Below, one piece after another: positions 1 through 47,359 of a stretch of DNA of 47,359 nt; the stretch's first letter is position 1; the number at the start of each line of letters is the position of its first letter. The notes under the pieces are model-generated. The model was not told the origin of the DNA, made no database searches, and saw only the letters and a list, made by a program, of their open reading frames with translations. Origin of the DNA: Chitinophagaceae bacterium (GTDB lineage: Bacteria; Bacteroidota; Bacteroidia; Chitinophagales; REEL01); NCBI GenBank assembly GCA_007695095.1, contig REEL01000062.1, positions 1-47,359 on the forward strand. Direction: 5' to 3'. The position numbers were made by a program, and so were the translations under genes.

Positions 1-7
1 AAATTAA
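1..7. repeat. Left target-site duplication of the IS (partial)
   Basis: The seven bases aaattaa directly precede the left inverted end of the insertion sequence. They match the last seven bases of the 8-bp aaaattaa (975-982) that directly follows the right end. IS1595-family elements usually make 8-bp duplications, so base zero, just outside the window, is predicted to be A. The site is so AT-rich that a chance match cannot be excluded. Confidence 0.6.
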
Positions 8-24
8 TTGAATTAGGCTATTAA
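8..24. repeat. Left terminal inverted repeat of the IS
   Basis: This 17-bp end matches the inverted complement of 958-974 at 16 of 17 positions, the mismatch being at the second base. After the match one extra A separates the two arms, and similarity continues weakly as GAA. Confidence 0.8.
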
Positions 25-70
25 AGAATATAGTTAAGTCCTTATCGTTATTAAGTTAAACAATAAGATT

Positions 71-961
71 ATGGAAGTAAGATACAAAAGCCTTAGCATT
101 TTTGAGTTTCAACAACGCTTTCCGGATGAAAGAAGTTGTTACATTCATTTATCAAAATTAAAATGGTCACAGGGCTATCAATGTAAAAAATGTGGTCATA
201 AAAACTATTGCAAAGGGAAAAAAGAATTTGATCGCCAGTGTACATCATGCAAGTATAGTGAAAGTCCTACTGCTGGTACTTTATTCCACAAACTCAAGTT
301 TTCAGTCCTAAAAGCTTTTTGGATTATCTATTATTTATCCACCAATAAGAAAGGGATGGCCTCTACAGAGCTGAGTAGGAAGTTAGAACTGAGGCAAAAA
401 ACCTGCTGGTTGTTTAAGCAAAAAGTGATGCAAGCGATGAAAAGTAGTGGGCAACACCCATTGGAAGATCAAGTTGAAGTAGACGAATTTGTAGTAGGTC
501 AACAAGAAGAAAAGGTAAGGGGCAGAAAGAATAAGAAAAAAAAACTGGTAGTATTGGCAATTGAGAAGAAAGGCAAAGGAGTCGGAAGAATGTATGCAAA
601 GCACATTAGCAGAGCATCAAAGAAAGAGTTGGGCTCCTTTATGCATCAAACAATAGAAAAGCAAGCAGGAATTACCACAGACGGTTGGCCTGCCTATAAG
701 GGCTTGAAAGTAGACTTTCCAAACCTCAAGCAAGTCAAGTCAGGAGCAAAAGGGAAGAATTTTAACATGCTACACAGAACAGTGATGGGTTTTAAATTAT
801 GGCTAAGAGGAATACATGCACATGCAGAACTTTTGCAAGGATACTTGGACGAATATTGCTACAGATTTAACAGAAGCTTTATGAAAGAGGGAATATTTGA
901 CAATTTATTAAACCGTATGGTAAGCGGTCAACCGTGTACTTATAAAATGATTATTTCTTAA
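71..961 (+). CDS. IS1595-family (ISXO2-like) DDE transposase
   Basis: This 296-residue enzyme should cut and join DNA at the ends of its own element. An N-terminal zinc ribbon with Cys38-x2-Cys41 and Cys57-x2-Cys60 is typical of the family and probably contacts DNA. A short helical segment follows, then an RNase-H-like catalytic domain. The likely metal-binding triad is Asp138 (EVDEF), Asp204 (TTDGWPAY) and Glu261 (LDEYCYRFNR); the last motif is a hallmark of the ISXO2 type. The ATG at 71 is the first in frame and gives a normal family length. The reading frame is intact from the zinc ribbon to the C terminus. The gene is alone in the element, and its stop lies in the right inverted repeat. 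Family assignment is from motifs, not from a search. Confidence 0.93.
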   Translation: MEVRYKSLSIFEFQQRFPDERSCYIHLSKLKWSQGYQCKKCGHKNYCKGKKEFDRQCTSCKYSESPTAGTLFHKLKFSVLKAFWIIYYLSTNKKGMASTELSRKLELRQKTCWLFKQKVMQAMKSSGQHPLEDQVEVDEFVVGQQEEKVRGRKNKKKKLVVLAIEKKGKGVGRMYAKHISRASKKELGSFMHQTIEKQAGITTDGWPAYKGLKVDFPNLKQVKSGAKGKNFNMLHRTVMGFKLWLRGIHAHAELLQGYLDEYCYRFNRSFMKEGIFDNLLNRMVSGQPCTYKMIIS

Positions 962-974
962 TAGCCTAATTCTA
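958..974. repeat. Right terminal inverted repeat of the IS
   Basis: This is the inverted partner of 8-24 and includes the transposase stop codon. The adjoining aaaattaa (975-982) is the intact right copy of the proposed target duplication. Confidence 0.8.
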
Positions 975-1063
975 AAAATTAATTTTAATCGTAGAATTTT
1001 ATTTTGGTCAGTAATTTTAAGGTTTAGCCTGCGTTTTTTATTAAATTTATGTAACTATACATT

Positions 1064-2458
1064 ATGCCACGTTTACTATTCATTTTCTTTATTCTTTTGT
1101 TTGGCACCCATAGCGTGTACTGTCAGTCACAAATGGTAAGAAGCGACCGTCCGTATGTGGATAGTAAAGTCAGGGTACTCTTCATTCTTGATGCCTCGGG
1201 AAGTATGCGGGAGATGGTTGGAAATCAAAGAAGATTTGAATTAGCTAAAGATTTACTGCTAGAGCTCCATGATAGCATATATAAGAATAGGCCTGATACT
1301 GAGTTTGCTCTCCGGGTATTCGGACACCGTTCAGGTCATGATGTGTCTGATTGTAAGGATACAGCCCTGGAAATCCCTTTTTCAAAAAATAACTTCAGAA
1401 GATTCCAAAACACTTTGCAGGGTTTAGCTCCTCGGGGTTGGACACCAATTGCTTATTCACTTTCTGAGGCAGCAAAAGATTTCACCGGCAGTAAGCCTGA
1501 TGAAAAAAATGTCGTTATTCTAATCACAGACGGACTTGAAACCTGTGGAGGTGATCCATGTGAAATAGCAGAAATTTTTGAAAGAAACCGAATTGCTATA
1601 AGACCTTTTGTTATTGGGATGGGACTTGATGAAGACCAGCTTATCAATTTTGATTGTGTAGGCCCAAATTTAGATGCTTCTGATCCTGAAAGCTTTTTAG
1701 CTGTGAAACAAAAAGTAGTATCCTATGCAATAGGAGAAACTTCATTAATTATTAATTTATTAGATAAAAATGATAATGCAACAGTGAGTAATCTGCCTTT
1801 TTCTGTTTATGATTACTATGAAAAGAATTTATTAAACCGCTTTATACATACCATAAGCCGGAGAGGAAATACGGACACTATCTGGCTCAATCCTTCCGGA
1901 AAATACTATGTAAAAGTACATTCAAAACCGGCTATTTACAGCCCTGCATTTAGGCTGAACCCCGGGGAACATAATGAAATTGACATACCGGTTAAATTAG
2001 GAGAACTCTTTATTTACAGTCCGGGAAGTCCTCAGGATATGAATCATATACAAACGATCATTAAAAAAATCCCTGAGGATGAAACCGTCTATGTTCAGGA
2101 CTTTTCTACAACAGAAAATTATTTAGAGGGTGACTATAAAATTCATATTTTAACAATGCCTGTGATAAGCAAAGAAATTTCTCTGAAAGCTGATGAAAAA
2201 AAGGAAATTTCTATTGAAAGAGGCGGAATGGTTAATCTGATGAATGCTGAGGGGATAATTGCCGGCCTTTATCATAAAGACGGCAAGTATAAAAAACTCT
2301 TTTGGGAAGAGCTTATAAGCATTAACAGAATCACTTTACTCTTGCAACCCGGCGAATATGAAATTATTTATCGTCATAAAGACGCAAGTACATCTTATGC
2401 TACAAACTCTCAAAAATTCAGTGTTTTTTCCGGAGGTCAGGTAAACCTCAGATTGTAA
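1064..2458 (+). CDS. Exported von Willebrand factor A domain protein (first of a tandem pair)
   Basis: The 464-residue protein starts with a signal peptide (about 1-22) ending near Cys20-Gln-Ser. A vWA domain spans about 36-215. The metal-ion-dependent adhesion site looks complete: Asp43-x-Ser45-x-Ser47 (DASGS), Thr127 (GWTPIAY) and Asp156 (ITDGLETCGG). vWA domains bind protein partners through this metal. Cysteines in SDCKD, ETCGGDPCE and FDCVG are shared with the next gene and could form disulfides in the periplasm. The remaining 250 residues look like beta-sandwich modules and have no T9SS sorting tail. The gene lies 10 bp before a paralogue and is surely co-transcribed with it. It also begins only about 80 bp after the IS target site, so the insertion may affect its promoter. 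The true partner is unknown. Confidence 0.85.
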   Translation: MPRLLFIFFILLFGTHSVYCQSQMVRSDRPYVDSKVRVLFILDASGSMREMVGNQRRFELAKDLLLELHDSIYKNRPDTEFALRVFGHRSGHDVSDCKDTALEIPFSKNNFRRFQNTLQGLAPRGWTPIAYSLSEAAKDFTGSKPDEKNVVILITDGLETCGGDPCEIAEIFERNRIAIRPFVIGMGLDEDQLINFDCVGPNLDASDPESFLAVKQKVVSYAIGETSLIINLLDKNDNATVSNLPFSVYDYYEKNLLNRFIHTISRRGNTDTIWLNPSGKYYVKVHSKPAIYSPAFRLNPGEHNEIDIPVKLGELFIYSPGSPQDMNHIQTIIKKIPEDETVYVQDFSTTENYLEGDYKIHILTMPVISKEISLKADEKKEISIERGGMVNLMNAEGIIAGLYHKDGKYKKLFWEELISINRITLLLQPGEYEIIYRHKDASTSYATNSQKFSVFSGGQVNLRL

Positions 2459-2468
2459 AATAAATTTT

Positions 2469-3836
2469 ATGAATAAAAGATTACTGATATTTTTTCTTTT
2501 TACTGCTTTGTTTTCATTTAAAGCTTTTTCGAATGAAACAACGCGCATTTTATTTATTTTAGATGCGTCGAGTAGTATGTCTATTACCTGGCATGACGAT
2601 AAAACCAGAATGGACATTGCAAAAGAGGTTTTAGGAAATTTAATAGATAGTCTTGAAGGTAAAAAAAATATAGAGCTGGCTTTCAGAGTTTACGGACATC
2701 AATCTCAACTAGGACAGAGAAACTGCACAGACACAAGGCTTGAGGTGCGTTTCAGCAGAAATAATGCCGGACAAATCAAAAGAAAACTGGCAGATATTCG
2801 CCCCAGAGGAACTACTCCTATTGCCTACACATTGTCTCAGGCTGCCGGTGATTTCCCAAGTTCAGATACAAGAAATATCATCATTCTTTTAACTGATGGT
2901 GAAGAGACCTGTGGAGGTAATCCTTGTGAAGTAGCTCAGGAACTTGAGCAAAAAGGAGTGGTACTCAGGCATTTTGCCATTGGCATCGGCTTAACAGAGG
3001 AAGTAATGTCCTCATTCGAATGTCTGGGCAATCACTTTAATGCTCAGGATGGTGTCAGGCTACAAATGATACTTGAAAGTATTATCAGACAAATTACAGA
3101 TGAAACAAGTGCTCAGGTTTTTATAGGAAACAATGTTAACAGACAATCTTATACAAATTTAAATTTCTCAATAATAAATCATCATACAGACGAGATAATA
3201 ACCAGCTTATACCATACCTTATCAGAAAATAACATACCGGACACATTATTTATTGATCCGGTGATAAACTACAATCTGCTATTTCATACAATTCCGGCGG
3301 TTTACAGAAGTAATATTTCTATCGAACCCGGCAAAAACAACCAACTAACTTACAATATGCCACAAGGTTTTTTAAGTTTTACTATAAGCCAACCTTCTAT
3401 TTCCCGCACACTGGAAGATAAAATTCGGCTGGTTGTTTATGAAAATGAGAATGGTAATGTGCTCATGAACATGAGAAATAAACAAAACACAAGATTCCTG
3501 AGTGATAACTATAAAACTGAAATTTTAACCCTTCCGATAATTACGAGGAATAGCACAAACATAGAAACTGACAAGACTCTTCGTGTTGAAATACCTTCTC
3601 CCGGGGTATTAAACCTGAATAAACGTCACGAATATTTCGGTGGAATTTTTGTTATGAAATCCGGTGAGCTGGAAATGATACACGAACTGAAACGAGGAAA
3701 CAGAAACGAAACGCTGGCTCTACAACCCGGTAAGTATAAAATCATTTACAGAACCCGCCTGGCAGACACTGCTTACCAAACTGAATACCTTAATTTTAAT
3801 ATTAAAAGCGGCGAATCACTTCGCTTAGAGCTATAG
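2469..3836 (+). CDS. Exported von Willebrand factor A domain protein (second of a tandem pair)
   Basis: This 455-residue paralogue of the preceding protein has the same plan: signal peptide (about 1-21, ending KAFS), vWA domain (about 24-205), then two or three beta-rich segments. The metal site is Asp32-x-Ser34-x-Ser36 (DASSS), Thr116 (RGTTPIAYT) and Asp143 (LTDGEETCGG). The shared cysteines (RNCTD, ETCGGNPCE, FECLG) sit at matching places. C-terminal segments such as LQPGKYKIIYR here and LQPGEYEIIYR in the neighbour show the duplication covers the full length. The tandem pair suggests two related subunits, possibly forming a heteromer, but that is inference. No lipoprotein box or T9SS tail is visible, so a soluble periplasmic location is most likely. 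Confidence 0.85.
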   Translation: MNKRLLIFFLFTALFSFKAFSNETTRILFILDASSSMSITWHDDKTRMDIAKEVLGNLIDSLEGKKNIELAFRVYGHQSQLGQRNCTDTRLEVRFSRNNAGQIKRKLADIRPRGTTPIAYTLSQAAGDFPSSDTRNIIILLTDGEETCGGNPCEVAQELEQKGVVLRHFAIGIGLTEEVMSSFECLGNHFNAQDGVRLQMILESIIRQITDETSAQVFIGNNVNRQSYTNLNFSIINHHTDEIITSLYHTLSENNIPDTLFIDPVINYNLLFHTIPAVYRSNISIEPGKNNQLTYNMPQGFLSFTISQPSISRTLEDKIRLVVYENENGNVLMNMRNKQNTRFLSDNYKTEILTLPIITRNSTNIETDKTLRVEIPSPGVLNLNKRHEYFGGIFVMKSGELEMIHELKRGNRNETLALQPGKYKIIYRTRLADTAYQTEYLNFNIKSGESLRLEL

Positions 3837-3957
3837 TAAAGTATTTTTTTATTATAAAAGCAGTTGTAAACTATGAAATTCTCATGTACCACTTTTTTTA
3901 AAAAAACTAAATTCTAAAAGCTTCCTTACATAATTCATATTTAACCGACTAAAATAT

Positions 3958-3965
3958 TATTTTTG
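3958..3965 (+). promoter_or_regulatory. Putative -7 element upstream of the transketolase subunit gene
   Basis: TATTTTTG matches the Bacteroidota -7 consensus TAnnTTTG and lies 22 bp before the ATG at 3988. I see no convincing -33 TTTG at the usual 17-19 bp distance, so this rests on one element plus position. Confidence 0.45.
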
Positions 3966-3987
3966 CATTGCTAAACAAAAGATATAT

Positions 3988-4938
3988 ATGCTAAATTTTG
4001 ATATAAAAGAACATAAAGATACCCGCTCCGGCTTTGGAGACGGCATTTTTGAGCTGGCAGTAGAAAATGAGAATGTAGTTGCCCTATGTGCCGACCTTGC
4101 CGGTTCATTAAAACTCAATAAATTTATTGAAAAATTTCCTGAAAGATATTATCAGGTTGGGATAGCCGAGGCCAATATGATGGGAATCGCTGCCGGTTTA
4201 ACAATCGGTAAAAAAATACCTTTTGCCTGTACATTTGCAAATTTTGCTACCGGAAGGGTGTATGATCAGATAAGGCAATCCATTGCTTATTCCAATAAAA
4301 ATGTAAAAATTTGTGCTTCTCATAGTGGATTAACACTTGGTGAAGACGGAGCAACTCATCAAATTTTAGAGGATTTAGGTTTAATGAAAATGCTACCCGG
4401 CATGACCGTGATTAACACTTGTGATTACAATCAGACAAAAGCCGCTACCAAAGCAATTGCTGATTGGGACGGGCCGGTTTATCTTCGATTTGGACGTCCA
4501 AAAATGCCGGTTTTTACACCGGAAAATCAAAAATTTGAAATTGGAAAGGCCTGGAATATTCATGAGGGCAAAGATGTAAGCATTTTCTGTACCGGCCACC
4601 TTGTATGGAAATCTGTAGAAGCAGCCATTGAGCTTGAAAAATCCGGAATATCCGTTGATTTAATAAATATTCACACCATTAAACCTTTGGATATAGAAGC
4701 AGTTTTATCTTCAGCTAAAAAAACAGGAAAAGTTGTAACTGCTGAAGAACATCAAATGAATGGCGGTTTAGGTGACAGTATAGCTCAATTATTGGGCAGA
4801 AATTATCCGGTTCCAATGGAAATGGTTGCTGTAAATGATTCTTTTGGAGAAAGTGGAAAACCCGAAGATCTGATGAAAAAGTACAATATTGACAGCTCAG
4901 ATATTGTAAATGCAGTTAAAAAAGTTTTAAAAAGATAA
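3988..4938 (+). CDS. Transketolase, C-terminal subunit (pyrimidine-binding and C-terminal domains)
   Basis: At 316 residues this is about half a transketolase. It carries the pyrimidine-binding domain (about 1-180) and the C-terminal domain (about 190-316). Glu61 in VGIAEANMMG is the residue expected to activate the thiamine diphosphate cofactor. SHSGLTLGEDGATHQ is the typical substrate-side loop. Many bacteria encode transketolase as two polypeptides. The partner would hold the pyrophosphate-binding half, with its GDG...N motif, and the pair would transfer two-carbon units in the non-oxidative pentose phosphate pathway. That N-terminal partner is normally adjacent but is not present anywhere in this window. 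A 1-deoxyxylulose-5-phosphate synthase-like role is less likely because of the length and motif spacing. The next gene starts 2 bp after the stop. Confidence 0.88.
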   Translation: MLNFDIKEHKDTRSGFGDGIFELAVENENVVALCADLAGSLKLNKFIEKFPERYYQVGIAEANMMGIAAGLTIGKKIPFACTFANFATGRVYDQIRQSIAYSNKNVKICASHSGLTLGEDGATHQILEDLGLMKMLPGMTVINTCDYNQTKAATKAIADWDGPVYLRFGRPKMPVFTPENQKFEIGKAWNIHEGKDVSIFCTGHLVWKSVEAAIELEKSGISVDLINIHTIKPLDIEAVLSSAKKTGKVVTAEEHQMNGGLGDSIAQLLGRNYPVPMEMVAVNDSFGESGKPEDLMKKYNIDSSDIVNAVKKVLKR

Positions 4939-4940
4939 AA

Positions 4941-5861
4941 ATGAAAAACAAAGCCTATCTCCCTTCTGAAGTTGATTTTAAAATCGAAGACATTGCAAAC
5001 CGTAATGAACCTTTGAATGTTTTGATGTGTACTCCTGACCATTTTGACATAATAGATGTTAAAAATGTACACATGGAAGGACAGGCCGGAAATTTAGATA
5101 AGGAAAAGGCAAAAAGTCAGTGGAATTCTCAAAAAGAAATTTATCAAACTCTCAAAACCCGTGGAGTTATAAATGACTATTGGGAAATCAAAGGACAGAT
5201 GGACTGTGAAGATATGGTCTTCTGCGCCAATCAGACTTTTCCATGGATTAATAATAAAAATGAAAAGCTGGTAATTCTCAGTAAAATGAGGCATCCTTCC
5301 AGACAAAAGGAAGTTGCTTATTTTAAAGAGTTTTTTGAAAATAAAGGCTATCAAACAATAGATTTAAAAAAATCAGAAATGTTTGAAGGTATGGGTGATG
5401 CTATACCTCATTACGGTAAAAATTTGATTTACGGAGGCTTTGGTCACCGTACTAAAAAAGAAACCTATGACGAAATAGCTGAAACTCTAGATGTAACTAT
5501 AGTCTGCCTTGAGTTAATTGACAGTCGTTTTTATCACTTAGATACTTGTTTTATCCCATTGGATGAAGAAAGTGTAATTCTGTGTCCCGAGGCATTTACT
5601 TTGGAAGGTCTGAAGGTTATAGAAAAATTGTTTTCAAATGTTATAAGAATCCCATCAACAGAAGCTTCAGGCTTGTTTTCGCTGAATGCCCATACCATTA
5701 ACAATCAAAAAAACGGGAAAAAAGCTGCAATTATACAGTATGGTTCAATTTTTACCTACAATGCGCTGGAAAAGTCAGGCTTTGAAGTTTTTGAAATTGA
5801 TACAGCAGAATTTATGAAATCAGGCGGGAGTGTTTTTTGTATGAAAATGATGACTTATTAA
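4941..5861 (+). CDS. DDAH/citrullinase-like amidinohydrolase (guanidine-group-modifying superfamily)
   Basis: The 306-residue protein has the motifs of the pentein-fold enzymes that act on arginine-type substrates: Asp91 (CEDMVFCAN), Glu149 (FEGMGDA), His199 (FYHLDTCF) and the nucleophile Cys300 (GGSVFCM). Such enzymes attack a guanidino or ureido carbon through a Cys thioester-like intermediate. Family members include dimethylarginine dimethylaminohydrolase, arginine deiminase and citrullinase; I cannot separate these from sequence alone. All four catalytic positions are intact, so it should be active. It has no signal peptide, so it is cytoplasmic. It follows the transketolase subunit by 2 bp and is probably on the same transcript, though no metabolic link is obvious. 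Confidence 0.82.
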   Translation: MKNKAYLPSEVDFKIEDIANRNEPLNVLMCTPDHFDIIDVKNVHMEGQAGNLDKEKAKSQWNSQKEIYQTLKTRGVINDYWEIKGQMDCEDMVFCANQTFPWINNKNEKLVILSKMRHPSRQKEVAYFKEFFENKGYQTIDLKKSEMFEGMGDAIPHYGKNLIYGGFGHRTKKETYDEIAETLDVTIVCLELIDSRFYHLDTCFIPLDEESVILCPEAFTLEGLKVIEKLFSNVIRIPSTEASGLFSLNAHTINNQKNGKKAAIIQYGSIFTYNALEKSGFEVFEIDTAEFMKSGGSVFCMKMMTY

Positions 5862-5866
5862 ACGGC

Positions 5867-6478
5867 TTAGACTTCATTTTTTTCCCATTTTTCAATGGTT
5901 TCCCCTATTAGATTGAGTACTTTTTCCTTGCCGGTTTTTTTCAAAGCTGAGGTAGTTATATTGGTCGGCATAGCTTCCCATGACTCAAGCATTGCATTTT
6001 CAAAAAGGCTTTTATTATCTGAAACCGTTTTTTGGTTTATTTTATCCGATTTAGTATAAAGAATCACGAATGGAATTCCCATTTCACCAAGCATATTAGC
6101 AAAATCCAGATCATTTTGCTGAGGTTTAATTCTGATATCAATTAACAAAAAGACACAAGCCAGATTTTCCCTTTTTGACAAGTAGTTATGAATCATCTTC
6201 TCCCACTTTTCTCTGGATGTTTTTGAAGCTTTAGCATAGCCGTAACCGGGCAAATCAACTAAATACCACTCGTCATCGATAATAAAATGATTTATGAGCT
6301 GGGTTTTCCCGGGAGTTGAAGAAGTCTTAGCTAATTTCTTATTACCTGCCAGCATATTAATCAAACTGGATTTCCCTACATTAGACCGACCAATAAAAGC
6401 GAACTCCGGCAAATTTGTTTCCGGACAAACACTCAAAGAGTCAGAACTTTTTACGAATTTTGCATCTTTAATCAACAT
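5867..6478 (-). CDS. engB: Ribosome biogenesis GTPase EngB/YsxC
   Basis: This 203-residue TRAFAC-class GTPase has a full set of nucleotide motifs: G1 GRSNVGKS (30-37), the switch region around STPGKTQ (54-60), G3 DLPG (75-78) and G4 TKSD (142-145). EngB proteins assist assembly of the large ribosomal subunit and are usually essential. The length matches the family, and the ATG at 6478 gives the expected short lead before the G1 loop. The gene is convergent with the amidinohydrolase gene, their ends being 5 bp apart. It is divergent from ubiE with about 48 bp between start codons, so the two genes must share a compact promoter region. Confidence 0.96.
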   Translation of the reverse strand: MLIKDAKFVKSSDSLSVCPETNLPEFAFIGRSNVGKSSLINMLAGNKKLAKTSSTPGKTQLINHFIIDDEWYLVDLPGYGYAKASKTSREKWEKMIHNYLSKRENLACVFLLIDIRIKPQQNDLDFANMLGEMGIPFVILYTKSDKINQKTVSDNKSLFENAMLESWEAMPTNITTSALKKTGKEKVLNLIGETIEKWEKNEV

Positions 6479-6526
6479 CTTCTCATAATTTTTGTTTGAA
6501 AATACAATTATAAAACGAAATAAGCT

Positions 6527-7255
6527 TTGTCAGAACAAGTTAAACCATATAATCAGGAAGATAGCAGTAAAAAAGAACAGGTAGAACAAATGTTCGACAA
6601 CATCGCCGGCCGCTATGATTTCTTAAACAGACTTTTATCCGTAGGAATTGATAAAATCTGGAGACGTAAAGTTATTAATATTTTACGACCACACAAACCT
6701 AAGTTAATTTTGGATGTTGCTACAGGCACGGCTGATTTGGCTTTAGCCTTGAACAAGTTAAATCCGGATAAAATAATAGGCATTGACATTGCAGAAAAAA
6801 TGCTGGAAATTGGCAGAACAAAAATTAAAAACAAGAATTTACCCGATAAAGTTGAGTTACTGAAAGGTGATTCTGAAGAAATTCAGTTTGAGGATAATTT
6901 TTTTGACGCTGTTACCGTTGCTTTTGGAGTTAGAAACTTTGAAAATTTAGACAAAGGCTTATCGGAGATTTTTCGGGTTACCAAGCAGGGAGGAATCGTA
7001 ACAGTACTTGAGTTTTCTAAACCAACGGTCTTTCCGGTTAAACAATTTTACAGTTTTTATTTTAACTTTATCCTGCCGGTAGTAGGAAAGTTGTTTTCCG
7101 GTGACCAACGTGCATACAAATATCTCCCGGAATCCGTTAGAGTCTTTCCGGTTGGAAAAGAATTTGAAAAAAGATTACAATCAGCAGGATTTAAAAAAAC
7201 CTCATGCAAAAGACTAAGTTTCGGAATCGCATCCATTTATATAGCAGAAAAATAG
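6527..7255 (+). CDS. ubiE: Demethylmenaquinone methyltransferase (UbiE/MenG)
   Basis: This 242-residue class I SAM-dependent methyltransferase carries out the last step of menaquinone synthesis. The start is a TTG codon: a TAA lies two codons upstream in frame and the first internal ATG would remove 22 conserved residues (through KKEQVEQ). The family opening VKPYN...KKEQVEQMFDNIAGRYD is complete from the TTG. Motif I, LDVATGTAD (62-70), binds the methyl donor, and VTVAFGVRN is the usual post-I region. Bacteroidota respire with menaquinone, so MenG rather than ubiquinone activity is the expected role. The last 52 bp overlap porT in another frame. Confidence 0.95.
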   Translation: MSEQVKPYNQEDSSKKEQVEQMFDNIAGRYDFLNRLLSVGIDKIWRRKVINILRPHKPKLILDVATGTADLALALNKLNPDKIIGIDIAEKMLEIGRTKIKNKNLPDKVELLKGDSEEIQFEDNFFDAVTVAFGVRNFENLDKGLSEIFRVTKQGGIVTVLEFSKPTVFPVKQFYSFYFNFILPVVGKLFSGDQRAYKYLPESVRVFPVGKEFEKRLQSAGFKKTSCKRLSFGIASIYIAEK

Positions 7256-7932
7256 CCGTTTCAGTTTTATTTTTCTTATTTGCCTTCACATCCAACTCAA
7301 CATTCGCGCAACAAAACTATTTAGATTTTGCGAATAAGAGTTTATACTTTGGGATTTCTCTGGGGTATAATACTTCTGATTTTAAAATTATTCATTCCAA
7401 TGATTTTATTCAGGGTGATAGCATCTTGACCGTTCATACTGACAGAGGCCCCGGCTTCCAGTTGGGTATTATTTCTAATTTGGAGTTCAGCAATTATTTT
7501 GATGTTCGCTTTGTGCCTACCCTTTCTTTTGCTGAAAAAAGTCTGGATTACAAACTCAGCAACAATGAAACTGTCAGAAAAAATATAGAATCTATAAACC
7601 TTGAGTTTCCGGTAAGTATCCGTTTTAAATCTCAGCCGGTAAATGATGTTCGCTTTTATGTAATGGCAGGACTGAAGTACAATCTGGATTTAGCTTCAAA
7701 TGCAGAAGCAAGACAAGCGGAAGACATGGTTAGAGTTACCCGTCATGATTACTCCGTTGAATATGGTTTAGGTATTCAAATTTACTTCCCGCTTTTTGTC
7801 TTTTCACCGGAAATAAAAATCTCCCACGGATTAGTAAATATACATGCCCCTAATGAGGATCTTATATTCTCTAACGTAATAGACCAATTATTTTCAAGGA
7901 CTATTATGATAAGCTTTAACTTCGAAGGTTAA
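7204..7932 (+). CDS. porT: PorT-family outer-membrane protein of the type IX secretion system
   Basis: The 242-residue protein has a basic N-terminus, a signal peptide (about 17-35, ending STFAQ) and a mostly antiparallel beta pattern with aromatic-ended strands, as in an 8-stranded outer-membrane barrel. PorT is needed for T9SS secretion, and porT directly after ubiE is a conserved gene order in this phylum. That order is the main reason for the specific call. The ATG at 7204 is the only ATG before the signal peptide core, which forces a 52-bp overlap with ubiE and suggests coupled translation. Alternative: a generic porin-family barrel. The T9SS sorting tail on the protease at 32878-35232 shows the organism uses this pathway. 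Confidence 0.8.
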   Translation: MQKTKFRNRIHLYSRKIAVSVLFFLFAFTSNSTFAQQNYLDFANKSLYFGISLGYNTSDFKIIHSNDFIQGDSILTVHTDRGPGFQLGIISNLEFSNYFDVRFVPTLSFAEKSLDYKLSNNETVRKNIESINLEFPVSIRFKSQPVNDVRFYVMAGLKYNLDLASNAEARQAEDMVRVTRHDYSVEYGLGIQIYFPLFVFSPEIKISHGLVNIHAPNEDLIFSNVIDQLFSRTIMISFNFEG

Positions 7933-7938
7933 TTCAGT

Positions 7939-8475
7939 TTAGAACTTGTTTTTCCACATCATAGATTCAATTGGCTTGATGCTGCGCTCATTGTATTTTG
8001 CATTCTGCTTGGAGTGATAGTAGTTTTTGATTTCTCCTTCAACAGCAAAATAAATTAACTGTCCTATAGGCATTCCCGCATACACTCTCACCGGTTGTGC
8101 GCAGCTAATTTCAAGTGTCCAGGTATTGCAGTAGCCCACATCCCCTTTACCTGCCGTTGCATGTATATCTATTCCCAACCTTCCAATGCTTGACTTTCCC
8201 TCTAAAAATGGAACATGTGCGTGAGTCTCAGTGTACTCTTCTGTAACACCTAGGTATAGTGTATTTGGTTGTAAAACATATCCCTCTTCAGGAATTTCAA
8301 CAGAAATGATAGTATTGTGCGCTTTGGCATCCAGAACCCTGTCTTTATAAACCGCCAAATGTTTACTTAAATGAACATCATAAGAATTGGTACCCAAACA
8401 ATTTTCTTTAAAAGGTTCAATCTTAATAGTGCCTTTTTCCATTTCTTCAAGTATGCGCTTATCTGAAAGAATCAT
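7939..8475 (-). CDS. dcd: dCTP deaminase
   Basis: The 178-residue enzyme deaminates dCTP to dUTP, feeding thymidylate synthesis. It shows the trimeric dUTPase-like fold signatures GKSSIGRLG (about 93-101), the catalytic Glu122 in WTLEIS, and the C-terminal nucleotide-covering region around YNERSIKP. I place the start at 8475 (MILSDKRI), because this is the conserved family N-terminus. The frame extends 15 codons further upstream to 8520, but that extension is not family-like. A bifunctional deaminase/dUTPase version is known in some lineages and cannot be ruled out by eye. It follows the WD40 gene on the same strand with a 65-bp gap. Confidence 0.94.
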   Translation of the reverse strand: MILSDKRILEEMEKGTIKIEPFKENCLGTNSYDVHLSKHLAVYKDRVLDAKAHNTIISVEIPEEGYVLQPNTLYLGVTEEYTETHAHVPFLEGKSSIGRLGIDIHATAGKGDVGYCNTWTLEISCAQPVRVYAGMPIGQLIYFAVEGEIKNYYHSKQNAKYNERSIKPIESMMWKNKF

Positions 8476-8540
8476 AAAGTTATTTTTAAAAAAGTTTTGC
8501 CGTAAAGATACATTCAGCAATTAAATTTTCTTAGGATTAT

Positions 8541-9464
8541 CTACTGAATATTTACTCCCCGCATCATCACTACCTTATCGTCTCCGCAAGTAATTATCAT
8601 TTCAGGGTCATCCAGCCAAATTATATCGTTTACTGAATTTTTGTGTGAAATCATTTTATCTTTTTCTATCACTTTTATCAATTTCAACGAGTATGTATCC
8701 CAAATTTTTACCGCCTTATCTCTGGATGCTGTTGCAAACCATTTTCCGGAAGGATGAAACGCAATTTGATTTATGGTAAACAAATGAGCCGGCACAGACA
8801 TTAGCAATTCGTAATTATTTTTTACATCCCATATTGAATAATGAGCATCCCGGCTTCCGGCGACTAAAAGTGAACCATCAGGCGAATATGCCAGAGTAAA
8901 AACCGAGCTTTTGTGATGCTTTAGGATTCTTTTAATTTTGAATTCCTTATCCAAAATATAAGTATCACCATCACTGGATGAAAATGCTATATCTCCACTT
9001 CCTGCTGAACATGAAAACCTTCTGAGGCTCTTACCACTAAGTTGATGCTTCCTTACTAAATCATAATTATTAGTATCCCACATAGAAAACATTCCGTCTC
9101 CCCCGGCAGCTAATAGTAAGGATTTATCGAAAGGCAACAACTGTAAATCAAAAATACTATTTTCATGTAAGGCCAGGTGCTTTAATTCTTTTCGGTGTTC
9201 TAAATCTAAGACATGTATGCCGCCATTCATCTGCCCTATAAATAAAACCGGCTGATTTTCATGTAAGGCAATGGAAAATATCTGAGTGTCTATTTGAGCA
9301 ATCACCTTACCGTCAGACTCCGGATGATCAATACTCCACTCAACGACCATCCCATCCCCACCGGCAGATAAAACAGTTCGATTTTGTGGTACATAGTGCA
9401 AACGATATAATGAAGATTTATGCCCGGTATGTATACTAGGGTCTTTTAATTTTATTGAATTCAT
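8541..9464 (-). CDS. WD40-repeat beta-propeller protein
   Basis: The 307 residues form about seven WD40 repeats. The clearest are HTGHKSSLYRL...VVEWS near the start, HHKSSVFTLAYSPDGS...SIWD, AHLFTINQIAFHPSGKW...KIWD, and HKNSVNDIIW at the end. With no signal peptide or extra domain, it is a bare cytoplasmic seven-bladed propeller, which normally acts as a protein-docking platform. The partner is not evident. Its position ahead of dcd suggests only co-transcription. The ATG at 9464 lies about 55 bp from the divergent phosphopantetheinyl transferase gene. Confidence 0.9.
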   Translation of the reverse strand: MNSIKLKDPSIHTGHKSSLYRLHYVPQNRTVLSAGGDGMVVEWSIDHPESDGKVIAQIDTQIFSIALHENQPVLFIGQMNGGIHVLDLEHRKELKHLALHENSIFDLQLLPFDKSLLLAAGGDGMFSMWDTNNYDLVRKHQLSGKSLRRFSCSAGSGDIAFSSSDGDTYILDKEFKIKRILKHHKSSVFTLAYSPDGSLLVAGSRDAHYSIWDVKNNYELLMSVPAHLFTINQIAFHPSGKWFATASRDKAVKIWDTYSLKLIKVIEKDKMISHKNSVNDIIWLDDPEMIITCGDDKVVMMRGVNIQ

Positions 9465-9519
9465 ATGATTTTGTAAATTTACTCAATTACCCATAATTTC
9501 AAGCCTTAAATAAAAAAAA

Positions 9520-10164
9520 ATGAGTCTTATAAAGCTTCTGGAAACAACCGGAGAAACAAAAATTGGTGTTTGGAAAATGGAAGAAGAAGATGCATTTTTT
9601 TCTGAAAAACTAATCTTAAATGCCTATGACACTGAGGTTTTAAACAAAAGATCGCATCCGATAAAGAAAAAAGAATGGCTTGCCTCTCGATTTTTACTTA
9701 AATCTTTACTAAACTACAAAAAACAATTAATTTTAAAAGCAAATGGAAATGGCAGACCTTTTCTGGAAAACCACAAAGCAGAAGTGTCACTTTCTCACAG
9801 TCACGAAATGGTGGCTGCAATATGCAGCTACGTTTATAAAGTGAGTATTGACATTGAAAAAATCCAGCCTAAGATTCTGAATATCACTAAGAAGTTTTGC
9901 AGTGATGATGAAAAAGAAATGGTAAAAAATATGGATGAAGTACTTTTTTATACCATTATATGGTCTGTTAAAGAAACTGCTTTTAAACTCTATGACGATT
10001 ATCATCTGGCTTTTAAAGAAAATATTCAAATCACCGCTTTGATTTTTAAAGGTGATAAAGGCCATTGTATAGTAGAAATTAATAAATCAGGCTTCTATAA
10101 AAAACTTAAAGTTCCGGTTTACTTAATCCGGGAGAATTATATTTTAAGCTATTCTACTTTATAG
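9520..10164 (+). CDS. 4'-phosphopantetheinyl transferase superfamily protein
   Basis: This 214-residue protein should move the phosphopantetheine arm from coenzyme A onto a carrier-protein serine. Typical motifs are SHSHEMVAA (92-100), the metal-binding VSIDIEKI with Asp111 and Glu113, and WSVKETAFK (148-156) with Trp148, Lys151, Glu152 and Lys156. The length fits the Sfp/AcpT-like two-half fold rather than the shorter AcpS type. It may serve fatty-acid synthesis or a secondary pathway; no carrier protein is nearby. It is convergent with dnaG, with 28 bp between them. Confidence 0.92.
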   Translation: MSLIKLLETTGETKIGVWKMEEEDAFFSEKLILNAYDTEVLNKRSHPIKKKEWLASRFLLKSLLNYKKQLILKANGNGRPFLENHKAEVSLSHSHEMVAAICSYVYKVSIDIEKIQPKILNITKKFCSDDEKEMVKNMDEVLFYTIIWSVKETAFKLYDDYHLAFKENIQITALIFKGDKGHCIVEINKSGFYKKLKVPVYLIRENYILSYSTL

Positions 10165-10192
10165 AAATATTACCGAATTCCGTAGAAATAAT

Positions 10193-12142
10193 TTACTTCA
10201 GGATTACACTTTTCAGCATATCAGCATATTTTTTCTGAAAAGTATATAATTTATCGAGTTCTATCAAGTGGTCTTGTATTTTTTCTAAATCATTATTCTT
10301 TTCTGCCTCCTGAATTTGCAGACGTTCTTTCTCACAAAGATTTAAAATCACTTTTAAGTTAAATCGCAGGTATGTGGTAATTAAATCATTTTCAGCTCTT
10401 TTTTCACGCGACATCAAATAAATTTGGTGCTTTTCAGCCCAATTATTGCTCGGTTCCGGAAGATTCATGAAAATATCGATTACAAAGTCTTTTTGTTCTT
10501 TATTATCAGATTGATAGAAAAATTCGGGAGTAGGACATATTTTACCTTCAGTCCAGTGTGATTTCATCTTTTTAAACACTTCAATTGCATGATTATTTTT
10601 AAAATAACCTTCATTTATCTCTTCAAATATAAAGGTGGCAATTGTCTTTTCTTCATCATAGATGTTATTCCCAAACTCAAGTAAAATACGGATAACATCT
10701 TTTTCCTGATAATCAGAACTAACTTCTAATTCAGCCGCCTCTTTTGTCTCAGTTGCTAAAAGCTCTTCTTCCAAATTTGAATATTCCTGGAAGTTCGTTT
10801 CTTTTGTTCTCTTTTTTTGCTGGTCAAAATAATCTTTACGAAGTATTCTGGCTATTTTCTTAAATAATAAATCTTCCGGGAGATCCAGTTTTTTAGAACA
10901 TTCTCTTATATAAATAGTACGCTTAATCGGGTCATTTATAAGTGCTATAGTTTCTGTTAACAGGTTCGCTGCTTTTGCTATAGATGATGGATCTTTGCCT
11001 TCTTTTTTCAAAAAATCATCTGCCAAGAAAATTATGAAGTCTGTAGCCTTTTCTTCAATAAACTTTAAAAACCCGTCTCCACCCAGTTTTCGAACATATG
11101 AATCCGGGTCTTCTCCATCCGGTAGAATAACTATTTTTATATCCAGCCCTTCACGTAAAATAATTTCCATTCCTCTTTTGGCAGCGTTAATTCCTGCGCT
11201 GTCACCATCATAAATAAGGGTTATTTTATCTGAAAGACGCTTAATCAAACGTACCTGATCCTCAGTCATAGCTGTCCCTGCCGTTGCTACTACGTTCTCA
11301 ATACCGGACTGTACTAAAGAGAGGACATCTGTATAACCTTCTACTAAAAAGCAATTATTATTCTGTCTGATAGAATTTCTGGCTGCACTGATCCCATAAA
11401 GAATCTTACTTTTACTGTAAATAATGGATTCAGGGCTGTTCAGATATTTTGGCTGATTTTCAGCACTCTTTAAAATTCTACCACCAAAAGCAACTACCTT
11501 TCCGGTATAGTTATGAATGGGAAAAATAACTCTGGCTCTGAAAAAATCATAAGCATGCTCATTTTTTTCTCTGATCAGGCCTGCTTTGATAAGTAACTCT
11601 TTTTTATATCCGGCTTGCAAAGCTGCTTCTGTAAAAGCTGAGAAGCTTTCTTTTGAATACCCGAGTTGAAATAGCTGTATTGTCTTTTTGGTAAATCCCC
11701 GTTCTTTAAAGTAAGTTTGTCCAACCTGAATTCCTTCTTCAGACTCCCACAAAGTTTTTTCAAACCATTCTGCAGCAAACTTAAAAATCAAAAACAAGCT
11801 TTCCTTTTCATCATCTGTTCGTTTCTGTTCTTTATCATCTACTGATACATCCGGAATTTGAATATTATACTTCTCTGCAAGTTTCCGCAAGGCTTCCGGA
11901 TAAGAAAGATTATCAACTTCTTTTACGAAACTGATACTATCACCTCCTACCCCGCAACCAAAACACTTAAAAATACCTTTTTGGGGAGATACCATCATAG
12001 AGGGAGTCTTTTCATTATGAAAAGGACATAAGCCAACATAGTTTGCCCCTCTCTTTTTTAAGCGCACATAATCCCCTACAACATCCTCTATTTGGGCGTT
12101 ATATAAAATTTCCTGTACGACACTATCCGGTATAAATGACAT
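10193..12142 (-). CDS. dnaG: DNA primase
   Basis: The 649-residue protein makes RNA primers for DNA replication. The zinc-binding domain has Cys39, His42, Cys60 and Cys63 (GLCPFHNEKTPS...KCFGCG). The catalytic core follows, and its Toprim subdomain has Glu268 (VEGYTD), Asp312 and Asp314 (YDGDSAG). The C-terminal 200 residues are helical and charged and should bind the replicative helicase. Length and domain order are normal. The gene stands alone on the minus strand, without the rpsU-dnaG-rpoD order of Proteobacteria. Confidence 0.97.
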   Translation of the reverse strand: MSFIPDSVVQEILYNAQIEDVVGDYVRLKKRGANYVGLCPFHNEKTPSMMVSPQKGIFKCFGCGVGGDSISFVKEVDNLSYPEALRKLAEKYNIQIPDVSVDDKEQKRTDDEKESLFLIFKFAAEWFEKTLWESEEGIQVGQTYFKERGFTKKTIQLFQLGYSKESFSAFTEAALQAGYKKELLIKAGLIREKNEHAYDFFRARVIFPIHNYTGKVVAFGGRILKSAENQPKYLNSPESIIYSKSKILYGISAARNSIRQNNNCFLVEGYTDVLSLVQSGIENVVATAGTAMTEDQVRLIKRLSDKITLIYDGDSAGINAAKRGMEIILREGLDIKIVILPDGEDPDSYVRKLGGDGFLKFIEEKATDFIIFLADDFLKKEGKDPSSIAKAANLLTETIALINDPIKRTIYIRECSKKLDLPEDLLFKKIARILRKDYFDQQKKRTKETNFQEYSNLEEELLATETKEAAELEVSSDYQEKDVIRILLEFGNNIYDEEKTIATFIFEEINEGYFKNNHAIEVFKKMKSHWTEGKICPTPEFFYQSDNKEQKDFVIDIFMNLPEPSNNWAEKHQIYLMSREKRAENDLITTYLRFNLKVILNLCEKERLQIQEAEKNNDLEKIQDHLIELDKLYTFQKKYADMLKSVILK

Positions 12143-12366
12143 AATTAATCACAAAAATAAACTAATTTATACAGTTCAAATAAAACTTTTTTTTTCTAAA
12201 CAGATAAAAAAGACATTTTAAAATAATAGTAAAAAAGTTATGCTAAAACTACATGAAATACTTGAAAAATCTGCATTTGAAGACTAAAAACATAAGTGTC
12301 TGGTTTGCTGTTTTTTATAACTATATAAAAATATTGGCACGTTATTAGATAATGTTTTAAAAAAAA

Positions 12367-12373
12367 AGGAGGA
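12367..12373 (+). promoter_or_regulatory. Strong Shine-Dalgarno sequence before the DUF4476 gene
   Basis: AGGAGGA sits 4 bp before the ATG at 12378. It is a near-perfect anti-Shine-Dalgarno match, unlike most starts in this window, which have AT-rich leaders. This suggests high or specially controlled translation, or a different ancestry for the gene. Confidence 0.7.
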
Positions 12374-12377
12374 TATT

Positions 12378-13106
12378 ATGAAACGCTCAATTTTACTTTT
12401 GACAATTTTTTCCCTGTTATCTTTAAGTTCTTTTGCTTATCATAACACAAGTACTTTTAGTTTCAGGATGGATAACAACGAAAATGTATTTATCATTTTA
12501 GGAAATTATCACTATGGACCGGCTTCAAGTTTTGAATTTGACATTCAGGCAGGGAGGTATAACCTTAAAGTGGAAAGAAGATTTAATACTTACTTTGGCT
12601 ATACTACCCATGTTTTGTACAATGGCCATATAAATATCCGCAATAATATGCATGTGTTTGCCAGTTTGAATCATTTTAATCGCCTGAATATATCTGAGAA
12701 AGTTAAAAACTATACTCCACACTGGGGTAATCCGAGCGCCGGATACAACACTTGTCCTTCAGCCGGAGCTGTAACTCAAACAGTATATTATGAATATTCG
12801 CATCATCATCCTGTTGTTCAACCTATGAATAGCCAATCATTTAATAATCTATTGGCTACAATTAGAAATCAGTCTTTTGACAGTTCTAAAAGACAAGTGG
12901 CTAAGCAAGTAATTTCCAATAATTACTTTAGCACTTCACAGGCAAAGGCGATTATCAGATTATTTACTTTTGAAAGCAGCAAATTAGAAATAGCCAAATA
13001 TATTTACAACAATACTATTGATAAAGAAAACTACTTTACCGTTTATGATGAGTTTACCTTTAGTAGCAGTGTAAGAGAATTATCAAGATATATATCTCAA
13101 TACTAA
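12378..13106 (+). CDS. Exported DUF4476 protein
   Basis: The 242-residue protein begins with a signal peptide (about 1-20, ending SSFA). The first half is beta-rich and aromatic (FDIQAGRYNLKV, YFGYTTHVLYNG), typical of a small periplasmic or surface beta domain. The last 95 residues match the DUF4476 type, with paired helices: FNNLLATIRNQSFDSSKRQVAK, then VISNNYFSTSQAKAIIRLF, then FESSKLEIAKYIY. That domain has no defined function. A histidine pair (YSHHHP) separates the halves. The gene has an unusually strong ribosome-binding site and its own terminator, so it is a single-gene unit. Confidence 0.8.
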   Translation: MKRSILLLTIFSLLSLSSFAYHNTSTFSFRMDNNENVFIILGNYHYGPASSFEFDIQAGRYNLKVERRFNTYFGYTTHVLYNGHINIRNNMHVFASLNHFNRLNISEKVKNYTPHWGNPSAGYNTCPSAGAVTQTVYYEYSHHHPVVQPMNSQSFNNLLATIRNQSFDSSKRQVAKQVISNNYFSTSQAKAIIRLFTFESSKLEIAKYIYNNTIDKENYFTVYDEFTFSSSVRELSRYISQY

Positions 13107-13130
13107 TTTTTCTCACTCTTTCTTTGCTTG

Positions 13131-13167
13131 AAAAGCCTGAATATTATTTTCAGGCTTTTCTTTTTTT
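13131..13167 (+). terminator. Rho-independent terminator after the DUF4476 gene
   Basis: An 11-bp perfect stem, AAAAGCCTGAA (13131-13141) with TTCAGGCTTTT (13149-13159), has a 7-base loop and is followed by C and a run of seven T. It ends the DUF4476 transcript 24 bp after the stop codon. Confidence 0.9.
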
Positions 13168-13231
13168 ATTTAAACATAAAAGTGTTTAGAAGTACCCTTA
13201 AAAAGTTTCTTCAGTTTTAGATTGAATATTG

Positions 13232-13239
13232 TATTTTTG
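13232..13239 (+). promoter_or_regulatory. Putative -7 element of the carA promoter
   Basis: TATTTTTG matches TAnnTTTG and lies 20 bp before the ATG at 13259. It supports that ATG as the start, because the earlier in-frame ATG at 13229 would be upstream of the transcription start. Confidence 0.5.
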
Positions 13240-13258
13240 CCCAAATCAACCATTAAAT

Positions 13259-14380
13259 ATGTCCTCAGCCAAAACCGGAATTTTATTGTTAGAAGATGGA
13301 ACAATCTTTAAAGGAAAAGCAAGTGGAAAATTAAAAACCTCATCCGGGGAAATTTGTTTTAATACCGGAATGACAGGTTACCAGGAAGTTTTCACAGACC
13401 CCTCATATTCCGGGCAACTACTGGTTATGACAAATGCCCACATTGGCAATTACGGCTATCAAACTGAAGAAACTGAATCTGATAAAGTCCAGATTTCCGG
13501 ATTAATTTGCAACCGTTTTTCTTCTTTTTACAGTAGAAAAAGTGCAGATGGAAGCTTAGAGTCATTCCTTACCGAAAATGAAATATTGGTTATACACGAT
13601 ATAGATACGCGCGCATTGGTACATCATATCCGTAAAAAAGGAGCCATGAATGCTATCATTTCCGGTGAAGACAAGTCAATAGAAGAACTAACAGAAATGC
13701 TGAAAAACACACCTTCCATGGAAGGTTTGGAATTATCCAGCAAGGTTTCGGTTAAGGAAGCTTATGAATTTGGAAATCCTAATGCTGAAATTAAAATAGC
13801 CGCTCTTGATTTAGGTATCAAGAAAAACATACTGCGTTGTTTGGATGAAAGAGCTTGTTTTATAAAAGTATTTCCTGCAAAAACGAGCTTTAGCGAAATG
13901 GAAAAGTGGAATCCGAATGCTTATTTTATTAGCAATGGACCCGGTGACCCATCCCCTATGGATTATGCAATTCAAACGGTTAAAGAAATACTCGATGCTA
14001 AAAAACCAATTTTTGGAATTTGTTTGGGCAATCAGATTTTAGCTTTAGCATGCGGACTAAAAACTTTTAAATTACATCACGGTCACAGAGGATTAAATCA
14101 TCCTGTTATAAATAATAAAAGTCGATTGAGTGAAATAACCAGTCAAAATCATGGATTTAGTGTGAGTACAGAAAATTTAGAAAACTTTCCCAATATAGAA
14201 GTGACCCATACTAATCTTAATGACAATACAATTGCCGGAATTCGTTTAAAAGACAGACCGGCTTTTGCTGTGCAGTATCACCCTGAATCATCGGCAGGTC
14301 CTCATGATTCAAGATATCTTTTTGATGATTTTGTGAAAATGATTAAAGAAAACATGTTAACTCATTCAATAACCCCTTAA
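13259..14380 (+). CDS. carA: Carbamoyl-phosphate synthase small (glutaminase) subunit
   Basis: This 373-residue subunit hydrolyses glutamine and passes ammonia to the large subunit for carbamoyl phosphate, used in pyrimidine and arginine synthesis. The N-terminal CarA domain (GILLLEDGTIFKGKASG) is followed by a class I glutamine amidotransferase domain with Cys255 (IFGICLGNQ), His341 and Glu343 (QYHPESSAGPHD). The start at 13259 (MSSAKTG) is preferred over an ATG ten codons upstream: it fits the family and lies downstream of the probable -7 box. The large-subunit gene carB is not in the window. eno begins 10 bp after the stop. Confidence 0.96.
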   Translation: MSSAKTGILLLEDGTIFKGKASGKLKTSSGEICFNTGMTGYQEVFTDPSYSGQLLVMTNAHIGNYGYQTEETESDKVQISGLICNRFSSFYSRKSADGSLESFLTENEILVIHDIDTRALVHHIRKKGAMNAIISGEDKSIEELTEMLKNTPSMEGLELSSKVSVKEAYEFGNPNAEIKIAALDLGIKKNILRCLDERACFIKVFPAKTSFSEMEKWNPNAYFISNGPGDPSPMDYAIQTVKEILDAKKPIFGICLGNQILALACGLKTFKLHHGHRGLNHPVINNKSRLSEITSQNHGFSVSTENLENFPNIEVTHTNLNDNTIAGIRLKDRPAFAVQYHPESSAGPHDSRYLFDDFVKMIKENMLTHSITP

Positions 14381-14390
14381 AGAATAAAAA

Positions 14391-15683
14391 ATGGGTAAAA
14401 TAACAAATGTACATGCCAGAATGATCTTTGACTCCAGAGGAAACCCTACACTTGAATGTGAGGTTACAACATCCGGTGGACATACGGGCAGAGCTGCGGT
14501 TCCATCAGGAGCTTCTACCGGTGAATTTGAAGCTGTTGAGCTAAGAGATGGCAATCAAGATGAATACATGGGTAAAGGCGTTTCAAAAGCTATTAATAAC
14601 GTAAATAAAGTTATCAAACCTATTTTAATAGGTAAAACAGTTTTTGAACAAAAAGAAATAGATAAACTACTTATTGATACAGATGGTACATCCAATAAAG
14701 CAAATTTAGGGGCAAATGCTATTTTAGGTGTTTCTCTGGCAGTAGCAAGGGCTGCTTCTTTAGAAAAAAACATTCCTTTATTTCGCTATCTCGGCGGTAA
14801 AAATTCTAATACACTGCCTATTCCTCTAATGAATATATTAAACGGTGGTTCACACGCTGACAATAAAATAGATTTTCAGGAATTTATGATTGTACCCGTC
14901 AAAGCCTCAAGTTTTTCTGAAGCTTTAAAAATGGGTGTTGAAGTTTTCCATCAGCTGAAAAAAGTTTTAAAAAAGAATGGTTATTCAACGAATGTGGGTG
15001 ATGAAGGTGGCTTTGCACCAAATTTAAATTCCAATGAAGAAGCTATTGAAATTGTAATAGAAGCTATTGAAAAAGCTTCCTATAAAGCCGGTGAAGATAT
15101 ATTTATCGCCTTAGATCCGGCAGCTTCAGAATTCTTTAATAAAGAAGAAAATGTCTATGAATTTAAATGGTCTTCCGGACAAAAACTAAGTCCTGAAGAA
15201 ATGGTAAGTTACTGGGCAGAATGGATTGATAAGTATCCCATTATATCAATAGAAGATGGTTTATACGAAGATGATTGGAATGCCTGGAAATTACTTACTG
15301 AAAGAGTTGGTAAAAAAATTCAATTAGTGGGTGACGATTTGTTTGTAACAAATGTGGATCGATTAAAAAAAGGAATTGAAAATAATATAGCAAACTCAAT
15401 ATTAATAAAAGTAAATCAAATTGGCACACTTACTGAAACTATTGATGCAATTCATTTAGCACAAAAATCCGGATACACAACAGTTATAAGCCACAGGTCA
15501 GGTGAAACTGAAGACACAACCATAGCAGATTTGGCAGTAGCCTTTAATACCGGTCAAATAAAAACCGGTTCTGCTTGCCGCACAGACCGAATGGCCAAAT
15601 ACAATCAATTGCTGAGGATAGAAGAATATTTAGGCGATAAGGCTTACTATCCCGGCAAAAATTCTGAATTATTAAAGAATTAA
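14391..15683 (+). CDS. eno: Enolase
   Basis: The 430-residue glycolytic enzyme converts 2-phosphoglycerate to phosphoenolpyruvate. The capping domain opens with the standard [14 protein letters not shown]. The barrel holds [10 protein letters not shown], the metal ligand region [11 protein letters not shown] and VGDDLFVTN, the catalytic lysine region [12 protein letters not shown], and [14 protein letters not shown]. Length and motifs are complete. It lies directly after carA (10 bp) and before an FtsB/DivIC-like gene. Enolase beside a septum protein of this kind is also seen in other phyla. Confidence 0.98.
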
Positions 15684-15760
15684 AGAAAGTTCACTTTGTA
15701 TCTTTAACTTAAAAGCTATGATTTAATAGGTTTTAAAATAAGAATTAAGTAATTTTAAGT

Positions 15761-16078
15761 ATGAATCGGATTAAAAAAATATTTGCATCTAAATATTTAA
15801 CCTACCTGAAGAATAAATACGTACTCACTGTAATCGTGTTTACATTCTGGATTTTAGTTATGGATCAACATAATTTGATTTTTCAGTACCGCTTAAATAA
15901 AGAACTCAGCGAGGCTCAAAAAATGGAGCAATATTATTTATCAAAAATAGAAGAAGTAAATAAACAAAAAACACATTTGTTTACCAGTTCAGAAAATTTA
16001 ATTCAATTTGCCCGCGAACAGTACTTGATGAAAAAAGAACATGAAGATATTTTTATAATTGTTAAAGACGCCAAATAA
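15761..16078 (+). CDS. FtsB/DivIC-family septum formation protein
   Basis: This small 105-residue protein has a short basic cytoplasmic tail, one membrane helix (about 20-38, YVLTVIVFTFWILVMDQ) and a periplasmic coiled coil (about 45-75, rich in E, K and Q). It ends with an FAREQYLMKKEHEDIFII segment typical of DivIC/FtsB. Such proteins join FtsL and FtsQ/DivIB at the division site and help activate septal wall synthesis. The location after eno supports the call. Its stop overlaps the next ATG by one base (TAATG), so translation is probably coupled. Confidence 0.88.
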   Translation: MNRIKKIFASKYLTYLKNKYVLTVIVFTFWILVMDQHNLIFQYRLNKELSEAQKMEQYYLSKIEEVNKQKTHLFTSSENLIQFAREQYLMKKEHEDIFIIVKDAK

Positions 16079-17148
16079 TGTCTGCCAAATGGCTGCTTTA
16101 CGGGGCCAATGGTTATACCGGCAAGTTAATCTTAGAAGCCGCTGCGCAAAGTAATAACCTACCAATTATCAGCGGTAGAAACTCAAAACAAATAGAAGAA
16201 TTAGCAGATAAATACGGTTGTCAATACCTGATTTCAAACTCTGAGAATCTTTCTGAAAAGTTGAATAATCAATTCGGAAATATCAAACTAATATTGAACT
16301 GCGCAGGTCCTTTTGTAAACACATATAAAGGGGTTATAAAGGCTTGCTTAGACCACTCTATACATTATACAGATATAACCGGTGAATGGACCGTCATGGA
16401 GGCTTTAGCTGCTTTTCATCAAGAAGCGGTCGAAAAGAACATTGTAGTCATGCCGGGAGTAGGTTTTGATGTTGTTCCTACAGATTGCCTTGCACTTAAA
16501 TTGTCAGGGATGATTTCTAATCCTGAAAAGTTAATTTTAGGTTTTGCAGGCATGAATAAAGCTTCAAGAGGCACTTTGAAGTCTGCTGTTTATCATGCTG
16601 ACAAAGGGAACTATATACGTTTGGGCGGTAAGATTCAAAAGATTCCATTTAAAAATACTAATGAATGTATTGAAATTAATAAGCGTAAATTTAATCTTAT
16701 CAACATCCCCTGGGGAGATATCTTTACAGCCTACTATACTACTAATATACAGAATATAGAAGTGCAAACATCTGTATCTAAAAAAGCAATTAAGTATATA
16801 AGTTCCATTAACTTGCTAAAGCATATCTTTAAGATAGGTTTATTAAAAAATTTAGCTATAAATTATATAAACAATAAACTACCTGAAGGTCCGGAAGAAT
16901 CTGATAAAAAAGATAGTGTCACATATGTTTTTGGGAAAGTCACAAATAGTAACGGAGAATCAGCAGATTTGTGCTGGTCCACACCTGATGGCTATACCTT
17001 AACAGTAATGACCTCACTTAAAATCATTGAATTTATATTAAATGACCCAAAAATATCCGGTTTCAAAACACCTGCAGGAGCTTATGGGTTTGAGTGGTTT
17101 CTTAATCTGGAAAACATAAACACAGATATAACTAAAAAGAGTTGCTAA
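16078..17148 (+). CDS. Saccharopine-dehydrogenase-like NAD(P)-dependent oxidoreductase
   Basis: The 356-residue protein begins with a Rossmann fold and its dinucleotide-binding loop YGANGYTG (about 8-15), then ISGRN with the usual post-beta2 Arg that favours NADP. The NCAGPF and YTDITGEW segments place it in the saccharopine dehydrogenase-like group that also includes trans-acting enoyl reductases. True lysine-pathway activity is doubtful because these short forms lack the full C-terminal domain. The substrate is unknown. It overlaps the FtsB-like gene by one base. A hairpin at 17134-17169 spans its last codons. Confidence 0.82.
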   Translation: MSAKWLLYGANGYTGKLILEAAAQSNNLPIISGRNSKQIEELADKYGCQYLISNSENLSEKLNNQFGNIKLILNCAGPFVNTYKGVIKACLDHSIHYTDITGEWTVMEALAAFHQEAVEKNIVVMPGVGFDVVPTDCLALKLSGMISNPEKLILGFAGMNKASRGTLKSAVYHADKGNYIRLGGKIQKIPFKNTNECIEINKRKFNLINIPWGDIFTAYYTTNIQNIEVQTSVSKKAIKYISSINLLKHIFKIGLLKNLAINYINNKLPEGPEESDKKDSVTYVFGKVTNSNGESADLCWSTPDGYTLTVMTSLKIIEFILNDPKISGFKTPAGAYGFEWFLNLENINTDITKKSC

Positions 17149-17169
17149 CCGATAGTTAACAACTCTTTT
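17134..17169. terminator. Bidirectional terminator hairpin between convergent genes
   Basis: AAAAGAGTTG (17135-17144) pairs with CAACTCTTTT (17160-17169), and an inner TAAC/GTTA extends the stem past one mismatch around a CGATA loop. The minus-strand reading ends in CTCTTTTT. It lies between the convergent oxidoreductase gene and the beta-helix/PorG gene and includes the former's stop codon. Confidence 0.7.
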
Positions 17170-17216
17170 CAATAGTTTTTATTTAGTTTATTTCCTACGA
17201 GGAAATAATATGTCTT

Positions 17217-19640
17217 TTAAAATTCATTTTCCACACCGAAACGTTCTCTTTCCTGACGCTCTAATTTTCTGTTTAAGCCAAGCACTTTACTAACTTTCAA
17301 ACCGGTAAAGAAATACCAATCTCTGTTAGCATCTCCTCTTTTATTATTAAGGAAGTTTTTATGGTACGGCTTATTTGGATTTCTTACCATTGAAGGGTCT
17401 ATCAATATATCAACTACGTCATGAGTAACCCCGTAAACATCTGTAACTTGTCCATAATCGGGTGCATTTGCTTTAATAGCATCAAATGTACCGTCTTCGT
17501 CCAGATAGAAGAATCCACCAATATCATCCAGGTAATCTGTAAACGTAAATCTAAAGCCTAACTCAGCTGTTAGTACAAAAGACTTCTGAATGATGAAATT
17601 TAAGTTAACACCAAAGGGTACACTAATTTGTCTTAAACTATAATGATCTCTTCCTGCACCCGGTACATTTTGACCTTCAGTACCAATTGGATGTAAATCA
17701 TACCATTCATCAGTAAATACATGCTCACCCAACTCATCATTTAAGCCCAAATAAGCTCTTGCCTGAGGATTAAATTGATATGCTGCTATACCTGCGAATA
17801 AAGATGGAGCAAATCTTTCTCCTCGATTAACGCCATATTGCATCAGATACCATTCTATATTTGCTGAAATTTCATAAATTGGAGATCTGAAATGGACTGC
17901 TCTTCTTACTCTATTAGGATCTAATTCATTAAAGTCTGTTCCGGAAAGCATACCATATCTAAAACCGAGAGATGCGCTAAACCATCTGGATATATTATAT
18001 TTACCAAAAATACCAAAGGCAAGATTGAACTCATCCTGATCTATATTCGCTCTGGTCAACTCCCCTGCATAATTAGAAAGACCTAAAAATAAACCTACTT
18101 CAAAAGTTCTTGCAAGAGATACATAAGAGCCTAAGTAAGATAAATCACCCACTTCAGATAAACTCTCTAAAGTTCTCAGTGAAGCAGCAGATGGTTCGAA
18201 TGAACTTCTTTGACTTACAACATCACCTGTTGAGGCAAACTGAGGAACAAAACCCTCTCTATACAGACGACTGTATCTGTTTACTGCCTGAAGCTGTCCG
18301 ATTGGAAATTCAGGTACTTCAAAACCTTCCTCATCTACAAAATTATAGAATACAATATATCCGAGTTTGTTTCTTAGGAAATTCGGTTCAGAAACTCTGA
18401 AAGATAGTTTAGTATTATTCTCAGACCATCTGGCTGTGTCAATATCAATATTCTGAACATTTACTTCATTGTTGATTGTATCAAAATACAGAAAATCCAT
18501 TTGATAATCATCAATACTAGTAACCGGTCTGTTGAAGTAAACATCAAAATTGACATTTAGACCGCTTACTTCAGGTAGTTTAGTATAATCATTTATTTCA
18601 ACTCCATCCCAGTCAACCCTGTAAATATGACCATGTACATTTGGTGAAGGTTTTTCCAAAATCGGTTCAGCTATCAATAATGGAAGGTTATTATTATGAT
18701 AGAAGTGATCGAAAGTTGAGTAAATATAGTTTTTGTCTTTAGATCTAAAGAAATTTTCTGAAACGTTAAAAGATTCTCCATTACCTTGTATACCAAAGCT
18801 AATCTCTCTTATAATACTATCAGTAGATGCATTTATCTGGTAATTATTAAAAATAGAATTGCGTTTGATTGAGGCAAGGTAAGCCTTATCTTCATTGTCG
18901 AACAAACCAAAAACCGGTGTATTCGATGGGATTCCTTTGTCAACACCATATACAACATTGTTAGTAATCAGGTTTTCAGTAAAGTTTAACTCAAGGTGGT
19001 CACTTTGGAAATCTTCTATATAAATACTACCCCAATTATTTACAAAATTATTTCTGTTAAAAGTTACCTCAGCTTTTTGGTTAAAATCACCGGTACCAAC
19101 TGTTGAAGGCATTTGAATTAAAATTGAAGATTGCCCGGACTGTATATCCTGAAAAACTGTATTCTCGACTTTAACGGTTTTTCTAAACCAGTTTGATTCA
19201 AGTAAAAGCGGCTTCTCCAACTCAGTAAATTTTGCATATCGTATATTGATTGCAGAACCTCTATTGCCTCTAACAACTATACCGTCACCTCTAAAAACCT
19301 CATCCTTACTTAAAAGATGAACGAAATTATTTGCTGTTCCATTTATATTTAAACCGCCTTCAACTACCAAAGTTGTATTAGGGGAGAAAATCAATGTTAC
19401 ATTTTCAGGAATTGTTAATGTTGCTTCAGAAGATACGCGTACATTATGCTGTATCAAATACTTCTGACCACTTGTCAGGCTTCTGTTTTCATCAATAAAT
19501 CCCTCTAATACAGTTGCATTAGACAAATCCAAATGATGACTTGCTTCTGATTTAAGTGGAATGAATATAGTAACAAACAGACTCGTAAAGAGTAGATATC
19601 TGAGCGTTATTAACATTTTTATAGAATTTAAACTTTTCAT
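17217..19640 (-). CDS. Parallel beta-helix protein fused to a PorG-type (DUF6089) outer-membrane barrel
   Basis: The 807-residue exported protein has a signal peptide (about 1-33, ending SEAS). Residues 50-330 look like a right-handed parallel beta-helix: regular short strands with Asn/Ile ladders (LTIPENVTLIFSPNTTLVVEG, then FNRNNFVNNW and LNFTENLITNNVVYG). A beta-sandwich-like linker (about 345-450) follows. Residues 513-807 match the DUF6089/PorG barrel: FEVGLFLGLSNYAGEL, RYGMLSGTDF, VHFRSPIYEI, FNPQARAY, HPIGTEGQN, then FTFTDYLDDIGGFFY. PorG is an outer-membrane partner of the T9SS PorK/PorN ring and is normally a stand-alone barrel of about 220-300 residues. The gene follows gldM by 30 bp as the third gene of the gldL-gldM cluster. 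With the N-terminus periplasmic, the beta-helix would face GldM; that is inference. Confidence 0.82.
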   Translation of the reverse strand: MKSLNSIKMLITLRYLLFTSLFVTIFIPLKSEASHHLDLSNATVLEGFIDENRSLTSGQKYLIQHNVRVSSEATLTIPENVTLIFSPNTTLVVEGGLNINGTANNFVHLLSKDEVFRGDGIVVRGNRGSAINIRYAKFTELEKPLLLESNWFRKTVKVENTVFQDIQSGQSSILIQMPSTVGTGDFNQKAEVTFNRNNFVNNWGSIYIEDFQSDHLELNFTENLITNNVVYGVDKGIPSNTPVFGLFDNEDKAYLASIKRNSIFNNYQINASTDSIIREISFGIQGNGESFNVSENFFRSKDKNYIYSTFDHFYHNNNLPLLIAEPILEKPSPNVHGHIYRVDWDGVEINDYTKLPEVSGLNVNFDVYFNRPVTSIDDYQMDFLYFDTINNEVNVQNIDIDTARWSENNTKLSFRVSEPNFLRNKLGYIVFYNFVDEEGFEVPEFPIGQLQAVNRYSRLYREGFVPQFASTGDVVSQRSSFEPSAASLRTLESLSEVGDLSYLGSYVSLARTFEVGLFLGLSNYAGELTRANIDQDEFNLAFGIFGKYNISRWFSASLGFRYGMLSGTDFNELDPNRVRRAVHFRSPIYEISANIEWYLMQYGVNRGERFAPSLFAGIAAYQFNPQARAYLGLNDELGEHVFTDEWYDLHPIGTEGQNVPGAGRDHYSLRQISVPFGVNLNFIIQKSFVLTAELGFRFTFTDYLDDIGGFFYLDEDGTFDAIKANAPDYGQVTDVYGVTHDVVDILIDPSMVRNPNKPYHKNFLNNKRGDANRDWYFFTGLKVSKVLGLNRKLERQERERFGVENEF

Positions 19641-19670
19641 CGCAAGTAATATTTAGTCTTTAGTTAATTT

Positions 19671-21311
19671 TTATTGAATATTGATAATTAGAGGGCTAAT
19701 GTACTCATTAGTTCCATCCGGTCCTTTAATATGTATATTATCAAACACATAGATATCTCCTGGCTGAGCTAAGTCAATAAGCTCTCTGGATTTTCCTGAA
19801 AAGTATGACCCCTGAACAGATTCACGAAAGATTCCTAACCCTTCTCCATTTATATAAACTACTTCATAGTCTATGATTCTATAACGAGGGTCGATATCTA
19901 AATCTTCCAGTTTGACAGACAACCCATTCTGTAATTTGAATAATGAAGCAGCGAATTCTCCACTGGTTCGGTTATGTATTTGTGCCACAGGCTTAGGTAA
20001 GTTTCTGGCAACAAAACTTTGTTCGGCTACTGTTCTCTTTGTTCCATCCGCTCTGGTCTCTGTCAATGATATTCTGACTCTTCCCTGACGATTAACTCTT
20101 GCATAATATTGATCTCCAACTTTGTGAAGCTCACCATTTGAAATTTCAACATTATACTCTCTGTCTTCTCTACTTGGTTTAACTATATTAATCGGATTAT
20201 CGACACCTATATATAGATTATTAAACTTCTCTTGATTTATAACCGGTTTTTGCTCTTTTACTTCATACTTTATTTCGAAAGGTCTTTCAGCAGTACGTCT
20301 CATATCAAATGTAAGATCTCCGTCTTCAGTTACTTCCTCAAAGTCAGTATCAGAAGGCATCTTTTGAACAAGACCTCTAACAACTTTTTCCCCCGGACTG
20401 TCAGTATCCAACTCAATTCTCGCGACGCCATCCTGAAATTGAACTCTCCGCTGAACTCTTCCGGCTTCATCGTAAATAATAACTTCAAAATCTGACTCAA
20501 GTTCTTTCTTAGACACAGAAGGCAACCGAACTAATGCAATTCCTTCTTCGCCTAAATTATAAGTATCACCCGGTAGTCCCTTATCTATAAACACATCTTC
20601 GATTAATGGGTCTTCCGTAACAGTATCCATTACAATTACCCCCGGAAACTCCAAATAACTCTCAGATAAATCATGTAATGAACTCATTACTGCAGATTCT
20701 GCAATTCTCAAGTCATGCTGAAACTTAGATAAAATGGTAACTACAGCAGCTAATGGAACATTATCGAAATAGTATTTTTCCCATTCGAAGACAATGCCCG
20801 TAGACTTTCTTAAAGTATCTGTAGTCACTAAAATGGTATCCAGCATTCTTCTTTGCTGATCACCAAGTATCAACATAAGTTCCGACTTAGCTTCTTCAAT
20901 AGTTGATTTAATTTCAGATGCTTTGCCGGATCGATAAAGCATTCTGGTCGGAAGTAAGGGATCCAAACCACTATCTAAGTGACCATGCCTGTTATAGCCT
21001 CCTGACTCTTCCACAAGTCTGACCTTAATTTCATCTAGATACTCAATTGCTCCACGTGTAATTTCACGGGTTCTAACTATCTGACTAAAAGCCGGACCAA
21101 AACGTGCTGAATCATATTCACTTATGGTTTGGACTGCTTTTAACACTTTCTCATTACTCGCATCAAGCCGGTAATTCGCTCTTTCTAAAGAACGATTTAA
21201 ATCTGTATAGGTTTCGATAAACTCCACCGGCATAATGAGAACAACATAGGCTATAAGTAAAAGGTAAAGCAAATTTACCAGTCGTTGCCTTAATGGATTA
21301 GTTGTTTTCAT
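19671..21311 (-). CDS. gldM: GldM/PorM-family motor subunit
   Basis: The 546-residue protein has a short cytoplasmic N-terminus, a single membrane helix (about 14-33) and a large periplasmic region. NPLRQRLVNLLYLLLIAY aligns with the GldM start PRQKMINLMYL, and Arg8 falls at the Arg implicated in the GldLM proton path. The helical first periplasmic part is followed by beta domains. The C-terminal domain has the family ending: SGEFAASLFKLQNGLSV, then DIYVFDNIHIKGPDGTNEY. GldM dimers form the rod from the inner membrane to the outer-membrane ring of the T9SS. Normal neighbours gldK and gldN are absent; a beta-helix/PorG gene takes the downstream place. Sequence drift from canonical GldM suggests a specialised paralogue. 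Confidence 0.9.
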   Translation of the reverse strand: MKTTNPLRQRLVNLLYLLLIAYVVLIMPVEFIETYTDLNRSLERANYRLDASNEKVLKAVQTISEYDSARFGPAFSQIVRTREITRGAIEYLDEIKVRLVEESGGYNRHGHLDSGLDPLLPTRMLYRSGKASEIKSTIEEAKSELMLILGDQQRRMLDTILVTTDTLRKSTGIVFEWEKYYFDNVPLAAVVTILSKFQHDLRIAESAVMSSLHDLSESYLEFPGVIVMDTVTEDPLIEDVFIDKGLPGDTYNLGEEGIALVRLPSVSKKELESDFEVIIYDEAGRVQRRVQFQDGVARIELDTDSPGEKVVRGLVQKMPSDTDFEEVTEDGDLTFDMRRTAERPFEIKYEVKEQKPVINQEKFNNLYIGVDNPINIVKPSREDREYNVEISNGELHKVGDQYYARVNRQGRVRISLTETRADGTKRTVAEQSFVARNLPKPVAQIHNRTSGEFAASLFKLQNGLSVKLEDLDIDPRYRIIDYEVVYINGEGLGIFRESVQGSYFSGKSRELIDLAQPGDIYVFDNIHIKGPDGTNEYISPLIINIQ

Positions 21312-21376
21312 TTTTTTTTATCTTATTTAATAAAGGTATTCCTATTTCTAAGTCTAATTAATAGTCAGAAGAATAT

Positions 21377-21892
21377 TTAGTCTAAATTCTTTCCGCCCAT
21401 TACATTCAATACTTTATCATATTGCTTAGACATATCAGACATACTTTTATTCAGTCTGTTAATTTCACGTTCAAAATTTTCAGAAGAAACACGCATTCTG
21501 TCAATCTGCTCATTCAAATGAGCCAGATTAGATGTTTCAGACATTTTGTGAACATTGTTCTCCAGCTTCTCAATGCTATTTGTCAAACGTTCAATAATCA
21601 TAGGGTCAACATTTGCTTTTTGGACCATTTCTTCTAATTGTTCCACACCTGTTGGCTGGTCTGTAGTCAATTGAGGAAAAAGTTTATCCCATTTGTATTC
21701 TTTTTCCGGTCTTTTTAACTCAAAAGCTGAAATAAAGAATACTATTGCTTCCGTTGTCAGGCCTATAAATAGCATTTCGTTGGCGTATTGCCAATTTAAG
21801 AATTTGAACATCATACCGGTGATTACTATTGATGCACCGATACCATATGCCATTGTCAAACCGTCTAATTTTCCTTTAACTTTTGCTTCCAT
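21377..21892 (-). CDS. gldL: GldL/PorL-family inner-membrane motor subunit
   Basis: The 171-residue protein has two membrane helices (about 12-32 and 39-58). These are followed by the family motif SAFELKRPEKEYKWDKLFPQL, split at the membrane exit, and a long cytoplasmic coiled coil (about 85-171). Glu48 in IGLTTEAIVFF aligns with the essential membrane Glu (Glu49 of Flavobacterium johnsoniae GldL) that is thought to carry protons. GldL pentamers surround a GldM dimer and drive rotation. The gene lies 65 bp upstream of gldM. It is somewhat shorter than many GldL proteins, mostly in the coiled-coil tail. No gldK precedes it; the upstream gene encodes a TPR protein. Confidence 0.92.
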   Translation of the reverse strand: MEAKVKGKLDGLTMAYGIGASIVITGMMFKFLNWQYANEMLFIGLTTEAIVFFISAFELKRPEKEYKWDKLFPQLTTDQPTGVEQLEEMVQKANVDPMIIERLTNSIEKLENNVHKMSETSNLAHLNEQIDRMRVSSENFEREINRLNKSMSDMSKQYDKVLNVMGGKNLD

Positions 21893-22238
21893 AATGCTTC
21901 TGATTAGATATTAAGTTGCTAATATATAAATTATTTGAAAAAAATACTACCTATTGCAAATTTTAGATTCATAAATCTTTCGACAAAATTAACTTAATTA
22001 ATTTTATAACAGCAAATAAAATAAACAATTTAGCTTGTCAGATTAATGTTAATCTATTGTTTATAATTAATTAAAGGTCTATTAAAAATATAAATTTTGA
22101 CAAACCTATAAAATGCCTTAGTCTATTACCATATATAAATATTGCTAAAATTATCGGGTGCAAAATAGTAAGTATTTTGTTAACAAACAAACAAAAATAA
22201 AAAGGCTTTAAAAAATAGGCTGAGTAAGAAGTCGTATA
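21893..22238 (-). other. 346-bp gene-free leader upstream of gldL
   Basis: This strongly AT-rich stretch lies between gldL and the TPR gene on the same strand and has no convincing coding frame. It contains a compound inverted repeat (22021-22064). Near its far end it has a candidate minus-strand promoter: CAAACAAACAAA at 22184-22195, giving TTTG repeats, and TATTTTG at 22167-22161. If that promoter is used, gldL has a leader of roughly 260 bases. Confidence 0.5.
22021..22064. promoter_or_regulatory. Compound inverted repeat upstream of gldL
   Basis: The inner dyad AGATTAA-TG-TTAATCT (22040-22055) is perfect. The outer arms ATAAACAAT (22021-22029) and ATTGTTTAT (22056-22064) are also perfectly complementary over 9 bp, with a 10-base insertion on one side only. 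It could be an operator or an RNA hairpin in the gldL leader, 129-172 bp before the start codon. Confidence 0.5.
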
Positions 22239-22733
22239 TTATTGACAATATTTACGTATCATTTCATCTGCACGCCTCTCTCCAAGGTTTCTGGACCTCA
22301 GCCAATCCGCACAGGCAGCGGATTGGGAACCGGTTAGCTGCTTGGCACTTCCTGAAAGAAAATAATTAATTCCGTTAATGTATTCTGTTAAAAATTCTGT
22401 TGTTTCACTATTATGGTAAATATTTTCTTTAACATTTACAAAAAGTGCCGCATTAAAATCGTTTACTGCAAGAAAATACTGATTAAGTTCATAATAACAA
22501 CTCCCTCTATGGCTAAGTGCTAAGTGCATTAGGTCGCTATTAGAAGGACTGCTTCGAATAACTTCTGTTAAAAGCGGAAGGGCTGATTCAAAATCTTCCG
22601 TGTTTAAAAAATCTAATGCATTATTATAAGTAACCAACAATTCCTCTATTTTATCTTCTTCTGCTTTAAGCTCTGCAATTGCTATAAACATAATTAATAT
22701 AACCGGGGAGAATGTAAAAATTATTTTCTGCAT
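22239..22733 (-). CDS. Exported TPR-like repeat protein
   Basis: The 164-residue protein has a signal peptide (about 1-24, ending LKAEE) and two or three helix pairs of TPR type (NNALDFLNTEDFESALPLL, then HRGSCYYELNQYFLAVNDF). It ends with SAACADWLRSRNLG and MIRKYC, a tail often seen in Bacteroidota TPR proteins that probably forms a disulfide. It would work in the periplasm as a binding scaffold. It is on the same strand as gldL but 346 bp upstream, so a shared job with the motor is possible but not shown. A hairpin terminator at 22766-22799 separates it from the tRNA gene. Confidence 0.75.
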   Translation of the reverse strand: MQKIIFTFSPVILIMFIAIAELKAEEDKIEELLVTYNNALDFLNTEDFESALPLLTEVIRSSPSNSDLMHLALSHRGSCYYELNQYFLAVNDFNAALFVNVKENIYHNSETTEFLTEYINGINYFLSGSAKQLTGSQSAACADWLRSRNLGERRADEMIRKYCQ

Positions 22734-22765
22734 GGGGTATTTTTTAAAATGAGTATCCCAAAAAT

Positions 22766-22799
22766 AAAAAAAGCTTCGAATAATTCGAAGCTTTTTTAT
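22766..22799. terminator. Terminator after tRNA-Glu (bidirectional shape)
   Basis: The perfect 10-bp dyad AAGCTTCGAA / TTCGAAGCTT (22771-22780, 22784-22793) has a 3-base loop and A/T runs on both sides that extend the stem to about 14 bp. On the minus strand it directly follows the tRNA gene and precedes the TPR gene. Confidence 0.85.
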
Positions 22800-22802
22800 T
22801 TG

Positions 22803-22874
22803 CAGTCCGTAGGGGAATCGAACCCCTGTTACCAGGATGAAAACCTGGCGTCCTAACCCCTAGACGAACGGACC
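22803..22874 (-). tRNA. tRNA-Glu (anticodon TTC)
   Basis: The minus strand folds into a full cloverleaf. The acceptor stem pairs GGTCCGT with ACGGACT, the first pair being G-U. The D arm is GTCTAGGGGTTAGGAC, the anticodon arm CCAGG-TTTTCAT-CCTGG, and the T arm AGGGG-TTCGATT-CCCCT. The anticodon TTC reads GAA and GAG glutamate codons. The CCA end is not encoded. A strong terminator follows directly. Confidence 0.97.
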
Positions 22875-22964
22875 GTTTTTCATAAGACGTTGCAAAGATA
22901 AAAATAATTTTATTTTTAAAACAAAGAATTTTAAAAAAAATTTTAAGCATACTTTAGGATAGTT

Positions 22965-22972
22965 TAACTTTG
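22965..22972 (+). promoter_or_regulatory. Putative -7 element of the gap-pgk promoter
   Basis: TAACTTTG matches TAnnTTTG, with TTTA 19 bp upstream (22942-22945) as a weak -33 element. It leaves a leader of about 50 bases before the gap start codon. Confidence 0.45.
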
Positions 22973-23028
22973 TAATCAGAGAGTGACTTTTTCATACTTT
23001 CTATTTTATCGATTACCATTAAATTAAA

Positions 23029-24042
23029 ATGATGAAAAAAGTTAGAATTGCTATAAATGGGTTTGGCAGAATTGGCAGGCTTACAACAAATTATATTAAC
23101 AAAGTTTTTGCTAATGAATTAGAAGTTGTAGCTGTAAATGATCTTACAGATAACAAAACACTCGCTCATCTGCTAAAATATGACTCTGCTCATGGCGTCC
23201 AGGATTTTGAGATAAGTTATGATGATAAAAAAATTACAGCAGGTAAAAATGAAATTTTAGTTTTTAGTGAAAAAGACCCGGAAAATTTACCCTGGGGTGA
23301 TTTAGATATAGATATTGTTTTGGAATGTACCGGAAAGTTCAGAAAAGCTGATGTTTTATCTAAACACATTAAAGCAGGTGCTAAAAAAGTAATTCTTTCT
23401 GCTCCTTCAAAAGATAATAGTGTTAAATCGTTTGTACTAGGTGTTAATGATAGTGAAATTACTGCGGGCGATACCATAATCAGTAATGCGTCCTGCACTA
23501 CTAACTGTTTAGCGCCGATGGCGAAAATATTAAATGAAAACTGGGGTATTGAAGAAGGTTTTATGACCACCGTTCACGCTTACACCGGTGATCAAAATTT
23601 ACAGGATGGCCCGCACAAAGATTTACGAAGGGCAAGAGCTGCTGCTCAAAACATAGTGCCGACAACTACCGGTGCAGCACAAGCAGTGGAATTAGTGATT
23701 CCTGAACTAAAAGGTAAACTATCCGGCTTTGCTGCCAGAGTTCCGGTTATTGATGGTTCTTTAACAGACTTTACCTGCTTGCTTAAAAAGCATGCTACAA
23801 AAGAAGAAATAAATCTAACTTTCAAAAGAGCAGCTGAAAGCAATTTAAAAGGTTTGCTTGAATATACTGAAGAACCATTGGTTTCTTCTGACATAATCGG
23901 AAATAATCATAGTTGCATTTTTGATTCCTCTTTAACCGACGTTAGAACAAAACTGGTTAAAGTAATTGGTTGGTATGATAATGAACAGGGATATGCTGCG
24001 AGAATGGCTGACATGTGTATTTGTCTAAAAAAATATATTTAA
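23029..24042 (+). CDS. gap: Glyceraldehyde-3-phosphate dehydrogenase, type I
   Basis: The 337-residue glycolytic enzyme oxidises glyceraldehyde 3-phosphate with NAD. The Rossmann start IAINGFGRIGR and VAVNDLTD (Asp38, which favours NAD over NADP) are clear. The active site is SNASCTTNC with Cys156, and His183 lies in TTVHAYTGDQ. The C-terminal WYDNEQGYAARM is standard. Translation may begin at either of two adjacent ATG codons (23029 or 23032). pgk starts 2 bp after the stop, forming a glycolytic operon. Confidence 0.98.
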   Translation: MMKKVRIAINGFGRIGRLTTNYINKVFANELEVVAVNDLTDNKTLAHLLKYDSAHGVQDFEISYDDKKITAGKNEILVFSEKDPENLPWGDLDIDIVLECTGKFRKADVLSKHIKAGAKKVILSAPSKDNSVKSFVLGVNDSEITAGDTIISNASCTTNCLAPMAKILNENWGIEEGFMTTVHAYTGDQNLQDGPHKDLRRARAAAQNIVPTTTGAAQAVELVIPELKGKLSGFAARVPVIDGSLTDFTCLLKKHATKEEINLTFKRAAESNLKGLLEYTEEPLVSSDIIGNNHSCIFDSSLTDVRTKLVKVIGWYDNEQGYAARMADMCICLKKYI

Positions 24043-24044
24043 AA

Positions 24045-25244
24045 ATGACTTTACGTACAATAGATGATGTCAATTTTAGTGGAAAAAAAGTGCTATTGCG
24101 AGTGGACTTTAATGTGCCTGTGAAAGAAGGCAAAATTTCAGATGAAACAAGAATTAATGCTGCTCTTCCTACTATAGAAAAAGTATTAAAGGATGGGGGG
24201 AAACTGATTATCATGTCCCACTTTGGAAGACCTAAGTCAGGCTATGAAGAAAAATTCAGTTTGCACCAAATTAAAAAAAGGCTGGCGGAAGTGACCAATA
24301 CCGTTGTTAATTTTAACGGCTTTACAATTGGTAACGAAGCTGAAAAAATGAGCAATGATTTAAATCCCGGAGAAATCTACCTACTCGAAAATACCCGCTT
24401 TTTTGAAGGAGAAACCAAAGGTGATAAGGATTTTGCCGAAAAACTTTCCAAACTGGGAGATATTTATATCAATGATGCTTTTGGAGCGGCTCACAGAGCG
24501 CATGCTTCAACCACGACTGTAGCATATTTTTTCCCGCCGGATTACAGGATAGCAGGAAAGCTTATGGAAAGTGAAATTAAAAATGCTGAAAAAGTTTTAC
24601 TGAATCATCAAAAACCTTTTACTGCCATTCTGGGTGGTGCAAAAGTTTCGGATAAAATAAATTTAATTGAGCAATTGACTGAAAAAGCAGACAACATACT
24701 TATAGGCGGTGGCATGGCTTATACTTTTATTAAGTCTGAAGGTGGAGAAATAGGAAACTCCCTTTTTGAAAAAGAAAGCATTCCTGTGATTGAAAAAATA
24801 AAAGAAATAGCCGAAAAAAATAATTGCAGGTTAATTTTACCTGAAGATTCAATTATTGCAGACAGCTTTTCAGAAACAGCTTCCGTTAAAACCGTTAAAA
24901 GTAAAGAAATTCCGGAAAATTGGATGGGTCTGGACATAGGGCCTGAAAGTCGTAAAACTTATTCCGAAATCATTTTAGAATCTAAAACAATTCTATGGAA
25001 TGGGCCAATGGGTGTTTTTGAAATGGAACCCTTTCAGCATGGCACAGCAGAAATTGCAAAAAAAGTTGCTGAAGCTACTGAAAATGGATGCTTTTCTTTA
25101 GTTGGTGGTGGAGACTCTGTTTCTGCTGTTAAAAAATTTAAGCTGGAAGAAAAAATCAGCTATATCTCTACAGGTGGCGGAGCTTTATTAGAGTTTTTTG
25201 AAGGGAAAAAGCTACCCGGAATTATCGCATTAACAAACGAATAA
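24045..25244 (+). CDS. pgk: Phosphoglycerate kinase
   Basis: This 399-residue enzyme transfers phosphate from 1,3-bisphosphoglycerate to ADP. It has VLLRVDFNVP, the basic patch MSHFGRP, LLENTRFFEGE, the hinge-side GGAKVSDKI, and the nucleotide loop VGGGDSVSAV. The start at 24045 (MTLRTIDDV) gives the normal family N-terminus. The frame opens ten codons earlier within the end of gap, but that would overlap for no reason. The gene is convergent with the deoxynucleoside kinase gene, with 5 bp between the ends. Confidence 0.98.
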   Translation: MTLRTIDDVNFSGKKVLLRVDFNVPVKEGKISDETRINAALPTIEKVLKDGGKLIIMSHFGRPKSGYEEKFSLHQIKKRLAEVTNTVVNFNGFTIGNEAEKMSNDLNPGEIYLLENTRFFEGETKGDKDFAEKLSKLGDIYINDAFGAAHRAHASTTTVAYFFPPDYRIAGKLMESEIKNAEKVLLNHQKPFTAILGGAKVSDKINLIEQLTEKADNILIGGGMAYTFIKSEGGEIGNSLFEKESIPVIEKIKEIAEKNNCRLILPEDSIIADSFSETASVKTVKSKEIPENWMGLDIGPESRKTYSEIILESKTILWNGPMGVFEMEPFQHGTAEIAKKVAEATENGCFSLVGGGDSVSAVKKFKLEEKISYISTGGGALLEFFEGKKLPGIIALTNE

Positions 25245-25249
25245 ATTAT

Positions 25250-25900
25250 TTAAAATAAACCCCCGCCTATTTTTGCATTAACTTTGTTGATTACATCCCC
25301 TAAGTGTTCAGGATTCTCAGCAAAATTAATTTTATCAACATCTATTATCAGTAAGTTGCCTTCGTCATAAGCGGTAATCCACTTTTCATAATACTCATTT
25401 AGTCTTTTCAAGTAATCCAAACGGATATTTTCTTCATAATCCCGTCCTCTCTTCTGTATTTGATTCACTAAAGTAGGTAAAGATGCTCTCAAATATATAA
25501 TCAAATCCGGAGGTCCAATCATATAACTTATGGTTTTAAACAAACTCAGGTAATTCTCAAAATCCCGGGTAGACATCAGGCCCATAGCATTTAAATTGGG
25601 TGCGAAAATATTTGCATCCTCATAAATAGTTCTGTCCTGAACTACCGTTTGCTCACCTTCTTTAATTTTTATAGCCTGCTTAAAACGATTATTTAAAAAG
25701 AAAATCTGCAAATTAAACGACCATCTCCTCATATCATTATAAAAATCAAATAAGTAAGGATTGTTGTTTACCTCCTCATAGTGGGCTTCCCATTTAAAAT
25801 GCTTAGCCAGCTTTTCAGTTAAGGTTGTTTTCCCGGAGCCGATATTGCCGGCTACAGCTATATGCTTTATTTTATTAGTCTGAGAGTCTTTCTCTGTCAT
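25250..25900 (-). CDS. Deoxynucleoside kinase
   Basis: The 216-residue enzyme belongs to the dCK/dGK family that phosphorylates salvaged deoxynucleosides. The P-loop is GNIGSGKT (18-25), the substrate region includes EEVNNNPYLFDFY, the conserved VVQDRTIYEDA holds Asp89-Arg90, and the lid segment is QKRGRDYEENI. Whether it prefers deoxyadenosine, deoxyguanosine or deoxycytidine is not evident. It follows trpS on the minus strand by 11 bp and is probably co-transcribed. Confidence 0.92.
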   Translation of the reverse strand: MTEKDSQTNKIKHIAVAGNIGSGKTTLTEKLAKHFKWEAHYEEVNNNPYLFDFYNDMRRWSFNLQIFFLNNRFKQAIKIKEGEQTVVQDRTIYEDANIFAPNLNAMGLMSTRDFENYLSLFKTISYMIGPPDLIIYLRASLPTLVNQIQKRGRDYEENIRLDYLKRLNEYYEKWITAYDEGNLLIIDVDKINFAENPEHLGDVINKVNAKIGGGLF

Positions 25901-25911
25901 TTTTTTAAATT

Positions 25912-26907
25912 TTAAATACTTCCAATACCTATAGTTTCCTTAACTTCTTTCAATGTTTTTGATGCAGATTCTCTGGCTTTCTCTTGTCCCTGTTTTAGTA
26001 TTTTCTGTAAGTTTTCTTTATCATTTTGTATATCTGTAATTCTTTGCCTGATTGGATTGGTAAAATTAATAATATCCTCTGCAAGTTGTTTTTTTAAATC
26101 CCCGTAGCGTATTGAACAATCTTTATAAGCATTGATAAAATGAGTTTTGGTACTTTCATCGGAAACCAAACTCATGATATCAAAAATATTTTTTATCGGC
26201 TCTGAAAGAGGGCTATCAGGTTCAGTCGGCCCGGCATCTGTTACTGCCCTCATTACCTTCTTTTTAATTGAACCCGGATCTTCGACAAGATAAATAGCAT
26301 TACCGGGTCCTTCAGACTTTCCCATTTTACCGCTTCCATCCAGTCCCGGTACTTTAACTAATTCCTCACTAAAATTAAACGCCTGAGGCTCCGGAAACAC
26401 TTCACAATTATATAAATGATGAAATCTTTTTACAAAATTACGGGTCATTTCAAGATGTTGAATCTGATCCTTGCCCACCGGAACTTTATTGGCTTTATGA
26501 ATAATTATATCTATTGCCATCAATACCGGATATGTCAGCAAACCTGCGTTTATATTTTCCTGTTGCTTGCTAACTTTATCCTTATAAGTTGTACACCTCT
26601 CAAGTTCACCTTTATAAGCAATCATATTAAAAATAAGATAAAGCTCGGCAATTTCAGGTATATCACTTTGCAAATACAATACTGTTTTTTCAGGATCAAG
26701 ACCACATGCCAGATATTCACTTAACACATAGCTTACATTTTGCTTTAATTCTCCACTTTTAGGATGTGTCGTTAAAGAATGATAATCCGCTATAAAAAAG
26801 AAAGTTTTATAGGACTCCTGGAGCTTCACAAAGTTTTTTACAGCTCCGAAATAATTACCCAAATGCAGGCGCCCGGTAGGACGGACACCACTAACGACAG
26901 TTTCCAT
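25912..26907 (-). CDS. trpS: Tryptophanyl-tRNA synthetase
   Basis: This 331-residue class I synthetase has the HIGH-type motif HLGN (15-18, PTGRLHLGNYFG) and the KMSKS-type loop KMGKS (194-198). GKDQIQHLEMTR is the usual TrpS segment for substrate and dimer contacts. Length is normal for the compact bacterial form. It is divergent from gatC with about 207 bp between them and heads the minus-strand pair with the deoxynucleoside kinase. Confidence 0.97.
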   Translation of the reverse strand: METVVSGVRPTGRLHLGNYFGAVKNFVKLQESYKTFFFIADYHSLTTHPKSGELKQNVSYVLSEYLACGLDPEKTVLYLQSDIPEIAELYLIFNMIAYKGELERCTTYKDKVSKQQENINAGLLTYPVLMAIDIIIHKANKVPVGKDQIQHLEMTRNFVKRFHHLYNCEVFPEPQAFNFSEELVKVPGLDGSGKMGKSEGPGNAIYLVEDPGSIKKKVMRAVTDAGPTEPDSPLSEPIKNIFDIMSLVSDESTKTHFINAYKDCSIRYGDLKKQLAEDIINFTNPIRQRITDIQNDKENLQKILKQGQEKARESASKTLKEVKETIGIGSI

Positions 26908-27093
26908 GTTAAATAAACAATTTTATGCGAAATTATTAAACATAATTCAATTTCAAACCATTTATAAGTTTTAAATAAAGTTTAAAGTGTCATGCTTTCA
27001 TAAAAACACGAATTTTATTGAATTTCAGATAAAAGTTTACAAATAACTTAATTCCTTTGTAATGTTAAAATCAATTTATGAAAATGTATTTCT

Positions 27094-27101
27094 TACTTTT
27101 G
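27094..27101 (+). promoter_or_regulatory. Putative -7 element of the gatC promoter
   Basis: TACTTTTG matches TAnnTTTG and ends 13 bp before the gatC ATG, so the leader would be very short. No clear -33 element is seen at standard spacing. Confidence 0.45.
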
Positions 27102-27114
27102 CAAAAAAAAGAGC

Positions 27115-27405
27115 ATGGAAATAAATGACAAATTAATTGACAAGCTTGCAGATTTGTGCAAACTGGAGTTTTCAGAAAATGAAAAAACGGAACTGTCTGC
27201 TGATCTTTCAAACATTTTGGACCTGATAGAAAAACTCAAAGAGTTACCCACTGATAATGTAGAGCCCTTGATTTATGTAAATGATGATTTAAATCAATTT
27301 AGAGAGGATAGTGCGAAAAATGAAATCACCCGTGAACAAGCCTTAAAAAATGCTCCGTCAAAAGATTCTGATTATATAAAAGTACCGAAATTCATAAATA
27401 AATAA
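27115..27405 (+). CDS. gatC: Asp-tRNA(Asn)/Glu-tRNA(Gln) amidotransferase subunit C
   Basis: The 96-residue protein has the GatC pattern: two N-terminal helices ([21 protein letters not shown], split around the loop), [19 protein letters not shown], then [20 protein letters not shown]. GatC links GatA and GatB in the complex that amidates mischarged tRNA. gatA and gatB are not in the window, and separated gat genes are common. The ABC ATPase gene starts 4 bp downstream. Confidence 0.93.
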
Positions 27406-27409
27406 GTTG

Positions 27410-28108
27410 ATGGCTGCACAATCGATGATTTTTATTGAGGACATAAAAAAGATTTATATTTTAGGATCAGAAGTTATAAATGCTTTAGCAGGCGTTGACC
27501 TGACTATTGAAAAAAATGAATATGTAGCACTGATGGGGCCTTCAGGTTCCGGGAAATCTACATTAATGAATATTTTGGGATGTTTAGATACTCCAAGCAG
27601 CGGAAATTATTACTTAAATAATACGCTTGTAAGTAAAATGAAAGATAATGAACTGGCTGAAATCAGAAATCAGGAAATTGGGTTTATTTTTCAAACATTT
27701 AATCTCTTACCTCGTTTGACAGCATTGGAAAATGTAGCACTTCCAATGATTTATGCAGGCATGGGAGCGTCAAAAAGAAAAGAAAAAGCAAAAAATGTAT
27801 TAGGCATGGTGGGTTTGTCTGACAGAATGCATCACAAACCAAGTGAACTCTCCGGTGGACAAAGACAAAGAGTAGCTATTGCCAGAGCACTGGTAAACGA
27901 CCCTTCAATTATCTTAGCAGATGAACCAACCGGAAACCTTGACAGTAAGACCTCTGATGAAATAATGGGAATTTTTGATGTGATTCACAAAGAAGGAAAT
28001 ACCGTTATTTTGGTTACTCACGAGGAAGAAATAGCGACCTATTCGAATAGGATTATTCGTTTAAGAGACGGGTTGATCGAAAGTGATGTAAACAGGTTGA
28101 ATAATTAA
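27410..28108 (+). CDS. LolD/MacB-type ABC transporter ATPase
   Basis: The 232-residue ATPase has Walker [10 protein letters not shown] (43-51), the Q-loop near [17 protein letters not shown], the ABC signature LSGGQRQR (147-154), Walker [10 protein letters not shown] (from 167) and the switch His in LVTHEEE. The FNLLP...ENV pattern is typical of LolD/MacB/FtsE-type proteins that pair with FtsX-fold permeases and move lipoproteins or other molecules in the envelope. No permease is adjacent, so it must work with one coded elsewhere. I chose the ATG at 27410 over a TTG one codon before it. Confidence 0.92.
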
Positions 28109-28232
28109 GATAAAGTGTTAATTTTTAATCTTCTTCAATTATTTTTAACTATTATGAACTTTTTCCACGGCTACTTTATTACAGAAGAAAATCTATTTAT
28201 ACACGAGATTGGATTTAAAGAAGTTAATTAAT

Positions 28233-28781
28233 ATGAAAATATATACGAAAACAGGCGATAAAGGAAAAACAAGTCTGCTTGGCGGCACTAAAGTTCCCAA
28301 ATACCATTTACGAATTGAAGCTTACGGAACCATCGATGAACTGAATGCACACTTAGGAATGATTATGAGTTTTGATGAAAAAAAATTAGTGAGCGAAAAA
28401 CTACGGCTAATTCAAGACAGATTATTTACCATTGGATCTTCCTTAGCAGCTGACCCCGAAAAAACTAAAATGGTGATTCCTGATTTAAAAGAGGAGGATA
28501 TTACTTTTTTAGAAAATGAAATAGATAAAATGGAATCGGAATTGCCAAGCTTGAAAAATTTTATTTTGCCCGGCGGAAACTCTTTAAGTGCTTCAATACA
28601 CATAGCCAGATGCGTTTGCAGACGGGCAGAAAGAAATGTTGTGCATCTTTCTGAAGAACATTTTACAGAAACTAAAGTTATTATCTACCTAAATAGGTTG
28701 AGTGATTATTTATTTGTCTTATCTCGTTGGATAACCTTTACTTACGGACTGGAAGAAATTAACTGGACACCCAGAAAATAA
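28233..28781 (+). CDS. PduO-type cob(I)alamin adenosyltransferase
   Basis: The 182-residue enzyme makes adenosylcobalamin from ATP and reduced cobalamin. It has the ATP-binding opening IYTKTGDKGKTSLLGG, the central LPGGNSLSASIHIARCVCRRAERNVV helix pair in two halves, and YLNRLSDYLFVLSRW near the end. The ATG at 28233 is the family start; a TTG eight codons upstream is less likely. No cobalamin-dependent enzyme is nearby. The gene stands about 125 bp after the ABC ATPase gene and before DUF2795. Confidence 0.95.
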   Translation: MKIYTKTGDKGKTSLLGGTKVPKYHLRIEAYGTIDELNAHLGMIMSFDEKKLVSEKLRLIQDRLFTIGSSLAADPEKTKMVIPDLKEEDITFLENEIDKMESELPSLKNFILPGGNSLSASIHIARCVCRRAERNVVHLSEEHFTETKVIIYLNRLSDYLFVLSRWITFTYGLEEINWTPRK

Positions 28782-28808
28782 TTTTTTTATAATTTTTTGC
28801 TTTACAAG

Positions 28809-28838
28809 TTGATTATCTGAACTTAAATTTTATTTTTG
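28809..28838 (+). promoter_or_regulatory. Promoter of the DUF2795 gene
   Basis: TTG at 28809-28811 is followed after exactly 19 bp by TATTTTTG (28831-28838). This is the best match in the window to the Bacteroidota primary promoter (TTTG-N17-19-TAnnTTTG). The ATG follows 25 bp later. Confidence 0.65.
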
Positions 28839-28863
28839 CACCTCATTAAAAAATGCATAGTAT

Positions 28864-29085
28864 ATGTATTGGACTTTAGAACTTGCTTCACATTTAGAAG
28901 ATGCCCCATGGCCGGCTACAAAAGACGAACTTATAGATTACGCTATTCGCTCGGGTGCTCCTATTGAAGTAATAGAAAATCTTCAGGAACTCGAAGACGA
29001 AGGTGAAATCTATGAAGGGATTGAAGATATATGGCCGGATTACCCTACAACTGATGATTTCTTCTTCGATGAAGAGGAGTATTAG
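28864..29085 (+). CDS. Small acidic DUF2795 protein
   Basis: This 73-residue acidic protein has the DUF2795 pattern: MYWTLELASHLEDAPWPATK, then ELIDYAIRSGAPIEVIENL, a basic-poor helix pair, and a very acidic tail (DDFFFDEEEY). Its function is unknown in any species I can recall. The short length and its own promoter-like sequence suggest an abundant single-gene transcript. It is clearly a real gene because the whole frame fits the family. Confidence 0.88.
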   Translation: MYWTLELASHLEDAPWPATKDELIDYAIRSGAPIEVIENLQELEDEGEIYEGIEDIWPDYPTTDDFFFDEEEY

Positions 29086-29135
29086 GGATATTTTTTCTTT
29101 TTTAAAAGTGTCTTTCTTTTAAGCTTTTTTTCTTA

Positions 29136-29822
29136 CTAATCTGAAAAGAATTTCTTCAGCAAAACTGTTGCACATTCCAAATCAATCGGGGATGTGATTT
29201 TGATATTCATCTCGTTTCCTTCAATCAGAGAAATTTTTCCAATTTGATTCTCATAAACAGAAGCATCGTCTGTAAACTCAGCTTTGTAGTCTGGCTCGTA
29301 AGCCTTTTGTATTAAATCTGCTTTAAAAAATTGAGGGGTTTGAACTGTTTTATACAATTCCCTTTTAACCGCAAAATTGTTACTATTTTCAACCTTTCTG
29401 AGACTTGAAGTAATTGAAATGACAGGAATTACTGCTTGCTTTGCCTTAACGGTTTCCCAACCCTTTTCCAGAAGCTCTTTTTTAACAAAAGGTCTGGCAC
29501 CATCATGAATAGCAATATACTCAACATCAGTATCCAAATTTTTCAAGCCATTTTTTACAGACTCAAATCTACTTTCACCACCCTCAACTAAAGTTACATT
29601 TTCCAACAGAGCAGGAAATTCTGCTTTCATTGCCGAATAATAGGTAAAGTGAGTCTTCCCAATGACTAAAATAATTTGGGAAGTAGGGTCAGCTGCTTTA
29701 ATATGCTTTAATGTAAAATATATGACAGGCTTTCCGGTAGTTAATTCAAGAAACTGTTTCGGAATATTTCCTCCCATTCTAATACCGCTACCTCCGGCAA
29801 CAATTATGATAGCTCTTTTCAT
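29136..29822 (-). CDS. ispD: 2-C-methyl-D-erythritol 4-phosphate cytidylyltransferase
   Basis: The 228-residue enzyme of the MEP isoprenoid pathway joins CTP and methylerythritol phosphate. It shows the nucleotidyltransferase loop IIIVAGGSGIRMG with PKQF, the conserved AIHDGARPFV, and FTDDASVYE near the C terminus. Length and motifs are normal. It lies 70 bp downstream of queA on the same strand. Confidence 0.97.
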   Translation of the reverse strand: MKRAIIIVAGGSGIRMGGNIPKQFLELTTGKPVIYFTLKHIKAADPTSQIILVIGKTHFTYYSAMKAEFPALLENVTLVEGGESRFESVKNGLKNLDTDVEYIAIHDGARPFVKKELLEKGWETVKAKQAVIPVISITSSLRKVENSNNFAVKRELYKTVQTPQFFKADLIQKAYEPDYKAEFTDDASVYENQIGKISLIEGNEMNIKITSPIDLECATVLLKKFFSD

Positions 29823-29892
29823 AAGTCTGCGTTTAAAAGAACATCAAACCTTAGGCATGCACTAAGGCATGGACTTTAGATTTTAACAGCTG

Positions 29893-30942
29893 TTAAATAA
29901 TCAGCATTGCATCTCCATAACTAAAGAAGCGATATTTTTCTTTTATAGCCTCTTGATAGGCCTCCATTATCATATCATAATCTGCAAATGAAGCCACCAT
30001 AATCAACAAGCTTGATTTCGGAAGATGGAAATTCGTTAATAAAGAGTTTGCAATAGAAAAATCATAAGGAGGATGGCAAAATAAGTTTGTCCAACCCTGA
30101 TCCACTTTTAATCTGCGAGATGCTGAAACTGCTGATTCAATAGCTCTCATGGATGTAGTTCCAATAGCGCAAATTTTCTTATTTTTATCTTTAGCAGTAT
30201 TCACAATTTCTGCTGTAGACTCATTAATTTGAAAAAACTCTGAGTCCATTTTATGTTTGGAAAGATCCTCTACTTCAATATCTCTGAAAGTTCCTAAACC
30301 AACATGAAGAGTCACTTCTGCAAAATTAACCCCTTCAAGCTCCAGTCTTTTCATTACTTCTCTGCTAAAGTGTAAACCGGCTGTCGGAGCGGCAACGGCA
30401 CCTTCCTCTTTTGCAAATATAGTTTGATAGCGGTCTTTATCATCTCCTTCGGGTCTTCTTTTGATATACATAGGTAAGGGAGTTTCACCATAGCTAAAAA
30501 GCATTTCCTTAAATATTTCATAAGGTCTTTCATCTAAAAAACGGATTGTACGCCCTCTCGAAGTTGTATTATCAATTACTTCAGCTACTATTTCACCGTC
30601 ATCGCCAAAATACAGCTTATTCCCTACTCGTATTTTTCTTGCAGGATCTACCAATACATCCCAAAGTTTCATTTCACGATTCAACTCACGCAACAAAAAC
30701 ACTTCAATTTTAGCCCCGGTTTTTTCTTTCCTGCCGAAAAGTCGAGCCGGAAAAACTTTTGTATTATTCACAATCATTACATCACCATCGGTGAAGTAAC
30801 TCAATAAATCTTTGAAAACTTTATGTTCTATTGAACCGGTTTTTCTGTTTAAAACCATTAATCGACTTTCGTCCCTTTCCTGAGTCGGATACTGAGCAAT
30901 TAAAGATTTCGGCAAGTCATAATCAAACTGAGATAATTTCAT
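29893..30942 (-). CDS. queA: S-adenosylmethionine:tRNA ribosyltransferase-isomerase
   Basis: The 349-residue enzyme makes epoxyqueuosine in the wobble base of tRNAs with GUN anticodons. It has the family opening [23 protein letters not shown], split by a loop, then [40 protein letters not shown], and the ending [20 protein letters not shown] in two parts. All conserved blocks are present. With ispD downstream it forms a minus-strand pair. The 193-bp stretch upstream is shared with the divergent flippase gene. Confidence 0.97.
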
Positions 30943-31135
30943 GTAAGCAGGTTTTTAAAATCAAGGTGCAAAGTTAAGAAAAATAAAGCTTTTTGATAGG
31001 CTTTTTAAATTTTTTAATGTATTTTAAAACGTGTAAAACAGAAATTAATTTCAGATAAAAATTATGCAGGCTGCTTTTCATACAAACATTATTTAATTTA
31101 GCAAGCCGGTTTAACTATTTCGGAGTTTTGAATTT

Positions 31136-32368
31136 ATGAAAAAACAGCTGCTGCATTACTTTCTCGGACAATTGGCTCCTGCAATTTCCGGCATAATTTT
31201 AATTGTGCTTGCCGTCAGATTATTAGGTGAAGAGGAATACGGCTTTTATGCAGTAATTTACAGCAGCCTGGTTTTAATTCATAATTTATTTTTTGGGTGG
31301 GTTCAACAAAGCCTCCTTCGGTTTATCAGTCAATATGAAAACCTTCGCAAGGTTGTTCTGAATAAATTCCTGTTTATAAATAGCCTGAGTGCCATTAGCG
31401 CAGGCCTTACAGCCTTTATACTGAGTTTGCTTTTCTTTAAACTGGATGTAAGCAATGCCTTATGGATAGGCAGCTTTATGGTTTTGTATGTGTTTTTAAC
31501 CTTTTACCTCATAAGTTTTCAGGCATTTTTTAAAACTGCTTACTATGCATTTACCAATACATTTTATTACTTAGGGTATATCATCTTTTTTTTAATCCTG
31601 ATTTATACTCTGGAAAACGGTAGTTATATGTTGATTTTTAAATCTATGGTTTTTACTTTGATATTAATCCATATTTATGCTTTAAGCAGGTTGCATAAAA
31701 AGTTTAAGATAAATTTCAGTAAAGCTTTTGTGGATAAAGATTTTATAAAAAGAGCTTTTAACTTTGGCTTTCCTCTGACACTCTGGCTATTTGTTTCCCT
31801 ATTGTTAGGCTTCAGCGACCGCTACATTATTTTTTACTATCTGGGTGCTGAAGAAACAGGTACTTACACTGCTATTTATGATATGTTTTATAAAATTTCA
31901 ACCTTTGTTTGTCTGCCCGTTCTTTATGCATTCCATCCACAAATAATGGATTTATGGAATAAAGATAAAAGGGATGAAGCTGTGCGATTAATTAAAAAAG
32001 CTATGAAAATTGAAATTGCCGCTGCCCTTGCTTTTATTCTTTTATTGATACCCATTGCCCCTCCTGTGATTTTCAATTTGTTGAAACTGGAAGGTGCACA
32101 CTTACATTTAATATCCATAGTAATCGTTGCAGGTGGGTTTGCCTGGCAGTTAGCAATGTTTGCTCATAAACCACAGGAATTGCTTTTTCGGCAAAAATTT
32201 ATGCTTGCCGGAGTCATCCTTGCTCTATTATTAAATATTAGTCTTAACTTTCTTTTTATACCGGTTTACGGCATTACTGCTGCGGCATTCACCACCTTAA
32301 TAAGTGCTGTTTTTTATTTGTTAATAATGTCAGCAGATTCATTGAAAATCAGAAAAAGATTACACTGA
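31136..32368 (+). CDS. Polysaccharide flippase of the MATE/Wzx type
   Basis: The 410-residue membrane protein has about 12 hydrophobic helices. The N-terminal block is typical (QLAPAISGIILIVLAVRLLG, then EEYGFYAVIYS), as is GFPLTLWLFVSLLLGFSDRYII at the start of the second half. Wzx-type proteins flip lipid-linked sugars across the inner membrane. No glycosyltransferases or other capsule genes surround it, so it is an isolated flippase and its substrate is unknown. It is tail to tail with the phosphoribosyltransferase gene with no gap. Confidence 0.88.
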   Translation: MKKQLLHYFLGQLAPAISGIILIVLAVRLLGEEEYGFYAVIYSSLVLIHNLFFGWVQQSLLRFISQYENLRKVVLNKFLFINSLSAISAGLTAFILSLLFFKLDVSNALWIGSFMVLYVFLTFYLISFQAFFKTAYYAFTNTFYYLGYIIFFLILIYTLENGSYMLIFKSMVFTLILIHIYALSRLHKKFKINFSKAFVDKDFIKRAFNFGFPLTLWLFVSLLLGFSDRYIIFYYLGAEETGTYTAIYDMFYKISTFVCLPVLYAFHPQIMDLWNKDKRDEAVRLIKKAMKIEIAAALAFILLLIPIAPPVIFNLLKLEGAHLHLISIVIVAGGFAWQLAMFAHKPQELLFRQKFMLAGVILALLLNISLNFLFIPVYGITAAAFTTLISAVFYLLIMSADSLKIRKRLH

Positions 32369-32875
32369 TTAACTCAAATACGCCTTTTCGCTACCTTCTT
32401 CCAGCATAACTTTAATATGCTCCTGTACAGTCGTTGAAAGGGAAAATCCAACAAAATCAGGCTTAACAGGAAACATCTTATGCTGCCGGTCAACCAAGAC
32501 GGCTATCTGAATTTTTTTCGGTAAATATTTTAAAAAAGGCTTTATCGCAAAAGCAAGTGTTTTGCCGGTATTTGCCACATCATCCACTAGTATAATAATT
32601 TTGCCGTTTAGATTCTCCAAGTCTCTATCAAAACTTATTTCATTTTCATGCGGCTTTTTCTTACTGATAGACATCTCATACATCTGAATGTTGAAGTCTT
32701 TTCTTTGCTCTATGATAGCTTTAAGCTTTCTTGCAAGTTTAACACCATTTTCCTTTATCCCTATAAAAATCACTTCTTTTTCACCGGTATTTTCTTCTAA
32801 TATCTGACATGCAATACGGGTAATCTTTTGATCTATTAATTTTTTATCCAGTATTTCGATTTGCTTAGATTCCAT
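32369..32875 (-). CDS. Phosphoribosyltransferase (PyrR/HPRT-like)
   Basis: This 168-residue type I phosphoribosyltransferase has the PRPP motif ILVDDVANTGKTL (95-107) and an N-terminal segment VIFIGIKENGVKLARKL with the expected PPi loop. The hood is short, as in PyrR. It could be a uracil or hypoxanthine salvage enzyme or a PyrR-like regulator; sequence alone does not decide. It follows the subtilase gene on the minus strand with 2 bp between them, an odd pair with no obvious link. Confidence 0.85.
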   Translation of the reverse strand: MESKQIEILDKKLIDQKITRIACQILEENTGEKEVIFIGIKENGVKLARKLKAIIEQRKDFNIQMYEMSISKKKPHENEISFDRDLENLNGKIIILVDDVANTGKTLAFAIKPFLKYLPKKIQIAVLVDRQHKMFPVKPDFVGFSLSTTVQEHIKVMLEEGSEKAYLS

Positions 32876-32877
32876 TT

Positions 32878-35232
32878 TTATTGCAATAATATTTTCTTTT
32901 GTAAAAGTTGTGATTTAGCTGATTGAAAGTTAAGCAAAAATAATCCTTTAGGTAAATTCACTACATTTATTTTATGAAAAGTTTCACCCGCTGGAACAGC
33001 TCCATCCAAAACTATTCTTCCGGTTAAGTCAGAAAGCTCATAAGTTATTCTGTTTTCGGGCACTTTATCAAATTCAATATAAAAATATTCTTCTGCCGGA
33101 TTCGGATAAACATTTAAATTTAAGATTTGACCATCGACCAAAATCTCATGCACAGACGTAGTATCATAAAAACAACTACCATCATCGACATTTGCTTCCG
33201 GATTAAAGTTTGTTGCCAATTCATCTGTACAGCCATGAACAGCTTCAACACAAGACCCATCGTCCATATTTGCGTCTGCATCAAAATTTAAAGCATCCGG
33301 ATCTGTACACCCGTAATTCAAATCCATCTGGATTGCCCCAAATACGTTTAACTTTCCCCAACCATAAGTTTCATCAGGTAAAAGAGGAGGTGTAAAATCA
33401 TCTTCAAGAGCTGATAAAGTAATAGCGTCTTTCACTTCAAAATACCAGGCATCTGGATTTTTCTGTAAATAAAGTGCCGCTGCTCCGGCTACTTTTGGTG
33501 CTGCTAAAGAGGTTCCCCCATTTGTGCTGTGCATGCCCTCCGGGGCAACTCTATTTGCTTGTCCTGAAGAAATTAAAGCATTTACATTGGTCAGATTTCC
33601 GGTTGCCATTGTTCTGGTTCCTGAAGCAGTAATATCCGGTTTTACCCGTTCATCTCTGGTTGGGCCTCTGCTGGACGTCGGATGTATAATTCCAACCGGA
33701 TTTTCAGCTACTACCGTTGTTGTTCCATTAAAATTTTCATGAGCATATCGAGCTTCTGCATTTCCAACTGTAATCACTTTATCTGAACAAGTAAAGCTAC
33801 TTACTAAGGTTTTAGCATTATCAGGAAGTTTATAATTTACAATTTCCGGTACAATAGAGGCCGGAGGCAAACCAAATTCTACCATGTTAGAATGCCCCAT
33901 AATACTTTGTGAGCTCCAAATATCTATCCTGCCGTCTCCGGTTGCTATAAATCGCCACAAATCTGTTGTATTGGCAGGATTTACTTCTATCTCCACTTTA
34001 TACATATGCCCTTGGTGCCTTACTGTTAAAATAACAGCTCCCACAAAAGCTCCCTGATGATAAATAGCTCTTGAGATAGTTTGTTGATCTCCGGGATTTA
34101 AGTTTACAAATTGATTTTTAACATTAAAAAATTCTGTTTGACCTAAAAACTGAAAGCTTGTATCATCCGCACCTATTGAAAACCATACATCATTTAAGTC
34201 AGCAGTATCGGCAAACAATTCATAATACACAACATTAAACGTAGAGGTATATCTGAACCAGGTAAATGTAGTATCTGCTGTCACATCATACCCAAGGTGA
34301 TAATTAACATTTCCACGGTTTCCGGCTGCCGCAACCAGTACCCTACCTGCTCTTTCTTCCAGCATGTTTTCGATTAGTCTGGCGGGTAAATCCCGGGCAT
34401 CTCTTGAACCGTAATATGTACCAAGGCTGGCATTTATTACTACCGGCTTACCCATAGCATCTGCCTTTCTAAAAATATATTCAACAGCATCCACAAACTT
34501 AGATAAAGTAGGATCCTGATAATCATAAGCTACTATTATCAAATCAGATTTTGGAGCAACTCCTTTATAGTTCTCAACTTCCCTACCGCTTGAGGCGGCA
34601 GCTCCTGTTACATGCGTGCCGTGACCGAAACGATTTGCAGGTTCGCTATGGTTTACATTTCCGTTCTCAAAATCCTGAAAAGTCCACTCCGTTCCATAAA
34701 TATAAGGCATAGGTGGATTTAAATTGCTTGCATTCTGATCCCACATATATTTTATTCGGCTGCCATTTTCATCTTTAAAGTCTTCGTGATTATAAAAAAT
34801 TCCGGCATCTATAATTCCAACGACAACCCCTTCGCCTTTATAAGCCATATCAAGGGGACTCACTCCATCGTGAACCTGATTTACATTGTGAATAATCAAT
34901 GAAGTGTCCATTAATTGCACCAAAGGTTTATTTCCTTTGTCAATTTGTTTTATAAAAGCCTCTTGGCGTAAACTTTCAATATTTTCTGCTTTAATTTGAA
35001 CTGCAGCTATTCCATTATAATGATACTTAATAAATCCATCATTACTGCCCAGCCAATTTTCCAGTTCATTTATATCTCCCTCAACAAAAATATGTTCAAT
35101 GCCACGAACTACTTTTTCCCCATCGGCTGTATGCAATTGTTGGTTTTTATAAAAAAATACCGGCACATCCTCTGATGCATATAGAGAAAAAAGTATGGAA
35201 ACAAAGAAATAAGTAAGAAGTAATCTTATCAT
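32878..35232 (-). CDS. Secreted subtilisin-family (S8) protease with T9SS type A sorting domain
   Basis: The 784-residue protein has a signal peptide (about 1-20), a prodomain (about 25-120) and an S8 catalytic domain with Asp142 (VGIIDAGIFYNHED), His204 (RFGHGTHVTG) and Ser575 (GGTSLAAPKVAGAAA). A beta insertion lies at about 320-460. Two tandem calcium-type repeats, starting GCTDPDALNF (641) and GCTDELATNF (667) and each closing DDGSC, follow. The last 75 residues are a type A T9SS sorting tail (VYPNPAEEYFYIEF ... LPKGLFLLNFQS ... KKILLQ). It is thus exported by Sec, then through the T9SS, and likely anchored or released at the surface. All catalytic residues are present. It is direct evidence of T9SS use in this organism. 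Confidence 0.96.
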   Translation of the reverse strand: MIRLLLTYFFVSILFSLYASEDVPVFFYKNQQLHTADGEKVVRGIEHIFVEGDINELENWLGSNDGFIKYHYNGIAAVQIKAENIESLRQEAFIKQIDKGNKPLVQLMDTSLIIHNVNQVHDGVSPLDMAYKGEGVVVGIIDAGIFYNHEDFKDENGSRIKYMWDQNASNLNPPMPYIYGTEWTFQDFENGNVNHSEPANRFGHGTHVTGAAASSGREVENYKGVAPKSDLIIVAYDYQDPTLSKFVDAVEYIFRKADAMGKPVVINASLGTYYGSRDARDLPARLIENMLEERAGRVLVAAAGNRGNVNYHLGYDVTADTTFTWFRYTSTFNVVYYELFADTADLNDVWFSIGADDTSFQFLGQTEFFNVKNQFVNLNPGDQQTISRAIYHQGAFVGAVILTVRHQGHMYKVEIEVNPANTTDLWRFIATGDGRIDIWSSQSIMGHSNMVEFGLPPASIVPEIVNYKLPDNAKTLVSSFTCSDKVITVGNAEARYAHENFNGTTTVVAENPVGIIHPTSSRGPTRDERVKPDITASGTRTMATGNLTNVNALISSGQANRVAPEGMHSTNGGTSLAAPKVAGAAALYLQKNPDAWYFEVKDAITLSALEDDFTPPLLPDETYGWGKLNVFGAIQMDLNYGCTDPDALNFDADANMDDGSCVEAVHGCTDELATNFNPEANVDDGSCFYDTTSVHEILVDGQILNLNVYPNPAEEYFYIEFDKVPENRITYELSDLTGRIVLDGAVPAGETFHKINVVNLPKGLFLLNFQSAKSQLLQKKILLQ

Positions 35233-35414
35233 TTTTATATTATTTTTTCAAAATTCATCTAATTCTAAAACAAAACTAAAGGTAAAAAAAATTGTTAATA
35301 TCATCATTTAAAACCTTTAACTTTTACCTAATAATGATGTTCATACAGAAAATTGTGTACGTATTTTTCTACAAAACGTTGTAAAAGCGTATTTTAGCTT
35401 GAAAATATCAAAAT

Positions 35415-36788
35415 ATGACCGGAATTATTCAACAGATAGTGTTCGTTATAGTGCTAATAGGAGGAATAACTATTTTTTCATTAAAGATGAAAAAGATTAT
35501 TCGAAATATAAAACTCGGTAAAGACTTAGACCTATCAGGGAATACAGGCCAACGAATAAAAAAAATGCTGTTAATTGCTTTTGGACAAAAAAAAATGTTC
35601 AAAAATCTAATACCTGCATTTTTCCATCTGTTAATCTACATTGGATTCATCATTATTAACATAGAAATACTCGAAATTATCTTAGATGGGATTTTAGGGA
35701 AACACCGTATATTTTTCAGTGACCTGGGGATGAATGCTACTCTCTATAGTTTTATAATCAACACTTTTGAGTTTTTGGCTTTAGGTGTAATTATAGCCTG
35801 TGTAGCTTTTCTTATCAGAAGGCACTTTTTGGGAATCAAAAGGTTTCAGCATAGTGATTTAAAACGCTGGCCTAAACTGGATGCTGATATTATACTCTAT
35901 GTAGAGATTGTGCTAATGGGATGTTTTCTGTTTTGGAATGCATCTGATCAAAGCTTACAAAAAATTTATGCTTCCGGTGGCGGAACACCTGAAAATGCTG
36001 CAATTTACGTTGAAACCGGCACTTTTTATCTAAGCAGCTTACTGATGCCTTTGCTTTCAGGTATGGGAGAAGGTAGTTTAATCCTTTTAGAAAGAACTAT
36101 GTGGTGGGGACATATCGTTGGCATTTTAATTTTTCTGAATTATATCCCTTATTCAAAGCATTTTCACATAATGATGGCATTTCCGAATACCTACTTTTCC
36201 AGATTACAACCTCAGGGAGAAATTTACAATATGCCTGAGATTACCCGTGAAATCGAAATGATGATGAATCCGGATGCAGCTCAAAGTGGTGAAGAAGCTC
36301 CGCCCCCTTCAAAATTCGGAGCAAAAGATGTTACTGACTTAAACTGGAAAAATCTACTGGATGCCTACAGCTGTACTGAATGTGGGAGATGTACTGCAGC
36401 TTGTCCGGCTAATCAAACCGGTAAATTATTATCCCCGAGAAAAATAATGATGGATACCAGGGACAGGCTGGAAGAAATAGGAAATAATATTGATAAAAAA
36501 GGAGCAGACTTTGAAGATGGGAAATCTTTAGTTAGCGACGAGTATATTACAGAAGAAGAACTTAGAGCTTGCACTACTTGTAATGCATGTGTAGAAGAAT
36601 GTCCAATCAATATAAACCCGTTGGATATTATTTATGAACTGCGCCGAAATCTGATTATGGAAGAGTCTAAAGCTCCGGGTGAATGGAATTCCATGTTTAC
36701 CAATATAGAAAACAATGCAGCTCCATGGCAGTTTTCACAACAAGACAGGCTGAAATGGAAAGATGACTTAAATGACGAGAACAAATAA
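35415..36788 (+). CDS. Membrane-bound 4Fe-4S dicluster protein (heterodisulfide-reductase-like)
   Basis: The 457-residue protein starts with several membrane helices (about 5-25, 65-90, 110-135, 160-180 and 240-260) in a cytochrome-b/NarI-like layout. It then has a cytoplasmic part with two 4Fe-4S motifs: CTECGRCTAACP starting at Cys320 and CTTCNACVEECP starting at Cys386. This design matches HdrD/DsrK-related electron carriers that pass electrons between the quinone pool and soluble partners. The next gene carries the CCG domains that such proteins usually have at their C-terminus, so the function is split over two genes. Histidines in the membrane part could hold haem, but I cannot confirm this. 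Confidence 0.88.
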   Translation: MTGIIQQIVFVIVLIGGITIFSLKMKKIIRNIKLGKDLDLSGNTGQRIKKMLLIAFGQKKMFKNLIPAFFHLLIYIGFIIINIEILEIILDGILGKHRIFFSDLGMNATLYSFIINTFEFLALGVIIACVAFLIRRHFLGIKRFQHSDLKRWPKLDADIILYVEIVLMGCFLFWNASDQSLQKIYASGGGTPENAAIYVETGTFYLSSLLMPLLSGMGEGSLILLERTMWWGHIVGILIFLNYIPYSKHFHIMMAFPNTYFSRLQPQGEIYNMPEITREIEMMMNPDAAQSGEEAPPPSKFGAKDVTDLNWKNLLDAYSCTECGRCTAACPANQTGKLLSPRKIMMDTRDRLEEIGNNIDKKGADFEDGKSLVSDEYITEEELRACTTCNACVEECPININPLDIIYELRRNLIMEESKAPGEWNSMFTNIENNAAPWQFSQQDRLKWKDDLNDENK

Positions 36789-36797
36789 AATAAAGAT

Positions 36798-37595
36798 ATG
36801 TCTGAAGATAAAATGACAGTACCTACAATGGCAGAATTGCTTGCAAAAGGTGAGAAGCCTGAAATTCTTTTCTGGGTTGGTTGCGCAGGAAGTTTTGATC
36901 AAAGAGCTCAAAAAATTACTATTGCTTTTGTGAAAATTTTAAATAAGCTGAAAATTCCTTTTGCCGTTTTAGGAACTGAAGAAAGCTGCACCGGGGACCC
37001 GGCCAGAAGAGCAGGAAATGAGTTTTTATTCCAAATGACAGCAAAGACAAACATAGAAGTATTGAATGCCTATGAAGTTCAAAAGATTGTTACCACTTGT
37101 CCGCACTGCTTCAATACATTAAAAAATGAATATCCGGCACTGGGAGGAAATTATGATGTGGTTCATCACTCTACTTTTTTACAAATGCTCATAAATGAAG
37201 GGAAACTTAAAGTTGAAGGAGGACAGGCTTTCAAAGGCAAAAGAATCACTTTTCACGATAGCTGCTACCTTGGAAGAGCTAATAATATATACGAGGCCCC
37301 TAGAGAGGTACTGGAAACACTGGATGCTGAATTAACAGAAATGAAAAGCTGCAAAACTAAAGGCTTATGCTGTGGTGCAGGTGGTGCACAAATGTTTAAA
37401 GAAGAAGAAAAAGGAGAAATCAGAGTAAATCAAAAAAGAGTAAATCAGGCTTTGGAAACAAAAGCTGATATTATTGCTGCCGCTTGTCCGTTTTGTATGA
37501 CAATGATGACTGATGGAGTAAAAGAAAAAGATAAGCAAGAAAGTGTTAAAGTTTATGACCTGGCGGAACTAATTGCTGATGCACAGAATTTATAA
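36798..37595 (+). CDS. CCG-domain iron-sulfur protein (HdrB/GlpC/LutA-like)
   Basis: The 265-residue soluble protein has two cysteine-rich CCG-type halves. The first uses Cys29, Cys64, Cys101 and Cys104 (TTCPHC). The second uses Cys156 (HDSCYLGR), Cys191-Cys192 (GLCCGAGGAQM), Cys230 and Cys233 (AACPFC). In HdrB such halves bind non-cubane 4Fe-4S clusters that break disulfides. It starts 9 bp after the membrane dicluster gene and is certainly its partner. The physiological substrate is unknown; lactate, glycerol 3-phosphate or a thiol oxidation-reduction role are options. Confidence 0.92.
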   Translation: MSEDKMTVPTMAELLAKGEKPEILFWVGCAGSFDQRAQKITIAFVKILNKLKIPFAVLGTEESCTGDPARRAGNEFLFQMTAKTNIEVLNAYEVQKIVTTCPHCFNTLKNEYPALGGNYDVVHHSTFLQMLINEGKLKVEGGQAFKGKRITFHDSCYLGRANNIYEAPREVLETLDAELTEMKSCKTKGLCCGAGGAQMFKEEEKGEIRVNQKRVNQALETKADIIAAACPFCMTMMTDGVKEKDKQESVKVYDLAELIADAQNL

Positions 37596-37608
37596 TTAAA
37601 AACGTCTT

Positions 37609-38109
37609 ATGCAAATATTTTCAGAAGCAAAAAAAGTTTTTCCGGATAATGCGCGGGTATGGGTTTATCAAGCTGACAGAAAACTAAACGAATACGAAAA
37701 AATCAGTATTTCCGGTAAACTAAATCGTTTTTTAAATGATTGGGCTGCCCATGGTAAAAAACTGGATTGTAGTGGCGAAATCCTTCATGACTTATTCATA
37801 GTGCTGATAGTTGATGAATCTTTTGAAGCAGCCAGCGGTTGTTCTATTGATAGTTCCGTTAACTTTATACGTTCTATCGGAGAAGAGTTGAATATTAATT
37901 TTTTTGATCGCTTTGCTATAGCTTATGAAGATAATAATGAGATTAAAGTTTGCAGCAAAAATGAGTTTGAAGCTTTGGCAGCAGAAAACAAGGTCAATAA
38001 AAACACCATTGTTTTCAATAATTTAGTCTTAGATTATGCAAATCTAAAAAACAACTGGAAGGTTCCGGCACACCAAAGCTGGCAAAGTAAATTCTTTAAC
38101 TTAAATTAA
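37609..38109 (+). CDS. Conserved Bacteroidota protein often misnamed 'ABC transporter ATPase'
   Basis: The 166-residue protein starts MQIFSEAKKVFPDNARVWVYQADRKL and continues with LSGKL-like and LHDLFIVLIVDESFEAASGCSIDSS segments (quoted in parts). It has no Walker A, Walker B or ABC signature, so the name 'ABC transporter ATPase' seen on similar proteins cannot be right. It contains one notable Cys-rich spot (GCSIDSS) after an acidic EFD-like stretch. It lies 13 bp after the CCG protein gene, and by my recollection this neighbourhood is common in the phylum. That suggests a link with the iron-sulfur complex as chaperone or regulator. Function unknown. Confidence 0.7.
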   Translation: MQIFSEAKKVFPDNARVWVYQADRKLNEYEKISISGKLNRFLNDWAAHGKKLDCSGEILHDLFIVLIVDESFEAASGCSIDSSVNFIRSIGEELNINFFDRFAIAYEDNNEIKVCSKNEFEALAAENKVNKNTIVFNNLVLDYANLKNNWKVPAHQSWQSKFFNLN

Positions 38110-38136
38110 GAAATAAAATTTCCGGCTATTTGTTTC

Positions 38137-39567
38137 CTAAAGACTTAGCTCACTATTCAACACAAAGTCTAAATCAATCAAATTCATGATTTTATTCTTG
38201 GCAGAATTTGATTGAAATTTCAATTTATATTCTTCAGCCTTGTCCTTTTTATCTTTATGCAGGTACTGTGTAAATTTTAAATAATTTTTCCAGTCTTCCT
38301 CCTGATAATCGATTCTTTTCATTAATCGTCTGTAAAGAGACACTTCGTAATCAAACTGAGCCTTTGCATCGTTGATGAGTTGAATTAAAACTGTAAGAGC
38401 CGAGTTTTCCATGCAAATCCAATTACCACTTTTATCTATATATGTTCGATAATTTCTTGCATTCAATAAATAAGCATGTGCATCTGAAAAATCTTTTCTA
38501 TAAAAAGAAGCAACCGCTTTTAAATAATTAAAATAATATTTATACCGATTACTGCATTTGGATAGTAATTCTTCATCTAAATGCTTTTCTAAAAAAGGTG
38601 CTATTTCAGTATATTGCTTATTAGATTTGAGATGATAGCTGTAAATAAACAAAAAGTAGAAATAAACATTTTCATAGGTCATATACCCTTTTATAGATTT
38701 GACATCATTTTTCAATTGTAATAAACTATTTTTAAAAGCTTCTTTATTCCCTTTCAGATAATAAAACTTATTCATTAAAGTCTGAATCGCAAATTTACAA
38801 TCTGGATAAAAATAAGGGATAGAATGGTGTATGTAAATAGAAAGTAAATTATTAACATCTTCCTCCAATGAATCAGTTACTGTTCCTTTACCATTTACAC
38901 AATTAATCTCAAAAGAAACTTTAGCACTTAAATATAAAAACTCGGAAACTTTAGTATTAATCCGGTTATGCAACTCTCCCATTTCTTTTATGATAGAAGT
39001 TACACTATCTATCTTCCACTGTGGGGAATAATAAAATAAGTCCGGACTCTCAAAAACTGTCAGATAAAATAAACGCTCAAGCCGGTATTGAAAGACCTCC
39101 TTCTTCTCATAAACATCTATTTTTTGTTCAAACTCATTCCTTTTCTTAAATTCACAATAACCGGTTAACCAATAGCAAAAATAGATTTCCCTCATTCCTT
39201 TAACCAATTCAAGGTCTTCTGCCTGTTTTCTTACCTTATCGAGAAATTTAATGAACAAATCCGGGTTTTGAGAATATAGTAACAAACGTAATTTTTCAAT
39301 TTTTTCCCTTACATCTACGACTTTATTCTTTTTGATTTGAAGTTTTAAATCTATAATATCCTCTACTACACGATGCTTCAAAGTATAGAAAGCCTGCCTG
39401 TTTTCTTCATAATCCATCAGATATATTAACTGCTCTAAATCACAGGATTGCTTCTTTATAATAGTGTTAACCAGCTTATCTTTCACCGGAAACTTTGAAA
39501 ACTTCTTACCCAATAAAGTAACCTCTTCCGGGCTTAATGACTTCACAATTGATAACAAAATATCCAT
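38137..39567 (-). CDS. Uncharacterised all-helical repeat protein
   Basis: I do not recognise this 476-residue protein. It lacks a signal peptide and membrane helices and is rich in Lys, Glu, Leu, Tyr and Phe. Amphipathic helix pairs run along nearly the whole length (LIYLMDYEENRQAFYTLKHR, IYFCYWLTGYCEFKKRN, YLKAVASFYRKDFSDAHAYL, split), so a TPR-like superhelix is likely. The opening SIVKSLSPEEVTLLGKKF looks like a small capping helix pair. It has its own transcription unit, convergent with the iron-sulfur operon, and its start faces the 562-bp repeat-bearing region. No enzyme motif is visible. Tyrosine-rich helices are a feature worth noting. Confidence 0.7.
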   Translation of the reverse strand: MDILLSIVKSLSPEEVTLLGKKFSKFPVKDKLVNTIIKKQSCDLEQLIYLMDYEENRQAFYTLKHRVVEDIIDLKLQIKKNKVVDVREKIEKLRLLLYSQNPDLFIKFLDKVRKQAEDLELVKGMREIYFCYWLTGYCEFKKRNEFEQKIDVYEKKEVFQYRLERLFYLTVFESPDLFYYSPQWKIDSVTSIIKEMGELHNRINTKVSEFLYLSAKVSFEINCVNGKGTVTDSLEEDVNNLLSIYIHHSIPYFYPDCKFAIQTLMNKFYYLKGNKEAFKNSLLQLKNDVKSIKGYMTYENVYFYFLFIYSYHLKSNKQYTEIAPFLEKHLDEELLSKCSNRYKYYFNYLKAVASFYRKDFSDAHAYLLNARNYRTYIDKSGNWICMENSALTVLIQLINDAKAQFDYEVSLYRRLMKRIDYQEEDWKNYLKFTQYLHKDKKDKAEEYKLKFQSNSAKNKIMNLIDLDFVLNSELSL

Positions 39568-40018
39568 AACTCAACGAATCTTAATTGAAAAATTAAAAGC
39601 TAAAGATAATTGAGCTTTGCGGTAAAAGCCAATTTTATTTCTTTAAATTAAGATTACCTTATTAAACTTCTATGTAAGGATAAAAATGGATAGATGAGGA
39701 TAATGACTTTTGGCTTATTCGTTTGATTATTATAGTTATCCTTAAATTTATCAACCTTTATAATATTGAATATTAAACTTCTAAGCACCGAATTCAATGT
39801 AAGAATAGGCGTTTTTTTTTCTGAAAAAAAAAGTTGTTAATAGTCTTAAAATTATTGAAGTTTAAGTAATAAGCTTTTAAATATGATGCAGTAAGCATAT
39901 CCTTGAGTTTTTAATATAAAAAACAACGTTTTTATTAACATTCTCTTAATAAGTTTAAATTTTCATAAACTACTGAATATCTGCATTTTACACTATCTAT
40001 CACCAGTTTACACATTCC

Positions 40019-40085
40019 TTTTAAGTCTAAATACAATGTAAGAAACTGCACTTTTTTAGCCTGTTTTTAAGTAAAATACAATGTA
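40019..40085 (+). repeat. Pair of near-identical operator-like direct repeats
   Basis: TTTTAAGTCTAAATACAATGTA (given in parts: TTTTAAGTCT, AAATACAATGTA) at 40019-40040 recurs as TTTTAAGT, AAAATACAATGTA at 40065-40085. The 12-mer AAATACAATGTA is identical in both. Their starts are 46 bp apart. The second copy runs into the -7 box of the SUMF1-like gene, as a repressor or activator site might. Confidence 0.7.
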
Positions 40086-40091
40086 TATTTG
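40084..40091 (+). promoter_or_regulatory. -7 element of the surface-protein operon
   Basis: TATATTTG exactly fits TAnnTTTG. TTTT 16 bp upstream (40064-40067) is a weak -33. The ATG follows 38 bp later. The element overlaps the downstream copy of the direct repeat. Confidence 0.5.
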
Positions 40092-40129
40092 GTATGATTA
40101 AACTAATTTTTTACTAAATATTTATTATT

Positions 40130-41755
40130 ATGAAAAGGCTTTACATTTTACTTTTTTTATTTTCTTGCTTATATCTGCCTAAGGCTACCGCCAATAACAT
40201 ACAGGTAGATGATGCTGTTTTGTATAACCAAAATACGGCAGCTACACCATCTTATACACATGTACGATTTGACCTAACCTGGGATAATTCCTGGAGAGTT
40301 TCGGCAGGACCGGCAAACTGGGATGGTGCCTGGTTATTTGTAAAATACCAGATTCAGGGAGAAGAATGGAAACATGCCACTCTTTCTACCGATGCACCGG
40401 ATCATGACGTTTTAAACGACAATGGAACGGCTATGACTATTGACCCTTCACCTGATGGTAAGGGAGTTTTCGTACATCGCTCAGGGGATGGCATAGGAGA
40501 TATTAACCTAAATGATGTCTTATTGAGATGGAACTACGAAACAGACGGTGTTTTAGATACAGATAATTTGCAAATAAAAGTTTTTGCAATAGAAATGGTC
40601 TATATACCGGAAGGTCCGTTTTTTGTCGGTGATGGAAACATTACAACTTCTCCTTCAACTAGGGCTTTCAGTATAAACAATACCGGAAATAATCTTCCTT
40701 ACCGCATTACCAGTGAAGATGCTATAACATTTGCGGCAAGCACTTATACAGGTGATGATTTAGTATATAACCCAAATTTCACCTCAGCTCATACCCTATT
40801 AGCTACCTTCCCAAAAGGTTTTCAGGCATTTTGGGTTATGAAATATGAGGTTACTCAAAAACAGTATTTAGACTTTTTTAATACACTACCTAATAATCAA
40901 ACTATTCGTGGATACAGAAATTTAGGAGTGAATAATTCTCCAACTGCTGAAACATTTAGAAATAACTTTTACTGGGATGGACAGGCAAATAGCGATGCTA
41001 TATTAACTAATGGAAGAAGCGGAGACAGAGCTTGCAATTATCTAAGTACGGCAGATGCCTTAGCCTATGCTGACTGGTCAGGATTAAGACCAATCACAGA
41101 ATTTGAATTTGAAAAAATGGCAAGGGGTACTGATAATACAGATCCGAATAATCCCGTACCGGTATTTCCAACCAATGGCGAATTTGCCTGGGGGAATACT
41201 ACTGTGATGGGTATCAGCAGCTTAGTAAATGACGGGCAAGTGGATGAGAATATAGCAAGTCCTATGACTGCCAACGCCCATAGTACATCTACAATTAACG
41301 GTCCGGTTAGAAACGGCATATTTGCCGCTAAAAATCCAACTTCCGATCAGCGTACTCTTACCGGCGGCTCATATTACGGTGTTATGGAATTAAGTGGTAA
41401 TTTAGAAGAGATAGTTATCGCTGCAAGTTATTGGTCAAGTACAAATAACTCTCCCTCGTGTACATTTACAGGAAATCATGGAGATGGTGAACTTAACGAT
41501 GGCAGAGCGGATGTTAATGGCTGGATGCAAACTGGTTGTTTTAATTCAGCCTGTGATGCAATTATCTCACCTAATACAAGAGCTAATCAATTTATAACCT
41601 TAAAAGGTGGTGCATTCAACTCTAATAACAATTTAATGAGGGTTTCGGACAGAAGTCGTGGTATAATATACTCCTCTGGATGTTCTAGCACAAGCACTTT
41701 ATATAGTAGTAGGTTTAACTATATTGGTTTTCGTGCAGGCCGCACCGCAAACTAA
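40130..41755 (+). CDS. Exported SUMF1/formylglycine-generating-enzyme-fold protein (C-type-lectin-like)
   Basis: The 541-residue protein has a signal peptide (about 1-21, ending KATA). An N-terminal beta domain (about 22-150, VRFDLTWDNSWRVSAGPANW and WLFVKYQI) precedes a SUMF1-type domain (about 155-541). Typical motifs are FWVMKYEVTQKQYLDFFN, LSTADALAYADWSGLRPITE, FEFEKMARG, LSGNLEEIV and the ending YIGFRAGR. SUMF1 domains share the C-type lectin fold and often serve in binding rather than catalysis. The catalytic Cys pair of true sulfatase-activating enzymes is not clear here, so a ligand-binding surface role is favoured. The C-terminal segment is rich in Ser, Tyr and Cys, where related proteins in other systems are hypervariable. 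There is no T9SS tail. Confidence 0.85.
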   Translation: MKRLYILLFLFSCLYLPKATANNIQVDDAVLYNQNTAATPSYTHVRFDLTWDNSWRVSAGPANWDGAWLFVKYQIQGEEWKHATLSTDAPDHDVLNDNGTAMTIDPSPDGKGVFVHRSGDGIGDINLNDVLLRWNYETDGVLDTDNLQIKVFAIEMVYIPEGPFFVGDGNITTSPSTRAFSINNTGNNLPYRITSEDAITFAASTYTGDDLVYNPNFTSAHTLLATFPKGFQAFWVMKYEVTQKQYLDFFNTLPNNQTIRGYRNLGVNNSPTAETFRNNFYWDGQANSDAILTNGRSGDRACNYLSTADALAYADWSGLRPITEFEFEKMARGTDNTDPNNPVPVFPTNGEFAWGNTTVMGISSLVNDGQVDENIASPMTANAHSTSTINGPVRNGIFAAKNPTSDQRTLTGGSYYGVMELSGNLEEIVIAASYWSSTNNSPSCTFTGNHGDGELNDGRADVNGWMQTGCFNSACDAIISPNTRANQFITLKGGAFNSNNNLMRVSDRSRGIIYSSGCSSTSTLYSSRFNYIGFRAGRTAN

Positions 41756-41788
41756 TTCAGTCATGCAATATCCTTTAAAGCGTTTCTT

Positions 41789-44674
41789 ATGAAATGGCTA
41801 TATAAAAATATTATTGTTACGGTTCTTTGCTTATGTTGTTGTTATCAGGCAGCATATAGTCAAGCAACCTATCCTGAGGTAACAGGCTTTGAGGCTGCCC
41901 GCTCTTATGATGAGATTGTCTTGCACTGGAATCATTATTATACCCCCAATGCAACCGGATATCATATCTACTGGAGCACCAGTCCCGGACAAAGTACGGC
42001 CGATTCTGACACTATCATACTCGGTCAGACTGTTACACACACTCACACAAATTTAGACCCCAACCAAACTTATTACTACCGGGTTAGGGCTTTATTTGTC
42101 AATCAGGAATATACAGCACTTATGGATGAAATTGAAATCAGTCCTTTAGACTTTCAGCTTTTTAGCGGAGGCGAAGGGGATGGTTACGATGAAACTCACA
42201 TTTGCTTAACTGATTTGGATGGTTCACCATTAACCTATATTCCCACCGGTCTAACCGGAGCGTCCATGCCTTTGGCAATTTCTGTATACTGGGATACAGA
42301 CCCTATAGTACAGGAGTATATATTGGAAGTAGCCAATGCTGCTGCAGGTCCTTTTACGCCTCTGGCTCAATTATACAGTGCCGGTTTTCAACATGAAAAT
42401 CTGGTTGGGAATCAAAATTACTACTATCGTTTGACAGCCATTTTAAAAGGGAATTGCCCTGCCGATTATACCTCTGTACTTCGGATATCAACGGTAGATG
42501 CTGATTTCTATGATGGCGGTGAAGGCGATGGTTATGATAAAGACCATATTTGTTTAGGTTTTCTCAATGGTGACCCGGATCTCCCTGCACCGGTTGGCTT
42601 AGAAGTTGCCGCTTCTCATGGAGAAAATGTACTTTTTTGGAATCCGACTCCCGATGCGACAAATTATATAGTTGAGTACAGCACTGATCAAATAAACTTT
42701 AGTGTTGTCGGTTCTACCAATAATATAAGTTTTAACCATGAGGGAATCTCTCAGGGGACAACCTATTATTACAGAATTACTGCTGAGGGAAGTGGAGTTT
42801 GTCCTTTTGGATACTCCGATACGATTTCGGCAGAGCCCAGAGAAGATGTGATGTATGCCGGTGGAGTAGGAGATGGATACGATAATGATACATCATGCGC
42901 TATTGATTTGGATGGTAATTCACAGGCACCTGTTCCAAGCGGACTGACAGTTGCGGGAGGCTATGACCAGAATGTCATTTACTGGGACTTCCTGCCCGGA
43001 GCCCTGCAGTATTATTTGCAATTTACTACTGATCCGCTTTTAGGATATACCTTGTTGGACTCAACAGATAATATAATGTATATACATACCGGATTAACTC
43101 CGGGTGTCACCTACTATTATCAGGTATCGGCAGATTTTGGAGGTGATTGTCCTGCAGGATTCTCACCTCCGGAAAGTGGTGCGCCGGTTGTACAGGCTGA
43201 TATTTTTAAAGGCGGAATCGGAGATGGTCATGACATGTCTTCTTCATGTAATATTGATTTAGATGGTAATTCTGCTGTCGCTCCACCGGAAGGCTTTGAA
43301 GTTGCCGCTTCACACCATTCAAATGTGTTGTTTTGGGATCCTTATTCCGGTGTTTCAGAATTTATCATATATTGGAGTAATAGCTCTTCAGGTCCTTTCA
43401 ATCTGTTGACTTCCACAAATGATATAAGCTATGTGCATGACAATCTGGATCCTTCACTGGACTATTTTTACAGGGTAGAGGCAAGTTTTGGTGGTACATG
43501 TCCGGGAGGACTTAGTGCCATAAACGGGAACATGCCGGTTGAACAAGCTTATATGAAAGGTGGAATCGGGGATGGTCATGATATGTTTACTTCTTGTCCG
43601 TCATCATTAAACGGGGATACTGTTTTATATGCACCAACCGGATTTACAGTAGCTGCAGGATTAAATCAAAACTATATTTACTGGGACTTTTTACCGGGTG
43701 CTACACATTACATATTGGAATTCAGCACTGATCCGTTTACCGGATTTACGGCATTCCCTCCTATAACAGATATTAGTTTTGTCCACGAAGGCTTAAGCAG
43801 TAATGTAACCTATTACTATCGTTTAACCTCTGAATTTGCTCAGGGATGTCCTGCCGGATTTACCGGAACTGATATGGCTGAACCGGTTGCTCAGGCAGAT
43901 ATCTTTAAAGGGGGAATCGGAGATGGATATGATATGACAACTTCCTGTTTTTGGTCACCTTTGGATGGTTTAACTCCTCCTTTGGTAGCTGTTGATTCGG
44001 TTATTTGCTCATCGGATCCGGTTTTACTGGAAACTGATGCGGCTGATGGTTATCAATGGTTATTGAATAATCAGCCTATTGCAGGGGCTAATAGTAGCAG
44101 CTATCAGGCTACTGAAGCGGGATTCTATTCCGTTTTTATTCAGAATCTGACCGGTTGTTGGGTAAAATCATTTCAGATAGAAATACTGGAAGGAGACACA
44201 TTGCCTTTACCGGTAGTTCCTGACGGAGAGCCATTAGTTTGTGAAGGAACTACACATATGTACACTATACAAGCTGTGCCGGGAGCCACAACTTATGTTT
44301 GGGAAGCACCCGGAGGGGCAATTATAAGTGGCAGTGGAACTGAGGTAGATATCACATTTGGCAGCAACTCCGGAAATGTTCAGGTAATGGCACAAAATGC
44401 TTGTGGAAACACTGCACCTGTTCCTTTGCATGTGGATGTAATACCAATCACTCAGGGAATATGGACAGGTACGATTAACAGAGACTGGCATATTGACGGC
44501 AACTGGGGATGTGGCAGTGTACCAACTCCGGTAACGGATGTTTTGATTCCTGCACAACCTGTCAATCAACCCATTATCTATAATAACAATACAGGTGTAT
44601 GCCGGTCTATATGGTTAGATCCGGGTGCATCACTTGATATTGAAACAAACGCAGTTTTACGGGTCAATGATTGA
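41789..44674 (+). CDS. Large exported fibronectin type III repeat protein with GGxGDG linkers
   Basis: The 961-residue protein has a signal peptide (about 1-25). Six FnIII-like domains each end in a GG-x-GDG-(Y/H)D linker with conserved Cys and DLDG. The linker Gly pairs start at residues 127, 243, 358, 475, 591 and 708, so the period is 115-117 residues. After the sixth come an Ig-like domain (about 730-800, SYQWLLNNQPI-like), a PKD-like domain (about 815-890) and a final module WTGTINRDWHIDGNWGCGSVP. The Asp-rich linkers may bind calcium. Such modules in this phylum usually precede a T9SS tail, but this protein stops without one. A terminator follows at 44700. It is probably an adhesin or surface fibre. 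Confidence 0.88.
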   Translation: MKWLYKNIIVTVLCLCCCYQAAYSQATYPEVTGFEAARSYDEIVLHWNHYYTPNATGYHIYWSTSPGQSTADSDTIILGQTVTHTHTNLDPNQTYYYRVRALFVNQEYTALMDEIEISPLDFQLFSGGEGDGYDETHICLTDLDGSPLTYIPTGLTGASMPLAISVYWDTDPIVQEYILEVANAAAGPFTPLAQLYSAGFQHENLVGNQNYYYRLTAILKGNCPADYTSVLRISTVDADFYDGGEGDGYDKDHICLGFLNGDPDLPAPVGLEVAASHGENVLFWNPTPDATNYIVEYSTDQINFSVVGSTNNISFNHEGISQGTTYYYRITAEGSGVCPFGYSDTISAEPREDVMYAGGVGDGYDNDTSCAIDLDGNSQAPVPSGLTVAGGYDQNVIYWDFLPGALQYYLQFTTDPLLGYTLLDSTDNIMYIHTGLTPGVTYYYQVSADFGGDCPAGFSPPESGAPVVQADIFKGGIGDGHDMSSSCNIDLDGNSAVAPPEGFEVAASHHSNVLFWDPYSGVSEFIIYWSNSSSGPFNLLTSTNDISYVHDNLDPSLDYFYRVEASFGGTCPGGLSAINGNMPVEQAYMKGGIGDGHDMFTSCPSSLNGDTVLYAPTGFTVAAGLNQNYIYWDFLPGATHYILEFSTDPFTGFTAFPPITDISFVHEGLSSNVTYYYRLTSEFAQGCPAGFTGTDMAEPVAQADIFKGGIGDGYDMTTSCFWSPLDGLTPPLVAVDSVICSSDPVLLETDAADGYQWLLNNQPIAGANSSSYQATEAGFYSVFIQNLTGCWVKSFQIEILEGDTLPLPVVPDGEPLVCEGTTHMYTIQAVPGATTYVWEAPGGAIISGSGTEVDITFGSNSGNVQVMAQNACGNTAPVPLHVDVIPITQGIWTGTINRDWHIDGNWGCGSVPTPVTDVLIPAQPVNQPIIYNNNTGVCRSIWLDPGASLDIETNAVLRVND
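42167..43933 (+). repeat. Six-fold GGxGDG(Y/H)D coding repeat, period about 348 bp
   Basis: The motif starts at 42167, 42515, 42860, 43211, 43559 and 43910. Middle copies 4-6 share KGGIGDG and are closer to each other than to copies 1-2. This suggests recent tandem expansion towards the 3' side. Confidence 0.85.
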
Positions 44675-44699
44675 TTTTTTTCTTTTTCCCATTTTATAA

Positions 44700-44738
44700 A
44701 AAAAGAGCCTGAAAGCAATGCGATCAGGCTCTTTTTTT
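44700..44738 (+). terminator. Rho-independent terminator after the FnIII gene
   Basis: AAAAAGAGCCTGA (44700-44712) pairs with TCAGGCTCTTTTT (44724-44736) around an 11-base loop, with T residues continuing. It separates the FnIII gene from the FISUMP genes. Confidence 0.92.
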
Positions 44739-44847
44739 GTTATACCCGCTCTTACTAAGTAATTATAGAAACAAAGTTTTTTCTTTGATATGAAAGCTTT
44801 ATTTGCTTTTTGGGGTGGTTAAAATGTAAATTGCATATAAAACCCAA

Positions 44848-45816
44848 ATGATGATGTCAACAAAAATTATTTTTTTACGAGCCAACTTAGATTTTTTTAA
44901 TAAAAGTAAAGGAAGTATTTTATTCTTATTAATATTTTTCTCTCCGGTTTTAATCTATGCTCAGGACAATGTGGGTATTGGTACTACAACTCCGGACCCA
45001 TCAGCATTATTGGAAGTACAATCATCAGATAAAGGGTTTTTACCTCCCCGATTAACAACAGTCCAAAGAGATAATATAAATGCTCCGGCAGAAGGTTTAG
45101 TTATTTACAATACAGATACAAAATGTATAGAATTTTTTGATTCTGCAAGTTGGATAAGTATATGCGGAGGGGTTCCACCTACAAGTCCGGATTTTACTTG
45201 TGGAGATACGGTTACATTCACCTACAATAATCAATCTGTCAGCTATGGATCAGTTGAGGGTGAAAATGGCACTTGCTGGATGGATAGAAATCTGGGTGCA
45301 TCAAGAGTAGCTGTAAGTTTCAATGATTCTCAGGCCTACGGTGATTTATTTCAATGGGGGAGGTTAGCGGATGGCCATCAGATTAGAACCAGCCCGGTAA
45401 CTACTGTTGAAAGTAGTACCGATGTCCCGGGACATGGAGATTTTATATCTACTATGAGTACCACAAATGATTGGAGAAATCCTCAAAACAATGGTTTATG
45501 GCAGGGAGATGGCGGAATTAATGACCCATGCCCGGCAGGATGGAGAGTCCCTACAGAGGGTGAATTAAATGCTGAAAGACTAAGTTGGAGTCAGCTAAAT
45601 TATACCGGTGCTTTTAACAGTGACTTGAAGTGGACAGCTGCCGGAGGTAGAAGTCACTTTCAGGGAAACCTTAATTTAGTAGATACAAGAGGGAGCTACT
45701 GGACCTCCACTGCTGATGGAATAAACAGTTACGGCTTGTTTGTAACGAATAATGACGCCTATATGTTTAATGACCCGAGAGGGCATGGCAGAAGTATACG
45801 GTGTATATTGGATTAA
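44848..45816 (+). CDS. Exported FISUMP-domain protein (first of tandem pair)
   Basis: The 322-residue protein has a late signal peptide (core about 23-37, ending LIYAQ), preceded by a long N-terminal extension starting with three ATG codons, so the exact start is uncertain. A short stalk NVGIGTTTPDPSALLEVQSS...GFLPPRLTTVQRD is a common Bacteroidota surface-protein lead. The FISUMP domain (about 122-322) contains CWMDRNLGAS, AYGDLFQWGR, NDPCPAGWRVPTE and the ending GRSIRCILD. That domain has a C-type-lectin-like fold and is thought to bind ligands; its function is unproven. It is a close paralogue of the next gene, which begins 23 bp later. No T9SS tail is visible. Confidence 0.85.
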   Translation: MMMSTKIIFLRANLDFFNKSKGSILFLLIFFSPVLIYAQDNVGIGTTTPDPSALLEVQSSDKGFLPPRLTTVQRDNINAPAEGLVIYNTDTKCIEFFDSASWISICGGVPPTSPDFTCGDTVTFTYNNQSVSYGSVEGENGTCWMDRNLGASRVAVSFNDSQAYGDLFQWGRLADGHQIRTSPVTTVESSTDVPGHGDFISTMSTTNDWRNPQNNGLWQGDGGINDPCPAGWRVPTEGELNAERLSWSQLNYTGAFNSDLKWTAAGGRSHFQGNLNLVDTRGSYWTSTADGINSYGLFVTNNDAYMFNDPRGHGRSIRCILD

Positions 45817-45839
45817 TTTTTTCACTAAAAAATCAACAT

Positions 45840-47024
45840 ATGTTTATAACAAAAAAACCGATATGGTTACTTTTATTTTTAATGATAAGTCTTCAAACTA
45901 TCGCACAAGTATCCATTAATTCGGATGGTTCTTCACCGGATCCGAGTTCTATGTTAGATGTAAAATCAGATGACAGAGGCTTTTTGCCACCAAGACTTTC
46001 TACTGCTCAAAGAGATGCAATAGTAAATCCGGCAGCAGGTCTTCAGATTTATAATACAGATACAGAATGTTTAAATTATGCAGACAATAGTGGTCAGTGG
46101 TTAGAAGTTTGTGGAACAAATACCGCATGTACACCACAACCCGGACAGGCAGATGCCGGAGTGGATCAGCTTGAACTAACCGGGACATCAACAACCCTAG
46201 ATGCATTAGCTCCGGTTAGTGGTGAAACTGGCAGCTGGACTATTTTATCCGGAAGTGGTGGTAATATAGTTGATGTTGCGTCAGAAAACTCCTTCTTTGA
46301 AGGTGTTGCAGGCGAAAGCTACACACTTGAATGGACAATTAGCACTGTATGTGGAAGTACTACAGACCAGGTCACAATCAGCTTTGAAACACCGGTAGCT
46401 TTTTTATGTGGAGATAATGTGGTCTTCACTTACAGAGGTAGTCAGGTAACTTATGGAACTGTTACCGGGGAAAATAATACCTGCTGGATGGATAGAAACT
46501 TAGGTGCTTCCCAAGTTGCTACGGCTATTGATGATGCAGCAGCTTACGGTGACTTATTTCAATGGGGACGAGGTGATGACGGTCATCAAGACAGAAATAG
46601 TAACACAACTTCTATTTTAAGCCCGGGAGATGTCCCCGGCCATAACGAATTTATTACAACAAGTGCTGCCCCTAATGACTGGAGAGCAACACAAAACAAT
46701 AGTTTATGGCAAGGAGATGGTGGCATTAATGATCCTTGTCCTGATGGATGGCGGGTTCCAACTGAAGACGAATTAAATGATGAAAGACTTACATGGAGCA
46801 ATACAGCTCAGGATGCTTTTGACAGTAATTTAAAGTTTACAATGCCGGGATACAGAATGCCGGATGGAACAGTAACAAATGAAGGGACACAAGCTTATTA
46901 TTATTCTTCTACTCCAACATCTAGTGGAGCAAACGTAAGATTTTTAAACTACTTATCTTCATTTAGCTTTATGAATAATGCTCCTCGAGCAAGAGGACAA
47001 AGTGTTCGATGTATATTGGATTAA
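45840..47024 (+). CDS. Exported FISUMP-domain protein (second of tandem pair)
   Basis: The 394-residue protein, read from the ATG at 45840 (MFITKKPIW), has a signal peptide (about 1-22, ending TIAQ). The frame opens 13 codons earlier, inside the previous gene, but that would put the signal peptide too far in. It has the same stalk (GFLPPRLSTAQRD), an extra beta-sandwich insert (about 95-185) not found in the first paralogue, and the FISUMP domain with CWMDRNLGAS, AYGDLFQWGRG, NDPCPDGWRVPTE and GQSVRCILD. The paralogues are nearly identical in the core but differ widely in the 35 residues before the end (ATG of neighbour unaffected), where the binding face should lie. A terminator follows. Confidence 0.87.
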   Translation: MFITKKPIWLLLFLMISLQTIAQVSINSDGSSPDPSSMLDVKSDDRGFLPPRLSTAQRDAIVNPAAGLQIYNTDTECLNYADNSGQWLEVCGTNTACTPQPGQADAGVDQLELTGTSTTLDALAPVSGETGSWTILSGSGGNIVDVASENSFFEGVAGESYTLEWTISTVCGSTTDQVTISFETPVAFLCGDNVVFTYRGSQVTYGTVTGENNTCWMDRNLGASQVATAIDDAAAYGDLFQWGRGDDGHQDRNSNTTSILSPGDVPGHNEFITTSAAPNDWRATQNNSLWQGDGGINDPCPDGWRVPTEDELNDERLTWSNTAQDAFDSNLKFTMPGYRMPDGTVTNEGTQAYYYSSTPTSSGANVRFLNYLSSFSFMNNAPRARGQSVRCILD

Positions 47025-47044
47025 AAAGTTATTTTCATTTTTTT

Positions 47045-47078
47045 AAAAAAGCTCCTGATTTTATTTGGGAGCTTTTTT
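47045..47078 (+). terminator. Rho-independent terminator after the FISUMP pair
   Basis: AAAAAAGCTCC (47045-47055) pairs perfectly with GGAGCTTTTTT (47068-47078) around a 12-base loop. It lies 21 bp after the stop codon. Confidence 0.9.
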
Positions 47079-47359
47079 GATTATGTAAAGAAGAGCTTTG
47101 CAAGACCCAAGTAAGAAGTTGAAAGTAGAAAGTTTATAAAGTCTGAAAGGTATAAGGTAGTAGTTTATAGAAAATTTATGATGTCAAATGGAAAATGTTT
47201 TGAGAGGTCTACGCATTAATACGGAGATGCTTCCTGACGTCAGCATGACAGCTTGTTTGATGGCTGTACTTTTTCATAAAATTGTTAAAAGAACTTTTAC
47301 AACTAATCCCTCTCTAGCAATAGAGAGGGTGCAGGGTGAGTCATACTTAGAGCATAATG
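47079..47359. other. Gene-free tail with interspersed-repeat elements
   Basis: No coding frame is credible. It holds a purine-rich stretch of near-repeats of GAAAGT (47109-47160), the palindrome CTGACGTCAG (47234-47243) within a longer unit at 47225-47249, an ACAGC/GCTGT dyad (47248-47267), and a stable hairpin at 47308-47329. Together these look like a mobile or interspersed intergenic repeat rather than a promoter. Confidence 0.6.
47308..47329. repeat. REP-like hairpin with GCAA tetraloop
   Basis: CCCTCTCTA (47308-47316) and TAGAGAGGG (47321-47329) are perfectly complementary over 9 bp around GCAA. The G+C-rich stem stands out from the AT-rich surroundings. No T-run follows, so it is not a usual terminator. 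Confidence 0.7.

Follow-up and report, generated by a model that had tools for sequence, protein, structure and literature searches.

A second GldL-GldM set encoded beside a predicted beta-helix/PorG-type barrel fusion protein in a Chitinophagaceae bacterium

The gldL-gldM-F locus and its products

The window analysed here is an entire 47-kb contig (47,359 nucleotides) of a Chitinophagaceae bacterium. On its minus strand (21892-17217), three genes follow one another in the order gldL-gldM-F in an operon-like arrangement, with gaps of 65 bp between gldL and gldM and of 30 bp between gldM and F. They encode a GldL paralogue of 171 amino acids (21377..21892), a GldM paralogue of 546 amino acids (19671..21311), and an 807-residue fusion protein, F (17217..19640). 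The preliminary description of this DNA had noted that only L and M of the motor genes are present, and indeed neither gldK nor gldN is found among the annotated open reading frames neighbouring the trio. The flanking reading frames are ordinary by Pfam, encoding saccharopine-dehydrogenase-like and TPR proteins, a deoxynucleoside kinase, and a tRNA synthetase. The TPR gene at 22239 was ruled out as a fourth member since it has no homologue at other trio loci, and promoter-like TAnnTTTG motifs 5' of gldL were unconvincing because the DNA is too AT-rich. Elsewhere in the window, 32878-35232 (minus strand) encodes a subtilase that carries the T9SS sorting domain Por_Secre_tail at its C terminus and is an ordinary T9SS substrate. 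The segment 40130-44674 (plus strand) encodes a 541-residue FGE-sulfatase-domain protein, of the same family as GldK and GldJ yet without a GldK match, followed by a 961-residue fn3/PKD protein.

The window GldL passes the cutoffs of both TIGR03513 (104.4 versus 68.3 bits) and Pfam GldL_N (PF22827; 89.5 versus 24 bits, E 1.6e-25). It combines the GldL_N membrane domain with a short cytoplasmic coiled-coil part and is thus shorter than the canonical copy (279 residues). When aligned to chain G of PDB 6ys8, its Glu48, which is invariant, corresponds to the Glu49 of transmembrane helix 2 that is essential for secretion and gliding in Flavobacterium johnsoniae (PMC8986121). Its Glu58 corresponds to F. 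johnsoniae Glu59, required for SprB movement and dispensable for secretion (PMC8986121). The canonical GldL of the window's genome has no glutamate at the latter position. At L003 (8144-8983), L073, L074, L075, and L078 the canonical GldL lacks it, whereas the core trio GldL proteins keep it. A glutamate also occupies this position in Porphyromonas gingivalis PorL. P. gingivalis is non-gliding, and we therefore take this residue as a clue only. In GldM, Arg8 and Tyr16 are invariant in both trio and canonical copies. Judged from these alignments, the trio GldL and GldM retain the proton-path residues.

GldM is predicted from Pfam matches and AlphaFold2 (AF2) secondary structure to have one N-terminal transmembrane helix followed by periplasmic domains that include D1, D3, and D4. 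Its matches to GldM_1st (E 1.4e-25), GldM_3rd (6.8e-11), and GldM_4th (6.9e-14) all exceed the Pfam cutoffs, the last of these bearing out the earlier claim that GldM keeps its outer C-terminal domain. The protein falls short of the equivalog cutoff of TIGR03517 (161.5 versus 180 bits); the canonical copy scores 343.4 and the trio copy of genome G048 scores 188.8. D4 identity is 60% within the trio class and 61% within the canonical class, compared to 31% between them. Residues that never vary among the trio copies and occur in no canonical copy account for 18 of 111 positions in D4, 9 of 95 in D3, 17 of 182 in D1, and 2 of 128 in D2, counted over few genomes in which several trio sequences are close to each other. 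The class-specific residues at the D4 tip would fit a changed GldM partner, and we consider them supportive of such a change and not proof of it.

According to the AF2 model, F consists of a signal peptide, a right-handed beta-helix (residues 35-332, 18645..19538), an Ig-like beta-sandwich (residues 333-450, 18291..18644; pLDDT mostly 73-90), a helical linker, an eight-stranded OmpA/PorG-type barrel (residues 506-790, 17271..18125), and a C-terminal helix, all on the minus strand. The monomer model, built from a 10-row alignment, has a mean pLDDT of 66 and a pTM of 0.51, with a block at residues 41-160 reaching 82-94 and parts of 228-288 being low. Predicted strands run from residue 42 to ∼300 in the beta-helix and from 339 to 448 in the sandwich, and eight long barrel strands lie within 513-787. 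Residues ∼40-330 of the model superpose by VIA on the PL6 alginate lyase 7o77 with a Z score of 20.0 (rmsd 3.4, 240 residues aligned), residues ∼506-795 match OmpA-type barrels with Z scores of about 15-17, and the best Foldseek matches are to OmpA (E 1e-5). A search of solved structures with the F profile gave chance matches only (E of at least 0.42). At the sequence level, residues 507-625 match DUF6089 (Pfam, E 5.9e-17), and F matches NCBIfam T9SS_PorG (NF052316) with an E value of 6.2e-29 and 101.3 bits, under the cutoff of 130. The third gene had been read beforehand as a beta-helix joined to a PorG-type barrel, and the model contains both, as its VIA matches to PL6 lyases (Z ∼20) and OmpA-type barrels (Z ∼16-17) indicate.

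Since an OmpA/PorG-type barrel has both ends on the periplasmic side, the beta-helix of F is probably periplasmic. The strongest conservation in F falls at the end of this beta-helix, where 38% of residues 221-332 are invariant among eight sequences, compared to 14% in the barrel, making this region a candidate docking surface.

PorG is disulfide bonded to GldK/PorK through cysteines of its C-terminal tail, and this bonding is needed for secretion (PMC12635249). Cysteine is entirely missing from window F, its C-terminal tail included, and in its relatives cysteines sit in the signal peptide, except for single internal ones and those of the TSP3 region in both F copies of genome G060. Two stand-alone PorG-like proteins encoded in the window's genome (contigs C116 and C143) each have one cysteine only, placed among their final seven residues. 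The ordinary disulfide coupling is thus open to the canonical set, whereas F, by its sequence, has no means of using it.

A second set beside the canonical T9SS motor

GldLM is known to power T9SS secretion and gliding by way of a GldK/N(/J) track. In the assembly that includes the window (186 contigs, 98.6% complete), GldM_4th and GldL_N have exactly two matches each. The other GldL/GldM pair belongs to a canonical porP-gldK-gldL-gldM-gldN cluster on contig C68, and the K, L, M, and N products of this cluster each score above their NCBIfam cutoffs; GldN has a single match genome-wide, and a full SprA translocon gene lies on contig C118. The preliminary description had allowed that gldK and gldN might lie just outside, with no second gldLM copy, in which case the locus would be an ordinary operon that had been split. 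The complete gldKLMN cluster on a separate contig rules this out. The trio is a second, paralogous GldLM set that is separate from the cell's T9SS motor. Likewise, gldK and gldN are not beside gldLM at any trio locus read, both lying in a separate canonical cluster.

The trio recurs in further genomes, in a survey that sampled one genome per species, partly metagenome-assembled genomes (MAGs). When 100 relatives were searched at the protein level, full-length relatives of F (E < 1e-160) are confined, besides the window, to the family f22 and genome G014, and the remaining matches cover the barrel only. A profile of the F N-terminal region run against 398 genomes of the order returned the same set plus divergent proteins in G259 (E 3.7e-51) and G199 (E 5.4e-41). 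Among 395 genomes of the phylum, no full-length F was found except the window's own, and partial matches in larger proteins covered the first coils or about residues 267-448 of F. A contig search with the single F sequence gave no match; the same search with the F alignment gave six MAG contigs, belonging to Chitinophagales/Sphingobacteriales or to unplaced Bacteroidetes.

F is present in all seven f22 genomes examined. The L-M-F order is constant in G048, G035, G021, G060, G089, and G071; in G082, M and F share a 4.9-kb contig, and in G014, the end of M adjoins F at a contig edge. The gldM and F genes share a one-base overlap in several g22 genomes. The flanks vary between genera (sulfate symporter, nitrilase-like, and ClpX genes), which marks the trio as the conserved unit, and the convergent saccharopine-dehydrogenase-like neighbour common to the window and the g22 genomes suggests that the trio was inherited vertically from a common ancestor of the window's family and f22. 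The divergent trios of G199 and G259 belong to another family, their F being ∼26% identical, and both genomes also have their own gldKLMN. Two variants stand apart in layout: G060 carries two tandem F genes (L070 6489-12556), both with TSP3-type repeats past the last barrel strand, and the trio GldL of G259 (L136 5702-7255) has 517 residues, of which ∼450 beyond GldL_N have no Pfam match.

In maximum-likelihood trees, the trio GldL proteins, including that of G199, form one clade (100/100), as do the core trio GldM proteins (100/99). The GldM proteins of G199 and G259 sit on long branches whose joining to the core is unsupported (61/0), and no placement was obtained for a divergent GldM-like protein of G041. 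The canonical copies of the G199 and G259 genomes have much shorter branches than their trio counterparts, which indicates faster evolution of the trio than of the T9SS set there. For the close pair G035/G071 (dS ∼0.4), omega is 0.057 for M, 0.039 for L, and 0.039 for F; many other pairs are saturated in dS, and omega read at unsaturated dS is 0.04-0.06. By these ratios, the trio genes are under purifying selection. We are highly confident that the trio is a real, old, and separate GldLM set having an outer-membrane partner of its own.

A possible direct force path and its alternatives

We propose that the trio may be a second, self-contained, proton-driven trans-envelope motor of the GldLM kind that works apart from the cell's T9SS motor. 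GldL and GldM would form the inner-membrane motor, in a 5:2 ratio by homology, and the GldM shaft would span the periplasm. Its D4 tip would act directly on F and not on a GldK/GldN track with disulfide-bonded PorG. The beta-helix and Ig-like domain of F would hang in the periplasm under the eight-stranded outer-membrane barrel and replace the GldK/GldN track as the load, so that F would be load platform and PorG-type barrel in a single chain. As output, F or its cargo might move laterally or rotate in the outer membrane. The trio suggests a shorter and apparently undescribed force path from the inner to the outer membrane.

A separate motor whose GldM acts directly on F without K or N is our best explanation, and we consider it an evenly balanced proposition. 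The fuller version is one that we hold only tentatively and a little short of even: a pared-down rotary machine that spans the envelope and stands outside the T9SS, in which GldLM drives a single outer-membrane protein, a beta-helix stands in for the GldK/GldN track, disulfide coupling is dispensed with, and the function is novel. In favour of direct action are the canonical set elsewhere in the genome, the constant company of L, M, and F, the separate clades, the class-specific D4 residues, the retained motor residues, the missing tail cysteine, the strong conservation at the end of the beta-helix, and the purifying selection. Several observations count against direct action of GldM on F. The canonical GldN of the same cell could be shared, the window D4 is still recognisably GldM_4th, the confidence of the F model is moderate, and the GldM proteins of G199 and G259 group with the core only weakly. 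In addition, the PorM tip has been modelled in the PorN cleft (PMC12635249).

Sharing of the canonical track is indeed the main rival. The trio would then be an accessory T9SS or gliding motor that still pushes the canonical GldK/GldN, with F a specialised PorG-like client adding force or a substrate-specific step. The retained D3-D4 tip of the trio GldM, the PorG family of the F barrel, and the canonical gldKLMN present in those trio genomes that were also read at other loci all speak for this reading, and a shared track is made plausible by the frequent extra gldM copies in the order, several of them paired with gldN. Yet F has no tail cysteine for a disulfide with GldK, D4 has diverged and bears class-specific residues, the trio forms its own clade and its own operon, and the large conserved N-terminal module of F is missing from the genome's stand-alone PorG-like proteins, all of which make an accessory role rather unlikely in our view. 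The order of signal peptide, beta-helix, helical linker, and C-terminal barrel also resembles a type Va autotransporter, with the beta-helix outside as an adhesin or glycan-active domain and the motor powering export or surface movement; weak Foldseek matches to AaaA and EstA and the closeness of the beta-helix to polysaccharide lyases would agree with it. However, the barrel is modelled with 8 OmpA-type strands and not 12 and would be too narrow for a passenger, and N-terminal domains of OmpA-type barrels are normally periplasmic. A PL6-type Lys/Arg pair is also not evident, given that the residues invariant in 10 of 10 F copies include no lysine, which is a weak test. We judge an exported beta-helix quite improbable.

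A housekeeping role like that of Tol or Ton, in which the trio would pass proton-motive force to the outer membrane for integrity or uptake and the beta-helix would touch peptidoglycan or glycan, seems very unlikely. It would fit the presence of F in all examined f22 genomes, the strong purifying selection, and the TSP3-type repeats that end both G060 F copies, such repeats being periplasmic in OprF-like proteins. Against it, no peptidoglycan-binding domain is recognised, no Tol, Pal, or receptor genes are among the flanks checked, and the trio is missing from most of the order. If direct action of GldM on F is true, the GldLM motor class has been reused as a conserved paralogue with its own single-chain outer-membrane load, providing a three-gene system for testing, free of a large ring or track, how force is transferred from GldM to the outer membrane. 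Such direct action would have implications for force transmission by PorG, too, with a PorG-type barrel tied to a periplasmic load by gene fusion and not by a disulfide.

Relation to known systems and other gldM copies

The preliminary description knew of no account of this three-gene set, and our searches of the accessible literature for a non-T9SS GldLM or for DUF6089 gave nothing relevant. GldLM has been reported from Bacteroidetes only (PMC9389320). The trio shares with the T9SS gldKLMN (porKLMN) and PorG the GldL/GldM domain plan, the proton-path residues, and the PorG/DUF6089 barrel, but its operon is without GldK/GldN, its barrel is fused to a beta-helix and an Ig-like domain and has no tail cysteine, and it forms a separate clade present on top of the canonical set. 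F has the eight-stranded barrel and sequence signature of PorG (NF052316, DUF6089) but differs in its length (807 versus about 290-310 residues), its large N-terminal module, its cysteine-free tail, and a score under the family cutoff. With PL6 alginate lyase and chondroitinase B it has in common a right-handed parallel beta-helix (VIA Z ∼20 over 240 residues); unlike them, with which it is 11-16% identical, it has no Pfam lyase match, is joined to an outer-membrane barrel, and is adjoined by motor genes. As in the 5:2 motors MotAB, TolQR, ExbBD, and AglRQS, a proton-driven inner-membrane motor would send force through the periplasm, whereas the load we propose consists of one fused outer-membrane protein.

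Additional gldM genes found elsewhere in the order sit in different gene neighbourhoods and were ruled out as trio members. In G238 (L150 5732-8325), G192 (L151 5999-8488), and G137 (L146 6272-8807), an extra gldM is accompanied by gldN alone, without gldK or gldL, and extra gldM genes stand alone in G009, G103, G075, and G035. Individual T9SS motor genes seem to have been reused commonly in the order. G058 has a second gldL-gldM pair directly behind its gldKLMN cluster (L144 6783-13973). Short proteins of 222-274 residues with the GldM N-terminal domain only are encoded at L068 (7257-8081), L077 (6596-7264), and L079 (5138-5806), those of L068 and L077, in f22 genomes, adjoining genes of the exonuclease/endonuclease/phosphatase family.
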